From Pseudomonadota bacterium (GTDB lineage Bacteria; Pseudomonadota; Gammaproteobacteria; Burkholderiales; Burkholderiaceae_E), in contig JAKPAM010000008.1 in NCBI GenBank assembly GCA_029779435.1, positions 1-64,000 on the forward strand: a DNA stretch of 64,000 nt. The letters run 5' to 3'. Positions 1 through 64,000 of this stretch are shown piece after piece. The stretch's first letter is position 1; each line of letters opens with the position of its first letter. The notes under the pieces are model-generated. The model made no database searches. It was not told the DNA's origin and saw nothing but the letters and a program-made list of their open reading frames with translations. Both the position numbers and the translations under genes were made by a program.

Positions 1-14
1 GATCCCCTTCGCCC

Positions 15-1181
15 TCATGTCCGCGCCTCTGCCGTGCGACCCGCCAATCGTCCCAGCGCCGCTTCCAGCGCCTGCTGCTCAGGCGGCGGCTGCACCGAGA
101 TCCGCACGTGGCCGTCCAGCCCGAACGAACGCGCATCACGCAGCTTGACACCCTCGCGCCGCAGTGCGTCCAGCAGCCGAGCGCCAACGCGCGCCAGCGG
201 CTCGGGCGGCCGCGCGCAGAAGAACGACGTGTCGCTGTCCAGGCAATGCCACCCGTGCGCGCGCAACATCCCCATCTGCGCCTGCTTCCAGACGCGCAGC
301 CGCTCGTGGCTGGATAGCAGCCACGCCTGCGTCCCCGGCTGCGACCACGCGATCAGCATCGCCGCGCCATGCGCGCCGAGCACCCACGACGGCGCCATCC
401 GCTGCAGCGCCTGCACGCGCCGATCACTACCGGCAGGCGCCAGCGCATAAGCGCCGCGCACGCCGGGCAACCCGAGCGCCTTGTTCGGCGAATACAAGCG
501 CCAGGCGCGGTCACGCCTCGCGCCATCCCACGCGCTGGCGCCCGACAGGCGCAACGGCTCGTAGGCGCAATCGAGCACGATCGGCGCGCGATGGGTGAAG
601 ACCGGCTCGGCGCGCCCCAGCGGCGACGACGGGTCGCAGGCCCAGGCGAGGTCGACGTCCGGATCGAGGCCTCCGGCGGCGTCTCGATCGCGGCCTCGAT
701 CGCGGCTTCGATCACCATCTTGTTCGCCGCCCGGTTCGTCGTCCCATTCATCTTCTCGTGCACCGTTTCGATCGCCATCCCGTTCGCCGCTTCGCCCCGC
801 ACCGCGACGCCGCACGCGCAGTCCCCAGGCCGACGCCGCGGCGGCATAGTCGCCATAAGCGTGCCGCGGCACGCTTATGATCCGGCCGCCGTCGCGGGCG
901 ATGCATGCGGTCATCCGGAAGATGAACTCGCTGCCGCTGCCGGCGATCACGACACGCGCGGCCTCCACGCCGTGCAGGCGCGCGATCGCCTCGCGCACAC
1001 GCAGGTAGCTGCCTTCCGGATATCGCGATGCATCGACGCGCCCGAGCGCCTCGATCAGTTCCGGGCAAGGGCCGCAGGCATTGGCATTGACCGAGAAATC
1101 GAAATCGATGGGGCCGAGGACGTCGGGGCCGCCATGCTCGCGTCCCACCGACGCCTCGTCATCCATCGCCTGCCTGTTCAT
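15..1181 (-). CDS. cobC: Threonine-phosphate decarboxylase / histidinol-phosphate aminotransferase-like PLP enzyme (CobC/CobD type)
   Basis: ORF 15..1247; probable start MNRQAMDDEA at 1181. Aminotransferase-like motifs (DFSVNANACGPCPELIEAL, YSPNKALGLPGVRGAY). Last gene of the B12 operon. Carries an R/D/G-rich low-complexity insert. Confidence 0.8.
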   Translation of the reverse strand: MNRQAMDDEASVGREHGGPDVLGPIDFDFSVNANACGPCPELIEALGRVDASRYPEGSYLRVREAIARLHGVEAARVVIAGSGSEFIFRMTACIARDGGRIISVPRHAYGDYAAAASAWGLRVRRRGAGRSGERDGDRNGAREDEWDDEPGGEQDGDRSRDRGRDRDAAGGLDPDVDLAWACDPSSPLGRAEPVFTHRAPIVLDCAYEPLRLSGASAWDGARRDRAWRLYSPNKALGLPGVRGAYALAPAGSDRRVQALQRMAPSWVLGAHGAAMLIAWSQPGTQAWLLSSHERLRVWKQAQMGMLRAHGWHCLDSDTSFFCARPPEPLARVGARLLDALRREGVKLRDARSFGLDGHVRISVQPPPEQQALEAALGRLAGRTAEART

Positions 1182-1262
1182 TCGTTCCTCCGTCGCGCAC
1201 ACGCCTGGTGAGTCACTTCCGCCCGAAGGTGGGAGCTTCCTCGCCACGGCTTTGGCACGTCG

Positions 1263-2315
1263 TCAATATCGTTCCACACCCGCCCAGATCACCATCACAG
1301 CCATGATCACGAACACCGTCGCACGGACCGCGGCGCTGGCGACCGCCACCGCCCGATGCAGGTCCGCCGGCGCCGGCGCGCGGGCGCCGGCGTTGAGCAC
1401 ATAGACGCCCGGCTTACCCAGGCGCACGCCGAGCAGCAACGCCATCGCGGCCATCGGCCAGCCGCCGTTCGGCGAGGGCGTCAGGCGCGCCTGCGCGGGC
1501 AGCCGCCGCCAATCGCTCAGGCGCCCGCATCCCCCCAACGCCAGCGCGCACAACCGGGCCGGCACCCATGACAGCACGTCATCGGCGCGTGCCGCCCACT
1601 TGCCCGCCCATTCCCAGCGGCCGCGATAACCCCACATCGCGTCGGCGGTGTTCGCGTAGCGGTAAACACACGCGCCGACGAACCCGAAGCAGGTGAACCA
1701 GCACAGCGGCGCGACGACCGAGTCATTCAGGTTCTCGGCCAGCGATTCGATCGCGCTCTCGCGGATTTCTTCGGCGGACAGCGTCGACACGTCGCGGCTG
1801 ACCAGCCGGGATAATCTTGCGCGGCCGGCGTCGAGTCCATCCTCCGCCAGCGCCGCCTCCACGGCCAGCACTTCGTCACGAAGCATCGTCCAGGCCAGCA
1901 TCGTCTTCAGCGCCCAGGCACCGCCCACCACGGCGATCGCCGCTCCCACCACGCCGAACCATCCCGCGATCGCCGATAGCGGCTCCGAGGCCAGCGCCGG
2001 GACGGAAAACGGCGACGCCACGAGAACGATGGGCCATGTGAAACCGATCGGCAACGACAGCCCGCCACCGTGCGCGAGCCAGGCCACACCCAGATCGAGC
2101 GCCCCGCCCAGCGCACCGACGACCAATGCGCCCAACCACCAGGCCACGGTCCCGGCGACCCATGCCCGCACCGGCGGCCCGACCGGCAGCCGGCGCCCGG
2201 CCGCGCGCAAATAAGCGCCGATCGCGACGACCGGATGCCAGGCAGCCCGCGGCTCGCCCCAACGCGCGTCGATCACCATCGCGCTCAACACGATGCCGGC
2301 GGCCAGCACGCTCAT
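1263..2315 (-). CDS. cbiB: Adenosylcobinamide-phosphate synthase (CbiB/CobD family)
   Basis: Membrane protein with CbiB-like motifs (RLVSRDVSTLSAEEIRESAIESLAENLNDSVVAPL, RYANTADAMWGYR); start taken at MSVLAAGIVL, although the ORF extends to 2411 with TTG. Confidence 0.88.
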   Translation of the reverse strand: MSVLAAGIVLSAMVIDARWGEPRAAWHPVVAIGAYLRAAGRRLPVGPPVRAWVAGTVAWWLGALVVGALGGALDLGVAWLAHGGGLSLPIGFTWPIVLVASPFSVPALASEPLSAIAGWFGVVGAAIAVVGGAWALKTMLAWTMLRDEVLAVEAALAEDGLDAGRARLSRLVSRDVSTLSAEEIRESAIESLAENLNDSVVAPLCWFTCFGFVGACVYRYANTADAMWGYRGRWEWAGKWAARADDVLSWVPARLCALALGGCGRLSDWRRLPAQARLTPSPNGGWPMAAMALLLGVRLGKPGVYVLNAGARAPAPADLHRAVAVASAAVRATVFVIMAVMVIWAGVERY

Positions 2316-2407
2316 CGATTCCCCGATGCGCGAAGCGCACCGGCGGCCCCGGTGATAAGGGTCGCCGAAGCGACTCGCACGACCGGCCTCGGCCCGCTCA
2401 TCGACGA

Positions 2408-2977
2408 TCAATCCTCGATGCCGCGCTGCGCCGGAATACCGGCCTCGAACGCATGCTTGACCATCCGCATCTCGGTCACGGTATCGGCCATCGCGATCAG
2501 TTCGTCGGGACAGCGCCGCCCGGTCAGCACGACGTGCACGTGCGACGGCCGCTCGCGCAGCGCGGTGATCACCTCATCCAGCGGCAGCCAGCCGTAGATC
2601 AGCGGATACGTGATCTCGTCGAGCACGACCAGGAACGTGTCGCCGGCCAGGATCACGTCGCGCGCCCGCGCCCAGCCGTCGCGCGCGAGCTGCGCCGAAT
2701 GCTCGAGATCCTTGCTCTTCCAACTGAATCCGTCACCGAGCCCCTCGATCGGCACGCCGATGCGCTCGAACATCCGGTGCTCGCCGAAGCGGGCGCTCGG
2801 CACCTTCATGAACTGGAAGATCCGGACCGACTTGCCGCGGCCCGTGGCGCGCAACGCCAGCCCGAAGGCCGCCGTGCTCTTGCCCTTGCCGTCGCCGGTG
2901 TTGATGATCAACAGGCCGCGCCGCTCGCCTTCCGGCGGGGCATAGGGCTTGTCGGTCGGCGGTTGTTCGATCTGCAT
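2408..2977 (-). CDS. cobO: Cob(I)yrinic acid a,c-diamide adenosyltransferase
   Basis: [48 protein letters not shown]: CobO/BtuR N-terminus with P-loop; the longer ORF is only an upstream extension. Confidence 0.93.
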
Positions 2978-3105
2978 CGTGGTCTCCTGGAGGAATGCCG
3001 TGGTCGGTACATCGAACCGCGGCATGGCGGTAAGGAAAGGTCGAAGGAAAAGGGTCGATGGAGCGGACAGGTGAAAGAGATCGGGTGGAAGAACCAGCGC
3101 AAGGG

Positions 3106-4040
<935 letters not shown>

Positions 4041-4044
<4 letters not shown>

Positions 4045-5048
4045 GCTCCCTCCTCGTCGCGTGCGCGGCGATGCATCAGCCACAGCAGATAACCGCCGCC
4101 AAACACCGCCGTCAGCACGCCCACCGGCAGCTCGCGCGGCGCGATCGCGGCGCGGGCCGCCAGATCGGCGCCGGCCAGCAGCGCGCCCCCGGTCAGCGCC
4201 GACAACGGAATCAGCCATCGATGCGAGGTTCGCGCGATCGATCGCACCAGGTGCGGCGCGGCCAACCCGACGAAGGCGATCAGCCCGGTCTGCGCGACTG
4301 CGCTGCCGGTCGCCAGCGCCAGCAGCACGATCAGGCACGCGCGGCCGGCCGCCAGCGGCAGCCCGAGGCTGCGCGCCGTCGCCTCGCCCAGCGCCAGCGC
4401 GTCGAGCAGCGGACTGCACAGCCATGCCAGCGGCATGCAGAGGGCCAGCGTGACGGCCATCAGCACGACCGAGGTCCAGCCGATGAATACCGTGCCGCCG
4501 ACCAGGAAACTCTGCTGGGCCGCCATGATCTCGGGGAACCAGATCACTGTCATCGTCGACAGCGCGCCGAGCACGACGCCGACGATCACGCCCGCCAGCA
4601 GCAGACGCATCGTGTGCGCCAGGCCTCGCGCCAGCGTCAACGTCAGCACCAGCGCCAGCATGGCGCCCGCGAACGCCGCGCCGCTCAGTCCGAGCCGGGC
4701 CAGCCACGCGCCGGTGCCGGGCGCCAAGCCGCCGAGCGCCATCGACAACGCGACGAACAGCGACGCCCCCGACGCACTGCCCAGCAGATACGGATCCGCC
4801 AGCGGATTGCGGAACACGCCTTGCGCGATCGCGCCGGCCAGTCCCAGCAGCGCACCGGCGAGCCACGCGCCCAGGCTGCGCGGCAGCCGGATGTCGAGCA
4901 CGATCCGCAACGCCATCGGATCGTCGCGCCACCCCGTCCAGGCCTCGAAGCCGGTGCTGCCGACCAGGCAGCCGAGCGCGGCCAGCACCGCGGCCAGCAG
5001 CGACAGGCTCAACAGCAGGCGCCACGCGCGCGACGGGCCGCCGCTCAT
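4041..5048 (-). CDS. btuC: FecCD/BtuC-family ABC transporter permease
   Basis: Multi-TM FecCD protein (LDIRLPRSLGAWLAGALLGLAGAIAQGVFRNPLADPYLLGSASGA); 4-bp overlaps with both neighbours. Confidence 0.92.
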
Positions 5049-6127
5049 CTGGACCCGGCGGCCGATGCCGGCGGCGCGCCCTTTTCGCGCAGGCAGTCGG
5101 CCATGATCCGCGAGGCTTCGGCCAGCCGCGGGCCGGGCCGCACCAGCACGTCGATCTGCGCGAGCGTGAAACGGCACACCCGATCCTCGCGCACCGCGCG
5201 CATCGCCGGCCAGCCCGGCCGTTCCGACAGCGGCTGCTCGTGACGGGCGGCCAGCATGATCAGGTCCGGATCGGCGCGCACGATGAATTCCGGCCCCAGC
5301 TTGGGAAACGGTCCCAGGGTAGCCGGGACGATGTTGCGCAGCCCCAGGCCGGCCAGCGTCTGGCCGATGAACGAGCTTTCGCTGGCGGCATAAGGACCGC
5401 GGCTGACCTCGAAGTACACCCGCGCGCCGCGCAGCGCCGCCGGAACCGCGCGGGCCTCGGCGGCCTGCGCCTCGTCGATGCGCTGCCAGAGCTGCCGCGC
5501 CTGCTCGTCGGGCAGCGCGAACAGGCGCGCGAGCGACACGATGACACGCTGCACGTCCTCGCGGGTCTTCGGTTCGAGCACCATGGTCTTGACGCCCAGC
5601 GCGTCGAGCCGGCCCGTCACGCGGGCCGAACGCGACAGCAGCACGACGTCGGGCCGCAGCGCCACGATGCCCTCGACGTCGACGTCATCGAGACCGCCCA
5701 GATGCGGCAGGCGCTCGACGGCCGCCGGCCAGTTCGAGAAGCGATCGACGCCGACCAGCCGATCGCACTGGCCCAGTTCGCAGACCGTCTCGGTCACCGA
5801 GGGCAGCATCGACACGACCCGAGCCGGCACCGCGTCGAAGCGCAGGGCCGCGCCGCGCTCATCCGTCACCGTATAAGGCACGACGCCGACCGATGCCGAT
5901 GCCGAAGCCGAGGCGGAATCCGGCATGGACGTGGTCGCGGGTGCCGCCGTCGCGGCGGACATCAGGACGAACAGCGAGGCAAGCACCAGGACGAGCATCG
6001 AGGCGGACGCGAGCACGGGCACCCGACCGGACAGCAAGACCGACCCCGGGGCACGCCCGCAGGCGGACGCCCGCTTGGCGATCCATCCCGCCACGCTCCC
6101 CGCCCGCTTCCGATGTCCGTCCGTCAT
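5045..6127 (-). CDS. btuF: Periplasmic cobalamin-binding protein (BtuF-like)
   Basis: Periplasmic binding protein: RVVSMLPSVTETVCELGQCDRLVGVDRFSNWPAAVERLPHLGG; start MTDGHRKRAG at 6127. Confidence 0.85.
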   Translation of the reverse strand: MTDGHRKRAGSVAGWIAKRASACGRAPGSVLLSGRVPVLASASMLVLVLASLFVLMSAATAAPATTSMPDSASASASASVGVVPYTVTDERGAALRFDAVPARVVSMLPSVTETVCELGQCDRLVGVDRFSNWPAAVERLPHLGGLDDVDVEGIVALRPDVVLLSRSARVTGRLDALGVKTMVLEPKTREDVQRVIVSLARLFALPDEQARQLWQRIDEAQAAEARAVPAALRGARVYFEVSRGPYAASESSFIGQTLAGLGLRNIVPATLGPFPKLGPEFIVRADPDLIMLAARHEQPLSERPGWPAMRAVREDRVCRFTLAQIDVLVRPGPRLAEASRIMADCLREKGAPPASAAGSR

Positions 6128-6699
6128 GCCCGTCCCTTGATCGCGAGCGGCAACCCGGCCACCATCAGCACGACGTCGTCGCAGACCTCGGCCACCGCCT
6201 GGTTCAAGCGGCCCAGCGCATCGACGAACTCGCGCGTCTCGCGCCCCATCGGTACCACGCCCAGGCCGATCTCGTTGCTGACCAGCACCAGCGGGCCCGC
6301 GCGCCGCACGATCGCCTCTTGCAGCCGATCGGTCGCATCGATAAGCGCGTCCGCCGACATCGGCTGGCATCCGTCGGCGGGCATCATCGCGTTGGTCAGC
6401 CATAACCCCAGGCAATCGACGAGCATCAGATGCGCGGGCCCGCCGAGCCGCGTGACCGTCTCGGCCACCGCCAGCGGCGCCTCGACGGCGGCCAGGCGCG
6501 GGACGCGCAGCGCGCGATCGGCCTGGTGCCGCGCGATCCGCGCATCCATCTGCGGATCGCCGACTCCGGCCCGCGCGGTCGCGATCAACGTCGCGGCGTG
6601 CGCCGGATCGGCGTCCAGCCACGACCGGGCCTGCTGCTCGGCCCAGCGCGACTTGCCGCTGCGCTGCCCACCGAGCACCAACCGCGCCCGCGCGTCCAC
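6124..6699 (-). CDS. cobU: Bifunctional adenosylcobinamide kinase/guanylyltransferase
   Basis: RLVLGGQRSGKSRWAEQQA P-loop and VSNEIGLGVVPM motif; GTG start at 6699. Confidence 0.92.
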   Translation of the reverse strand: MDARARLVLGGQRSGKSRWAEQQARSWLDADPAHAATLIATARAGVGDPQMDARIARHQADRALRVPRLAAVEAPLAVAETVTRLGGPAHLMLVDCLGLWLTNAMMPADGCQPMSADALIDATDRLQEAIVRRAGPLVLVSNEIGLGVVPMGRETREFVDALGRLNQAVAEVCDDVVLMVAGLPLAIKGRA

Positions 6700-6707
6700 G
6701 GGCGACC

Positions 6708-8573
6708 TCAGCGCGGCGACCAGCGCAGGCCGACGTACAGCACGCGGCCCGGCGTCGCATAGTTGCGCACGGTCTCGTAAGGCTTGTCCGCCAGGTTGTC
6801 GATGCGGGCGTTCAGCGTCCAATCGCGCGCCAGCGCCTTGCTCGCGTACAGGTTGATCAGCCCATAACCGCCGAGCGTGGTCGTGTTGGCCGGGTCGTCA
6901 TAGCGCCTGCCCGAGAACTGCATCTCTCCTCCCAGCGTCCAGCCCGCCACCAGGCCGTCGGCACCGACCGTGCCGTGCCGGCGCGCGCGGCGCGCCAGTT
7001 GCCGGTCGGTATCGCGGTCGCGCGGATCCTGGAAGTCCAGCGACGCACGCAGCGTGACCACGCCGATCCGATGCTGGCCGGCCAGCGTGATGCCCGAATA
7101 CTCGGCGTTGGCGGTGTTCGCATAGCAGCCGAAATCCGACAGGCACGGCCCGGGCGTCGAGAACGTGATCAGATTGCGCAAGCGATTGCGATACAACGTC
7201 ACCGACGCCGACGTCTGCTTGTCACTGTAGCGCAGCCCGATCTCGACGTTGCGGCTCTTCTCGGGTTGCAGGCCCGCGACGCCGTACTCGCTGAAGCGCT
7301 GGTACAACGTCGGCGCGCGGAACGCCGTGCCGCCGGACGCCGACACGCGCCACTGCGGCGTGATCGCGAACGCATAACCGAGGCTGCCGGTCGTCTGCCC
7401 ACCGAACTCGCTGTCGTCGTCACGCCGCAGGTTGGCCTGCACCGTGTGCGCGCCCTGCTGCCAGCCATAGCCGAGCGCCAACGCGTTCTGGTGGCGGCCG
7501 CGGTCGATCGGATCGTTGACCAGGTCGTCCTCGCGTCGTTCGAGCGCTGCCGTCACGAGGCTCGCGCCGAGCCGCAGTTCGTTCTGGAACAGGTAGCCGC
7601 GCAGGCGCGTATCGGTGCGGTAGTCCATCGGGCGCGTCGCATAGCGGTCGCGCGAATCGGTCAGGCTCACGCGCGTCTTGTACGCATCGGTCCACTGCGC
7701 GGTCCAGCTCAGCCCGGCCGTCTGCAGGCGATTGCGGCTGCGATCGTCGGTCGTCAGGCCGCTGTCGAACTTCGAATCGATGTCGCTGGCCAGCAGCGTC
7801 GCCTCGACCCGGTTATCGCGATCGATCTGGAATCCCAGCCGCGCGTTCGCCGATTTCGAGCGATAGCCATCCTTGTCGGGGTTCTGCGTCGGTACCGGCC
7901 GTGCGTTGAAGCCTTCGCTGGCCGAGTTCGCCAAGCCCAGCGAATAGTCGAAGGCGCCGTTGCTGCCGCTGAAGCCGGCCTCGGCGCGATAAGTGCGGTG
8001 CGACGCGACGCCGAAGGCGGCATAAGGCGTGAACGGCCCCTTGCCCTTGCGCGTGAACAATTGCACGACGCCGCTGATCGCGTCGGACCCGTAGACCGCC
8101 GCGGCCGGGCCGCGCAGCACTTCGATGCGGTCGATCTGTTCGAGCGGGATCGCCTGCCACGACGCGCCGCCGGTCGATTGCGAATCGATCCGTACACCGT
8201 CGAGATAGACGGCGGTGAAGCGCGTCTCGCCACCCCGGATGTACACGCTGGTCGTCGCCCCCGGTCCGCCGTTGCGGGTGAACTCGACACCGGGCACGCG
8301 GCCGAGCAGATCGACGACCGTCGAGACGCCGCTGTTCTCGATCGTTTCGCGATCGATGACGGAAACGTCGGCCACCGTGTCCGACATCTTCTGTTCGACG
8401 CGGGTCGCCGTGACGAACACATCATCGATCGGACCGGGAGCGGAAGCATTGACGGGTGCACCGGTCTGCGCGAGCCCGGCTGCGGGCTGCAGAGCGAGAG
8501 CCAAGGCGGAAGCCAGCGGGAGCGCGAACGGAAAAGCGGCGCGAGCGCGGCCGCGAAACGAAGAAGCAGGCAT
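6708..8573 (-). CDS. btuB: TonB-dependent vitamin B12 receptor
   Basis: Plug domain (DVFVTATRVEQKMSDTVADVSVIDRETIENSGVSTVVDLLGRVPGVEFTRNGGPGATTSVYIRG) and C-terminal barrel; start MPASSFRGRAR; directly downstream of a cobalamin riboswitch. Confidence 0.92.
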   Translation of the reverse strand: MPASSFRGRARAAFPFALPLASALALALQPAAGLAQTGAPVNASAPGPIDDVFVTATRVEQKMSDTVADVSVIDRETIENSGVSTVVDLLGRVPGVEFTRNGGPGATTSVYIRGGETRFTAVYLDGVRIDSQSTGGASWQAIPLEQIDRIEVLRGPAAAVYGSDAISGVVQLFTRKGKGPFTPYAAFGVASHRTYRAEAGFSGSNGAFDYSLGLANSASEGFNARPVPTQNPDKDGYRSKSANARLGFQIDRDNRVEATLLASDIDSKFDSGLTTDDRSRNRLQTAGLSWTAQWTDAYKTRVSLTDSRDRYATRPMDYRTDTRLRGYLFQNELRLGASLVTAALERREDDLVNDPIDRGRHQNALALGYGWQQGAHTVQANLRRDDDSEFGGQTTGSLGYAFAITPQWRVSASGGTAFRAPTLYQRFSEYGVAGLQPEKSRNVEIGLRYSDKQTSASVTLYRNRLRNLITFSTPGPCLSDFGCYANTANAEYSGITLAGQHRIGVVTLRASLDFQDPRDRDTDRQLARRARRHGTVGADGLVAGWTLGGEMQFSGRRYDDPANTTTLGGYGLINLYASKALARDWTLNARIDNLADKPYETVRNYATPGRVLYVGLRWSPR

Positions 8574-8731
8574 GATGAGCCACTCGGATCGGAACGTCCC
8601 CACCGGCGTCCCCGCCGGCATCGGGACAGAACGACCGGCCACCCACTCGGGAAGCACCGAACGATCCACCCGGCCGCCGTGGACGGCTCGCGCGGGCGAA
8701 TCGTTCAGCGCTCCCATGGGCGCCGGTCACG

Positions 8732-8945
8732 TCGTTGGCCGGTATCCGGGCTGACGGCGCGACGCGCGTCACCTTCCCAGATGCGTGAGACACGACACCC
8801 AGTGGTCTGTGGACGCGCGCTGGAACCCGCGGCAAGGCGAGGTTCCGGCCGTTTGACCGTTGCGGGGGCAGCGCAGGCCGGGTCCGAGGACCTCCTGCTT
8901 CCCGTTCAACTGCGACCCGAGAACCGGGCCGCGAGCACCAACGGC
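8732..8945 (-). ncRNA. Cobalamin riboswitch
   Basis: Minus strand reads, in order, GGTGC...GGGAAGCAGG...CTGCCCCCGCAACGGT...CCACTGGG...GGGAAGG...AGCCCGGATACCGGCC: the conserved blocks of class-I cobalamin riboswitches, upstream of btuB. Confidence 0.93.
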
Positions 8946-9198
8946 CGCGATTCTAGTCCACCCGGTGGCCGAGAGGTCGATCGTCGGCGCGCAGAACGAC
9001 AATGCGCATTCCATTGATGCCGCGCAAAACCCTTTCAGCTTCAGGGTGACTCCGGCTCCAGAAATCCGGATCGCGGCCCGTGTCCCCGCAGGATCGCCAT
9101 TTATTACGGATCGTTATTTGCACCGCACGATAGTTCGTTTGTGCAATGCACCAAAACCACCTAGGCTCACGCGCTTCCGGTAATTTCGCAGGACCACG

Positions 9199-10287
9199 AT
9201 GCCCCCGATCCCTCCGCGAGGCGATGCCCCGCTGTCCCAGCCCCCGGCTTCCGATCACTCCGCCAACGCTCCCCGGTCGGCCGCGCGCCGTGCCCGCCGC
9301 CTCGCGGCCATCGGGCTGGCCGGCGTCGCGGCCGTCGCCGTCCTGGCCGTGCACGGCCTGCATGGCAACCCGGCCAAGGCTGCCGACGCATGGCCGTCCA
9401 AGCCGATCCGGCTGGTCATCCCGTATCCGCCGGGCGGCGCCGCCGACGCGGCCGCTCGGATCTTCGCTGAAGCGCTGTCCGAAGGGCTGCACCAGCAGGT
9501 CCTGCCCGAGAACAAGCCGGGCGCCGGCACCGCGATCGCCGCCGACTACGTCGCCTCGTCGCCCGCCGACGGCTACACGCTGTCGCTGGTGCCCACCGGC
9601 CAGTTGACGGTGCTGCCGCACGTCCAGCAGAACCTGAAGTTCGACGCGTTCAAGAGCTTCGCCCCGATCTCGCTGCTGGCCGCCACGGGTGTCGTCATCG
9701 CCGTCAACGATTCGGTACCGGCGCGCGACCTGAAGGAGCTGATCGCGCTGGCCAAGGCCCAGCCGGGCAAGCTCACGTACTCGTCGAGCGGCAGCGGCAC
9801 GATCATCCATCTGGCCGGCGAGTACTTCAAGCTCGCGACCGGCACCGATCTGCTGCACGTGCCGTTCAAGGGCAGCGCACCGGCGATCACCGCCGTCGTC
9901 GGCGGCCATGTCAACGTGTCGGTCGACACGCTGACCGTGTTGGCGCCGCAGATCAAGGCCGGCAAGCTCAAGGGCCTGGCCGTCGCATCGCAGCAGCGTT
10001 CGCCGGCACTGCCTGACGTGCCCACGGTGGCCGAGTCCGGCTACCCCGATTTCGAGGTCGTCTCGTGGTTCGGCCTGGCCGCCCCGGCCGGCACGCCGCC
10101 CGAGATCATCGCGCGCCTGAACGCCGAAGTGCGCAAGGCCGCCGATAACCCCTCGGTCAAGGAGCGCCTCGCGCAACAGGGCCTGAGCGCCTGGCCGACG
10201 ACGCCCGAGCAGTTCGCCCAGCGCATCCGCGCCGACTACGACAAGTACGGCAAGGTCGTGCGCGAATCCGGCGTCAAGTTCGACTAA
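9199..10287 (+). CDS. Tripartite tricarboxylate transporter substrate-binding protein (Bug/TctC family)
   Basis: WPSKPIRLVIPYPPGGAADAAARIFAEALSEGLHQQVLPENKPGAGTAIAADYVASSPADGYTL is a Bug-family signature. Confidence 0.92.
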   Translation: MPPIPPRGDAPLSQPPASDHSANAPRSAARRARRLAAIGLAGVAAVAVLAVHGLHGNPAKAADAWPSKPIRLVIPYPPGGAADAAARIFAEALSEGLHQQVLPENKPGAGTAIAADYVASSPADGYTLSLVPTGQLTVLPHVQQNLKFDAFKSFAPISLLAATGVVIAVNDSVPARDLKELIALAKAQPGKLTYSSSGSGTIIHLAGEYFKLATGTDLLHVPFKGSAPAITAVVGGHVNVSVDTLTVLAPQIKAGKLKGLAVASQQRSPALPDVPTVAESGYPDFEVVSWFGLAAPAGTPPEIIARLNAEVRKAADNPSVKERLAQQGLSAWPTTPEQFAQRIRADYDKYGKVVRESGVKFD

Positions 10288-10381
10288 GGCCTGTCAACGC
10301 GACGATCGAACACGGTTCAGCGCCCGCTGTCCGTGCCGCGGGCCCGCACGATGCGGGCTGGCGGCCCCCCCTCTGTCGCCG

Positions 10382-10402
10382 ACGCGCCCGTTCGGCGCGT
10401 TT
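10382..10402 (+). terminator. Rho-independent terminator-like hairpin
   Basis: ACGCGCC-CGTTC-GGCGCGT followed by TTG, downstream of the Bug gene; short T-run. Confidence 0.5.
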
Positions 10403-10545
10403 GACAAGCCTCCGCCTTTGATCACCGCCACACCGGCGGCGTGAACAAATAGTTCACAGACTCGCGACCCTTCGACCCGTAGATTCGCGCCAACGATCCG
10501 TCGGGCCGTGCCCCGGCGGAGCTTGAGCTCATCAGGGGTAAGCGA

Positions 10546-13500
10546 GTGCGGATCAGGATCATTGCCGGCGCGGTCGGCGCATTGTGTTCAGCGATATTGC
10601 TCGGCGGCTGCGGCGGCGGCGATCTGGATTCCGCGTCGGCCGACGATAAGTCCGCGCCCGGAGCGCAACAGGGCGAGGCCTCGCTGGGCGGTTCGGTCCG
10701 GCTGTGGACGCGGGCCGCCACGCCGGCCTCGGTGGCGCAGTGGTCGCCGGTCATCAAGCTGTCGATCGTACCGGCCGCGGCGGCCAACCTGCCGGACGGC
10801 CGGATCCTGTTCTGGTCAGCGGAGCAGCGCTTCGGCTTCTCGCAGCGCGGCAGCACGTACACGACGGTGTTCGATCCGGCCACGCAGACGGCCACCGAGC
10901 GATTGATCACCGAAACCGGCCACGACATGTTCTGCCCGGGCACGACCAACCTGCCCGACGGCACGATCCTGATCACGGGAGGCATCGACAGCGAGAAGAG
11001 TTCGCTGTTCGACCCGTTCACCAACACCTGGCGGCGCGCCGCCAACATGAACGTGCCTCGCGGGTACCAGGCCAACACGCTGACGGCCACCGGCGAGGTG
11101 TTCACGCTCGGCGGCTCGTGGAGCGGCGGCCAGGGCGGCAAGGACGGCGAGCTGTGGACCGCGGATGGCGGATGGCGCCGGCTCACCGGCGTGCCGGTCG
11201 CGCCGGCGCTGGGCGAGAGCAACGAGGGCCCTTATCGCACCGACAACCACATGTGGCTGTTCGCCACCGCCGATCAGCGCGTCTTCCACGCTGGCCCGTC
11301 CGCGCGGATGAACTGGATCACGACGCGCGACAACGGCAGCATCGCCGCGGCGGGCACGCGCGGCGACGACATCTACAGCATGAGCGGCAACGCGGTGCTG
11401 TACGACATCGGCAAGATCCTGAAGGTGGGCGGCTCCAGCGGCTACACCGACGCGCCGGCCAACGCCAACAGCTACACGATCGACCTGGACGAGCAGGCCA
11501 CGGTGCGCAAGCTCGCGCCGATGGCGTACGCGCGCGCGTTCCACAACAGCGTCGTGCTGCCCAACGGCCAGGTCGTCGTCATCGGCGGACAGACCTGGGC
11601 GAAGAACTTCGACGACAACAACTCGGTAATGGTCCCCGAGCTGTGGGACCCGGCCACGCGCACGTTCTCGAAGATGCCGGCGATGTCGGTGCCGCGCAAC
11701 TACCACAGCGTCGCGCTGCTGATGACCGACGGACGCGTCGTCTCGTCCGGCGGCGGCTTGTGCGGCACCGGCTGCAGCGCCAACCATCCCGACCTGCAGA
11801 TCCTGACGCCGCCCTACCTGCTGAACGCCGACGGCAGCGCCGCCGCGCGACCGACGATCACGCAGGCGCCGGCGCAGGCCCTGCTGGGCAGCCAGATCAC
11901 CGTCAACACCAATGCCGCGGTCGCCTCGTTCGTGCTGATGCGCATGGGCTCGGTCACGCACACCGTCAACAACGACCAGCGCCGCGTGCCGGTCGCGCAC
12001 GTGTCCACCAGCGCCACGTCGCACACGGTCACGATCCCGTCCAACCCGGGCATCGCGCTGCCCGGCTACTACATGCTGTTCGCGCTGAATAGCAACGGCA
12101 CGCCGTCGGTGTCCCGCGTGCTGCGCGTGCACGGCGACGGCCTGCCGATGGTCATCAACCCCGGCGCGCAGTCGAGTTACGCGAACACGGACGTCGACGT
12201 GACGATAACGCGCAACGGCGCCGCCGGCACGTTCTCGGCCACCGGCCTGCCGCAGGGTCTGTCCATCGATCCGGCCACTGGCCGCGTCACGGGCCGCGCC
12301 GCCACGGCCGGCAGCCACCGCGCGACGATCTCGATCGCCGGCAACGGCGGCGCCACCAGCACCGACGTGACATGGACCGTGTCGACCAACACCAGCAGCG
12401 GCCCCGCCAATGGCCAGTCGAGCGTCGCCGCGCGCTATGTCAGGCTCGAAGCCCTGTCCGAGATCAACGGCAATCCGTGGACGTCGATGGCCGAGTTCAA
12501 CGTGCTCGACGCCGCGGGGGCCCCGATGTCGCGCACCGGCTGGACGGCCCAGGCCGATAGCGTCGAGACCGCCAACGAGAACGGCAGCGTCGCCAACGTC
12601 CTGGACGGCAATGCCAACACGCACTGGCACACGCAGTGGAGCGGCGGCTACAGCCCTCCGGCGCCGCATACGCTGATCGTCGACATGAAGTCGTCCCGCC
12701 CCGTCGGCGGCGTCCAGGTTCTGCCGCGCACCGGCGGCGGCAACGGCACGATCGCGCAGTTCCGGCTGTCGACCAGCATCGACGGCAACACGTGGACGAC
12801 GCATGCCGACGGCGATTTCAAGCAGTGGGCCACCGGCAACGCGACGGCCAAGACCGTACTGATCGGCAACCTCGCCCGCGGCAAGGCCGCGACGCAGTCG
12901 GGCACGGGCGGCGGCTCGGCGGCGCTGGCCGTCGACGGCAGCATCGGCACCGGCTCGACCGCCATCACCACGAGCCAGGCCAATGCCTGGTGGCAGATGG
13001 ACCTGGGCGCGTCGCATACGCTGAGCATGATCCGGCTGTGGAACCGCGCCGATTGCTGCGCTGAGCAACTCGCCAAGTTCTCGGTGTTCGTCTCGCCGTC
13101 GGACATGAGCGGACGCACTTATGCCGACCTGAACGCCGACAGCAGTGTCTGGCGCTACCAGGTCAGCGGCCAGGCCGCGCGGGAGCTGCTGATCCGCGGC
13201 AATGCGCGCGGCCGCTACCTGCGCGTGCAGCGCAGCGACACCGGCGTGCTGGCACTGTCGGACGTCGAAGCCTATGGCGTGGCCAACGTGCAGAGCGCGC
13301 CGGTCCTCAAGGCGCAGGCCGACGTCATCAGCGACGCCGGCAAGGCCGCGTCGCTGGCGATCAGCGCCACCGACGCGGATGGCGATGCGATCCGCTTCAG
13401 CGCGACAGGCCTGCCCCCGGGCCTGGCGATCGATGCCGCCACCGGCCGCATCACGGGCACGCCGACCACGCCCGGCTCGTCGATCGTGCGGATCACCGCG

Positions 13501-16152
13501 ACCGACAGCACGGGCCTGAGCAGCACGGGTTCGTTCACGTGGCTGGTCGTCGAACCGAACCCGTTCACCGGCATCGTGACCGCGCCGCCGGCCGCCGCCG
13601 GCTCGCCGATCGGCCTGACGCTGCCCGGCACGCCCAACGGCATCACGCAATACAGTTGGGACTTCGGCGACGGCACCGCACCGACCGCGTTCTCGACCTC
13701 GCTCGGTGTCAACCATCAGTACCAGACCGGCGGGCTGTACACGGTAACCGTCACCGCGCGCACCAGCAGCGGCGCGACGCAGACGTATTCGTTCACGCAA
13801 GCGGTCTATGCGCCGGCCAACGGCGCGCGCCGGCCGGTCGCCTCGACCAACATCGCTTATGAAGCGCGCGGCAACGGGCGTGTCTGGGTCGTCAACCAGG
13901 ACAGCGATTCGGTGTCGGTCATCGATGCGGCCACGCGCCAGCGCGTCAAGGAGATTCCGGTCGGCATCCGCCCGCGCGCCGTGGCGATCGCCAATGACGG
14001 CAACATCTGGGTCACCAACAAGGGATCGGCCACGATCAGCGTGATCAGCCCGAGCACGCTGGCCATTACCCGCACGATCGCGCTGCCGCGCGCCTCGCAG
14101 CCGTTCGGCCTGGTGTTCTCGCCGGTCGACGGCAGCGCCTGGGTCGCGTTGGAGGCCGGCGGCAAGGTGCTCAAGCTCGCCAGCGCCAACGGCAGCCAGC
14201 TCGGCGCGATCGACGTCGGCTCGACGCCCCGCCACCTGTCGATGACCGCCGACGGCACGCGCCTGCTGGTATCGCGCTTCATCAGCCCGCCACTGCCCGG
14301 CGAGAGTACGGCCAGCGTGCAGGACCAGTCGGCCGGCGCCGATCGCGGCGGCGAGGTCGTCGTCGTACGGACCGCCAACGCCAGCGTCGAGCGCACGGTC
14401 GTGCTCAAGGTCAGCAAGCGTGCGGATTCGACGGTGCAGGGCCGCGGCGTGCCGAACTACCTGGGCGCCGCCGTCATCCGCCCGGACGGCAGCGACGCCT
14501 GGGTGCCGTCCAAGCAGGACAACGTGCAGCGCGGCCTGGTCCGCGACGGCAAGCCGCTGGATTTCCAGAACAGCGTGCGCGCGATCGTCTCGCGCATCGA
14601 CCTGACGAGCCTGGCCGAAGACCATGAGCGGCGCGGCGACCTCGACAACTCCGGCGTCGGCAGCGCCGCCGTGTTCGATCCGACCGGCAGCTACCTGTTC
14701 GTCGCGCTGGAGACCTCGCGCCACGTCGCGGTCGTCAACAGTTGGTCGGGGCAGGAGATCTTCCGCTTCGACGTCGGCCGAGCGCCCGAGGGACTGGCGA
14801 TCTCGCCGGACGGCAAGACGCTGTTCGTCAACAACTTCATGGATCGCACGGTCGGCATCCACGACCTGGGCGCGATGGTCACCAACGGCCTGTACGACGT
14901 CAAGGCGCTGGCCACCGTCGCCGCGGTCGGCACCGAAAAGCTCGCCGCCGACGTGCTGCGCGGCAAGCAGTTCTTCTATGACGCTCGCGACCCGCGCCTG
15001 GCCCGCGACGCCTACCTGAGCTGCGCGAGCTGTCACAACGATGGGGACACCGACGGACGCACCTGGGACTTCACCGGGTTCGGCGAGGGCCTGCGCAACA
15101 CGATCCCGCTGCGCGGCCGCGCGGGCATGGGCCATGGCGCGCTGCACTGGAGCGCCAACTTCGACGAACTGCAAGACTTCGAAGGGCAGATCCGCGACTT
15201 CGCGCAGGGCACCGGGCTGATGACGGACGCGCAGTTCAATGCCGGCACGCGTCGCCTGCCGCTCGGCGATCGCAAGACCGGCGTCAGCGCCGACCTGGAT
15301 GCGCTGGCCGCGTACATGACCTCGCTATCGACCTTCGATGCGAGCCCGTATCGCAACGCCTCGGGCAGCCTGACGTCGGACGCCGCGGCCGGCCGGACGC
15401 TGTTCGCGCAGAAGGGCTGCACGACCTGCCATGCCGGCGCGCGCCTGACCGACAGCGGATCGGGTGTCGTGCGCGACATCGGCACGATCAAGGCCACCAG
15501 CGGCACGCGCCTGGGCTCGACACTGACGGGCATCGACACCCCGACGCTGCTCGACGCGTGGGCCTCGGCCCCCTACCTGCACGACGGCTCGGCCGCGACG
15601 ATCGACGCGGCGATCCGCGCGCACGCCAGCCTGGCGCTGACGAACGCCGAAGTCGGCCAGTTGGCCGCCTATGTCCGCCAGATCGGTACCGACGCGCTGC
15701 CGACGGTCACGCGCAGCCTGCGCTACCTGCGCCTGCAGGCGCTGACCGAGATCCGCGGCAACCCGTGGAGTTCGATGGCCGAGTTCAACGTCCTCGACGG
15801 CAACGGCAACGCGCTGTCGCGCAGCGGCTGGACGGCAACCGCCGACAGCGTCGAGACGGCGGGCGAGAACGGCCAGGCCGGCAACGTCCTGGATGGCAAC
15901 GCGAACACGATCTGGCATACCGAATGGTCCCGCCGCACGGTGGCGCTGCCGCACACGCTGACCGTCGACATGCGTGCCAACCGCACGGTCAGCGCGATCC
16001 GCTACCTGCCGCGTCCCGGCGGCACCAACGGCACGATCGGGCAGTTCCGGCTGTACGGCAGCACCGACGGCAGCACCTGGACGCTGATCGGCGACGGCGA
16101 CTTCGGCACGATGGGCGCGGCCGCCGCCGAGAAGACCGTGCAGATCCGCTGA
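10546..16152 (+). CDS. Multidomain secreted lipoprotein: galactose oxidase-like copper radical oxidase + putative-Ig/F5-8 type C-like/PKD + YVTN beta-propeller + di-heme cytochrome c peroxidase-like + C-terminal F5/8-like domain
   Basis: 1868 aa, GTG start, lipobox LLGGC. DMFCPG, RGYQ, GGSWSGG, NYHSVALL, THTVNNDQRR match galactose oxidase with the same residue spacing; PKD (YSWDFGDGT), YVTN repeats (VWVVNQDSDSVSVIDAATRQRVKEIPVG), CASCH and CTTCH heme motifs. Confidence 0.93.
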   Translation: MRIRIIAGAVGALCSAILLGGCGGGDLDSASADDKSAPGAQQGEASLGGSVRLWTRAATPASVAQWSPVIKLSIVPAAAANLPDGRILFWSAEQRFGFSQRGSTYTTVFDPATQTATERLITETGHDMFCPGTTNLPDGTILITGGIDSEKSSLFDPFTNTWRRAANMNVPRGYQANTLTATGEVFTLGGSWSGGQGGKDGELWTADGGWRRLTGVPVAPALGESNEGPYRTDNHMWLFATADQRVFHAGPSARMNWITTRDNGSIAAAGTRGDDIYSMSGNAVLYDIGKILKVGGSSGYTDAPANANSYTIDLDEQATVRKLAPMAYARAFHNSVVLPNGQVVVIGGQTWAKNFDDNNSVMVPELWDPATRTFSKMPAMSVPRNYHSVALLMTDGRVVSSGGGLCGTGCSANHPDLQILTPPYLLNADGSAAARPTITQAPAQALLGSQITVNTNAAVASFVLMRMGSVTHTVNNDQRRVPVAHVSTSATSHTVTIPSNPGIALPGYYMLFALNSNGTPSVSRVLRVHGDGLPMVINPGAQSSYANTDVDVTITRNGAAGTFSATGLPQGLSIDPATGRVTGRAATAGSHRATISIAGNGGATSTDVTWTVSTNTSSGPANGQSSVAARYVRLEALSEINGNPWTSMAEFNVLDAAGAPMSRTGWTAQADSVETANENGSVANVLDGNANTHWHTQWSGGYSPPAPHTLIVDMKSSRPVGGVQVLPRTGGGNGTIAQFRLSTSIDGNTWTTHADGDFKQWATGNATAKTVLIGNLARGKAATQSGTGGGSAALAVDGSIGTGSTAITTSQANAWWQMDLGASHTLSMIRLWNRADCCAEQLAKFSVFVSPSDMSGRTYADLNADSSVWRYQVSGQAARELLIRGNARGRYLRVQRSDTGVLALSDVEAYGVANVQSAPVLKAQADVISDAGKAASLAISATDADGDAIRFSATGLPPGLAIDAATGRITGTPTTPGSSIVRITATDSTGLSSTGSFTWLVVEPNPFTGIVTAPPAAAGSPIGLTLPGTPNGITQYSWDFGDGTAPTAFSTSLGVNHQYQTGGLYTVTVTARTSSGATQTYSFTQAVYAPANGARRPVASTNIAYEARGNGRVWVVNQDSDSVSVIDAATRQRVKEIPVGIRPRAVAIANDGNIWVTNKGSATISVISPSTLAITRTIALPRASQPFGLVFSPVDGSAWVALEAGGKVLKLASANGSQLGAIDVGSTPRHLSMTADGTRLLVSRFISPPLPGESTASVQDQSAGADRGGEVVVVRTANASVERTVVLKVSKRADSTVQGRGVPNYLGAAVIRPDGSDAWVPSKQDNVQRGLVRDGKPLDFQNSVRAIVSRIDLTSLAEDHERRGDLDNSGVGSAAVFDPTGSYLFVALETSRHVAVVNSWSGQEIFRFDVGRAPEGLAISPDGKTLFVNNFMDRTVGIHDLGAMVTNGLYDVKALATVAAVGTEKLAADVLRGKQFFYDARDPRLARDAYLSCASCHNDGDTDGRTWDFTGFGEGLRNTIPLRGRAGMGHGALHWSANFDELQDFEGQIRDFAQGTGLMTDAQFNAGTRRLPLGDRKTGVSADLDALAAYMTSLSTFDASPYRNASGSLTSDAAAGRTLFAQKGCTTCHAGARLTDSGSGVVRDIGTIKATSGTRLGSTLTGIDTPTLLDAWASAPYLHDGSAATIDAAIRAHASLALTNAEVGQLAAYVRQIGTDALPTVTRSLRYLRLQALTEIRGNPWSSMAEFNVLDGNGNALSRSGWTATADSVETAGENGQAGNVLDGNANTIWHTEWSRRTVALPHTLTVDMRANRTVSAIRYLPRPGGTNGTIGQFRLYGSTDGSTWTLIGDGDFGTMGAAAAEKTVQIR
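12430..12840 (+). repeat. Intragenic repeat copy A (F5/8 type C-like module)
   Basis: RYVRLEALSEINGNPWTSMAEFNVLD...DSVETANENG...NVLDGNANTHWHTQWS is closely repeated at 15715..16130. Confidence 0.9.
15715..16130 (+). repeat. Intragenic repeat copy B (C-terminal F5/8 type C-like module)
   Basis: RYLRLQALTEIRGNPWSSMAEFNVLD...DSVETAGENG...NVLDGNANTIWHTEWS matches copy A. Confidence 0.9.
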
Positions 16153-16341
16153 CCGCGCCATCGATCGGTCCGGGGTGGGCGTGGCACCGATGCCGGCGTA
16201 TCAGGAGAAGACCCCAAAGCAGGAGAAGACCCGAAGGCAGGGGAAGACCCGAAGGTCGAGTCGGCGGGGAGGATCCACGGGTCGGATCCGAGGGCCGCGC
16301 CCGAGGGCCGGCTCCAATTCCGCGCCCTCCGTCATTGCCCG

Positions 16342-17115
16342 GTGATGTCCATGCCCGTCCGCGTTCCTGCCCGCTCGCTCATCCGCTTTCCCGCCCGCTT
16401 GCTTGCGCGCTCGCCCATCCGCACACGCCGTTCGATCCGGATCGTCGTCGCGACCGGCGTGCTGGCCGCCGTCGGCCTAGCCGGACTGGCCGCGCCGGCC
16501 AGCCACGCACGCGCGGCAGGTGGCCCCCCTACGCAGCCGATCGATCGCCGCCTGCCGGCCGATGCCGCCATCGGCCCGGCGGCCACTGGCGCTTCCGGCA
16601 CCGCCCTCATCGGCCCCGGTGACGGCGGCGCTTCCGGCACCGCTGTCTCCGGATCCCGCCGCCCGCCGCTGTCGGCCGCGGCCCGACGCGGCGCCTCGCT
16701 GTACCGAGGCGATACGCCATTGCCGGGCGCGCTGCATGGCCACGAACGCGCGCTGCCGCCCGCCGCCACGCGCTGCACGAACTGCCACGGCGCGCAAGCC
16801 AACGCACCGCGCACGGCGGTACGGCCGCTCGAACCGGGCCCGTTCGACACCGGCTCCGCGGCCGCGCTCTCCCCGTCGGCCGCGGCCCTGGCCGACGCCG
16901 CGAATCTCGGCCCGCCGCTGGACGCCGCGTCGCTGACCAGCCTGCGCGCGCGCCGGGGCGGTCCGCCGAGCCGCTTCGACGCACCGGCCCTGTGTACGCT
17001 GCTGCGCACGGGCCTTGACCCGGCGCAGATCCTGATCCCGCAATCGATGCCACGCTACGCGCCCACCGATGCCGATTGCCGCGACCTGTGGGCTTACCTC
17101 TACGAACGCGACTGA
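16342..17115 (+). CDS. Secreted mono-heme c-type cytochrome
   Basis: N-terminal hydrophobic segment; heme motif RCTNCHG; C-terminal Met-containing region QILIPQSMPRYAPTDADCRDLWAYL. Lies between the fusion oxidase and SCO. Confidence 0.75.
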   Translation: MMSMPVRVPARSLIRFPARLLARSPIRTRRSIRIVVATGVLAAVGLAGLAAPASHARAAGGPPTQPIDRRLPADAAIGPAATGASGTALIGPGDGGASGTAVSGSRRPPLSAAARRGASLYRGDTPLPGALHGHERALPPAATRCTNCHGAQANAPRTAVRPLEPGPFDTGSAAALSPSAAALADAANLGPPLDAASLTSLRARRGGPPSRFDAPALCTLLRTGLDPAQILIPQSMPRYAPTDADCRDLWAYLYERD

Positions 17116-17117
17116 CC

Positions 17118-17789
17118 GTGAACGCGACCGACCCGCTTTCCTCTTCCCGACGCCGATGGCTGCACGCGCTGGCCGGCGCCGCTGCCGCCCCTTACCTGGC
17201 TGGGCTGACCGGCCTGGCGTCGACGGCGCACGCCGCGCACGCCCATGCACCATTCGGCCTGATCGATCCGCTGCGTCCCGCTCCCGCGCTGATGCTGCGC
17301 TGGCACGACGGCCATCGCTCACCGCTGCCCACCGCGCTGAAAGACCGCGTCACGATCGTTCAGACGATGTTCACCGGCTGCAGCGCCACGTGCCCGATCC
17401 AGGGCGCCCTGTTCGATGAGTTGCAGCAGCGGATCCACAAGCTGCCGTCGACCGATCCGGTCAACGCACGGATCCGCCTGCTGTCGCTGAGCATCGATCC
17501 GCTCAGCGACGATCCGGCCGCGTTGCGCGGCTGGCTGGCGCGCTTCCATGCCGGCGATCGCTGGGCCGCCGCCGCGACGACGCCCGAGCAGGTCGACGTG
17601 CTGCTGGACTTCCTGGCCGGACGCGCCAGCGGCGCCGACCGGCATACCACGCAGTTCGCGATCTTCGACACGCAGGGCCGCTTCGCTTACCGCACCCGGG
17701 AGATGCCTCCCCCCGACGCGGTGCTCCCGATCGCGCAATCGATCGGCCGGGGCGAGCACCTGAAACCGACGATCGGCAACGCGCGCTGA
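17118..17789 (+). CDS. SCO1/SenC family copper chaperone (exported)
   Basis: GTG start MNATDPLSSSRRRWLHALAGAAAA; CxxxC copper motif TGCSATCP and SCO-like thioredoxin fold text (VTIVQTMFTGCSATCPIQ). Confidence 0.85.
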   Translation: MNATDPLSSSRRRWLHALAGAAAAPYLAGLTGLASTAHAAHAHAPFGLIDPLRPAPALMLRWHDGHRSPLPTALKDRVTIVQTMFTGCSATCPIQGALFDELQQRIHKLPSTDPVNARIRLLSLSIDPLSDDPAALRGWLARFHAGDRWAAAATTPEQVDVLLDFLAGRASGADRHTTQFAIFDTQGRFAYRTREMPPPDAVLPIAQSIGRGEHLKPTIGNAR

Positions 17790-17924
17790 GCTCCGCATCA
17801 CGGCGCCCGATCCGGATCAATGCTCCCCGGGATCGATGTCCCTCGGATCAACGCCCCCGGCTCAACGTCCGGGGATCAGCACGTTCCGATCACCGACCTT
17901 CGATTCCCGCGTCTCGATCCCCGC

Positions 17925-18365
17925 TTACTTCTCGATCGCCAGCAGCTCGACCTCGAAGGTCAGCACGCTGTTCGGCGGGATCACGCCGGGAATGCCGCGC
18001 GCGCCATAAGCGGTCTCGGGCGGGCAGGTCAGCGTCGCCTTGCCGCCGACCTTCAGCTTCTGGATGCCCTCGGTCCAGCACGGCACGACGCGGCCGAGCG
18101 GGAAGCTCGCCGGCGCATTGCGCTTGAACGAGCTGTCGAACTCGGTGCCGTTGTCCAACGTGCCGCGGTAATGAACCTTGACGGTATCGCTGGCCTTCGG
18201 ATTGGCGCCGATCCCGACCACGGTGTGCTTGACCGTCACGCCCGACGGCAGTTTGTCGGTCGCTGGCGCGCCCTGCGCGTGCGCCACGGAGGCGGCAGTC
18301 AGGACGGCCAGTACCGCGGCCACGCGAATGGCCGCGATCGGCCCGGTCGGTTTGCGTAACGTCAT
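17925..18365 (-). CDS. FKBP-type peptidyl-prolyl cis-trans isomerase (exported)
   Basis: VKVHYRGTLDNGTEFDSSFKRNAPASFPLGRVVPCWTEGIQKLKVGGKATLTCPPETAYGARGIPGVIPPNSVLTFEVELL is an FKBP signature; N-terminal signal peptide. Confidence 0.95.
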   Translation of the reverse strand: MTLRKPTGPIAAIRVAAVLAVLTAASVAHAQGAPATDKLPSGVTVKHTVVGIGANPKASDTVKVHYRGTLDNGTEFDSSFKRNAPASFPLGRVVPCWTEGIQKLKVGGKATLTCPPETAYGARGIPGVIPPNSVLTFEVELLAIEK

Positions 18366-18621
18366 CTCTATCCTCGATAAGGCCCGGCTGCACGCACGGG
18401 CGGAATTGATCCATCGGCATGCATCGCCGCGTCACGCGAGCGACGGTGACTCCGACCGCCCCGCACCGGCGATGCCGCTGCGAGTGTGCCACGTCGGCTG
18501 GCCATACAGTCTTCAACGTCGCGTCGAACCGACGGATAAGCGAACCGATGAATCGGTGCTCGTCGAAACGAACGAGGGCGCCCATCGATCGATCGTCGGC
18601 GGCCCTGCTTCGGCGTGCCCG

Positions 18622-20034
18622 TCAACGCACCGCCCGCGCCGCCCCCGTACCCGCGCCGACACCCGCGCCGGCACCAGGATCGGCCCCCGTTACACGCCAT
18701 ACGGCATCGCCCAGATCGTCGCTGACGAGCAGGCCGCCCCGCCCATCGAGCACCACACCTACGGGCCGCCCCTTCGCGCGCTCGTCGGCGTCGAGAAAGC
18801 CCGTCAGCACGTCGACCGGGACACCATCGGGCCGTCCCGCCGAAAACGGCACGAAGATCACCTTGTAGCCGCTCTTGGGGCGACGATTCCAGGACCCGTG
18901 CTGCGCGACGTACAGCCCTTCGCGCCACGCCGGCAGGATCGGTTCGCCGCGCGCGAACACGATGCCCAGCGACGCGGTATGCGGCCCCAGCGCGTAATCG
19001 GGCACGAGCGCGCGGGCGACCAGTTCGGGCCGCGGCGGCGTGACGCGCGTATCGACATGCTGACCGAAATAGCTGTATGGCCAGCCGTAGAAGCCATCAC
19101 GCCGCACCGACGTCGCGTAGTCCGGAACCAGGTCGCTGCCGATCTCGTCGCGCTCGTTGACGACTGTCCACAGCGCGCCGCTCACCGGCTCCCAGTCCAT
19201 GCCGTTCGGATTGCGCAGCCCGGTCGCGAACAGGCGCTTGGCCACCGGCTGCGAGGCGTCGGCCGGCAGGTCGACTTCCCAGATCGCCGCGCGCCCTTCT
19301 TCTTCGCCGATCCCATTCTCGGCGACGTTGCTGTTCGAGCCGACCGTGACGTACAGCCGGCGTCCGTCCGAGCTCGCGATGACGTTCTTGGTCCAGTGAT
19401 GGTTGCGCCCGGCCGGCAGCTCGGTCACGCGCATCGGCTCGCCCTCGGCGCGCGTCTGCCCGTCGCGATACCGGACGCGCACCAGCGCATCGGCATTGGC
19501 CACGTAGAGCCAGTCGCCGACCAGCACCATGCCGAACGGCGAGTGCAGGCCGGCCAGGAACTCGCTGCGCAGTTCGGCCACGCCATCGCCATCCGCGTCG
19601 CGCAACAGCGTGATCCGGTCCGCACTGGGCGCCGACACACCCGCCATCGCCATCACCTTGCCGGCGGCCCATTCACGAAACCCCGAGGCTTCCCGGGCCG
19701 GCCGGTTGCTTTCAGCGACCAGCACGTCGCCGTTCGGCAGCACGTACAGCCAGCGCGGGTGCGCGAGCCCACGCGCGAACGCGGTGACGCGCGCGCCGGC
19801 CGCCGCCACCGGCACATCCTGCGCCGACGCCCAGCCCACCGCGCGGGCGATGCTGACGGTAGGCAGCAGCGCCGACCGCGGCGGCGGCAGCTTCGGCGCC
19901 GGACCCATGCCGTCGGCGACGGTCAGCTTGGCCACATCGCCGCATCCGGCCAGCGCCGCCAGCATCGCCAGCCCGGCCAACGGTGCGGCGAAGCCTCCGA
20001 ACGAGACCCGCGATGCGACATTCACCGGATGCAC
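18622..20034 (-). CDS. PQQ-dependent sugar (sorbosone/glucose) dehydrogenase-like lipoprotein
   Basis: Lipobox [76 protein letters not shown]. Confidence 0.85.
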
Positions 20035-20074
20035 CTCCTCGAACGCCCCCTCAGGAGCAGCCTTTCACGAGTGC

Positions 20075-20265
20075 CCGCCGTTATGAACGCCCTTATGAAC
20101 GCCCTTATGGAATGCCCATTCAAGGACGCCCTTGATGGACGTCCCCCTTATAGGCGATCTCTTATCTGTACCCCTTTACGGGCGACCTTTCCTGGGTGAC
20201 TTTCGGGGGCGGCTTTCATGGGTACCCCCTTACGAGCGGCTCTTCGCGAACCGCCCTCATGATCA
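20075..20265. repeat. Degenerate short-period tandem repeat (about 12-15 bp)
   Basis: TTATGAACGCCC TTATGAACGCCC TTATGGAATGCCC ... degrading into 15-bp ACGGGCGACCTTTCC-like units. Confidence 0.7.
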
Positions 20266-20281
20266 CCCCGAGGTGCCAGGC

Positions 20282-21571
20282 TCAGCGCGCCGCCGCCTTC
20301 AGCGCCTGGTCCAGGTCGGCGAGCAGGTCGTCGATGTGCTCGATGCCGACCGACAACCGCACCGTATCGACGGTCACGCCCGCCTTGCGCAGCTCCTCCT
20401 CGTTCAACTGGCGGTGCGTCGTCGAGGCCGGATGCGTGGCCAGCGAGCGCACGTCGCCGATGTTCACCAGCCGCACGAACAGGCCCAACGCATCGAGGAA
20501 GCGCTCGCCGGCCTCGCGGCCGCCCTTCAGGCCGAAGGTCAGCACGCCCGACCCGCGGCCCTTCAGGTACTTCTGCGCCAGCTCGTGCTCAGGCTGCCCG
20601 GGCAGCGCCGCGTAGTTGACCCACGATACGTCGTCGCGCGCATCGAGGAACTTCGCGATCGCCAGCGTGTTGTCACAGATTCGTTCCATCCGCAGCGCCA
20701 GCGTCTCGATGCCTTGCAGGATCAGGAACGCGTTGAACGGCGACAGCGCCGCGCCGGTGTTGCGCAGCGGCACGACACGCGCGCGGCCGATATAAGCGGC
20801 CGGACCCAGCGCCTCGGTGTAGACGACGCCGTGATAGCTGACGTCCGGCTCGTTCAAGCGCTTGAACCGCGCCTTGTGCTGCGCCCACGGAAACTTGCCG
20901 CTGTCGACGATCGCGCCGGCCAGGCTCGTGCCATGCCCGCCCATGTACTTGGACAGCGAATGCACGACGATGTCGGCGCCGTGCTCGATCGGACGCAGCA
21001 GGTACGGCGACGGTACCGTGTTGTCGACGATCAGCGGCACGCCGTGCGCGTGCGCGATCCTTGCGATCTCTGCGATGTCGGTGATGTTGCCCCGCGGATT
21101 GCCGATCGATTCGACGAACACCGCCTTGGTCCGGTCATCGATCAGCCGCCCGAACGCTTCCGGGTCGCGGTAGTCGGCAAAGCGTGTCTCGATGCCGAAC
21201 TGCGGCAGCGTATGCGCGAACAGGTTGTACGTGCCGCCGTACAGCGCGCTCGACGACACGATGTTGTCGCCGGCTTCGGTGATCGTCTGGATCGCGTAGG
21301 TGACCGCCGACTGGCCCGATGCCAGCGCCAGCGCGCCGATGCCGCCCTCCAGCGCCGCGACCCGCTGTTCGAGCACGTCGGTCGTCGGATTCATGATCCG
21401 CGTATAGATGTTGCCCGGCACCTTCAGGTCGAACAGGTCGGCGCCGTGCTGCGCGCTGTCGAACGCGTAGGCGACCGTCTGGTAGATCGGCACCGCCACG
21501 GCCTTGGTCGTCGGCTCGGGCGAATAGCCGGCATGCACCGACAGGGTCTCGAATTTCCAGTTCTGCTGCAT
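20282..21571 (-). CDS. metY: O-acetylhomoserine aminocarboxypropyltransferase (sulfhydrylase)
   Basis: MQQNWKFETLSVHAGYSPEPTTKAVAVPIYQTVAYAFDSAQHGADLF...; Cys/Met-metabolism PLP enzyme, SLSKYMGGHGTSL. Confidence 0.93.
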   Translation of the reverse strand: MQQNWKFETLSVHAGYSPEPTTKAVAVPIYQTVAYAFDSAQHGADLFDLKVPGNIYTRIMNPTTDVLEQRVAALEGGIGALALASGQSAVTYAIQTITEAGDNIVSSSALYGGTYNLFAHTLPQFGIETRFADYRDPEAFGRLIDDRTKAVFVESIGNPRGNITDIAEIARIAHAHGVPLIVDNTVPSPYLLRPIEHGADIVVHSLSKYMGGHGTSLAGAIVDSGKFPWAQHKARFKRLNEPDVSYHGVVYTEALGPAAYIGRARVVPLRNTGAALSPFNAFLILQGIETLALRMERICDNTLAIAKFLDARDDVSWVNYAALPGQPEHELAQKYLKGRGSGVLTFGLKGGREAGERFLDALGLFVRLVNIGDVRSLATHPASTTHRQLNEEELRKAGVTVDTVRLSVGIEHIDDLLADLDQALKAAAR

Positions 21572-21880
21572 GAGGTCTCCTGGTAGGGATGATGAGGGGA
21601 CGAGCGGATCGGATCCTCGGTCAGGATAACCCGATCGATCGATCCGGCGGCCACGGCGGCCAGCATATGCGTAACGGCTGGCGATCGCATGGCGGACCGG
21701 TGCGCATCCCTGCCAAGAATTCGTCGCATGGTTATCGATCCGGCGGCGATTTGCTTATCAGAAGATCGCGGAAGGCGGATCGCCGGCCGCGGCTTAACAT
21801 CGGCGCTCCGATCAGGCGCCGATGCAGCCCTCTTGCGGCCGGACGACCCGATCCCGCCGAACCCACCCCGATATCCCGTC

Positions 21881-22456
21881 ATGTCCGATCGATTGAACGT
21901 GATCGCCGTCTCCGGCAGCCCGAACCACCCGTCGAAGACCGACACGCTGCTGGCCGCGGTGATCGCCGAACTGGGGTCGAAACGCCCGCTAAACGCCCGC
22001 TCGGTGCGCCTGTCGGCGCTACACCCAGACCTCGGCGCGACGCTGCAACGCCCCGGCGCCTCGTACAAGGTGGCCGAAGCGCTGGAACTGATCGAGAGCG
22101 CCGATCTGCTGGTGGTCGGCACGCCGGTCTATCGAGGCGCGTACAGCGGCCTGTTCAAGCACCTGTTCGACCTCGTGCACCAGGACGCGCTGCGATCCAA
22201 GCCGGTGCTGCTGGTCGCGACCGGGGGCAGCGAGCGCCACTCGCTGGTCCTGGACCATCAGTTGCGGCCGCTGTTCGCGTTCTTCCGGTCGCTGCCGCTG
22301 CCGCTCGGCGTCTACGGCACGGACGGCGACTTCGCGGACGGCCGGATCGCCAGCGACGCCTTGTCGGCGCGCATCGCATTGGCCGTGCAGTATGCGTTGC
22401 CGTGGCTGACTGCACATCGCGCCGGACGGCCCGCACCGCTGAGGTTGTCCGCCTGA
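21881..22456 (+). CDS. NAD(P)H-dependent FMN reductase (MsuE/SsuE-like)
   Basis: MSDRLNVIAVSGSPNHPSKT...LLVVGTPVYRGAYSGLFKHLFDLVHQDALRSKPVLLVATGGSERHSL. Confidence 0.88.
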   Translation: MSDRLNVIAVSGSPNHPSKTDTLLAAVIAELGSKRPLNARSVRLSALHPDLGATLQRPGASYKVAEALELIESADLLVVGTPVYRGAYSGLFKHLFDLVHQDALRSKPVLLVATGGSERHSLVLDHQLRPLFAFFRSLPLPLGVYGTDGDFADGRIASDALSARIALAVQYALPWLTAHRAGRPAPLRLSA

Positions 22457-22479
22457 TCACCGGACGCTTCGAAGCGTTC

Positions 22480-23130
22480 TCAGCCGTTCGCCAGCAGGTT
22501 CGACGCGATGTTGATCGACAGCGCCAGGATCGCCAGGTTGAACAGGTATGACAGCAGCGCCTGCGCGAGCACGGTACGGCGCATCGTACGCGACGCGATC
22601 GCCACGTCCGCCGTCTGCTGCGCGACAGCGATCGTGAACGAAAAATACAGAAAGTCCCAGTAGTCGGGCTCGAGCCCGTCGTCCGGAAAGCGCAGCGCCG
22701 GCGGCTCCGGCTGCTGGTAGTACAGGTTCGCGTAGTGCATGCCGAAGATCAGCGCGTTGCCGAGCCACGCGCCGATGATCGTCGACACTGCCAGCGCGAC
22801 GCCCGGCGTGCCTTGCTGCGCCTTGGACAGCAGCAGTTCGAACACGATCGCCGCCAGGCTCATCACCGGCCCGATCGCCACCAGCGCCAGGTCGACCCAG
22901 CCGCTGTCATCGACCAGCTCGGCGCGGTAGCGCACGCCCTGCACGTCGGCGCGCGCCATCAGCACGGCCAGGCAGGCCAGGTAGAACCAACTGCCGACGT
23001 TCCAGCCCAGCAATACGCGGCTGACCGGCGTCCACGCCGACGGCGACGCCGCGCCGGCCAGTCCGCCGATCAGCATCGACAGCGTCAACCACGGGCGACT
23101 GGTGATCAGGTTCGCGGAACGGCGGAGCAT
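22480..23130 (-). CDS. DUF1345-family membrane protein
   Basis: GLEPDYWDFLYFSFTIAVAQQTADVAIASRTMRRTVLAQALLSYLFNLAILALSINIA. Confidence 0.85.
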   Translation of the reverse strand: MLRRSANLITSRPWLTLSMLIGGLAGAASPSAWTPVSRVLLGWNVGSWFYLACLAVLMARADVQGVRYRAELVDDSGWVDLALVAIGPVMSLAAIVFELLLSKAQQGTPGVALAVSTIIGAWLGNALIFGMHYANLYYQQPEPPALRFPDDGLEPDYWDFLYFSFTIAVAQQTADVAIASRTMRRTVLAQALLSYLFNLAILALSINIASNLLANG

Positions 23131-23247
23131 CGCGCGAGTCTACCGCGCCATCGACGAGCGGGGCCAACCCGCGCGGGCCGGTGCGGCGCGCGGATATGAG
23201 ACGATTCCGCCATCGTCCGGACCGACCGACTCAGGAGAAAACGACCG

Positions 23248-23619
23248 ATGTTCGTTGTTCGCCGCACCCCGGCCCCTTGCCGGCCCCGCCGATTCACCGT
23301 CGCCCACGCGCTGGCCGCCGCCGCCGTTCTGGCCGCGAGTCCCGCGCTGGCCCAAGCGCCGCTGCCGAAGTCATCGGCCGCGCTCACCAAGGAAGTGACC
23401 GACGCCTGCATCAAGGCCAGCGACCTGCATCGCGCACGGGCGGCCGGCAAGCCGATCGAGTTCGAAGACCAGATCGGCATGACGGCGCTGCTGATCGAAG
23501 GCGACGTGATGCTGTCGCGGACCAAGTCGCGCAAGGGACGCGTGCTGTGCCTGTTCGACAAGGTCACGCGTAATCCGTTCATCGGCGACGCGACCGGATT
23601 GATCACGACCCGGCGTTGA
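23248..23619 (+). CDS. Hypothetical exported protein
   Basis: ORF with signal peptide (AHALAAAAVLAASPALAQ); no recognised domain. Confidence 0.65.
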   Translation: MFVVRRTPAPCRPRRFTVAHALAAAAVLAASPALAQAPLPKSSAALTKEVTDACIKASDLHRARAAGKPIEFEDQIGMTALLIEGDVMLSRTKSRKGRVLCLFDKVTRNPFIGDATGLITTRR

Positions 23620-23641
23620 TCGGGGCGCGCCAATGACGAAG

Positions 23642-23662
23642 GGCCCGCACGAGGCGGGCCCA
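23642..23662. terminator. GC-rich hairpin between converging genes
   Basis: GGGCCCGC-ACGA-GGCGGGCCC between the 23248..23619 and hsp20 stops; no clear T-tract. Confidence 0.5.
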
Positions 23663-23709
23663 TGGATGTCGACGCCCAGGCGTGGGCGTCGATGCGGTAC
23701 GGGAGCCGG

Positions 23710-24162
23710 TCAGGCGGCCTGGCGGTCCAGCACCTGGACGTTGGTGCCGTCGATCGGCACGCGGCGCGGTTTCATCGCCTCGGGAACCTCGCGCACCAGA
23801 TCGATGTTCAGCAGGCCGTTCTCGAACGACGCGCCCACGACCTTGACGTGCTCGGCCAGTTGGAAGCGGTGCTCGAAATCACGGGTACCGATGCCACGAT
23901 GCAGGAAGGTGCGCTGCTTGTCTTCGCGCTGCTTGCGACCAGTGACCTTCAGGCCTTCGTTCTCGACCTCGATGTCGAGTTCGGACCGTTCGAAGCCGGC
24001 GACGGCCATCGTGATCCGGTACTGGTTCTCGCCCGACAGTTCGATGTTGTAGGGCGGATAGCTCGGCTGGGCATCGTTGCGCAGCGTCGCGTCGAGCAGG
24101 TTCGCGAAGCGGTCGAAGCCGATGGCCGAACGATACAGGGGAGCGAAATCGTAAGTACGCAT
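23710..24162 (-). CDS. Small heat shock protein Hsp20 (IbpA-type)
   Basis: MRTYDFAPLYRSAIGFDRFANLLDA...YPPYNIELSGENQYRITMAVAGFERSELDIEVE. Confidence 0.95.
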   Translation of the reverse strand: MRTYDFAPLYRSAIGFDRFANLLDATLRNDAQPSYPPYNIELSGENQYRITMAVAGFERSELDIEVENEGLKVTGRKQREDKQRTFLHRGIGTRDFEHRFQLAEHVKVVGASFENGLLNIDLVREVPEAMKPRRVPIDGTNVQVLDRQAA

Positions 24163-24195
24163 GGTCCTATCCTCTTAGTCGATCAAGCGATATGG
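24163..24195 (-). promoter_or_regulatory. Candidate ROSE-like RNA thermometer hairpin masking the hsp20 Shine-Dalgarno
   Basis: mRNA 5'-CACCAUAUCGCUUGAUCGACUAAGAGGAUAGGACC-AUG. UAUCGCU (24192-24186) can pair with AGGAUA (24173-24168) leaving one bulged G, as in the UYGCU/AGGA core of ROSE elements. Confidence 0.6.
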
Positions 24196-24232
24196 TGTTT
24201 GCACGGGCCCGGCGTCGGCGCCCGTGTCTCCA

Positions 24233-24260
24233 ACATAGGATCGCCAGCAAAGGTTTCAAG
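24233..24260 (-). promoter_or_regulatory. Sigma-32 (heat-shock) promoter
   Basis: Minus strand CTTGAAA (-35) - 14 nt - CCTATGT (-10; consensus CCCATNT, one mismatch), about 70 nt upstream of the hsp20 start. Confidence 0.75.
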
Positions 24261-24396
24261 CCCCTTTTTTTTGTCTTTTTTGCGACCTGCTCCGATCCTG
24301 GCTTCTGTCTTGGCTCCGCTCTCGTCCTGACGATTCCCCCGTTCCTCTCCCCCGGTCTTACTCCCCCCGTTCTTCTCCCGAAAGCGCACTAATCCG

Positions 24397-25602
24397 ATGG
24401 CCCGACGACGCCGCAATCCGCTCCTCGCCACGCTGGACGCGATGACCCGCGGCGCGCTGCGCGCGCAACGGGCCGCCCGCAAGAACCCGCTAGCCGTCGC
24501 CGCCGAACGCGCGGCACGCAAGGCCGCCAAACAGGCGGCCCATCAGGCCCGGAAGCAGATCCGCCAGGCAGGCAAGCAGTGGCGCCAGGCGACCGGGCAG
24601 GCGATCGACGCCACACGACAGGCCGGGCAGCGGCAGGCCCGGCATGCCGCCGACCTCGCCCGCCAGACGCTGACCGGCGTGCTGACGCCGGTTGCCGCGC
24701 CACCCGCGACCGCCGGCGGCCGCTGGACCGAAGGTGGCTGGACCGTGGGATCGCTGGCCGGCCGGCGCTATCGGCTGTTCTGCCCCGACGGCCTCTCTGC
24801 GCGGGCGCCTGTGCCGCTGCTGGTCCTGCTGCATGGCTGCAGCCAGGACAGCGCGTGCTTTGCCACGAGCACGCGCGTCGCGCGGCTCGCCTGCCGCCAG
24901 CGGTTCATCGCGCTGCTGCCCGAGCAGCCCTCCCAAGCCAACGTGCAGCGCTGCTGGAACTGGTTCCGCGGCGGCACCTTCGTGGCCGCCGAATCGGCGC
25001 GGATCATGCGGATCGTCGAGCACGTCGCGCAGGCCCAGCCGGTCGATCCCGACCGCATCCACGTGCTGGGCCTGTCGGCCGGCGCGGCGATGGCGACCAC
25101 GCTGGCGCTGCGCCATCCTGACCGGATCCGGGCGGTCGCCAGCCATTCGGGCCCGTTGCCGTTCAGCGCCCGCAACGCCGCCGACGCGGCCCGATCGATG
25201 CGCGGCCATCCGAAGATCGATGTGGCGGCAGCCCGGGCCGTGCTACGGGGCCGGTGCCCGCCGCCGCTGCTGATCCTGCAAGGCGACCGGGACGGGGTCA
25301 TCGACGCCCGCAATGCCGAGCATCTGGCCGCGCTGTGGCTGGCCGCGCACCCGGCCGCGGACGATGGCGCCACCATTGCGCCGCGCTCGATACGGACGCA
25401 GCAGCGTGGTACCCGTCATCCAATGCGTATCACCGACTGGTCCACCCCGTCCGCAGCGCGCGGCCGGATGCCGTACGTGCGGCTCGTCCATATCGAGGGG
25501 CTCGGCCATGCCTGGAGCGGCGGCGCGGCCCGCCAGGCGTTTTCGGACCCAAAAGGGCCGGATGCATTGAAGCTGGCCTGGCAGTTCTTCAGTAAGCCCT
25601 GA
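24397..25602 (+). CDS. PHB depolymerase family esterase with basic Ala/Arg/Gln-rich N-terminus
   Basis: RYRLFCPDGLSARAPVPLLVLLHGCSQDSACFATSTRVARLACRQRFIALLPEQPSQANVQRCWNWF; nucleophile elbow GLSAGAAM. Confidence 0.9.
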   Translation: MARRRRNPLLATLDAMTRGALRAQRAARKNPLAVAAERAARKAAKQAAHQARKQIRQAGKQWRQATGQAIDATRQAGQRQARHAADLARQTLTGVLTPVAAPPATAGGRWTEGGWTVGSLAGRRYRLFCPDGLSARAPVPLLVLLHGCSQDSACFATSTRVARLACRQRFIALLPEQPSQANVQRCWNWFRGGTFVAAESARIMRIVEHVAQAQPVDPDRIHVLGLSAGAAMATTLALRHPDRIRAVASHSGPLPFSARNAADAARSMRGHPKIDVAAARAVLRGRCPPPLLILQGDRDGVIDARNAEHLAALWLAAHPAADDGATIAPRSIRTQQRGTRHPMRITDWSTPSAARGRMPYVRLVHIEGLGHAWSGGAARQAFSDPKGPDALKLAWQFFSKP

Positions 25603-25737
25603 GGCCGATCACAACGGAGGAAAGCGGACGAGTGGCCAGCCCTGTATCGTGTCGGCTCCGAGGCAAGCTACATCCACACCACCAGAACGGAAGCGGGGAG
25701 TGCAGGGAGAGCGGTGGCTATTAAAGGATGACGGGCA

Positions 25738-26205
25738 ATGAGCAACACGACGACTGTTGCGCAGACGGACGCCATCGTGGCGATGAACAAGCATGGCGAC
25801 CCGACCGAAGTCGAGTGGGAGGCAAGTGCGCGTCTGAAGACCTGTTCCGAGCTGGAATTCGGCCTGTTGGACGCCAATTACAGAACGATCCCGGGACTCA
25901 CTGTCCAGTTGGCGATCAACCGACTGATGAAGGCGCGCGTGGAGCACTGGAAGCTCACATTATTTCAGCGTGAGTATGGGCTCACTCGTCGTGCATATCA
26001 ATTGGATCTGAACTGGCGTCCCGGGCTCAGGCCCGGCGACCATGCCTATTCGCATATCCACTACGGGAACGATCGATCGCGGCCAGTACCCGACGACTGG
26101 ATGGCTTGGACCTTTCCACGAGCCTATGAGTTCTTCTGTGGGCAAGTTAGACTGATCTCGCCGCCAGTCGAGCATCCGGACCACGCATTCAGACTGAAAC
26201 CATGA
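25738..26205 (+). CDS. Hypothetical protein, operonic partner of the DUF1828-like protein
   Basis: 155-aa ORF; stop overlaps the next start (ATGA). Features such as GDHAYSHIHYGND...YEFFCGQV only weakly recall TumE-like proteins. Confidence 0.6.
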   Translation: MSNTTTVAQTDAIVAMNKHGDPTEVEWEASARLKTCSELEFGLLDANYRTIPGLTVQLAINRLMKARVEHWKLTLFQREYGLTRRAYQLDLNWRPGLRPGDHAYSHIHYGNDRSRPVPDDWMAWTFPRAYEFFCGQVRLISPPVEHPDHAFRLKP

Positions 26206-26933
26206 ACTGCGCCAATCTCATCGATTCACTTGGCTACCGTTGTGCGACGGTCGGCAATGTGACCGTTGTGAGCACGCCGTATCGAATGGCCTGCGGCTCA
26301 GGGATACCCGCGTATCTCGAACCGATCGGAGAACAGATCCACATCACCGACGAAGGCGAGATCCTGTTCGCCATCATGGCGAGTGGAATCAAGCTTAGGA
26401 CACTCCGCTCGACCCAGGGGATTCGCAATATCCTGAAGAAGTACGACGTCAATTTGAACGAAGCGGGCGTTATAGAGACGATCTGCCCTGTCGATGCGTT
26501 GACCGAAGGGTATCAACGCTTCATCGCAGGCTGTTTGGCTGTGGCCGAGTGGCAGCGCGACTCTTTCGCACGTGGCGACGAGGCACGGCTCGAAGATGAC
26601 GTGAAGGCAATTTTGCGCTTGCGGGATGAACGCCTGGAAGAGCACCCCGAGCCGGTCACGGGCCTTTCCGGAAAACGTCACCACTTCGCCTTCTCTCAAG
26701 GCGGGGTTCTGATCGATTGCGTATCTGTCCATCAGACAGCGATTGCACACGAGGCCCGCAAGTTGCTCGACGTCCGGAACCGCGCGTCGAATCATGATTT
26801 GGATATCGAGATTGTCATTGACGACCGCAGGGCGGACCCGAAGGCAGCCAGAGAAGAAGCTTCGGTCCTGAGCAGTCTCGCGCCAACAGTGATGTTCACG
26901 AAGTTGGCCAAAAACGTGAGTCGCGCTCACTGA
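26202..26933 (+). CDS. DUF1828/DUF1829-like protein
   Basis: GSGIPAYLEPIGEQIHITDEGEILFAIMASGIKL fits the DUF1828 pattern (start-codon overlap with upstream gene); C-terminal part fits DUF1829. Confidence 0.65.
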   Translation: MNCANLIDSLGYRCATVGNVTVVSTPYRMACGSGIPAYLEPIGEQIHITDEGEILFAIMASGIKLRTLRSTQGIRNILKKYDVNLNEAGVIETICPVDALTEGYQRFIAGCLAVAEWQRDSFARGDEARLEDDVKAILRLRDERLEEHPEPVTGLSGKRHHFAFSQGGVLIDCVSVHQTAIAHEARKLLDVRNRASNHDLDIEIVIDDRRADPKAAREEASVLSSLAPTVMFTKLAKNVSRAH

Positions 26934-26936
26934 CCC

Positions 26937-27240
26937 CAGGCCTTCAGCGCTTCGTCGCGATTCTCGATTCGCTGCTCGAACAGGGCAATCTGCCGGCCGG
27001 CGAACTGGCGTTCGATATCGGTCTGACCAGGTAGGCAGAACTGGACCAGATGCGGTCCCTGCGACACCTCGTTACGCGAGAACGTCAGCTTCGATTCGAT
27101 GTCGAAGCCAACCGCCCGCTCAGCGCCCAGCGCTTGCATCGCGCGCTGCGCGCAGCATGTCGGACATCCGACAGGCATACCGTGTGCGGATCGCCGTGCT
27201 ACCACGGCTGGCGCTGCAACCCCTAAAATGCGAACCATTC
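26937..27240 (-). pseudogene. Possible truncated 3'-5' exonuclease remnant
   Basis: AVGFDIESKLTFSRNEVSQGPHLVQFCLPGQT resembles the first exonuclease motif, then stops early after the 3' part diverges. Confidence 0.4.
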
Positions 27241-27246
27241 GTATTT
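27226..27246 (+). promoter_or_regulatory. Fur-box-like inverted repeat upstream of fecI-like gene
   Basis: AAATGCGAA-CC-ATTCGTATTT imperfect palindrome. Confidence 0.5.
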
Positions 27247-27291
27247 CAGCATCCTCATCGCGCCGGCACCGGCGCGGAAGGCGAGAACACC

Positions 27292-27813
27292 GTGCCGCCG
27301 ATCGGATCGACGCTCCATCACCAGGTCGAAGGACTGTATGCCGCGCATCACGGCTGGTTGCGCGGCTGGCTTCGCAAGCGGCTCGGCGACGCGCACCAGG
27401 CGGCCGACCTGGCTCATGACGCATTCGTGCGTGTGCTCGCGCATGACGACGCGCTGTCGATCCGCGAGCCGCGTGCGTTCCTGGCGACCATCGCCCAACG
27501 GCTGCTGATCAACCACTGGCGGCGCCAGCAGATCGAGGCAGCGCTGCTGGCGGCGCTGGCCGAGCGGCCCGAAACCTGGGTGCCATCCGAGGAAGCGCGC
27601 GCGATCGTCGTCGAGACGCTGCTCGAGATCGACGCGCTGCTCGACGGCCTGCCTCGCCCAGTCAAGCGGGTGTTCCTGCTGTCGCAGCTAGACGGACTGC
27701 GACATGCCGAGATCGCCGCCGAGATGGGCATCTCGATGGCGACGGTCAAGCGCTATCTGACGCGTGCCGCGCAGCAATGCTATTTCGGCGGCACGGCGGT
27801 TGCCGATCGATGA
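27292..27813 (+). CDS. FecI-like ECF sigma factor
   Basis: GTG start; LYAAHHGWLRGWLRKRLGDAHQAADLAHDAFVRVL and GLRHAEIAAEMGISMATVKRYLTRA. Confidence 0.92.
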   Translation: MPPIGSTLHHQVEGLYAAHHGWLRGWLRKRLGDAHQAADLAHDAFVRVLAHDDALSIREPRAFLATIAQRLLINHWRRQQIEAALLAALAERPETWVPSEEARAIVVETLLEIDALLDGLPRPVKRVFLLSQLDGLRHAEIAAEMGISMATVKRYLTRAAQQCYFGGTAVADR

Positions 27814-28838
27814 ACGCGATGCCGAACGCGATGCCGAATGCCGATCCGATCACGCCGCTGCCGGCCGGCGTCGCGCGACGCGCGGTCGAGTGGCTGGTCG
27901 AGTTGTCGGACCGGGAGCTTCCCGCCGAACGCTGGGCCGCATGGCGAAGCTGGCGCGATGCGCACCCCGACCACGAGCGCGCATGGCAAAGGATCGAGAC
28001 GGTCAACGGCCGGCTGCGCGAGTTGGGCCGGCCGATGCCGGCTGACCTGGCGCGGACCGCGCTGCTGGCGCCGGATTCGCCGGCGCGCCGTCGCGTCATC
28101 GGATCGCTGGTGCTGCTGGTCTTCGGCGGCGGCGCGGCGTGGCGGCTGGAGCAAGTACCGGCCTGGCAAGCGCGGCATGCCGATCACCGCACGGCGATCG
28201 GCGAGACGCGGCGCATCGAACTGGCTGACGGTACGGTGCTGGTGCTGAACACCGATAGCGCCGCCGACGTGTCTTTGTCCGCCGACCAGCGGCGCGTGCG
28301 CTTGATCGCCGGCGAACTGCTGGTGACGACCGCGCGGGACCGGCGTCCGTTTCGCGTCGACACCCGCCACGGCGCCGCGCATGCGCTCGGCACGCGGTAC
28401 TCGGTCCGCGTCGACGACGGCGGCACCGACGTCGCGGTATTCGACGGCGCCGTGCGCGTCGAGCCGCGGCGCGCGACCGCGTCCGCGCGCTTGCTCGGCG
28501 CCGGCCAGCGCGCGCGCTTCGATGACGACGGTGCCGAGCCGACTTCGCCGGCCTCCACCGACGCGATCGCATGGGCCGACGGCATCCTCGTCGTGCGCGG
28601 CATGCGCGTCGACGCGCTGCTGTCCGAACTCGGCCGCTACCTGCCGCTGGCGCTGAGCTGCGATCCGTCGGTCGCCGGCCTGCGCGTCTCCGGCAGTTTC
28701 CCGATCGCCGATCCCGACAAGGCGCTGCAGACGCTGACGACGATGCTGTCGCTGCGTTCGCAGCGACAAACGGCGCGCTGGCCGTGGCAGCGCGACACGC
28801 TACGGCTGGTCGCCGATCCTGCGCGGAAACCCACGTGA
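27810..28838 (+). CDS. FecR-like anti-sigma/regulator
   Basis: ATGA overlap with sigma factor; RAVEWLVELSDRELPAERWAAWRSWRDAHPDHERAWQR and FecR domain (TRRIELADGTVLVLNTDSAADV). Confidence 0.92.
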   Translation: MNAMPNAMPNADPITPLPAGVARRAVEWLVELSDRELPAERWAAWRSWRDAHPDHERAWQRIETVNGRLRELGRPMPADLARTALLAPDSPARRRVIGSLVLLVFGGGAAWRLEQVPAWQARHADHRTAIGETRRIELADGTVLVLNTDSAADVSLSADQRRVRLIAGELLVTTARDRRPFRVDTRHGAAHALGTRYSVRVDDGGTDVAVFDGAVRVEPRRATASARLLGAGQRARFDDDGAEPTSPASTDAIAWADGILVVRGMRVDALLSELGRYLPLALSCDPSVAGLRVSGSFPIADPDKALQTLTTMLSLRSQRQTARWPWQRDTLRLVADPARKPT

Positions 28839-29036
28839 ACTTGGCGAGGCAGCTACCGCAGGCTATATCAGGCCAAAAGACCCGAACAACGGCACTAAAT
28901 TCGCGGCGTACATTCCATATCGGGCCTGAGCCCAGCGCCATCGATCCCATGATGCCCCTCGGGTGAGCCGTTTTCCGATCTCGCTTGTCTTTGAAGACGA
29001 AGCGTCATTTTCTTCATCGACCGAGCAGGAGCGGAT

Positions 29037-31574
29037 ATGGATATCAATCATCGCCGGGGCCCCCGGCGCTCGCGGGCAGGGCAATGGGCGGGACATTCGG
29101 CACGACTCGCGCTGGCCGGCGCGATCGGGCTGCACGGATTCGTCGCGGTGACGGCGGCGCGCGCACAGGGGCCCGCGGCGACATCGGGCACGAGCGCCGA
29201 CGCGTCCGACGCCGGCGGCACTGCCGAGGACCGGCGCGACTACGACATCCCCGCCGGCCCGCTGGACCAGGCACTGATCCGCTTCGGCCGCGAAGCCGGC
29301 GTCCTGCTGACGTTCCCGACGACGACGACCGACGGCAAGCACAGCCCCGGCCTGCGCGGCCGCCACACGGTGCGCGAGGGGCTCGATGCATTGCTGTCCG
29401 GATCGGGACTGAAGGCGATGCCCCAGCCGAACGGCAGCTACCTGCTGGGCATCGACGCGATGCCTGTCGGCGGCACCCGCGAGCGCGAGCGCGGCGACAC
29501 CGCGGCCAGCCTGCCTCCGGTCACCGTGCGCGACCGGATACTGCGCGAAACCGCGACCGGCCCCGTCGTCGGATGGGTTGCGCAGCGCACGGCCACCGGC
29601 GCCAAGGCCGACACCGCGCTGATCGATATCCCCCAATCGGTGTCGGTCATCACGGCCGATGAACTGAGCGCGCGCGCCGTCGCATCGGTCAAGGAAGCGG
29701 TCGGCTATACGGCTGGCGTCACGCCATCGGCATCGTTCGACCTGCGCGAAGACCTGACGACGTTCCGCGGTTTTCCGTTCGACTGGGCGTCGTTCTACCT
29801 GGACGGACTGGCGATGCCTTCGACGACTTATGGCGTCAGCACCAGCGAACCTTATGGCATGGAACGCATCGAGATTCTGCGCGGCCCCGCATCGATGCTC
29901 TACGGCCAGTCATCGACCGGCGGCGTGCTGAACATGGTGTCCAAGCGCCCGCTCGATATACCGCTGCGCGAAGTGCAAGTGCAGATGGGTTCACACGACC
30001 GCCGGCAGGTAGCGTTCGACCTGACCGGCCCGATCGGCGATTCGGACCAATGGTCGTACCGTCTGACAGGGCTGAAGCGGCGCAGCAATACCAGCATCGA
30101 TTTCGTCGAAGACAACCGAACCTACCTCGCGCCAGCACTGACCTGGAAGCCGTCAGCGGCCACGTCTCTGACGTTGCTGGCCAGTCTGCTCGACGACGAC
30201 CTGGGGCGCAGCGGCGGCACGTCGGCCTTTCTGCCGGCATCGGGCATCGCGCTGCCGAATCCCAATGGCACGATCGCCCGCCGCACTTATGGCGGCGAAC
30301 CCAGCTTCGACTACTACAGGAAGAAGCAGTACTCGGCCGGCTACGAGTTCCGCCACCAGTTCGACGACACCTGGCAGTTCATGCAGAACCTGCGTTGGCG
30401 CAAGGTCGATCTCGACTACCAGACCGCTTATGGCCTCGGACTGCTGGCCAGCGATGCCACGCGCCGCACGCTGCGCCGCGGCGCGTTCGGCTCGTTCGGC
30501 CACAACGAAGCCGTGTCGATCGACAGCCAGTTGCAGGCACGCTGGCAATCGGCCGGCGTCACGCATACGACGCTGGTCGGGCTGGACGTCAAGCGGATCG
30601 CGCTCGACGAAACCCGCTATTTCGGCGTCGACGGCCCGTCGCTGGATCTGTTCGCGCCCACCTACGGCGCGGCGTTCGCGCTGCCGTCCGATCCGGACAC
30701 CGACCAGTCGATCGTGACCCGCCAGGTCGGCCTGTATCTGCAGGACCAGATGCGGTTCGCGCAACGCTGGCTGCTGACGCTTGGCGCGCGCTGGGACGTC
30801 GCCAGCCAGGACATCAATGACAGACTGGGCGCGACCAGGACGTCGCTGACCGAGCGCAAGCCAAGCGGACGCGCCGGCCTCAGCTACCAGTTCGACAGTG
30901 GTATCGTGCCCTACGTCAGCGCCGCCACGTCGTTCACGCCCACGCTGACGCCAAATCCTTATGGCGCACCGTTCAAGGCGCTCGCCGGCCGGCAGTACGA
31001 GCTGGGCGTCAAGGTCCAGCCGCCGGGCAGTAACAGCCTGTACACCGCGGCGCTGTTCGACCTGACGCAGCGCAACGGCCTGACCGCCGACCCAGACCAG
31101 GTCAATCATCCCTTCGGGCAGGTGCAGACCGGCGAGTTCCGCTCGCAAGGGTTGGAACTGGAAGCGCGCACGAACCTTTCGCCGTCCGTCAGCGTGATCG
31201 CCGCATACACGTATCTGCATGCTCGCGTCAGCCGCAGCAACGATGACAACGTCGGCAACGCGCCGAAGGGAATTCCGCGCAACACGGCGTCGGTGTGGAC
31301 GCAGTACAAACAACGCGGCGGTCCGCTGACCGGGCTGAGCGTCGGGCTCGGCGTGCGCTATGTCGACAAGCGGCCCAGCGCCGACGCGCCAGGCTTCTAC
31401 TGGGTGCCGTCGTTCACGATGCTGGACGCCGCGCTCGGCTACGACGCGGGTCCATGGCAGTTCGCGCTGAGCATCAGCAACCTGACCGACAAGGTCACTT
31501 ATGACTGCTGGTACGCGCGCTGCTGGTATGGCCCGGCGCGGCAGATCCGCGCGACGGCCACCGTTCGATGGTGA
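29037..31574 (+). CDS. TonB-dependent siderophore receptor with N-terminal STN signalling domain (FecA-type)
   Basis: STN-like DYDIPAGPLDQALIRFGREAGVLLTF..., plug QSVSVITADELSARAVASVKEAVGYTAGV, terminal strand GPARQIRATATVRW. Confidence 0.93.
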   Translation: MDINHRRGPRRSRAGQWAGHSARLALAGAIGLHGFVAVTAARAQGPAATSGTSADASDAGGTAEDRRDYDIPAGPLDQALIRFGREAGVLLTFPTTTTDGKHSPGLRGRHTVREGLDALLSGSGLKAMPQPNGSYLLGIDAMPVGGTRERERGDTAASLPPVTVRDRILRETATGPVVGWVAQRTATGAKADTALIDIPQSVSVITADELSARAVASVKEAVGYTAGVTPSASFDLREDLTTFRGFPFDWASFYLDGLAMPSTTYGVSTSEPYGMERIEILRGPASMLYGQSSTGGVLNMVSKRPLDIPLREVQVQMGSHDRRQVAFDLTGPIGDSDQWSYRLTGLKRRSNTSIDFVEDNRTYLAPALTWKPSAATSLTLLASLLDDDLGRSGGTSAFLPASGIALPNPNGTIARRTYGGEPSFDYYRKKQYSAGYEFRHQFDDTWQFMQNLRWRKVDLDYQTAYGLGLLASDATRRTLRRGAFGSFGHNEAVSIDSQLQARWQSAGVTHTTLVGLDVKRIALDETRYFGVDGPSLDLFAPTYGAAFALPSDPDTDQSIVTRQVGLYLQDQMRFAQRWLLTLGARWDVASQDINDRLGATRTSLTERKPSGRAGLSYQFDSGIVPYVSAATSFTPTLTPNPYGAPFKALAGRQYELGVKVQPPGSNSLYTAALFDLTQRNGLTADPDQVNHPFGQVQTGEFRSQGLELEARTNLSPSVSVIAAYTYLHARVSRSNDDNVGNAPKGIPRNTASVWTQYKQRGGPLTGLSVGLGVRYVDKRPSADAPGFYWVPSFTMLDAALGYDAGPWQFALSISNLTDKVTYDCWYARCWYGPARQIRATATVRW

Positions 31575-31644
31575 GCAGAGATGTATCCGTCCGCCTTGCC
31601 AATGGCCTTACCCCCAGCCCTGGCCTGCGCCATCAGGCAAATGC

Positions 31645-32199
31645 GGCATCGACATCCGGGGCCGATCCCGCAAGCTCTACATCAACTATCGCACCACCAA
31701 TGAGATTCGCCGTCAGGCCGTTGCCCTGTTGGAAGATGTCGAGATCGATGATCTCGATGGCGGCCACGATGAGAATCGCCGTTACCGCTCGCTGTCGCAC
31801 GAACCCGCGCCGGAAATCCACCGCGTCGACGACCTCGAAGCCGCGCACGAGGTAGTGCGCCGCTTTCTGGCGCAGTGGGGAGCCGGACAACAAGGTGCCG
31901 AACCAATGAGCTTCTGCGTGGTCGCGCAGACCGAGAAGGCTCGGGACGCACTGGCTCAGCAATTACAGGCGACGGGGACGCGCACCACTGCGATCACCGC
32001 GCACAGCGCGCATACGAGTACTGCGCAAGCTGTCCACGTAGCGACCATGCATCGCGCGAAAGGCTTGGAGTTCGATTGCGTGGCGGTGGTCGCACCGAAA
32101 GGCTTCCTCGATTCGGCGGGGACGTTCGGCAACGAGCGGCAGTTGCTGTACGTGGCGATGACGCGCGCGAAGCGGGGAGCGGTGCTGGTGCTGTACTGA
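31645..32199 (+). pseudogene. 5'-truncated UvrD/PcrA-like (SF1) helicase fragment
   Basis: Only C-terminal helicase motifs remain: RKLYINYRTTNEIRR, ATMHRAKGLEFDCVAVVAPKG, ERQLLYVAMTRAKRG; no Walker A upstream. Confidence 0.8.
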
Positions 32200-32215
32200 C
32201 GCCGAGGCCGCTTCC

Positions 32216-32443
32216 TCAGGACGGCCTGCCGCTCGGTCGAGGGTACTCGAACCCGCCGGCCTGAGCCTGCTCCTGGAGCACCGACATCAGCGCCTCGACG
32301 GTTGCATTGCGGGGCAGCCATTCGCTATACGCCATCGATACGGCCTGCTGAATCAACTCACGCGCTCGCATGACGTCCGAGGCATGGATGCGCTCGATCG
32401 TTTCGGCAGCCTCGGTATCGAGCAGGCCCGGATTCCACTTCAT
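32216..32443 (-). CDS. Hypothetical small protein
   Basis: 75-aa ORF, no recognised domain. Confidence 0.35.
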   Translation of the reverse strand: MKWNPGLLDTEAAETIERIHASDVMRARELIQQAVSMAYSEWLPRNATVEALMSVLQEQAQAGGFEYPRPSGRPS

Positions 32444-32757
32444 TGGATAGTCCTCCCAGAGGTGCGCTTGGCGGGCCTTCGACTCGGTCCGCAGTCGTCG
32501 ATCTTACGTCGACATCCTGTTAATGCACAACCATTCTCAATAAGAAAACAGCTCGCCCCCTTGAAGCCGGGAACGCGGACCTGTCGTTCGATGCCGATCC
32601 CACCAGAACCATACTGGGCAGCGGAGGCCGCCTGATCGGTTATTGATTCACCCAAAAAAATCGTTGCATCAATCGTTTCAAAAACGACCCTATATTCACA
32701 AAATACCGATAAACTTCAATCAGTTAAGAAAATTTCCCCGCACGCCAATCGTCTCAC

Positions 32758-33222
32758 ATGACAAAGCGCCAAACGCTCGCCACGGTACTCGCCCGAGGTC
32801 CGCAGCCAGCAGGAGATGTCGCTCGATTGCTCGGCGTGAGCCGTTCCACGCTCAGTCGCACCGTCCGGGCGGCCGGTCGTCAGGTCGTCGTTCGCGGTAC
32901 CGCCCGCCGCACGGCCTACGGGCTTCGGAGGCCCCTGAGAGGATCGGACCGCCCGCTACCGCAGTACCGCGTCGATCATCAAGGCAAACTGCATCGCATC
33001 GGCGAGATCGATCTGGTGTCACCCACCGGTATCGCGGTGCGCTGGGAAGATGCGGCGACATTCGAGTGGCCGCTGGAACCCGCGATGCGGGAAGGCTGGA
33101 CGGCGGCGGCTCGCGCGGCGATCACCTTCTGGTCGGCCTGCGCGGCCGATACCCGAATCTCTTCCCCGTTCCGCAAGACCTGCGAGGCCAATGCCAGGCA
33201 GCTATCGGCGGTGCTTGGCTGA
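32758..33222 (+). pseudogene. Internally deleted YjjJ/HipA-family protein (HTH region plus C-terminal tail)
   Basis: N-terminus MTKRQTLATVLARGPQPAGDVARLLGVSRSTLSRTVRAAG...YGLRRPLRG resembles YjjJ-type HipA proteins; kinase core absent; ends with a tail like AAITFWSACAADTRISSPFRKTCEANARQL. Confidence 0.6.
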
Positions 33223-33266
33223 GCGGCGACACCCCACCGAGCCGGATCTCGCTGACTCGGGCGCGC

Positions 33267-34277
33267 TCAGCGGCCGCTGTCCTCGGCGACCTGCACCAAT
33301 CGCTTACCGATCGCCTCGCCATTGAACATTCCGATCAGCGTCGCCGGTGCCCGCTCGATGCCGGGCACGATGTCCTCGGCAAAGACCGTTTCGCCGCGCG
33401 CGAACCAGGGCGCGACGCGAGCCTGATACGCCGGCAGCTTGTGGACGTGATCGCCGACGATGAAGCCCGTCATCGTGATGCGCTTGCTCAGCAGCATCTG
33501 CAGGTTGCGGATGCCGCGGTCCTCGGTCAGGTTGTAGGCGGAGATCATCCCGCACACCGGAAAGCGCGCACCGACGTTGGCGTGGCCCAGCGCGGCCTCC
33601 AGCGTCGTGCCGCCGACGTTGTCGAAATACACGTCGACACCGCGCGGACACAGTTCGCGCAAGGCCTCGCCGGTATCGTGTTCCTTGTAGTTGAACGCCG
33701 CGTCGAAGCCGCATTTTTCCAGGACGTAGGCGACCTTGTGGTCAGCGCCGGCGGATCCGACCACCCGCGCACCGGCGCGCTTGGCGAACTGGCCGGCCAG
33801 TTGCCCCACGGTGCCGGCGGCCGACGAGATGAACACCGTATCGCCCGGTGCCGGCTTGCCGAGTTCCATCATCCCGACCCACGCGGTCAGGCCAGGCATG
33901 CCCAATGCCGAGATCGCCAGACTGACGGGTCCCAGCGACGGGTCGATCTTGTGCAAACCTTCGCCACGCGGTGCCACCACCCGCTCCGCCCAGTCCAGAA
34001 ATCCCCAGACGTAATCGCCGACCGCGAAGCCCGTGTTGTTCGAGGCGATCACTCGGCCCACGACGCGTGATACGACGGGTTGCCCCAGCGTGAACCCGGG
34101 CGCATAGGACGGCCCGTCGTTCATCCGGCCGCGCAGATACGGGTCGGTGGACAGGTAAAGCGCCTGCACCAGCACATCTTGCGGCCCGGCAACGGGCTCC
34201 GGCCCTTGCTCGATGGCGAAACAGGACTCATCGACCCACCCGACGGGCCTTTTGACGAACAGTATGCGGGTATTCAT
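33267..34277 (-). CDS. NADP-dependent medium-chain oxidoreductase (CurA/YncB family)
   Basis: Start MNTRILFVKRPVGW; YLSTDPYLRGRMND, GDTVFISSAAGTVGQLAGQFAK, GVDVYFDNVGG. Confidence 0.93.
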   Translation of the reverse strand: MNTRILFVKRPVGWVDESCFAIEQGPEPVAGPQDVLVQALYLSTDPYLRGRMNDGPSYAPGFTLGQPVVSRVVGRVIASNNTGFAVGDYVWGFLDWAERVVAPRGEGLHKIDPSLGPVSLAISALGMPGLTAWVGMMELGKPAPGDTVFISSAAGTVGQLAGQFAKRAGARVVGSAGADHKVAYVLEKCGFDAAFNYKEHDTGEALRELCPRGVDVYFDNVGGTTLEAALGHANVGARFPVCGMISAYNLTEDRGIRNLQMLLSKRITMTGFIVGDHVHKLPAYQARVAPWFARGETVFAEDIVPGIERAPATLIGMFNGEAIGKRLVQVAEDSGR

Positions 34278-34640
34278 AAGCTTGCCTCTAAGTGCGGGAA
34301 CGCCGTGGTGACAGTGGACAATCGCGCTGTCATCGATCGGGTTCCGATGACGGAACTCGGCTACCTCGATATCGAGATGATCGCAGCCTCCGATCACCAC
34401 ACCCTACCGCATGTTCTTCGCCAACAGAACTCCATAGCCTCCATAGCCAAGTCATCGAGCGGTTCGAGCAGCAAGCCCCCGGTGCGGTGATCGCGCATCC
34501 AGCGCTGAATCGAGCGCTACCGGCGAGTTGGATCGACGAAGTCTTCCAAGCGCGTCGAACCGGGATCCGGCGCCGAACACCCGCGTCACGGCATGCCTCA
34601 CGCCGAGATCCGCGTGATCAGAGAGAACTGGCATACTGTC

Positions 34641-34681
34641 GCGAATGATTATCGATAGCAAATAGAGATCGAGAATCATTC
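34641..34681. promoter_or_regulatory. Paired Fur-box-like palindrome
   Basis: CGAATGATT(ATCGAT)...(GATCGAG)AATCATTCG; 9-bp perfect inverted repeat arms upstream of the siderophore receptor at 34751. Confidence 0.6.
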
Positions 34682-34750
34682 GACATATTCGTTGAAAGCT
34701 GGCTGTCAGCCACCCCGAGGCCGGCGCATCCAGCCCCCGCCGTTCCAACG

Positions 34751-36904
34751 ATGACAAAAAGGGAAGACATGCGGAAATTCATGGGGAAAAGGACTTATAC
34801 GCCGATCGTTTGGGCGATCGCGGCGATGGCCGGAGGCATGCTCATGGCGACGCCGACCCGTGCCCAGCAGACGAATGCCGGCTCCGGAAGCACGCCCCGC
34901 CAGGCTGGCAGTGTCGCCCCATCGACGACGGCGCAGGCGAACGACTCGGCCCTCGATACCGTGACCGTCATCGGCACCGTCGACAAGATGCAGAGCCTGG
35001 ATTTCTACGCCCCGAACTCCAGCGCCGTGATCAAGCGCAGCGACATCGACGAGCAAGGGTCCCGCAAGCTCGACCAGTCGCTGCAGTACCAGGCCGGCGT
35101 CCTCAGCGAGCCTTATGGCGGAGACAACAAGGTCGAGTGGTTCAAGATCCGGGGCTTCGATGCATCGGTCTCGCTGGACGGCACGCCGACGACGCCCAAC
35201 GGCTACTTCGTCTGGAAGCCCGAGATCTTCGGCGTCGAATCGGTCGAAGTGCTGAAAGGGCCGAACTCGCTGGTGTTCGGCGCGTCCGAATCGGGCGGCG
35301 TGGTCAACCTGATCACCAAGCGGCCGCAAAAGAAGGAATCCCTGCTGCTGAATGCGGAGGTCGGCAACCGTGACCGCATGGGCATCGGCGTCGACTACAA
35401 CGGCATCGCCAACCCCGAAGGCACGGTGTACTACCGCCTCGTGATGCAGGCCCGCAGCGAAGACGGCATGCAGCGCCGCACGGACATGAAGAGCTACTAC
35501 CTGGCACCCTCCGTGACCGTCGATTTCACCGGACGCACGTCGCTGACGCTGCTGACCAGCTTCCAGCACGAAGACGGCCGTCCGACCAACGGCTTCCTGC
35601 CCGCGCATGGCACCATCATCGACACGCCCTATGGTCGGATCGATCGACGCACCAACGCCGGCGAACCCGATTTCGACCGGCTCAAGCGCACGCAGCTCAG
35701 CGCCGGATTGCTGTTCAAGCACGAGTTCGGCCAGGGGTGGACCTTCACGCAGAACTACAAGTTCTCGCGCCTGGATCTCGACCAACGCAACGTCTTCGCC
35801 TACGGCTCGAACGGCGACCGCGAACTGCTGCGCGGCTATACGTTCACCGACGGCAAGACCACGAACCACTATCTCGACACGCGCCTGAACGGCCGGCTGC
35901 GCCTGAGCGATACCGTCGAGATCCTGCCCGTGGTCGGCATCGACTACCTGAAATCGGATACGTCCGGCCAGAACAACGGCTTCGGCATGGCGCCGAACCT
36001 GGACATGTTCGCGCCGGTGTACGGCGCGCCGTTCGCGGTCAGCGCGACGCCCTACGGGCTGGACTCCAAGCAACTGGGCCTGTATGCGTCCGCCCAGCTT
36101 CGGGTGGCCAAGCGCTGGAACTTCAATGCCGGCATTCGCCATGACCGCGCGCGCAGCAACGGCAGCATCAGCGGCGTCGACTCCGGTTACGACGTGAGCC
36201 ACAACAGCGTCAACGTCGGCGCGATGTACATCAGCGACTACGGGATCTCGCCGTACATCAGCCGATCCGAATCGTTCAAGCCGATCGCCGGCGTCGATGG
36301 CTATGGCAACACCTACCGACCCTATGAAGGGAGGCAGACCGAAGTCGGGGTCAAGCTGGAGCCCTCGTGGCTCGATGGCGGGACCTTCACCGTCGCCTGG
36401 TTCGACATCGAGGAGAAGAACGCGCTGATCTCGGACGTCACCAACATCCAGACGCAGGGCGGCAAGCGCACCAATCAGGGCCTTGAGCTGCAAGGGGATT
36501 TCAACCTGTCGCCCAGCACGGCATTGCGGGCGACCTATACCCACAACCATTCGCGCCAGGACATCAGCGACACGCAGACCATCCGGACGCCGCTGATCCC
36601 TAAGCATCAGGCCAGCCTCTGGCTGCGCCACCGCATGGAAGTACCCGGCGGCAACGGGCTGACGATCGCCGCGGGCGCGCGCTACAACGGTTCGACCGAG
36701 GACCAGCGCTACCACGCCGGCGAACGCGTCCCCAGCTATGTCCTGGTGGATCTGATGATGCGCTACGACCTGACCCGCGAGATCGCTCTGCAACTGAATG
36801 CGCGCAACCTGACCGACAAGACCTACGTCAGCGGTTGCGACTTCTACTGCTACTACGGCAGCGGACGAACCCTGGATCTGCAGCTCAAGTACGCGTGGCG
36901 CTGA
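34751..36904 (+). CDS. TonB-dependent siderophore receptor
   Basis: Signal peptide, plug (SSAVIKRSDIDEQGSRKLDQSLQYQAGVLSEPYGGDNKVEWFKIRGFDASVSLDG), barrel and C-terminal strand GRTLDLQLKYAWR. Confidence 0.93.
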   Translation: MTKREDMRKFMGKRTYTPIVWAIAAMAGGMLMATPTRAQQTNAGSGSTPRQAGSVAPSTTAQANDSALDTVTVIGTVDKMQSLDFYAPNSSAVIKRSDIDEQGSRKLDQSLQYQAGVLSEPYGGDNKVEWFKIRGFDASVSLDGTPTTPNGYFVWKPEIFGVESVEVLKGPNSLVFGASESGGVVNLITKRPQKKESLLLNAEVGNRDRMGIGVDYNGIANPEGTVYYRLVMQARSEDGMQRRTDMKSYYLAPSVTVDFTGRTSLTLLTSFQHEDGRPTNGFLPAHGTIIDTPYGRIDRRTNAGEPDFDRLKRTQLSAGLLFKHEFGQGWTFTQNYKFSRLDLDQRNVFAYGSNGDRELLRGYTFTDGKTTNHYLDTRLNGRLRLSDTVEILPVVGIDYLKSDTSGQNNGFGMAPNLDMFAPVYGAPFAVSATPYGLDSKQLGLYASAQLRVAKRWNFNAGIRHDRARSNGSISGVDSGYDVSHNSVNVGAMYISDYGISPYISRSESFKPIAGVDGYGNTYRPYEGRQTEVGVKLEPSWLDGGTFTVAWFDIEEKNALISDVTNIQTQGGKRTNQGLELQGDFNLSPSTALRATYTHNHSRQDISDTQTIRTPLIPKHQASLWLRHRMEVPGGNGLTIAAGARYNGSTEDQRYHAGERVPSYVLVDLMMRYDLTREIALQLNARNLTDKTYVSGCDFYCYYGSGRTLDLQLKYAWR

Positions 36905-36976
36905 GAAGGCGATGATCGCCACCGTCGTGAGGCGGGGCGATCACGCCTTGAACGGATGAAAGCGGTGAACGCCGCC

Positions 36977-37342
36977 TCACGACGCTCCCCACCGCCGGAA
37001 CCAGAGAATCACGGCGGTGGTGACCCCGCACATGACCGCGTTGCCGATACTGACCGCGATGGCCCGGTTCAAGCGCTGGTCACCGTGCTCGTACAGCCAG
37101 GCCGCCATCGTGACGTTGGCCCCCGTCCACGTGATCCAGGTCCACAACGAATGCTGCCCGGAGTCGGCACTCTGGACGATGGCCCAGACAGTGGGCACAT
37201 AAGCGAAGATGCGGATCGTGCTGAACAGCGTGAACGCCCCGGCCAACAGGCGCAGGTACGACACGCGCAGGCGGCCCGCGGACTCCACTCTCTCCTCCTC
37301 CCCGGCGCTGTGCACCGCGCTCGGAGTAACGGTCGCGCTCAT
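36977..37342 (-). CDS. Hypothetical small membrane protein (PQ-loop-like)
   Basis: Start MSATVTPSAV; several hydrophobic segments (AGAFTLFSTIRIFAYVPTVWAIV ... SLWTWITWTGANVTMAAW). Confidence 0.55.
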   Translation of the reverse strand: MSATVTPSAVHSAGEEERVESAGRLRVSYLRLLAGAFTLFSTIRIFAYVPTVWAIVQSADSGQHSLWTWITWTGANVTMAAWLYEHGDQRLNRAIAVSIGNAVMCGVTTAVILWFRRWGAS

Positions 37343-37682
37343 GATTCGATCTCCCGGAACCCGGGCATGCCCCAGCCCCGGCCCGCCCTGCCGAGCCGAT
37401 CGGCCGGGTGCACGGCACGTGGCGGAACGACGGGCGGGCGATTCATCGTGAGTCTCCCTATTGGAGACGCTTGATCTCACTGTAGGCAACGCCCCGCGCC
37501 GAGGAAATACGCCAGCCGTTACAGCGGGGCTCAACCTCCGGGTTAAACGCCGGCGCGCCTCCAACCGGCCACCCGCACCGGCCGCCGACGCCGGATGCCC
37601 GATAAACTATGCCGATTCGCAACTCCATCGCGCCGCGCCGCCTTGCCGCAGGATGCGGACCCGCAGCCGGCGCCGATCTCCG

Positions 37683-38537
37683 ATGCCCATCGACACCACC
37701 ATCCAGCGCTTCCAGGCCGACGTCATCGACGCCTCGATGGAAGTCCCCGTCCTGGTCGACTTCTGGGCCGCCTGGTGCGGCCCCTGCAAGGCGTTGACGC
37801 CGCTGCTCGAAAAGCTCGAGAAGGGCTACAACGGCCATTTCAAGCTGGTCAAGGTAGATACCGAGGCCGAACCGCAGTTGGCCCAGCACTTCCAGATCCG
37901 CTCGATCCCGACCGTCTACGCGTTCGTGCGCGGCCAGCCGGTGGACACCTTCCAGGGCCTGCTCCCCGAAGGCAAGCTGCGGGAGTTCATCGACAAGTTG
38001 ATGCCGAACCCGGCCGAGATCGAGTTCGAGCAGGCCGCCGACGCGCTGGACCGCGGCGATACCGCCACCGCGGCCCGCCACGCCCGCAAGGCGATCGAAC
38101 TCGAACCCGGCCATGACAGCGCCCGCCTGCTCTACGCCCAACTGCTGCTCGCCGATCAGGATCCGGCCGCCGCTCAGGCCCAGATCGACGCGCTGAGCGC
38201 CGCCGCGAAGCGCGACCCGCAGGTGGCGGCACTGGCGGCGCAGGTCGTCGCCGCCGCCGAAGCCGCCAAGCCGGCGGCGCCAACGGCGCTGCTCGCCCGC
38301 GTCGACGCCGACCCGGCCGATCTCGCGGCCCGGATGGAACTGGCCGAGTATTGGATCGGCCACAAGGCCTGGGCCGAAGCCTTCGAACAACTGCTCGAGG
38401 TCGTGAGCCGGGACCGCGCCTATGGCGACGACATCGGCCGCAAGCGGATGGTCGAGGCCTTCGCGCTCGCCGACAATCAGCCGCAACTGGTCGCGCAGTG
38501 GCGGCGCCGGCTGGGGAGTGCACTGAACGTGCGCTGA
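37683..38537 (+). CDS. Thioredoxin-TPR protein (CnoX/YbbN family)
   Basis: MPIDTTIQRFQADVIDASMEVPVLVDFWAAWCGPCKALTPLLEKLEKGYNGHFKLVKVD plus C-terminal TPR-like region; 284 aa. Confidence 0.92.
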   Translation: MPIDTTIQRFQADVIDASMEVPVLVDFWAAWCGPCKALTPLLEKLEKGYNGHFKLVKVDTEAEPQLAQHFQIRSIPTVYAFVRGQPVDTFQGLLPEGKLREFIDKLMPNPAEIEFEQAADALDRGDTATAARHARKAIELEPGHDSARLLYAQLLLADQDPAAAQAQIDALSAAAKRDPQVAALAAQVVAAAEAAKPAAPTALLARVDADPADLAARMELAEYWIGHKAWAEAFEQLLEVVSRDRAYGDDIGRKRMVEAFALADNQPQLVAQWRRRLGSALNVR

Positions 38538-38571
38538 ACCTCAGCCGGACGATAAGCGCAAGGAGTATCCG

Positions 38572-39462
38572 GTGCCGTCATCCCATTCCATCGTTCCGCC
38601 GGCGAATATCGCGGTGATCGGCCTCGGCAACATGGGTCAGCCGATGGCTGCCTGTCTCGCACAGGCCGGTTACCAGGTCATGGGATTCGATATCAGCGCC
38701 GAGGCGCGGGCGAGATTCACCGCGGCGGGAAGGGTTGCCGCGGCGAGCGCGGCACAGGCCGTGGCGGACGCGGCCGTCGTCATTACCCTGCTGCCGGACG
38801 GCAAGATCGTGCGCGCAGTGGTCGACGGTTTCAAGGCCCACCTTATGCCGGGCGCGGTGCTGATCGACATGAGCTCGTCCGCCCCGGTCGGCACCCGGAT
38901 GCTCGGCGAGGAACTGATCGCGGCCGGTTTCGAGTTCATCGACGCGCCGGTCTCGGGCGGCGTGAAGCGCGCCATCGACGGCACGCTCGCGGTCATGGCC
39001 GGCGGCGACGGCCGCACCCTCGACAAGGTCGAACCGGTGTTGAAGGCGATGAGCAAGTCGATCTTCCGCACCGGTCCGCTGGGCTCCGGCCATGCCGCCA
39101 AGGCGCTCAACAACTACGTGTCCGCCACGGGCCTGGCCGCCGCCGTCGAAGCCGTGGCGATCGGCAGTCGTTTCGGGATCGATCCGAACACGCTCGTGGA
39201 TGTGCTCAATGCGTCGACCGGCCGCAACAACGCGACGGAGAACAAGCTCAAGCAGTTCGTGCTATCGGAGTCGTTCGCCTCCGGTTTCTCGCTGGCCCTG
39301 ATGGCGAAGGACATCGGTACCGCCGCCGACCTGGCTCACCAGCTCGACATCCCCGCGCCGCTCGCGGACGAGGTCGCATCGCTGTGGGGCGCCGCGCTGA
39401 AGACGCTCGGCGCATCGGCCGATCATACGGAGATCGGCCGCTATCTGATGGCCAGACGCTGA
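38572..39462 (+). CDS. NAD(P)-dependent beta-hydroxyacid dehydrogenase (3-hydroxyisobutyrate dehydrogenase-like)
   Basis: IAVIGLGNMGQPMAACLAQAGYQVMGFDIS, DAPVSGGVKRAIDGTLAVMAGG, GSGHAAKALNNYVSA. Confidence 0.93.
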   Translation: MPSSHSIVPPANIAVIGLGNMGQPMAACLAQAGYQVMGFDISAEARARFTAAGRVAAASAAQAVADAAVVITLLPDGKIVRAVVDGFKAHLMPGAVLIDMSSSAPVGTRMLGEELIAAGFEFIDAPVSGGVKRAIDGTLAVMAGGDGRTLDKVEPVLKAMSKSIFRTGPLGSGHAAKALNNYVSATGLAAAVEAVAIGSRFGIDPNTLVDVLNASTGRNNATENKLKQFVLSESFASGFSLALMAKDIGTAADLAHQLDIPAPLADEVASLWGAALKTLGASADHTEIGRYLMARR

Positions 39463-39497
39463 TCTGCCGCCATGTCCGTCGCCGTATTCGCGGTCTT

Positions 39498-39611
39498 ATG
39501 CGCATCATCAACATCCACGAGGCCAACACGCCCCTCTCTCGTCTCGTCGAGCAGGCCACTAACGGCAACCTGAATGCAATCGGAGGAGAACATGATCCTT
39601 GTAGTCGGTGA
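39498..39611 (+). pseudogene. N-terminal fragment of a Phd/YefM-type antitoxin
   Basis: MRIINIHEANTPLSRLVEQATNG matches the Phd-type N-terminus; remainder replaced by NLNAIGGEHDPCSR stop. Confidence 0.65.
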
Positions 39612-39906
39612 AATGACGGCGCGTCCCGAAACCTTTGAAGAACTGAAGCGCCTGAGCCTCGAACACGTCCATCGATCGCGCGGTGAACCGGGATGCCTGT
39701 ACCACTCGGTACAGGTCAGTTGCGAAGATCCGCTGAAGCTCGTCTTCGTGGAGCGCTGGGCGGACAGCGCATCCCTCAAGGCGCATTTCCTGCTGCCCAT
39801 CACCGCCGAAATCGTGCGCGCGGGACGCAAACTCGCGGCATCCGCGCCGCCGATCGCGATTTACGACACGACGGCCGTATCGAGGGACGAGATCCTCGCG
39901 TCCTGA
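39592..39906 (+). CDS. Putative quinol monooxygenase (ABM domain)
   Basis: MILVVGEMTARPETFEELKRLSLEHVHRSRGEPGCLYHSVQVSCEDPLKLVFVERWAD; SD GGAGGA just upstream. Confidence 0.88.
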   Translation: MILVVGEMTARPETFEELKRLSLEHVHRSRGEPGCLYHSVQVSCEDPLKLVFVERWADSASLKAHFLLPITAEIVRAGRKLAASAPPIAIYDTTAVSRDEILAS

Positions 39907-39965
39907 GCGCTTGCATGGGGTCGGCATCGCCGTGCGGATAGCGAGCGCTTTCGCGTCGGCGCTGG

Positions 39966-42900
39966 TCATACGCTCAGCGCAGCGGTATCCCGATCACGAC
40001 CCCGGCCCTCGATGCTCGCCGTAGTCACCGCATAGTCGTCGTGGGACGCCGTTGCCTCCAGCGCCGTTCCCCATACCTCCCGCGGCACGACGACGAAGCC
40101 GTCGGCATCCGTCCGCAGCACGTACTCGGCATCGCCCGCGCTCAGATGCACGCGTACGTTCTCGACGGGCCCCGGATCGCCGGGCCGGCCGGGCATCGGC
40201 GCTTCCCGCGGCGTCGTCACCCGCAGGCGTCCCCGGTCCAGCAGCGACAGATCGAACACGAGCCGCGGGAACGCGGCACGATAGACGCGCAATTCGGGAT
40301 CGCCGAGCAGGTTGAGGCTGAATATCTGCCAACGATCGTAGCCGCTCCAGTACCCGGTGGTGCCGAACACCGACAGCCGGCTGTCGTTGAGCAGGCCCAG
40401 ATGGCGGGTCGACGCGAGCCGATGGAAGAACGCACGCTGAAAGTCGTCGCCCACGCCGATCCATGAGAACCGTGTGTTGCCGACGTAGCCGACGGCGCCG
40501 CCGGACGGATTGAGCAGCAAGGCCTCGGACATCGCGTCGTTCGTGTCGAAGCCGTTCGTCAGGCACGAGTCGGCATAGCCGATGAAGCCCGGCACGCCGT
40601 TGCGCAGCCCTTGCGCCATCCACGTGCTGAGGTAAGCGACGCCCGACTGGCTGCCGTGACCGGACAACGACACGAGATGCGGCGCCGAGTCGAGCCCGCC
40701 GCGCAGGCCCGACTCGGTCAGGTACTGAACCGGCGCGACCAGCCTTTCCAACAACGACAGGTCGCGCTCGTCCTCGTAATACCGCGAGAACCGGTCGATG
40801 CCGGGCACCTCGGTGCGGATCTGCCGGCGCAGCCGCTCCTGGTCGGCCATCGATCCTTCCTTCGACTTCGGATTGAACTCGTATGCGGCCGGCGAGCGCT
40901 CGGCCTCCGACCCATGCACCACGATCCACGGGCTCGGCACCGGAAACGTGATCGTCGTGAACCACAGCGGAATGTGCAGCGCGCTCGGGCTCGCGTTGGT
41001 CGCGGACGTCGCGTAGTACCACCCGCGGACGGATGCCGCGGGGTCGGTCTTGAACGGAAGCTCCCGCCGATCCGTCTCGCTGACGCGCGCGATGAGGTCC
41101 CACGTGTAGTCGGCCGGCGCGCTGGCGAGCTTCAGCAGCGCGCGGGACTGGGCGACCTGCGACACGAACCGGTTGTCGCCCGGGACAGTATCGGTCGTCG
41201 GCCACAGGAAGGTGCGGCCTCCCCAGTCGGACGACACCAGCACCATGCACCGCGGCCAATCGCGATCGGCGCGCAGCCCCCAGCTCGCGCCGGCGCGCTC
41301 GTAGGCGAGCGTCTTGTCGACGAACGTGGTCGCCTGCGCGGCATCTTCGACAGGTGCGCGTCCGACGCACAGATCGGTCTGCAGCACGACACCGTCGATG
41401 TCGCTCCCATCGGCATGGTTCTGCCCGTAGATGCCGTTGCCCGCGGCATCCCAGTCGTGATCGGGAACGTAGACCCACGGTACCGTGAATCGGAACGGGC
41501 CGACGTCGATCGTCCGCGTGCCCATGATCCAGCTCGACAGGCTCGCATAGTAGAAGTCCGTCGGAATGGTGTTCCACGCATAGAGGAACTGCAGCGGCGT
41601 TTCGAGCAGCGCCCTCGGACCTTCGACGCGGATCCACTCCGTCGGGGTGGGGCTGCGGGTGGCGTAGTCGTCGCCGGTCGTGAAGTACCAGCCCGGCGAG
41701 GCACTGCCCGACGTACCCGCGGCGTCATAAGGGATCAGGGTGCCGTCGCTGATGCGCGTCAGGCGGTTGTCGGTGCTGTTGCCCCACCAGTCGCCGAGCG
41801 CCTGCGCGTGGATGCGCAGGTGGGCGCCGGTCCAGTAGCTTTGTCCGTTGTCGGGCTTGGCCTGGGTGCCGACCGTCACCCCGCCGAGCACGCCACCGGC
41901 CGCCTCGCGGGCCGGCACGACCGAGACGTCGCCTCCCAGGAGCAGCCACGAGACGCCCCAGTCCGCGCGCTTGGCCTTGAGGAAGCGCCGGATCATTTCG
42001 GCGAGATCGCGCGAACCGGTGCGAAAGTCGCCCCATCGACCGTCGACGATGTCGCCGACCGTGACGACCCGGGCCGTGATGCCGCGGGCGCGCTTGGCCT
42101 GCGCCAGCCGCTCGAACTGCGCGATCATGCCCGGCCGTGCGGTGCCGCGGGCGATGCGGGCGGCGTCCCACGTCACGTCGTCGGTAATGATCAGGTAGTC
42201 GGCCGGAAAGTCGAAGTACGGCCAACGGATATTGATCGCACCGATGATGTCGGGATTGAGGACGGTGCTCCGGGCGACGTCGCGCAACCGCACGGCTTCG
42301 GCCTCGGTGAGGGGTGCCGATTCGGGCCGGACGATGAGCCGCTTTTCGTCGAAGGCGTCGCCGAAGCGCTCGCTGAATTCCTTGATGGCGATATCGCGAT
42401 CGCCGATCGGCGGCTCCTTCGAGAACCCGACGACGACCGTCACCGAGACGCAAAGTTCGAGCGTCGCCTTGGCGGTCATGCGCACCGGCGCGACTTCGAG
42501 CACCGCGACGCGGACGCCGCCGATCGTCTCGATGCCTACGGCGCGCACGACCGGCGGCGGATCGTCGGCGGCCGCGCGATAAGCATCGGCATCGGGCGGC
42601 ACGACCGGGGGCGCCGGGAATCCGGTGTCGATCGGCGCGCGATCGGGGCGGCAGCAGCAGCAGCCCTCATCGGCGCCGTGCTGATGCCGCGGCTTGCGTG
42701 CCGCCGCGGGGCGCGCATGCTGCGCGGGCGCGACGAACGTGGCGCCCCGCGTCACACGCGTCCACTTCTGGCCATCGAGGGCGATCGTCCGCGGCCAGGT
42801 GCCCTCGGGCACCGCGATGCGCACCCGGGTGACGGGCAGCGCCGGACGCCCCGGTGCTCCACCAGTGGCGAGGCCATCGAGCCGAACGACGACGCCGAGC

Positions 42901-42995
42901 GGTGTCGTCTCGAGGACCAGATCGTCTCGATCGAAGGCGATCGTGACGGCGATCGCGTTCTTGTCGGCGTGATCGCGGTGCAGATGGGTGCGCAT
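39966..42995 (-). CDS. C25 (gingipain)-family cysteine peptidase-like protein
   Basis: VSLSGHGSQSG (His region), GFIGYADSCLTNGF (Cys region), LVSSDWGGRTF, FSLNLLGDPELRVY; start MRTHLHRDHADKN; no obvious signal peptide. Confidence 0.8.
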   Translation of the reverse strand: MRTHLHRDHADKNAIAVTIAFDRDDLVLETTPLGVVVRLDGLATGGAPGRPALPVTRVRIAVPEGTWPRTIALDGQKWTRVTRGATFVAPAQHARPAAARKPRHQHGADEGCCCCRPDRAPIDTGFPAPPVVPPDADAYRAAADDPPPVVRAVGIETIGGVRVAVLEVAPVRMTAKATLELCVSVTVVVGFSKEPPIGDRDIAIKEFSERFGDAFDEKRLIVRPESAPLTEAEAVRLRDVARSTVLNPDIIGAINIRWPYFDFPADYLIITDDVTWDAARIARGTARPGMIAQFERLAQAKRARGITARVVTVGDIVDGRWGDFRTGSRDLAEMIRRFLKAKRADWGVSWLLLGGDVSVVPAREAAGGVLGGVTVGTQAKPDNGQSYWTGAHLRIHAQALGDWWGNSTDNRLTRISDGTLIPYDAAGTSGSASPGWYFTTGDDYATRSPTPTEWIRVEGPRALLETPLQFLYAWNTIPTDFYYASLSSWIMGTRTIDVGPFRFTVPWVYVPDHDWDAAGNGIYGQNHADGSDIDGVVLQTDLCVGRAPVEDAAQATTFVDKTLAYERAGASWGLRADRDWPRCMVLVSSDWGGRTFLWPTTDTVPGDNRFVSQVAQSRALLKLASAPADYTWDLIARVSETDRRELPFKTDPAASVRGWYYATSATNASPSALHIPLWFTTITFPVPSPWIVVHGSEAERSPAAYEFNPKSKEGSMADQERLRRQIRTEVPGIDRFSRYYEDERDLSLLERLVAPVQYLTESGLRGGLDSAPHLVSLSGHGSQSGVAYLSTWMAQGLRNGVPGFIGYADSCLTNGFDTNDAMSEALLLNPSGGAVGYVGNTRFSWIGVGDDFQRAFFHRLASTRHLGLLNDSRLSVFGTTGYWSGYDRWQIFSLNLLGDPELRVYRAAFPRLVFDLSLLDRGRLRVTTPREAPMPGRPGDPGPVENVRVHLSAGDAEYVLRTDADGFVVVPREVWGTALEATASHDDYAVTTASIEGRGRDRDTAALSV

Positions 42996-43259
42996 GGACG
43001 GCTCCGTTCCAGTGGATATCGGTCGAGCCATCGTAGATCCCGAGATGGCGGACGGCATCCTCAAGGATGAGGACGCCCGGATCGGCGAAGCACGCACCGG
43101 CGGCAAGCTGCCGCGATTCATCAAGGACGCGTTCGACGGCGTCGAACCCGCCCGCGACATGCGTGACGAGCAGACCGGAAACAGGCGAGGCGAGGGAAAG
43201 GGCATCGACACGCCGGCGCGGGCATGGATGCATTGATCGAGGGTGATTCGGATGATCCA

Positions 43260-43370
43260 TAAGGCCGACGATCGAGCGCCGGGCGTTACCTGGCGCCCGG
43301 CGAGTCGCTGAAGATCGACGTGCTCGACATCGACCTGGCCGGGCATTTCGAGCCGTTCCGCTTCCGTGGC
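43260..43370 (+). pseudogene. Fragment of a DUF3016-family gene
   Basis: + frame reads SSAGRYLAPGESLKIDVLDIDLAGHFEPFRFRGFGDTS, typical DUF3016 core; no start, followed by unrelated sequence. Confidence 0.55.
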
Positions 43371-43476
43371 TTCGGCGACACCAGCCACTTGCGCCGGAGG
43401 CCCGATAAACTATGCTGATTCCGTACTCCGTCACACTGCGTCACCCTGACGCGGGACGCGCTGCCGCCGAATGCCG

Positions 43477-43623
43477 ATGCCCATCGACACTACCCTTCCG
43501 CGCTTCCGAACCGGCATCATCGGCTCCAAGCGGATGGCCGAGGCCTTCGCGCTCGCCGACACCCCATCGCAACGGATCACACGATGGCGGCGCCGGCCCG
43601 GCGGCACGCTCGACGTGCGTTGA
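43477..43623 (+). pseudogene. Internally deleted copy of the CnoX-type thioredoxin gene
   Basis: MPIDTTLPRFRTGIIGSKRMAEAFALADTPSQRITRWRRRPGGTLDVR* = N-terminus and C-terminus of 37683..38537 joined; upstream CCCGATAAACTATG is also shared. Confidence 0.85.
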
Positions 43624-43625
43624 TC

Positions 43626-44834
43626 ATGCCGTCCAGCCCCTGGATAGGCCTGTTGCTGCTCACCACCGGCTTCACCCTCAGCCAGGCCTTCCGCACGATC
43701 GCCGCCATCATGGCGCCGTCGCTGCAAGCCGACTTCGATCTGTCGCCGCAGCAGTTGGGCCTGTTTGCCGCCGCCTTCCACTTCGCGTTCGGGGCGCCGC
43801 AGGTCCTGATGGGCATCAGCCTGGACCTGCATGGCATCCGGCGCACGGTGCTGATGGTGTCGCCACTGATGATCGTGGGCACGGTGTTGTCGGCGCTGGC
43901 GTCCGATTTCACGGTCCTGGTGGCCGGCCAGGTGCTGATCGGCGTGGGCTGCGCGCCAGCCTTCCTCGTCTGCACGCTGTACATCGCACGCCGCTTCGCG
44001 CCGCAGCGCTTCGCCAGCGTGTCGGCCGCCACCCTGGCCATCGGCAGCTCGGGCATGCTGCTCACCGGCACGCCGCTGGCCTGGCTGATCGAGGCCAGCT
44101 CGTGGCGCACAGGGTTCTGGGCACTGGGCGTCTGCGCGACAGCCTCGTGGGTCGCCATCGCGCTGTGGGTGCACGAACCGCCGGAGACCACGACGCCGGG
44201 ACGGCGCGAATCGCTGGGCGAGGCCTTGCGCGGCTTCGCCCGATTGTTCCGGCTGCCGCACACGGCCGGCATCATCGTGTTCTCGCTGGTGCCCTACGCC
44301 GCCTTCGTGGCCATGCGCGGGCTGTGGATGGGCCCGCTGATGATGCAGCGGCACGACTGGAGCCTCGTGGCCAGCGGCAACCTGGCGATGGCGGTGTCGG
44401 TGGTGGCCATCGCTGGCCTGCCGCTGTTCGGTCGCGCCGACCCCGGGCCGCGCCGTCGGCGCCGCTGGCTGGAAGGCTTCACGCTGGCGGTAGCGGTCAT
44501 GTTCGCCGGCATGGCGCTGGCGCCCAATGCCTCCATCGACGTGACCCTGATGATGCTGATGTCCGCACTGTCTGGCTACATGGCGCTGCAGTACCCCGAC
44601 GTCAAGGATGCCTACGAACCGGCCGTGATGGGTCGCGCGATGTCGCTGTTCACGATGGCCTCGTTCATGGGCGTCGCATTGATGCAATGGGCGACCGGCG
44701 CCATCGCCTCGGCCGCGCAGGCGCATGGCGTGGAACCGTTCATGGCCGTGTTCGGCAGCATCGCCGTGATGCTGGCGGCCGGCACGGCGGCTTTCCGCTG
44801 GCTGCCGCAACCGGACAGCGTGAAGACGTCCTAA
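43626..44834 (+). CDS. MFS transporter
   Basis: Multi-TM ORF MPSSPWIGLLLLTTGFTLSQAFRTIAAIMAPSLQADFDLSPQQLGLFAAAFHFAFGAPQVLMGISLD. Confidence 0.9.
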   Translation: MPSSPWIGLLLLTTGFTLSQAFRTIAAIMAPSLQADFDLSPQQLGLFAAAFHFAFGAPQVLMGISLDLHGIRRTVLMVSPLMIVGTVLSALASDFTVLVAGQVLIGVGCAPAFLVCTLYIARRFAPQRFASVSAATLAIGSSGMLLTGTPLAWLIEASSWRTGFWALGVCATASWVAIALWVHEPPETTTPGRRESLGEALRGFARLFRLPHTAGIIVFSLVPYAAFVAMRGLWMGPLMMQRHDWSLVASGNLAMAVSVVAIAGLPLFGRADPGPRRRRRWLEGFTLAVAVMFAGMALAPNASIDVTLMMLMSALSGYMALQYPDVKDAYEPAVMGRAMSLFTMASFMGVALMQWATGAIASAAQAHGVEPFMAVFGSIAVMLAAGTAAFRWLPQPDSVKTS

Positions 44835-46486
44835 ATCGCCCCGGCCGACCCCACCTGCTTGCGCAGCAGGTGCTTCTGGATCTTGCCGGTGCTGGTCTTG
44901 GGCACCGTCTCGAAGCGGATCTCCTTCGGGCACTTGAAGCCGGCCAGGTGCTCGCGGCAGAACGCGATGATCTCCTCGGCCGTCGCGCGGGCGCCGTCCT
45001 TCAGCTCGACGAAGGCCAGCGGTGTCTCGCCCCACTTCGGATCGGGCTTGGCCACGACCGCGCAGACCATGACCGCCGGATGCTTGTACAACACGTCCTC
45101 GACCTCGATCGACGACACGTTCTCGCCGCCGGAGATGATGATGTCCTTGGCACGGTCCTTCAGCTTCACGTAGCCGTCCGGATAGCGCACGCCCAGGTCG
45201 CCGGTATGGAACCAGCCGCCGGCGAACGCCTCGGCCGTGGCCGCCGGGTTCTTCAGGTAGCCCTTCATCGTGATGTTGCCCTTGAACATCACCTCGCCCA
45301 GCGTCTGGCCGTCGGCCGGCACTTCCTGCATCGTCTGCGGATCGAGCACCGTCAGGCCCTGCTGCAACTGGTAGCGCACGCCCTGGCGGCTGTTCAGCTC
45401 GGCCTGCTCGGCCAGATCGCGCTCGGCCCAGTCGGGCTGCGGCGCGCACGCGGCCGCGGGGCCGTAGACCTCGGTCAGCCCGTAGACGTGCGTCAGCTCG
45501 AACCCGAGCTTCTGCATGCCCTCGATCATCGCCGCCGGCGGCGACGCGCCGGCCACCATCGCCTTGACGCGATGCGTGATGCCCGCTTTGAGCGCGTCCG
45601 GCGCGTTGATCAGCATCGAATGGACGATCGGCGCGCCGCAGTAGTGCGTGACGCCGTGCTCGCGGATCGCCGACAGGATCGCTCCCGCCTCGACGCGGCG
45701 CAGGCACACGTTGACGCCGGCCACCGCCGGCAGCGTCCACGGAAAGCACCAGCCGTTGCAGTGGAACATCGGCAGCGTCCACAGGTACACCGGATGGCGC
45801 GGCAGATGCCAGCTCAACACGTTGTTGACCGCGTTCAGGTATGCGCCGCGATGATGGACGACGACGCCCTTCGGGTTACCCGTCGTGCCCGACGTGTAGT
45901 TCAGCCCGATCGCGTCCCATTCATCGTCCGGCAGCTTGCCGGTGAACGTCGGATCTCCCTGCGCGAGCCAGTCCTCGTATTCGATCTGCCCGATCCGGTC
46001 GCCGGGGCCGTCGTATACCGGATCGTCGACGTCGACGATGAACGGCACCGTGCCGCCCTGTTCGCGCAGCCGCTCCAGCGCCGGGGCCACCGCCGCCGAG
46101 AACTCGCGGTCGGTGATCAGCACCTTGGCACCGCCATGCTGCAGGATGAACGCGATCGTGCCGGGATCGACGCGCGTGTTCAGCGTGTTCAGCACCGCGC
46201 CGGTCAGCGGTACGCCGAAGTGCGCCTCGATCATCGGCGGCGTGTTCGGCAGGACCACCGCCACCGTATCGCCCTCGCCGATGTCGCGCGCGGCCAGCAC
46301 GCTGGCCAGCCGCCGCGAACGCTCGCGCACCTGCGCCCACGTGCGGCGCAGCGGTCCGTGGATCACCGCGAGCTGCTGCGGATAGACGTCGGCCGCCCAA
46401 TCCAGAAAGCTCAGCGGCGACAGCGGGGTATAGTTGGCTGGATTGCGGTCCAGCCCGATCTTGTAAGGATTGGGATGTGTCGGCAT
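44831..46486 (-). CDS. Long/medium-chain acyl-CoA synthetase (AMP-binding)
   Basis: Start MPTHPNPYKIGLDRNPANYTPLSPLSFLDWAADVYP; LNYTSGTTGNPKGVVVHHRGAYLN; SGGENVSSIEVEDVLYKHP; C-term TSTGKIQKHLLR. Confidence 0.95.
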   Translation of the reverse strand: MPTHPNPYKIGLDRNPANYTPLSPLSFLDWAADVYPQQLAVIHGPLRRTWAQVRERSRRLASVLAARDIGEGDTVAVVLPNTPPMIEAHFGVPLTGAVLNTLNTRVDPGTIAFILQHGGAKVLITDREFSAAVAPALERLREQGGTVPFIVDVDDPVYDGPGDRIGQIEYEDWLAQGDPTFTGKLPDDEWDAIGLNYTSGTTGNPKGVVVHHRGAYLNAVNNVLSWHLPRHPVYLWTLPMFHCNGWCFPWTLPAVAGVNVCLRRVEAGAILSAIREHGVTHYCGAPIVHSMLINAPDALKAGITHRVKAMVAGASPPAAMIEGMQKLGFELTHVYGLTEVYGPAAACAPQPDWAERDLAEQAELNSRQGVRYQLQQGLTVLDPQTMQEVPADGQTLGEVMFKGNITMKGYLKNPAATAEAFAGGWFHTGDLGVRYPDGYVKLKDRAKDIIISGGENVSSIEVEDVLYKHPAVMVCAVVAKPDPKWGETPLAFVELKDGARATAEEIIAFCREHLAGFKCPKEIRFETVPKTSTGKIQKHLLRKQVGSAGAI

Positions 46487-46750
46487 GATGGAGACGGACG
46501 GTTTGCAGTCGGATGGATCGCCCGCGTCAGCACCTGTCAATGAACCGGACGCGGCTGATTCGTTCGCAGGTGCCGAGTGAGGACGAGGCTCCACGCATTC
46601 TGGCAACAATGCCGCGGAACGGCCAGTCGGGTTTGCTTGCACGGCCCGACGGATCGTCTCGGACACTGCTGTCCCGGATCCTGCTGGTTTCCCGGCCCCT
46701 CTCCCTGTTCCGCCCCCTCCCGGCTTCAGACATCCAAAGGAAGCGCCCCC

Positions 46751-47170
46751 ATGAACGTGCAAGCCCTGACAACCGACCAGTTCGACGCCACCGTCACCGG
46801 CAACGACATCGTCATCATCGACTTCTGGGCTCCATGGTGCGGGCCCTGCCGCGGCTTCGCGCCGGTGTTCGAGAAGGCCGCCACCGAGAACCCCGACGTC
46901 AAGTTCGTCAAGGTCAACACCGACGAGGAACAGGCGCTGGCCGGCCACTTCGGTATCCGCTCGATCCCGACACTGCTGGTGTTCCGCGAGCAGGTCATCG
47001 TTTTCCAGCAACCCGGCGCATTGCCCAAGGGTGCGCTCGACGACCTGATCCGCCAGGTCCGCGACCTGGACATGGTCGAGGTCAAGCGCGGCGCCGTCCC
47101 TTATGGGCAGGACGCCGATGACGATGGCGATGACGACGGCGGCGACCAGGCCCCGCGCACACTGCAATGA
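46751..47170 (+). CDS. Thioredoxin with acidic C-terminal tail
   Basis: VIIDFWAPWCGPCRGFAPVFEKAATENPDVKFVKVNTDEEQALAGHFGIRSIPTLLVFRE; tail DADDDGDDDGGDQ. Confidence 0.95.
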   Translation: MNVQALTTDQFDATVTGNDIVIIDFWAPWCGPCRGFAPVFEKAATENPDVKFVKVNTDEEQALAGHFGIRSIPTLLVFREQVIVFQQPGALPKGALDDLIRQVRDLDMVEVKRGAVPYGQDADDDGDDDGGDQAPRTLQ

Positions 47171-47189
47171 GCGGACACGGGCTTCTCCG

Positions 47190-47906
47190 ATGACACCACC
47201 GCTATCAGCCCCGCGCATCACCCGCCACGGTGATCTGTCCACGATCGAGCTGGCCACCGGTGCCGAGCCGGCTGCCAGCGTCATCTGGCTGCATGGCCTG
47301 GGCGCCAACGGCGACGACTTCGTGCCGATCGTCCCCGAGCTGGATCTGAAGGCGCTGCGCCAGGCCACCGGCGACGTGCGCTTCGTATTCCCCAACGCGC
47401 CGAGCCGACCGGTCACCATCAACAACGGCTACGTGATGCCGGCGTGGTACGACATCTTCGGCTTCGGCGGGCGCGCCGGCGAGGATGAAGCCGGGCTGCG
47501 CGCGTCGCAGGCCGCGATAGAGGGGCTGATCGAACGCGAGCGCACGCGCGGCGTCCCGGCACGCAAGATCGTGCTGGCCGGCTTCTCGCAGGGCTGCGCG
47601 ATGGCGCTGATGACGGGCCTGCGCCACGCCGAACCGCTGGCCGGCCTGATGGGCTTGTCCGGCTATCTGCCGCTAGCCGCCAAGACCGCCGCCGAGCGCC
47701 ATGTGGCCAACCGCGACGTACCGATCTTCATGGCGCACGGCACGCAGGACCCGATGGTCCCGATCGAACGGGCCGAAGCTTCGCGCGATGCGCTGCAGGC
47801 GATGGGATATACGGTGCAGTGGCACGCTTACCCGATGCCGCATTCGGTATGCCCCGAAGAGATCGACGACATCAGCGACTGGCTGGTGAAGGTGCTCGGC
47901 GCATAG
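47190..47906 (+). CDS. Carboxylesterase/phospholipase (alpha/beta hydrolase)
   Basis: IWLHGLGANGDDFVPIVPEL, LAGFSQGCAMAL, MAHGTQDPMVPIERA, YPMPHSVCPEEI. Confidence 0.93.
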   Translation: MTPPLSAPRITRHGDLSTIELATGAEPAASVIWLHGLGANGDDFVPIVPELDLKALRQATGDVRFVFPNAPSRPVTINNGYVMPAWYDIFGFGGRAGEDEAGLRASQAAIEGLIERERTRGVPARKIVLAGFSQGCAMALMTGLRHAEPLAGLMGLSGYLPLAAKTAAERHVANRDVPIFMAHGTQDPMVPIERAEASRDALQAMGYTVQWHAYPMPHSVCPEEIDDISDWLVKVLGA

Positions 47907-47910
47907 TGCA

Positions 47911-48182
47911 CTAGGGCCTGTTAACGCTAAGATCGCCCCCGCGCCGAGGGGCGTCAAGCGCTGTGGCTAGGCGAGGGCGAAGCGGCGTACCCGAGGTACG
48001 TAATGAGCCCGCAACGACGCCACAGCGCTTGACGCCCCTCGGCCCGTAGGGTGAAGCCCTGTTCGAGCCCGTCGCCGCGTTGCAAATGCTCGCCATAGCC
48101 CCGCTATGGCTGTGCTTTGCGCCTTGCTGCAGGCTCGAACCGGGCTTCACGCGGGGGCGATCTTAGCGTTAATAGGCCCTAG
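47911..48182. repeat. 272-bp noncoding element with nested inverted repeats (predicted three-way junction)
   Basis: 33-bp terminal inverted repeats (47911-47943 / 48150-48182, one mismatch) enclose stem A (47943-47967 / 48019-48043, 25 bp perfect) and stem B (48051-48069 / 48132-48150, one mismatch), each with apical sub-hairpins (CGTACC-CGA-GGTACG; GCCATAG...CTATGGC). Confidence 0.92.
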
Positions 48183-48320
48183 CGCCTTCATTATCCCGCA
48201 GCATCCTCCATCGCCGCGGGTCGTGGAGTAAATCAGGTCGGTATTCATCAGCGCGGCATTCGCGCCGGCTACGATGGATCCATCGATTCAACCCACGTGT
48301 CATTTGATGAGGATCACGAC

Positions 48321-48824
48321 ATGATCAAGGAAGTAACCGGCGACATCCTGTTGAGCAACGCCGATCTGCTGGCCCACGGCATCTCGGCCCATGACCCGTT
48401 CGACAGCGGTTTGGCGCTGGCATTGCGCGAACGCTGGCCGTCACTGGTCAAGGACTATCGCCACGACATCCGCTCCCACGCGATCGAAGCAGGCGCGATC
48501 TGGGCATGGACCGGCGTGCAGGAAGGCGGCGGCACGCGCAAGATCGTCAACCTCGTGACGCAGGACACGCTGGGCCAGGGCCCCACGGCCAAACCCGGCA
48601 AGGCGACGCTCGAGAACGTGCGTCATGCGCTGCAGAAACTGGCACGGTTCGTCAAGGAAGAACGCATTCGCAGCGTGGCGCTTCCCCGGCTCGCCACCGG
48701 CGTCGGCGGACTCGAATGGGCGCAGGTCAAGCCGCTGGTCGAGCAGCACCTCGGTGACGTCGGCGTGCCGGTCATCGTGTACGCGACTTACCACAAAGGA
48801 GAGCAGGCGGACGAGGGCCTTTGA
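48321..48824 (+). CDS. Macro domain protein
   Basis: MIKEVTGDILLSNADLLAHGISAHDPFDSGLALALRERWPSLVKDY; IRSVALPRLATGVGGLEWAQVKPLVEQHL. Confidence 0.88.
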   Translation: MIKEVTGDILLSNADLLAHGISAHDPFDSGLALALRERWPSLVKDYRHDIRSHAIEAGAIWAWTGVQEGGGTRKIVNLVTQDTLGQGPTAKPGKATLENVRHALQKLARFVKEERIRSVALPRLATGVGGLEWAQVKPLVEQHLGDVGVPVIVYATYHKGEQADEGL

Positions 48825-48909
48825 TGCCTAAACGGCACGCCATGTGATCCGCATCAGCCACCCGATTCCGGTAGATTGCGGGGCTCACCCCAACAAGAGG
48901 AGGCTTTCG

Positions 48910-49713
48910 ATGAGTGAGGATCTGTTTTCGCTGCAGGGTCGGGTCGCGCTGGTGACCGGCGGTTCGCGCGGCATCGGCCGGATGATCGCCGAGGGCTTCC
49001 TGAAGCGCGGTGTCAAGGTCTACATCAGCGCCCGCAAGGCCGAGGCCTGCGACAAGGCCGCCGCCGAAATGAGCAAGCTGGGCACGTGCATCTCGCTGCC
49101 CGCCGACGTGTCGAGCGTCGCCGGCGCGCGGGCGCTGGCTGCCAAGATCGCCGAGAAGGAGAGCCGGCTCGACATCCTGGTCAACAACGCCGGGGCCGCC
49201 TGGGCCGCGCCGTTCGACGAGTTTCCCGAAAGCGGCTGGGACAAGGTCGTCAACCTGAACCTGAAGGCGCCGTTCTTCCTGACCCATGCGCTGATCGGCC
49301 TGCTGCGCGCCGCCGCGTCGGACCAGGCCACGCATCGGCCCGCCAAGGTCATCAACGTCGCCTCGATCGACGGCATCTCGGTCAACCCGCTCGAGACGTA
49401 TTCGTACGCGGCCAGCAAGGCCGGGCTGATCCACCTGACCCGCCGGATGGCGCAGCGCCTGGCCCGCGACAACATCGTCGTATCGGCGATCGCCCCGGGG
49501 CCATTCCGCTCCGAGATGAACACCGACGCGCGCGACAACACCGATCGGGTCGCCAAGCGCGTGCCGGTCGGACGGGTCGGCGTCGATGACGACATGGCCG
49601 GTGCGGCGATCTACCTGGCTTCGCGCGCGGGCGATTACGTGGTCGGCACGACGATCGTCGTGGACGGCGGCGTCAGCGACGCGCGGGGCTTCCGGTCGAC
49701 GGACGAGGTCTGA
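48910..49713 (+). CDS. SDR family oxidoreductase
   Basis: [51 protein letters not shown]. Confidence 0.94.
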
Positions 49714-49753
49714 TCGCCCGCGAGCCGCCGGCCCGGCCGCCCATGGCGGCCCG

Positions 49754-51061
49754 CTACAGCAGCGTGCCGGCGGTCATCAGCGCATGGATCAGGGCCTCGT
49801 CGACCTGCTGCAGCGTATCGACCACCGCCGCCCCCGCGACAGGGCAGGCAGGGGTTTCGTCCGGGGCCGCGGGCCGCCATTCGGCATCGATCGCGCGAGC
49901 CAGCAGCGGATAAGCGTCGCCATCATGCCGGATCAGCGCGCGGCGCAGCGGCTCGGGCAGCGCCGCGGCCTCGGCCAGCGTTTCGAGCGGCGCGCCCAGG
50001 ATGCCATCGATCAGCGAGAACAGGCCGACCATGAAGGCTGATTCGCGGACCATCGCGCGCGGATCGCGCCGCGCGATCGATTCCATCATCAAGCCGCGCA
50101 CGACGGCACGGCCTATCTGTGCCAGGCTGCCGCCGCGGTCGACCTGCGATGTGACCAGGCCCAGCGCGAGCCAGCGCGAGAACTGTCGGTAACCGACCCG
50201 CAGGATCGCCGAGCGCACGCTGTCGACCGGTTCGCTGCCGCGATAAGCGGCCGCGTTCGCATAGCGCAGCAGGCGGAACGACAAGACCGGATCGACGCGC
50301 AGTACGGTCTCGATGTCGGCCGCGTCGGCATCCGATTGGAGCATTCGCAGCGCCTTCAACACGAAGCCATAAGTGGGTGCGGCCCCGGGCCGGCCGGTCG
50401 ATGCCGCCTCCGCGGAAGCCGTCTTTCCCGCCGATGGATACCACGCGGGCACGAAGCCCTCAAACCCATCGAACAGCGACGACGGCACGCGCATCGGCTC
50501 CCCGGCCGGCGGCGCGTCATCCGGCTCGCGCAGCAACAAGCACCGGGCCCGCTTGAACGCGTACAGCGAATCGAGCGCGCGCTCGTCGCCGGCAGGCACG
50601 TGCAGCGCTGCGAAGCGCTCGACGCCGTCGATCCGCGCCAGTTCCGCGGCCGGACCGCTGATGGCGACCGGATGGCCTCTCGCCATCGCCTGTCCGCACA
50701 TCGCGCGCCCCGATGCGCCGGCCGCGATCTCCAGCGGCACCAGCCAGACGACCGACGAAGCGTGAGGCGGCACCGCGCACAGCGCGTCGAGCAGCGCCTC
50801 GCTGGCGGGCAGCCAGTAGCGGCCGGTCGGCGGCACATGCGGCGCGCCGGAATCAGCCGCCGCATTGCCGAGCAGCCGCTCGGTATCGATCAGGTCGGCC
50901 GCTTGCAGGCCGAGCTGGTCGCGCACGAACGCCTGATCGGCATCCTTGCCCGATTCGCACACCAGCAGCCGATGCCCGATCGGCCGGCATTGGCGATCGA
51001 GGATCGGGCGATAGCGGAGGACGCCGGACGGCGGTACCGGCTGATGGCTAGGCGCGAGCAC
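49754..51061 (-). CDS. HDOD-domain (EAL-like/HDOD) signalling protein
   Basis: C-terminal HDOD pattern (DIETVLRVDPVLSFRLLRYANAAAYRGSEPVDSVRSAILRVGYRQFSRWLALGL); GTG start. Confidence 0.8.
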   Translation of the reverse strand: MLAPSHQPVPPSGVLRYRPILDRQCRPIGHRLLVCESGKDADQAFVRDQLGLQAADLIDTERLLGNAAADSGAPHVPPTGRYWLPASEALLDALCAVPPHASSVVWLVPLEIAAGASGRAMCGQAMARGHPVAISGPAAELARIDGVERFAALHVPAGDERALDSLYAFKRARCLLLREPDDAPPAGEPMRVPSSLFDGFEGFVPAWYPSAGKTASAEAASTGRPGAAPTYGFVLKALRMLQSDADAADIETVLRVDPVLSFRLLRYANAAAYRGSEPVDSVRSAILRVGYRQFSRWLALGLVTSQVDRGGSLAQIGRAVVRGLMMESIARRDPRAMVRESAFMVGLFSLIDGILGAPLETLAEAAALPEPLRRALIRHDGDAYPLLARAIDAEWRPAAPDETPACPVAGAAVVDTLQQVDEALIHALMTAGTLL

Positions 51062-51184
51062 GAGTCCAAGATAGAGGCGCCCCCTCTCGCCGCGAGCGCC
51101 GGCCCGATCGATGGCCCGTGCGCGGAGCCGGCCGGCCCGCAGGCCGAATCACACCGCACCGCCCCTCGCACCGCTGCGGCAGAC

Positions 51185-51290
51185 GCCGCTGCATCAAGCC
51201 CCGCTGCGTCGGGCCCACTGCGTCAGGCCCGCTGCCTCAGGCCCGCTCGCTGCCTCAGGCCCGCTGCCTCAGGCCTGCTGCGCCAGGCGC
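51185..51290. repeat. Short-period (about 14 bp) tandem repeat
   Basis: GCCTCAGGCCCGCT-like units, about five adjacent copies with one insertion, running into the tctA stop. Confidence 0.8.
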
Positions 51291-52753
51291 CGAGGCCACA
51301 GCCCGGCCAGCAGGATCAACACCGCCGCGATCGCGAATCCGGCCGACAGCGGGCTGTGCAGGAACACCAGCGGGTCGCCGTCGGAGATCGCCAGCGCCTG
51401 CCGCACCGAACGCTCGAAGATCGGCCCCAGCACGAAGGCCAGGATCACGATGCCCAGGTCATAGCCGTGCCGGCGCAGCGCATAGCCGATGAAGCCGAAC
51501 AGCACGGCGATCGGCACGTCCGCCGCGTTGCCGTTGGACGAATACACGCCGATCAGGCACACGACCAGGATCATCGGCGTCAGGTACGCGCGCGGAATGT
51601 CCAGGATCCGCACGAACAGGCCGATCAGCGGCAGGTTCAGCACCAGCAGCATCACGTTGCCGATGTACATGCTGGCCACCACGCCCCAGAACACCTCGGG
51701 CTGGCGTTCGAGGATCGTCGGCCCCGGCGTCACGCCGTGGATCATGAACGCGCCGAGCAGCAGCGCAGTGATCGCGTTGGCGGGGATGCCCATGCACAAC
51801 AGCGGCACGAACGCGCCGGTGGTGCCCGCATTGTTGGCCGATTCGGGGCCGGCCAGGCCTTCGACGGCCCCGTGTCCGAAGGTTTCCGGATGGCGCGACA
51901 GCTTGCGCTCGATACCGTAGGACAGGAACGACGCGATGACCGCGCCGCCGCCCGGCAGCAGGCCGACCAGGAAGCCCAGTACCGTGCCCCGCGCCACCGG
52001 CGCGACCGAACGGCGCGCCTCGTCGCGCGAAGGCATGAAGCCGAGCAGCCCCGACGGCGGTGCCATCACCTTCAGCTCGTCAGGACGCTTCTGCGCCATG
52101 AACAGCACTTCCGACAGGCCGAACAGGCCGATCGCCAGCGGCACCAGATTGATGCCGTCGCCGAGCGCCATCACGTCGAACGTCATCCGCGGCGTCATGT
52201 TCATCGGATCGCTGCCGATGCACCCGAGCAGCAGGCCGAACGCCGCCATCAGCAGCGCGCGCGGCAGCGAGCCGCCCGCCATGTACGTGACCATCGCCAG
52301 CCCCGCCAGCATCAGCATCGCGTACTCGGCCGGGCCGAACGCCAGCACCAGCCGCGCCAGCGGCGGCGACAGGAAGGTGATACCGATGACGCCGATCGTG
52401 CCGGCGACGAACGAACCGAACGCGGCGATCGCCAGCGCTGCGCCGGCACGCCCCTTGCGAGCCATCTCGTAGCCGTCCAGGCACGTGACGACCGACGACG
52501 CCTCGCCGGGGATGCGCATCAGCACCGACGTGACGGTGCCGCCATAGGCGACGCCGTAGTAGATGCCCGACAGCATGATGATCGCCGACGTCACGTCCAT
52601 CTTGAACGTGATCGGCAGCAGGATCGCGATCGTCGTCAATGGCCCCAGGCCCGGCAGGATGCCGACGATCGTGCCGAGCAATGCGCCGATGAAGCAATAG
52701 AACAGGTTGGCCGGCGTCAGCACGACCGCGAAACCGCCGAGCAGGGCTTCCAT
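51269..52753 (-). CDS. tctA: Tripartite tricarboxylate transporter permease TctA
   Basis: MEALLGGFAVVLTPANLFYCFIGALLGTIVGILPGLGPLTTIAILLPITF is the TctA N-terminus. Confidence 0.95.
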   Translation of the reverse strand: MEALLGGFAVVLTPANLFYCFIGALLGTIVGILPGLGPLTTIAILLPITFKMDVTSAIIMLSGIYYGVAYGGTVTSVLMRIPGEASSVVTCLDGYEMARKGRAGAALAIAAFGSFVAGTIGVIGITFLSPPLARLVLAFGPAEYAMLMLAGLAMVTYMAGGSLPRALLMAAFGLLLGCIGSDPMNMTPRMTFDVMALGDGINLVPLAIGLFGLSEVLFMAQKRPDELKVMAPPSGLLGFMPSRDEARRSVAPVARGTVLGFLVGLLPGGGAVIASFLSYGIERKLSRHPETFGHGAVEGLAGPESANNAGTTGAFVPLLCMGIPANAITALLLGAFMIHGVTPGPTILERQPEVFWGVVASMYIGNVMLLVLNLPLIGLFVRILDIPRAYLTPMILVVCLIGVYSSNGNAADVPIAVLFGFIGYALRRHGYDLGIVILAFVLGPIFERSVRQALAISDGDPLVFLHSPLSAGFAIAAVLILLAGLWPRRLAQQA

Positions 52754-53265
52754 CAGCGCACCAATGCGTAGAACTGGCGCTCGATACCGCTTTCGGGCAG
52801 GTCGACGCGCAGCAGCCAGCCGAAGCCCACCAACCCGACCAGCGCGCACACCACGCCATAAGTGATCGCGGCCCGCCAGCTACGCCGCTCCGCGAAGCGC
52901 ACGATGATGACCGACACCAGCAGCGCCGTGATCGTGAAGCCGGCCAGCATCGCGCCGGCCGTCAGCGCGAGCAGCGCGACCACGTACCAGGCGAACGTGT
53001 CGCGCGTCTCGATGCGCGCATCGACGTCGTCGGCATCCGCATCGACGCTGGCGCGCACCGGCCCCGGCACGATCAGCAGCCACGCGGCCAGCGCCACGCA
53101 GACGACGGCGGCGGCCAGCGGGAACAGGCCCGGGCCGGGTCCGTCCAACCCCCAGCGTTCGAGCCCCCATACTTGCCACAGACCGACCAGCGCGACGGCC
53201 AGCAGGCCCAGCGCCATCCATCGCGCGCCCCCGCCGGGGCGCCGCGCCGGGCGCGGCTCGCTCAT
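52753..53265 (-). CDS. tctB: Tripartite tricarboxylate transporter TctB
   Basis: Small four-TM protein between tctA and a Bug gene; GPGPGLFPLAAAVV. Confidence 0.88.
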   Translation of the reverse strand: MSEPRPARRPGGGARWMALGLLAVALVGLWQVWGLERWGLDGPGPGLFPLAAAVVCVALAAWLLIVPGPVRASVDADADDVDARIETRDTFAWYVVALLALTAGAMLAGFTITALLVSVIIVRFAERRSWRAAITYGVVCALVGLVGFGWLLRVDLPESGIERQFYALVR

Positions 53266-53341
53266 GGCCGCGCCCGCCCCGGCCGTACCGGCACCGGCAT
53301 CCGCCCCGGCGTGCCGCACCGCGCACCGGCGGCGATCGCCG

Positions 53342-54309
53342 TCATGCGGTCCGCTTCCGGGCCATGCCGGTTTCCTGCAGGATCGGCACCAAGTCGCCTT
53401 CCAGCTTCTTCAGGAACGCCTTGTAGTCGGCGCCGCTGCGATAGACGGGTACGATGCCCAGGTTGGCGATCTGCTTGCGGACCGTCTCATCGGCCATCAC
53501 GTCGGCCAGCGCCGCCGACATCTTCGCGGTGATCGCCGGATCGACGCCCGCCGGGAACGCGTAGCCGAACGGTCCGTTGGTGACGGCCTCGTACCCGTGC
53601 TCGCGCAGCGTCTTCACATCGGGGTAATCGGGCCAGCGCTCGGGACCCGCCGATGCGACCAGCAGCAGCTTGCGCGCCTCGATCTGCGGGCGCATCTCGT
53701 TGACGGTCTGGATCACCAGGTCGACGTGGCCGCCGACCGCCTGCGTGACCGCCTCGACGCCGCCGCTGAACACGACCCAGCGGAACCGCGCGCCGGTCAG
53801 CTTGGCGAGCTGGAACATCGCGACGACGTTGGTCACGTTGTTCGAGCCATAAGTGACGAGCCGCTGCTTCGCGGTGGCGACCAGTTCCTCGACGGTCTTC
53901 ATCGGCGACGTCACCGGCACGCCGATGCCATAGCGCAGCTCGGCCACCTGCCCGAGCACGTCGAACGCCGTCCACGGGTCGTACTTGACGTCCATCGTGT
54001 TCGGTACCGCGATATGGCTGGAGATCGCGACCAACCCCATCGTGTGGCCGTCGGGCGGCGCGCTCGCCAGCGTCGACGGCCCCAGCGCGCCGGCGCCGCC
54101 GACCACGTTCTTGACGATGACGGTGGCGTTCAGGCGCTTTTCGAGCGCCTGCGCGACGATGCGCGCGGTCAGGTCGGTGGAAGCGCCGGGGGCGTTCGGA
54201 TTGATGAGCGTGATCTCGCGGCTGGGCCAGCGGGCCTGGGCCAGGGCGGGGGCGGCCAACGGGCTGGCGAGCAGCGCGCCGGCTGCATGCAACAATTTGC
54301 GGCGGTGCA
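53342..54309 (-). CDS. tctC: Tripartite tricarboxylate transporter substrate-binding protein (Bug/TctC)
   Basis: MHRRKLLHAAGALLASPLAAPALAQARWPSREITLINPNAPGASTDLTARIVAQALEKRLNATVIVKNVVGGAG. Confidence 0.93.
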
Positions 54310-54589
54310 TGGTGTCTCCTGTCGTGGCGCCGCACGCCCACGTCCATCGCGCGCAGCCGCTCCGCGTGCGCACCGCCGATCCGGCGGGCGACCGCATGGG
54401 GCCTATCGATATTAGTGAGGGCCGCTAGCGGGCAGCCATAGGGAATTACGCGCACGAATGCATTTTCATGGACCGCGCGCTGGCGGTCGCCGTACGAATG
54501 CTGTATCAATCGCTCAGGGCAGCGACGCCGGCGCAAAAGCACGACGGCCCCTGGAACGGCGGCCCGGAACCACCAAGGAGACGAAAGCG

Positions 54590-56032
54590 ATGGATCACCT
54601 CAGCAGCCTGGATGCCTCATTCCTGCACCTGGAAACGCCCGAAACACCGATGCATGTCGGATCGCTGGCGCTGCTGGATCTCCCCAAGGGCTACGACGGC
54701 GACTTCTACGAATCGTTCAAGGCGATGATCGCGGACAGGTTGCACGTGGCCCGAGTGCTGACCCGCAAGCTCGCCCGGATGCCGTTCGACCTGTCGGAAC
54801 CGGTATGGATCGAGGACGATGACATCGACCTGGACTACCACGTCCGCAGCCTGACGCTGCGCGGCACCGGCACGATGGATCAACTGCAACGGCTGGTCGC
54901 CCGCCTGCATTCGAGCCTGCTCGACCGCAGCCGTCCGCTGTGGGAGATGTACATCATCGACGGCCTGGAGAGCGGCCAGATCGGGTTCTACTTCAAGGCG
55001 CACCACAGCGGCGTCGACGGCAAGTCCGGCGTGGAGATGGCCAAGGTGCTGTACGATCCCACGCCCGAAGTGCGCAAGGTGCGCCCCCCGTCGCGGCGAC
55101 ACGCGAAGCAGACCGGTTACCAGCTCGGCGTGGCCGAGTTGCTGCAGGCGGCGGCCTCGCATTCGGCGGCGCAGTACCGCAAGGTGGTCGAGCTGCTACC
55201 GACATCGACACGCGCGCTGGGCACGGCCGGCAACGTGCTGGCCAGCCAGCTCACGTCCAAGGCCGAACGCAAGTTGAACCTGGGCACCGCGCCCAAGACG
55301 ATCTTCAACGACGCGATCACCAACCAGCGCTCGTTCAGCGCGATGTCGCTGCCGTTCCAGGAACTCAAGGCGCTGGGCAAACGGGTCGGCGGCACGGTCA
55401 ACACGATCGTGATGGCGATGTGCAGCAGCGCGATGCGCCGCTTCCTGAAAGAGCGCGATCTGCTTCCGAAGGAATCACTGATCGCCGCGGTGCCCGTCAG
55501 CCTGCGCTCCGAGGGCGACGCTTCGATGAACAACCAGGTGTCGATGGTACGCATCGATCTGGCCACCGACATCGAGGATCCGATCGAGCGCTTCAAGGCG
55601 ATCCACGCCTCGTCCGAAGCGGGCAAGGCGGTCGTGCGCGAACTCAAACCGGTGCTGGGGCTGGACCTGCCCGTGCTCGGCGCGCCCTGGCTGGTCACCA
55701 ACATGGCCTCGCTGTACGGGCGGTCCGAACTGCCGCGCCGGCTGCCCGCCATGGCCAACGTGACGGTCTCGAACGTGCCGGGCCCGACGGCGAAGCTGTA
55801 CGTCTGCGGCGCGCTGATGGCGGACTACTTTCCGGTGTCGATCCCCTATCACGGCGGGGCACTGAACATCACCGTCACCAGCTACGGCAACGAGTTGCTC
55901 GAGGTCGGCATCACCTCGTGCCGGCGCATCCTGTCGCAGGAGGAATCGTACGAGTTGATCGGCTACCTGAAGGACGCGATCGAGGAAATCAAGAAGATGC
56001 CTGACGCGAAACCGGCGCCGGCCGCGTCGTGA
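54590..56032 (+). CDS. Wax ester synthase/diacylglycerol acyltransferase-like protein (WS/DGAT)
   Basis: MDHLSSLDASFLHLETPETPMHVGSLALLD; catalytic-type HHSGVDG; NVTVSNVPGPTAKLYVCGA. Confidence 0.9.
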   Translation: MDHLSSLDASFLHLETPETPMHVGSLALLDLPKGYDGDFYESFKAMIADRLHVARVLTRKLARMPFDLSEPVWIEDDDIDLDYHVRSLTLRGTGTMDQLQRLVARLHSSLLDRSRPLWEMYIIDGLESGQIGFYFKAHHSGVDGKSGVEMAKVLYDPTPEVRKVRPPSRRHAKQTGYQLGVAELLQAAASHSAAQYRKVVELLPTSTRALGTAGNVLASQLTSKAERKLNLGTAPKTIFNDAITNQRSFSAMSLPFQELKALGKRVGGTVNTIVMAMCSSAMRRFLKERDLLPKESLIAAVPVSLRSEGDASMNNQVSMVRIDLATDIEDPIERFKAIHASSEAGKAVVRELKPVLGLDLPVLGAPWLVTNMASLYGRSELPRRLPAMANVTVSNVPGPTAKLYVCGALMADYFPVSIPYHGGALNITVTSYGNELLEVGITSCRRILSQEESYELIGYLKDAIEEIKKMPDAKPAPAAS

Positions 56033-56050
56033 TCGATCGGCGGCCTGAGT

Positions 56051-57535
56051 TCAGGCCGCCGGCATCCCCGCCAGCACGCCCGACACGACGCGCGTCAGCG
56101 CCGTCGCATACGGGATGTGCAGGAACTCGTTCGGCCCGTGCGCGTTCGATTGCGGGCCGAGCACGCCGGTGATCACGAACTGCGCGTTCGGGAACCACTT
56201 GCCCAGCATGTTCATGAACGGGATCGTGCCGCCCTCGCCCATCCAGGCAGCCGGCTTGCCGAACGTCTGTCGCGACAGATCGTCGAGCAGGCCGGCGAGC
56301 CAGGGCGCGGTCTCGGGCGCGTTCCAGCCGCTGGCGCCGAAGTCCGCATCGAACCGCACGCGCGCCTGGTAAGGCGCCTCGTGTTCCAGCAGTTGCTTGA
56401 GCACATGCGTGGCCCGCTCGGCGTCGACGGTCGGCGGGATGCGCATCGACAGCTTGAGCTGCGTGCGCGGCCGCAGCACGTTGCCGGCCGAATCGAGGCT
56501 CGGCAGACCGGCGCCGCCGGTCACGGACAGCGCCGGCCGCCACGTGCGGTTCAGGATCGCCTCGACCGGATCGGTCGTCATCGGCATCGCGTGCTGGCCC
56601 GCGTGCTCGGCATGGAATGCCGGGTCGTGGCTGCAGCCGATCCACGGAAACTGCTGCCAGATGCCATCGCCCAGGATCGTGCCGGCTGCCCGCGCCTGCA
56701 GCAGGCGCTCGTCCGGAATCGCCGCGTGGAACACGTCGGCCAGCACCTGGCCGGTTTTCGGGTCGTCGATGCGGTTCAACAGTTGCCGCGCGATCCGGAA
56801 CGATGACGGAACGATGCCGCTGGCGCTGCCCGAATGCACGCCCTCGGACAGGATGTCGACGGTCAGCACGCCACCGATCAAACCGCGCAGCGAAGTCGTC
56901 ACCCACAACTGGTCGTAGTTGCCGCAACCCGAATCCAGTCCCACCACCAACTGCACCTGCCCCATCCGCGGCGTCAGCCGTTCCAGGTACGCGGGCAGGT
57001 CGTAGCTGCCGCTCTCCTCGCAGGTCTCGATCAGACCGACGCAGCGCGGCCGCGCAGCCCCGGCCGCATCGAGCGCCGCGATCGACGTCAGCGCCGCGAA
57101 GATCGCATAGCCATCGTCGGCGCTGCCGCGGCCGTACAGCCGGTCGTTTTCGATGACGGGCTTCCAGGGCCCCAGGTCGTCGCGCCAGCCGGTCATCTCC
57201 GGCTGCTTGTCCAGGTGGCCGTAGAACAGCACCGAGCGGTCGCCGCCCAGTCCCTGCGTGGCCGGCACGTCGAAGAAGATCACCGGCGTGCGACCGGGCA
57301 GTTCGACGATCTCGAGCGTCATGCCGGCCAGCGCGGCGGCGCCCCCGGGGCCGCCCGGCTGTGCGCGCGCCCAATCGGCGGCCATCGCGACGACGGCCTT
57401 CAGATGGCCGTGCTGGTCCCAGCTCGCATCGAACCCCGGCGACTTGGCCGGGATCTTCACGTAGTCGACCAGCCGCGGCACGATGTCGTCGCGCCATTGG
57501 TGGTCGATGAAAGGCTTCAGGTCGGCAAGGTTCAT
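56051..57535 (-). CDS. M20 family metallopeptidase
   Basis: VLFYGHLDKQPEMTGW, GLIETCEESGSYDLPAYL, LYGRGSADDGYA. Confidence 0.94.
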   Translation of the reverse strand: MNLADLKPFIDHQWRDDIVPRLVDYVKIPAKSPGFDASWDQHGHLKAVVAMAADWARAQPGGPGGAAALAGMTLEIVELPGRTPVIFFDVPATQGLGGDRSVLFYGHLDKQPEMTGWRDDLGPWKPVIENDRLYGRGSADDGYAIFAALTSIAALDAAGAARPRCVGLIETCEESGSYDLPAYLERLTPRMGQVQLVVGLDSGCGNYDQLWVTTSLRGLIGGVLTVDILSEGVHSGSASGIVPSSFRIARQLLNRIDDPKTGQVLADVFHAAIPDERLLQARAAGTILGDGIWQQFPWIGCSHDPAFHAEHAGQHAMPMTTDPVEAILNRTWRPALSVTGGAGLPSLDSAGNVLRPRTQLKLSMRIPPTVDAERATHVLKQLLEHEAPYQARVRFDADFGASGWNAPETAPWLAGLLDDLSRQTFGKPAAWMGEGGTIPFMNMLGKWFPNAQFVITGVLGPQSNAHGPNEFLHIPYATALTRVVSGVLAGMPAA

Positions 57536-57720
57536 GGCGGTCTCGCTCGGCGGCGCGGTCAACGGACGATCCATCCATTGTCGCGCAGACCGCCGCCAGT
57601 GGCGATCACCGCCCGGCGGTGCGCGCCGCGCGCGGCGCGTGCCCGGGGCAACACCATCCTCCACGCACCGCGCCCGTCTCGCCGCGCACAGGGCCCCTTA
57701 TGTGGCCTCGCGCGCCCACC

Positions 57721-59009
57721 CTACCCTCGCAGGCGATCCAGTCCCTGCGCCAGATCTTCGATCAGGTCCTGCGGCGATTCCAGGCCGATGTTCAGGCGGA
57801 TCAACTGCCCACCGCTCCACGGACGCGCGGTGCGCAGCGTGCCGATCTTCGCCGGCACGATCAGGCTCTCGAAGCCCCCCCATGAATAACCGATGCCGAA
57901 GTGCCGCCGCCCCTCGCACAGCGCGGCCAGTTGCGCGGCGCGGCGCACGGGGTCGTCGGCCAGCACGCCGGGCGCCAGCTCGAACGAGAACAGGCCGCTC
58001 GACCCGTTGAAGTCCCGCTTCCACAACGCGTGCGACGGAAACTCCGGCAGCGCCGGATGCAGCACGCGCGACACCTGGGGCCGCTGCGCGAGCCATCGCG
58101 CGACCTGCAGCGCCGAGCGCTCATGCTGGCGCATGCGGACCTCGGCCGTGCGCAGGCCGCGCAGGATCAGCCACGCATCGTCGCCGCCGACGCACATGCC
58201 CAGTTGGCGCACCGCGGTCCATAGCGTCGGCCATAGCGCGTCGCGAATCACGACCGCGCCCATCAGCACGTCCGAATGTCCGCTCCAGTACTTGGTCAGC
58301 GGCAGGATCGACGCGTCGACACCCCAGTCGAACGGCCGTGCGAAGATCGGCGACGCCCACGCGTTGTCGATCATCGTCATGATGCCGCGCGACCGCGCGA
58401 GCGCGCAGATCGCCGGCACGTCCTGGATCTCGAACGTATAGCTGCCCGGGCTTTCCAGATAGATGATGCGCGTCGTGTCGCGCAGCAGCGGTTCGATCGG
58501 CGCGCCCGCTTCGTAGAACGTCGTCTCGACGCCATAGCGCGCCAGCATCCCGGTCGCGAACACGCGCGCCGGACCGTAGACGGCATCGGGCATCAGCAGG
58601 TGGTCGCCGGGCTTCAGGAACGCGAACAGCGCGGTCGTGATCGCGGCCAGACCGGACGGCATCAGCGCCGCACGGCACGCGTGCCCGCCGCCTTCGATCT
58701 CGGCCAACGCATCCATCAGCGCCATCGTCGTCGCGGTGCCAGCGGTCGCGTACGACGACACATGGTGCAAGCCGGCGGTTGCATCGCGTCCGGCGACCTC
58801 GGCCTGTGCGAGCGAATCGAACAGCACGGTGGACGCACGATGCACCGGCAGGTTGGCGGTCTGGATCACGTCGCCGAACGCGCGACCGGCGCTGGTGACG
58901 CGCGTGGCCAGCGTGTGCGGCGCCAGTGAAGAAGGCGACGGCGTGGAAGGTGACGAACCGACGCGGGCGGCGTCGGACTGGCCAGGAATGTCGGTGCTCG
59001 GCTCGGGCA
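57721..59009 (-). CDS. metC: Cystathionine beta-lyase
   Basis: MetC-type PLP enzyme: IYLESPGSYTFEIQDVPAICALARSRGIMTMIDNAWASPIFARPFDWGVDASILPLTKYWSGHSDVLMG. Confidence 0.92.
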
Positions 59010-59191
59010 TCAGGGGCGCTCCGCGGAAAAACCACACTATAGGCCGAGCCCCTGTCCAGTCGCGAAAATGCCACGCCCCGTAAAACGATCGTCACACACG
59101 GCACCTAGCATGCGGTCAGCTCGTCACCGGCCTGGATTTTCCGGCCCGGCGCCGGCAAGACGACAGACCACGACTCTGCGAGGAAACCCCG

Positions 59192-60307
59192 TTGAAGACC
59201 TCTCTCACCCTGGCAGCCGCCATTGCGACCGCATTCGGCGCATCGATCGCCTCGGCGCAAACGAACGTACAACTCTACGGCATCGCCGATGCCGGCATCT
59301 CGGTCGCCAGCCGCGGCGACACCACGATGGCGGGAACGCCGCCGGCGCCCGTCTCGATCGGCAATGCGTTCCTCGTCCATAGCGGCGTGCAGTCGGCCAG
59401 CCGTTTCGGCATCCGCGGCACCGAAGACCTCGGCGGCGGCCTGAAGGCGATCTTCGCGGCCGAAGCCGCGTGGAACGTCGACGACGGCACCGGCGCGGCC
59501 ACCGGCGGCGGCCTGAACTTCGCGCGCCGTTCGGTCGTGGGCCTGGGCGGCGGCTTCGGCACGATCCTGCTCGGCCGCGACTACACGCCCGCGTTCTTCG
59601 CCGGCCAGGCGAGCGACGTGTTCGCGTTCGGCCTGTACGGCACGTCGTACGCGTTCGCGCAGAGCGGCGGCTTCACGACGCGCGCCAGCAATGCGATCCA
59701 CTACACGTCACCGAGCTGGGGCGGCCTGGTGCTGCGCGCCAGCGCCGGCACCAGCGAGCGCTATGAAGCGCCCAAGTCGCAGGGCAACCTGTACGGCGCA
59801 TCGGTGGTCTACACGGGCGGCCCGATCACGGCCAGCGCTTATTACCAGCAGGTTCGCGTGGCGACCGTGCCGGCCAGCGGCAGCACCGACTCGCAAAAGC
59901 AGTTCGGCCTGGGCGCCGGCTACAACTTCGGCGTCGGCCGCGTGCTGGCCGGATGGGGTCGTTCGCAGAATCCGGGTGACGACACGAACCTCGACGCCTG
60001 GAACATCGGGCTGGGCTTTCGCATCGGCGCCGGCGAGCTGCTGGCCGGCTTCACGCGCCTGACGGCCGAAGCGGGCCGCAACGCCAGCGTCGGCGGTACC
60101 GCCGGTATCGAAGGCAAGGCCAAGATCCTCGCGCTGGCGTACACGTATCCGCTGTCCAAACGCACGAATCTCTACGCGACGCTGGCGCAGACCAACAACG
60201 ACGACGGTGCCGGGTTCGGCCTGTACTCGAACGCGACGTCGGTTACCGCCGGCGCACCGGGCGAGAAGGTTCGCGCGATCGGCCTGGGTATCCGCCACGC
60301 GTTCTGA
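59192..60307 (+). CDS. Gram-negative porin
   Basis: TTG start; MKTSLTLAAAIATAFGASIASAQTNVQLYGIADAGISVAS ... C-terminal GLGIRHAF. Confidence 0.93.
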   Translation: MKTSLTLAAAIATAFGASIASAQTNVQLYGIADAGISVASRGDTTMAGTPPAPVSIGNAFLVHSGVQSASRFGIRGTEDLGGGLKAIFAAEAAWNVDDGTGAATGGGLNFARRSVVGLGGGFGTILLGRDYTPAFFAGQASDVFAFGLYGTSYAFAQSGGFTTRASNAIHYTSPSWGGLVLRASAGTSERYEAPKSQGNLYGASVVYTGGPITASAYYQQVRVATVPASGSTDSQKQFGLGAGYNFGVGRVLAGWGRSQNPGDDTNLDAWNIGLGFRIGAGELLAGFTRLTAEAGRNASVGGTAGIEGKAKILALAYTYPLSKRTNLYATLAQTNNDDGAGFGLYSNATSVTAGAPGEKVRAIGLGIRHAF

Positions 60308-60404
60308 CCGCCGGAACGGATCCCTTTCACCAAGGCCGTCCACACGCAGACGGATATCGCCAGGGCCTGACAACAGGCCCTGGGCAGCCTCCACGCTCGA
60401 CTCG

Positions 60405-60432
60405 GGGCGTCACTTCGGTGACGCCCTTTCTT
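60405..60432 (+). terminator. Rho-independent terminator with UUCG tetraloop
   Basis: GGGCGTCA-CTTCGG-TGACGCCC-TTTCTT after the porin gene. Confidence 0.85.
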
Positions 60433-61283
60433 CATCTCGGCGTCGCGCTTTCCCCCTCGCCTTCCTGCCGCGCCTGCGCGCCCTCGGCCGCGATGCGTCC
60501 CAGTGCCTGCAACAGCCCGTCCGGCAGGCCCTGGGCGTCCTTGTTGCCCTGGGCCGCCGCGGCGATCATCGCCACGCCCTCGGTGCTCGTCACGCGCCCC
60601 AACGCCATCATCGCGTAGTCGACGTTGTCGGTCCCGACCTGGCCGAGCAGGTACTGGACGCCATCGGTCGTGCCCGAGTTGGCGATGCCGTACAGCGAGG
60701 CCATCGTCACCGGTGAGCGGCGTTCCCCGTTGTCGGCCGCGACGATGGCGGCCAGCCCTTCGACCGCGGCCGGATTCTCCGAGCGCTCGAGCACCTGCAG
60801 GATCCGGCCACGCGCGCTTTCCTGGACCGCCCCGTAGCTGTCGGCCAGCGACCGCATCGCCGCGCCGTCGCCGCCGCGCGCCAGCGCGCCGGCGGCGGCC
60901 CGCTCGACGGCCGGATCGTCGGTCGTCAGCAGCGCCTGCACATAGGCCACCGCATTGCCCGGCCCGATCCCCGCTTCGATCCGTCGGGCCAGCGCGATCG
61001 CCTCATCCCCGGCAGGCATGCCGCGCAAGCGCTCGAAGTCATCGAGCGCCGCCTGCATCGACGCGGGCTGCGATGCCAGCCACGCGGAGCCGGTGCCGCG
61101 GGCCGATGGCGATGCTCCCCCGTCGACCTGCCCACCGGGCAGGCGATCAGTCAGCGGCGACGCGGGCGCCGAGGAGGACGCCGCATCGGCGACCACCGGC
61201 GGCGGCGCATCGTCGTGCATCAGGACCGCCACGACAGCGGCGACCGCCATCGCCACCAGCGAGAGTTTCCATTTCATCGTCAT
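60432..61283 (-). CDS. HEAT-repeat-like exported protein
   Basis: N-terminal hydrophobic anchor; repeats such as AAAGALARGGDGAAMRSLADSYG. Confidence 0.6.
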   Translation of the reverse strand: MTMKWKLSLVAMAVAAVVAVLMHDDAPPPVVADAASSSAPASPLTDRLPGGQVDGGASPSARGTGSAWLASQPASMQAALDDFERLRGMPAGDEAIALARRIEAGIGPGNAVAYVQALLTTDDPAVERAAAGALARGGDGAAMRSLADSYGAVQESARGRILQVLERSENPAAVEGLAAIVAADNGERRSPVTMASLYGIANSGTTDGVQYLLGQVGTDNVDYAMMALGRVTSTEGVAMIAAAAQGNKDAQGLPDGLLQALGRIAAEGAQARQEGEGESATPR

Positions 61284-61297
61284 GCCTCCGGCGCCGA

Positions 61298-62902
61298 TCA
61301 GTTGATCGACACGTCGATGCGCGTCACGTTGTTGGTCTCATCGAGCTCGTCGATGACGTTCATCGGGTCCATCGTGATCTCCAGCACGTACTGCCCTGCC
61401 GGCACGCCGGTGATGTCGATCCACTGCCCGGACAGGCTGGAGCTGTAGACGTCGGCCCAGCCCGCCTGGATGCCCTGGGAACTGCAGTTGTAGCGGGCAG
61501 CCGGGTTCGCGCCGCTTGCGATACGCGTGATGTCCATCAGGCAGAAGCCCACCTTACGGCCGGTCCGCACGACGGCGCCGCTGCCGTCCAGCAAGCGATA
61601 CTCCGCGAAGCTGCGGAAGTGGTAGTGGCCGTGGCACGCGCCCCACTCGAACGCCGGATTGTTGGACGGGTTGCCCAGCACGAGGTCGGCGGTACCCATG
61701 TTGCGCGACTGCGTGCTGAAGCGCAGCAGGCGCTTGGTCCCCGCGGTAATGGTTCCTTCGGCGACGTCGCACGAGTTGGCGGCGAAGGTCTCGGTCGTGA
61801 TGCGCGGATTGGCGGCCGGCCCCCAGGCGGTCAGGTCCGGCTTGCCGGCAGCCGCGGCGCCGGTCCATTGGGCCTTGAGCGATACGCCTGAATAAGCGCG
61901 ATAGCCGTGCACCATCAGATAGTAGTCGCCGGCACGCGGCGTGGGGATCGTGACGGTCTCGTTGTTGCCGCTGGCGTACGGACGCTGGTCCCAGGTCGAC
62001 GTGGTCGCGAGCTGTCCGTACTTGACGTACAGATCGGCATCGCCGCTGCCGCCGGACAAGTTGAACGTCACGCTGGCGACACCGCTCGGCACCGCGAACT
62101 TGAAGTTGGACACGCTGGAGGTCGCGCCCGACAGGTTGCCGACCACGACGCCATTGGTCAGCGACTGCAGCGGCGCGTTGATCCGGTACGAGCCCGTGGC
62201 GACCGCGCTCTGCGCATAGCCATCAGCGAACGCGACCGCCTTGACGTCGGTATTGGACGTCACCATGATCGGCGCGTTGTAGACCTCGGACGCCGACGTC
62301 GGCGTCGTGCCATTGGTCGTGAAGCGGATGACCGAGCTGGGTGTCGTGGCGCTTAGCGAGACGTTGACTTGTCCGGAATACGTGCCGGGCGTCGGCGAGA
62401 ACGTCGGCGTGCTGGCCGCGACCGTGGTCGTGGCACCGGCCGCATTGTGCGTCGCGGTGAGCCTCACGCCGCTATAGGACGAATAGGCGCGGATCATCAC
62501 GTACCAGACGCCCGATCTCGGGTTGGTGACGTTGACGGTCTCGTTCGATCCGGACATATAAGGACGATAGTCCCAAATGGCGGTCGTCGGAGGACTTCCG
62601 TATCGCACGTAGAGATCGGCATCGCCTTGCGAGCCGGTGATCGCGAACGTCGCGCGAGTCGCACCGGCCGGCACGGTCAACGCATAGTAGGTCATGTTCT
62701 GGCTCGACGCGGACAACGCTGCAGTGCTCTGGCCGCTGACCAGCGCAATGGGCGCGCTCGCCGTTTGCGCGACGGCATCCGATGACGGAAACGCCGCCAG
62801 CATCAGGGCGGCGGGCGGCGTGAATGCAAAGGAAACGGCCAACAGGCAGCCGGGCAGCTTGTTCCGCATGGTATGAGTCATCCCCAGAATGGCCTTCGCC
62901 AC
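61298..62902 (-). CDS. Secreted lysyl oxidase family protein with PPC-like and chitobiase-type domains
   Basis: FEWGACHGHYHFRSFAEYRL (Cu His triad CHxHYH), RKVGFCLMD, WADVYSSSLSGQWIDITGVPAGQYVLEITMDPMNVIDELDETNNVTR; two PPC-like repeats (DADLYVRYG, DADLYVKYG). Confidence 0.92.
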   Translation of the reverse strand: MAKAILGMTHTMRNKLPGCLLAVSFAFTPPAALMLAAFPSSDAVAQTASAPIALVSGQSTAALSASSQNMTYYALTVPAGATRATFAITGSQGDADLYVRYGSPPTTAIWDYRPYMSGSNETVNVTNPRSGVWYVMIRAYSSYSGVRLTATHNAAGATTTVAASTPTFSPTPGTYSGQVNVSLSATTPSSVIRFTTNGTTPTSASEVYNAPIMVTSNTDVKAVAFADGYAQSAVATGSYRINAPLQSLTNGVVVGNLSGATSSVSNFKFAVPSGVASVTFNLSGGSGDADLYVKYGQLATTSTWDQRPYASGNNETVTIPTPRAGDYYLMVHGYRAYSGVSLKAQWTGAAAAGKPDLTAWGPAANPRITTETFAANSCDVAEGTITAGTKRLLRFSTQSRNMGTADLVLGNPSNNPAFEWGACHGHYHFRSFAEYRLLDGSGAVVRTGRKVGFCLMDITRIASGANPAARYNCSSQGIQAGWADVYSSSLSGQWIDITGVPAGQYVLEITMDPMNVIDELDETNNVTRIDVSIN

Positions 62903-63142
62903 TCAGATCGTTGAAAAGGTTCTTGTCGTGCTCTGCCGCACGGCGTGAAAGCGCTGGACCCGCAGCCGGCGATCGGTGACGGATGTTGTCAGCCCACCGT
63001 TAGCAAGTAAATGCGGAATGTCACGTTCACGGCCGGCCTTCACCATTAGTCACCATCGTTACAACCGATAAGCGGCCATCCGCTTCGCATGGATGGCTGG
63101 ATACAATCGGACACTTTCCTTCGATCCTGCGGCCCTTCCCCG

Positions 63143-64000
63143 ATGCGCTCCTGTCCACCCCGTCTTCGACACACGTTGCGACGATGGTCTTCGATTGGCG
63201 GCGTCCTCTTCGTGTTGGGCACCGCGCAGGCAGCGTCCCCCGCATCGTCCGGCCCGGGATCATCCGCCTCGATTTCCCAGGCATCGACGGCTGCGTCGAA
63301 CGCACTCGAGGTTCGCCTGACGGCGTCCGGCGCGCCGCTAAGCGTCAACCAGTCCGGTGCGCTATCCGATGCCAAGGGGCGCGCGCTGACGATCTCGCGG
63401 CTCGACATGCTGTTGTCGCAGTTCAGCCTGCAGCGCCGCGACGGATCGTGGACGAGCGCGCCCGGCTGGCGCGGCTTCTTCCGCGGCGACCTGACGGCGC
63501 GTCCCTTGTCGCTGCCGCCCCTTCCGGCCGGCGACTACATCGCCGCCCGCTTTTCGGTCGGCGTTCCGCCCCAGGAGAACCATGGCGACCCCAATCGACT
63601 GGCGCCGGACGACCCTTTGCATCCGCTGGTCAATGGACTGCATTGGGGCTGGAAGGGCGGCTATGTGTTCCTGGCCTTGGAGGGTCACTGGCGGCCGGAC
63701 CACGCGCCGGCCGGCACGACCGGGGGTTATTCGTATCACCTGGCCGACGATGCCAACCTGGTCACCGTCACGCTGCCCGGGCCCGTTCGCGTTCGCCCCG
63801 GCGACGGACTGTGCGTAGCGCTCGACGCCAGCCGCCTGCTGAAGCCGATCGACATCAGCCGCGACGGCGATTCGACGCACTCGCGAACGCAGGATGCGCT
63901 GGTGGTCGCGCTGAAAGACAGCCTGCGCGGAGCGTTCTCGCTCGGCTGCGCGAACGGCGGCGCGGGACAGGCGGCCGCCTCCCCCGCTACCGCCGCACTC
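63143..64000 (+). CDS. MbnP-family protein (partial; runs off window end)
   Basis: Open frame from ATG 63143 to window end: LTISRLDMLLSQFSLQRRDGSW ... LPAGDYIAARFSVGVPPQENHGDPN ... NGLHWGWKGGYVFLALEGHW. Confidence 0.82.
   Translation, partial: MRSCPPRLRHTLRRWSSIGGVLFVLGTAQAASPASSGPGSSASISQASTAASNALEVRLTASGAPLSVNQSGALSDAKGRALTISRLDMLLSQFSLQRRDGSWTSAPGWRGFFRGDLTARPLSLPPLPAGDYIAARFSVGVPPQENHGDPNRLAPDDPLHPLVNGLHWGWKGGYVFLALEGHWRPDHAPAGTTGGYSYHLADDANLVTVTLPGPVRVRPGDGLCVALDASRLLKPIDISRDGDSTHSRTQDALVVALKDSLRGAFSLGCANGGAGQAAASPATAAL

Follow-up and report, generated by a model that had tools for sequence, protein, structure and literature searches.

An IS5-type MITE whose conserved interior folds into a four-way junction with two capped arms

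The described systems closest to the element analysed here include the Correia repeats of Neisseria (CREE/NEMIS), which, like it, are small non-coding MITEs with terminal inverted repeats, a strong hairpin and a cap module, and duplicate a TA target (in CREE sometimes CA; PMC2649163). Features reported for CREE include an IHF site, outward promoters and RNase III processing (PMC2649163, PMC10969869); the enzyme that mobilises them was undetermined as of PMC2649163. RUP, ERIC, YPAL and other MITEs resemble our element in being non-autonomous, in their TA or short duplications and in their folded transcripts, and for RUP mobilisation in trans by an IS has been proposed, but they are described as stem-loops formed by end-to-end pairing, without a fixed four-way junction (PMC2229807). 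The CIR repeats of Caulobacter and Brucella share with it two arms and a linker; they differ in that they carry a GANTC motif, their target site duplication is unknown and the review's table lists no terminal repeat for them (PMC2229807). REP/REPIN sequences are likewise palindromic, extragenic, non-autonomous and spread in trans, but are 20-40-bp palindromes tagged with GTAG/CGTC, are associated with tyrosine (RAYT) transposases and have neither a TA duplication nor IS5 ends (PMC3116915, PMC3733652); the GTAG/CGTC tag is absent from the ends of our element. As described, the tandem ~90-bp BRE repeat of Bordetella looked different (PMC3110155). An attC/integron site and a RAYT-REP were considered in view of the conserved unpaired bases; on visual inspection the attC cores did not match.

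The element lies in a metagenome-assembled genome (4.97 Mb, 289 contigs, 84% complete), within the 64,000-nt stretch of DNA that was analysed as a whole (the window). A phospholipase/carboxylesterase gene (47103-47906, PF02230) precedes it and a macro-domain gene (48321-48824, PF01661) follows; the former ends in a TAG stop codon 4 bp ahead of the CTAG that opens the feature. The element proper is short (266 bp) and has no coding capacity (Table 1). The first-pass annotation had placed an almost seamless fold at 47911-48182 and had not taken it for a simple terminator. This structural reading was correct, the fold being very strong, as were the coordinates and stems: we re-found the outer 33-bp repeats with one mismatch (97% over 33 bp), the perfect 25-bp stem A and the 19-bp stem B with one mismatch. 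The minimum free energy was -212 kcal/mol (286 nt), whereas 200 dinucleotide-shuffled sequences gave -125 +- 5 (z = -18.4). In the minimum free energy fold of 47913-48180, an outer helix of 30 bp, arm A of 101 nt, a mini-hairpin of 7 nt and arm B of 100 nt leave 0 nucleotides unpaired. The junction had been described as three-way with CCGTAGG (48044-48050) unpaired; it is four-way, because these nucleotides form a CC-GTA-GG mini-hairpin. Each stem had also been assigned its own apical palindrome; the caps at the tips of the two arms are homologous, conserved and inverted relative to each other.

Table 1. Parts of the element and their positions in the window
Feature	Position	Strand	Remark
Whole feature, CTAG to CTAG	47911..48182	.	
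Element proper, GGGCC...GGCCC	47914-48179		Boundary from the empty/filled comparison of a relative
Left TA target duplication copy	47912..47913	.	Within YTAR/CTAG
Right TA target duplication copy	48180..48181	.	
Left terminal inverted repeat AGGGCCTGTTAACGCT	47913..47928	+	IS5-family type
Right terminal inverted repeat AGGGCCTATTAACGCT	48165..48180	-	One mismatch
Outer helix, 5' side	47913..47942	.	30 bp, pairs with 48151-48180
Outer helix, 3' side	48151..48180	.	
Arm A	47943..48043	+	101 nt; 25-bp shaft 47943-47967 / 48019-48043
Arm A cap	47965..48020	+	Model R1, 36.9 bits
Junction mini-hairpin CC-GTA-GG	48044..48050	.	Loop GNA here, TNC on the opposite strand
Arm B	48051..48150	-	100 nt; 19-bp shaft, one mismatch
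Arm B cap	48074..48128	-	Model R1, 42.7 bits; orientation opposite to that of cap A

Among 400 genomes from the order, 58 carried the terminal repeat AGGGCCTGTTMACNCT; a reversed-pattern control gave 2 matches. We then scanned the GTDB species genomes for two facing exact terminal repeats 254-284 bp apart, leaving the interior unconstrained, and obtained at least 120 matching stretches and at least 121 elements of 265-284 bp. Although 254-284 bp was permitted, 106 of the 121 listed elements were 265-269 bp long, and among the matches listed the half-length (terminal repeat to centre) was 133-135 in 199 of 220 halves. The matches listed came from beta-, gamma- and zetaproteobacteria and from Acidobacteria MAGs; their hosts included Variovorax, Acidovorax, Hydrogenophaga, Achromobacter, Pseudomonas, Lysobacter, Dyella, Alcanivorax, Thiodiazotropha and Mariprofundaceae. 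Variovorax and Andreprevotia are hosts in which copies are numerous. Once similar elements had been removed, 59 were left for the comparison of folds. Four helices met at the first multiloop in 51 of these, three helices in 6, and 2 formed a single long palindrome. Of the 51 four-helix elements, most had an outer helix of ~30, arms of ~100, a hairpin of 7-9 nt and 0 unpaired nucleotides, and a few were other four-branch folds. In L151 (Agaribacterium) and L195 (Thalassolituus) the arms are complementary to each other, giving one ~266-bp palindrome. Mean identity was 48% in an in-register set of 8 elements. Pairing of the outer helix beyond the terminal repeat was 0.82 compared to 0.42 between elements, and pairing of the arm shafts was 0.79 compared to 0.42-0.43. 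Pairing has been preserved by evolution while the letters have not, and the geometry of the four-way junction is nearly fixed.

The interior of the element consists of two copies of an arm of ~100 nt, each with the same conserved cap, and of a GNA mini-hairpin between them. Among the matches listed, a centred CCCNNNGGG was present in 110 elements, and 101 of these had a GNA loop at the junction (TNC on the other strand), as GAA (69), GCA (15), GGA (13) or GTA (4). GNA triloops are exceptionally stable in DNA, as UNCG loops are in RNA. The arm tips carry the cap C[A/T]AGGCGC...GCAACGMCG, each cap reading inward from its own end. As the alignment for the cap model was chosen with cap motifs, the invariance of the caps partly reflects that choice; column statistics made without it peak at the same cap positions. 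The resulting covariance model (R1) found both caps in the window and, at E 2e-9 to 0.05 over 118 kb, further caps in MITEs whose termini differ. The one-arm elements with such different termini measured 154-162 bp. The cross architecture itself recurs under another terminal repeat: in genome G368, the 268-bp element L330 has AGAACGTGTTGACGATC ends and folds as 30/101/7/100/30. The AGAACGTGTTGACGATC-ended two-armed family is present in G368 in high copy (L330, L340 and about 30 further places), and one copy, L330, was folded.

Further cap-bearing families were seen. The window's genome (G000) contains a second MITE family with ends CTAGTGGGCTGTGCGGTAACTTCTG... and one cap, also at gene ends (L019, L026, L030). 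A third one-cap family has ends GAACCTGTGAACGAATC or GAAGCTGTGAACCAATC and occurs both there (L024, L025, L027) and in G028/G036 (L033, L039, L040, L043, L048, L050); it apparently duplicates TNA (TGA/TAA) and so likewise lands on stop codons. Caps with a fixed tip GACAGTAC...GTACGGC, close to the Neisseria Correia cap, were present at L317, L323 and L328 (G265) and at L318 and L338 (G060), in short hairpins that lack the element's ends.

The first-pass annotation had left open a mobile element or a structured RNA family, and the non-autonomous mobile element is the part that stood: the element is multicopy and has IS5-type terminal repeats, TA is duplicated on insertion, and congeners of a relative have empty sites. 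Counting copies, as had been proposed, gave a second full copy (96%) in its own genome together with many partial ones, several of them cut off at the end of a contig, as is typical of unresolved repeats. In this genome the element occurs without arms, as a 63-nt hairpin (L021), with a single arm (169-170 nt; L006, L007), with an arm and a stub (184 nt; L011) and with both arms. The closest copy pairs found are often 95-99.6% identical, several within one assembly, which reflects recent amplification. A plasmid search with an Achromobacter copy (distant mode) and an E. coli search with a Pseudomonas copy (near mode) gave no match.

The flanks show YTAR, with T and A adjoining the element at both ends, one base on each side being fixed by the search pattern itself. 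The proposed look for empty sites was positive in a relative, G265, where we compared the joined flanks of five copies with nine congeners. Congener matches crossed the insertion point for several copies; at the single-base level, 4 of 5 copies had at least one spanning match and 1 of 5 had none. The spanning match lay at an intact YTAR for L242, L243 and L247, and at L246 the relatives have CTTG. At L243, the filled site reads GGGGTTA/GGGCC...GGCCC/TAGTCC (slashes mark the element's boundaries) and the empty site GGGGTTAGGCCAGC, so TA was duplicated and the first G of the element restores TAG. The CTAG that had been suggested as the target duplication is thus the target consensus, of which TA alone is duplicated; CTAG as a 4-bp duplication (IS5 YTAR) was ruled out by the TTAG empty site. 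A frame of at least 150 codons ended exactly in the boundary TAG in 45 of 214 flanks, a raw count based on ORFs called by length only. Genes around the elements were convergent in 20 cases, tandem in 37 and divergent in 14, with no strong bias.

IS5-family insertion sequences share with the element the terminal repeat TAGGGC[C/G]TGTT[A/C]ACACT and the TA/YTAR target. Genome G352 has two 806-bp IS copies with AGGGCCTGTTAACACTA ends, whose two overlapping frames match DUF4096 (PF13340), DDE_Tnp_1 (PF01609) and NCBIfam transpos_IS5_3, and similar IS with the same or near-same ends are present in G028, from the window's family, and in G197. We take these IS to be IS427-like. Unlike the element, they are ~0.77-0.83 kb long in the three genomes and encode DUF4096 and a DDE transposase, and R1 found no cap in the four IS loci examined. 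Plasmids of Cupriavidus oxalaticus and Burkholderia thailandensis carry annotated IS5 transposases with CTAGGGCGTGTTCACACTA ends. In the window's own genome, which is 84% complete, we found no IS5-type IS that has the element's ends; the nearest lies in a different genus of the window's family. IS630, considered in view of CTAG/TA, was ruled out as the matching IS encodes an IS5 transposase. On contig C286 of the window's genome (L258), an IS5-type transposase is followed by CTAGTGTCCTGTCCCG and cap-like sequence, and is possibly the partner of another MITE class. Judged from sequence comparison, the identity of the element as a MITE moved by an IS5-type transposase is the secure part of our reading, and its mobility is well supported.

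Is the fold maintained in DNA or in RNA? We counted changes at paired sites in 158 element pairs that were 70-95% identical and mutually non-independent. Both sides had changed with Watson-Crick pairing kept at 1616 paired sites and one side at 1128, so that compensated double changes exceeded single-side changes in the covariation check that had been proposed; about 462 double changes of any kind would be expected with independent sides. Wobble made up 27% of the single changes (310/1128), compared to an estimated share of about 28% from transitions alone, and isolated G.U pairs numbered 100 on one strand and 115 on the other. Pairing is thus conserved, and G.U is not favoured over A.C. This lack of a wobble preference speaks against an RNA of one particular strand, and favours either DNA or the two strands alike; the fold is more probably maintained in DNA than in a strand-specific RNA. 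What the wobble test excludes is a single-stranded ncRNA in one orientation; an RNA role on either strand is compatible with it. A strand-specific ncRNA was rejected on the strand symmetry of the element and its absence from Rfam, where no match to the element reached the gathering score (best MIR1858, 25.7 bits against 137) and the matches were to miRNA models alone, below threshold and at chance level. The structured RNA of the first-pass annotation is accordingly not favoured.

The same MITE might nevertheless keep its fold for an RNA role, if elements at gene 3' ends gave transcripts whose structures, on either strand, are processed by RNase III or are stabilising, as reported for Correia/NEMIS. 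The gene stop codons found exactly at the boundary would suit such a role, and the complement of the junction loop, C(UNCG)G, is a stable RNA loop. RNase III binds or cleaves CREE RNA (PMC2649163). However, wobble is not preferred on either strand and gene orientation shows no strong bias, and we regard this role as rather unlikely. The excess of double changes could also stem from template-switch repair of palindromes. The pairing would then be functionless, intrastrand template switching homogenising the palindromes of the same MITE and the architecture being passively inherited; doubles exceed singles, as templated repair would give, and two elements are one long palindrome. Template switching alone, however, would not hold the arm lengths (~100 nt), the GNA loop and the unpaired cap positions across divergent hosts, nor give the same geometry under the other terminal repeat of L330, which makes this explanation unlikely. 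A stand-alone structured RNA gene or riboswitch would account for a very stable fold with covariation, but given the strand symmetry, empty sites, TA duplication, IS ends and missing Rfam family it is hardly credible.

We consider it probable, then, that the element is a non-autonomous IS5-type MITE whose conserved cross is used as folded DNA. An IS5-family transposase recognising AGGGC[C/G]TGTT[A/C]ACNCT would insert the element at YTAR and duplicate TA. As the element starts with G, its first bases rebuild TAG, and insertion into a stop codon leaves the gene length unchanged. The element may then become single-stranded, or be extruded under supercoiling, in which state its two ends would be paired and its caps presented symmetrically, on shafts of ~25 bp. 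A putative cap-reading protein, either a transposase or a host factor, could favour end pairing, transposition or survival of the palindrome. Arms can be lost as units, giving the one-arm and no-arm hairpins. Most economically, we infer, the cross functions by aiding movement or survival as folded DNA through such a cap-reading protein. The novel part is the interior, a conserved cross with caps. We found no description of the two-armed family in Rfam or in the literature searched (DNA words, and MITEs with junctions or cruciforms; subscription literature and ISfinder were outside this scope), which does not prove it undescribed. Literature searches on DNA motifs returned unrelated papers alone, one of them a primer coincidence.

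How is the element related to Correia? At 153-157 bp (PMC2649163), Correia elements are similar in size to the one-arm elements here (154-170 bp). They differ in having one arm and no central mini-hairpin, whereas the element has two arms and a mini-hairpin; in their terminal repeat, TAGTGGATTAA..., the CREE-type repeat being absent from the element's AGGGCCTGTTMACNCT ends; and in having been reported, in the literature covered, solely from Neisseria. Over 100 kb of a gonococcal chromosome, the three best R1 matches (E 0.013, 0.021 and 0.029) lay inside Correia-ended elements, at 35771-35872, 13318-13386 and 9090-9182, and four other Correia-ended elements in the same 100 kb had no R1 match. 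The search was aimed at Correia from the outset; a 36-mer of the Correia sequence had located the first of the three regions but not the other two. The matches are individually weak and their joint placement is the argument. The 2.17-Mb gonococcal records NZ_CP119140 and NZ_CP119142 are filed as plasmids but are evidently chromosomes. Tentatively, and with the odds somewhat against it, the elements may form a superfamily in which Neisseria Correia is a one-arm branch, a two-capped DNA cross is bound by a putative hairpin-reading protein, and selection sees geometry and not sequence.

MITEs are usually viewed as decayed IS remnants with an irrelevant interior; here the interior is the conserved part, a four-way junction of nearly constant size, perfect in pairing but free in sequence, across four major bacterial groups. 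Elements that end exactly in stop codons affect many genes at their 3' ends and interrupt assemblies, and the family offers natural multicopy DNA cruciforms that are open to testing. For MITEs that carry caps, transposases of the IS5 type become candidates for the mobilising enzyme, a point of relevance to how Correia elements move. If the superfamily reading is true, the putative cap-binding protein would be a transposase partner or a host factor.
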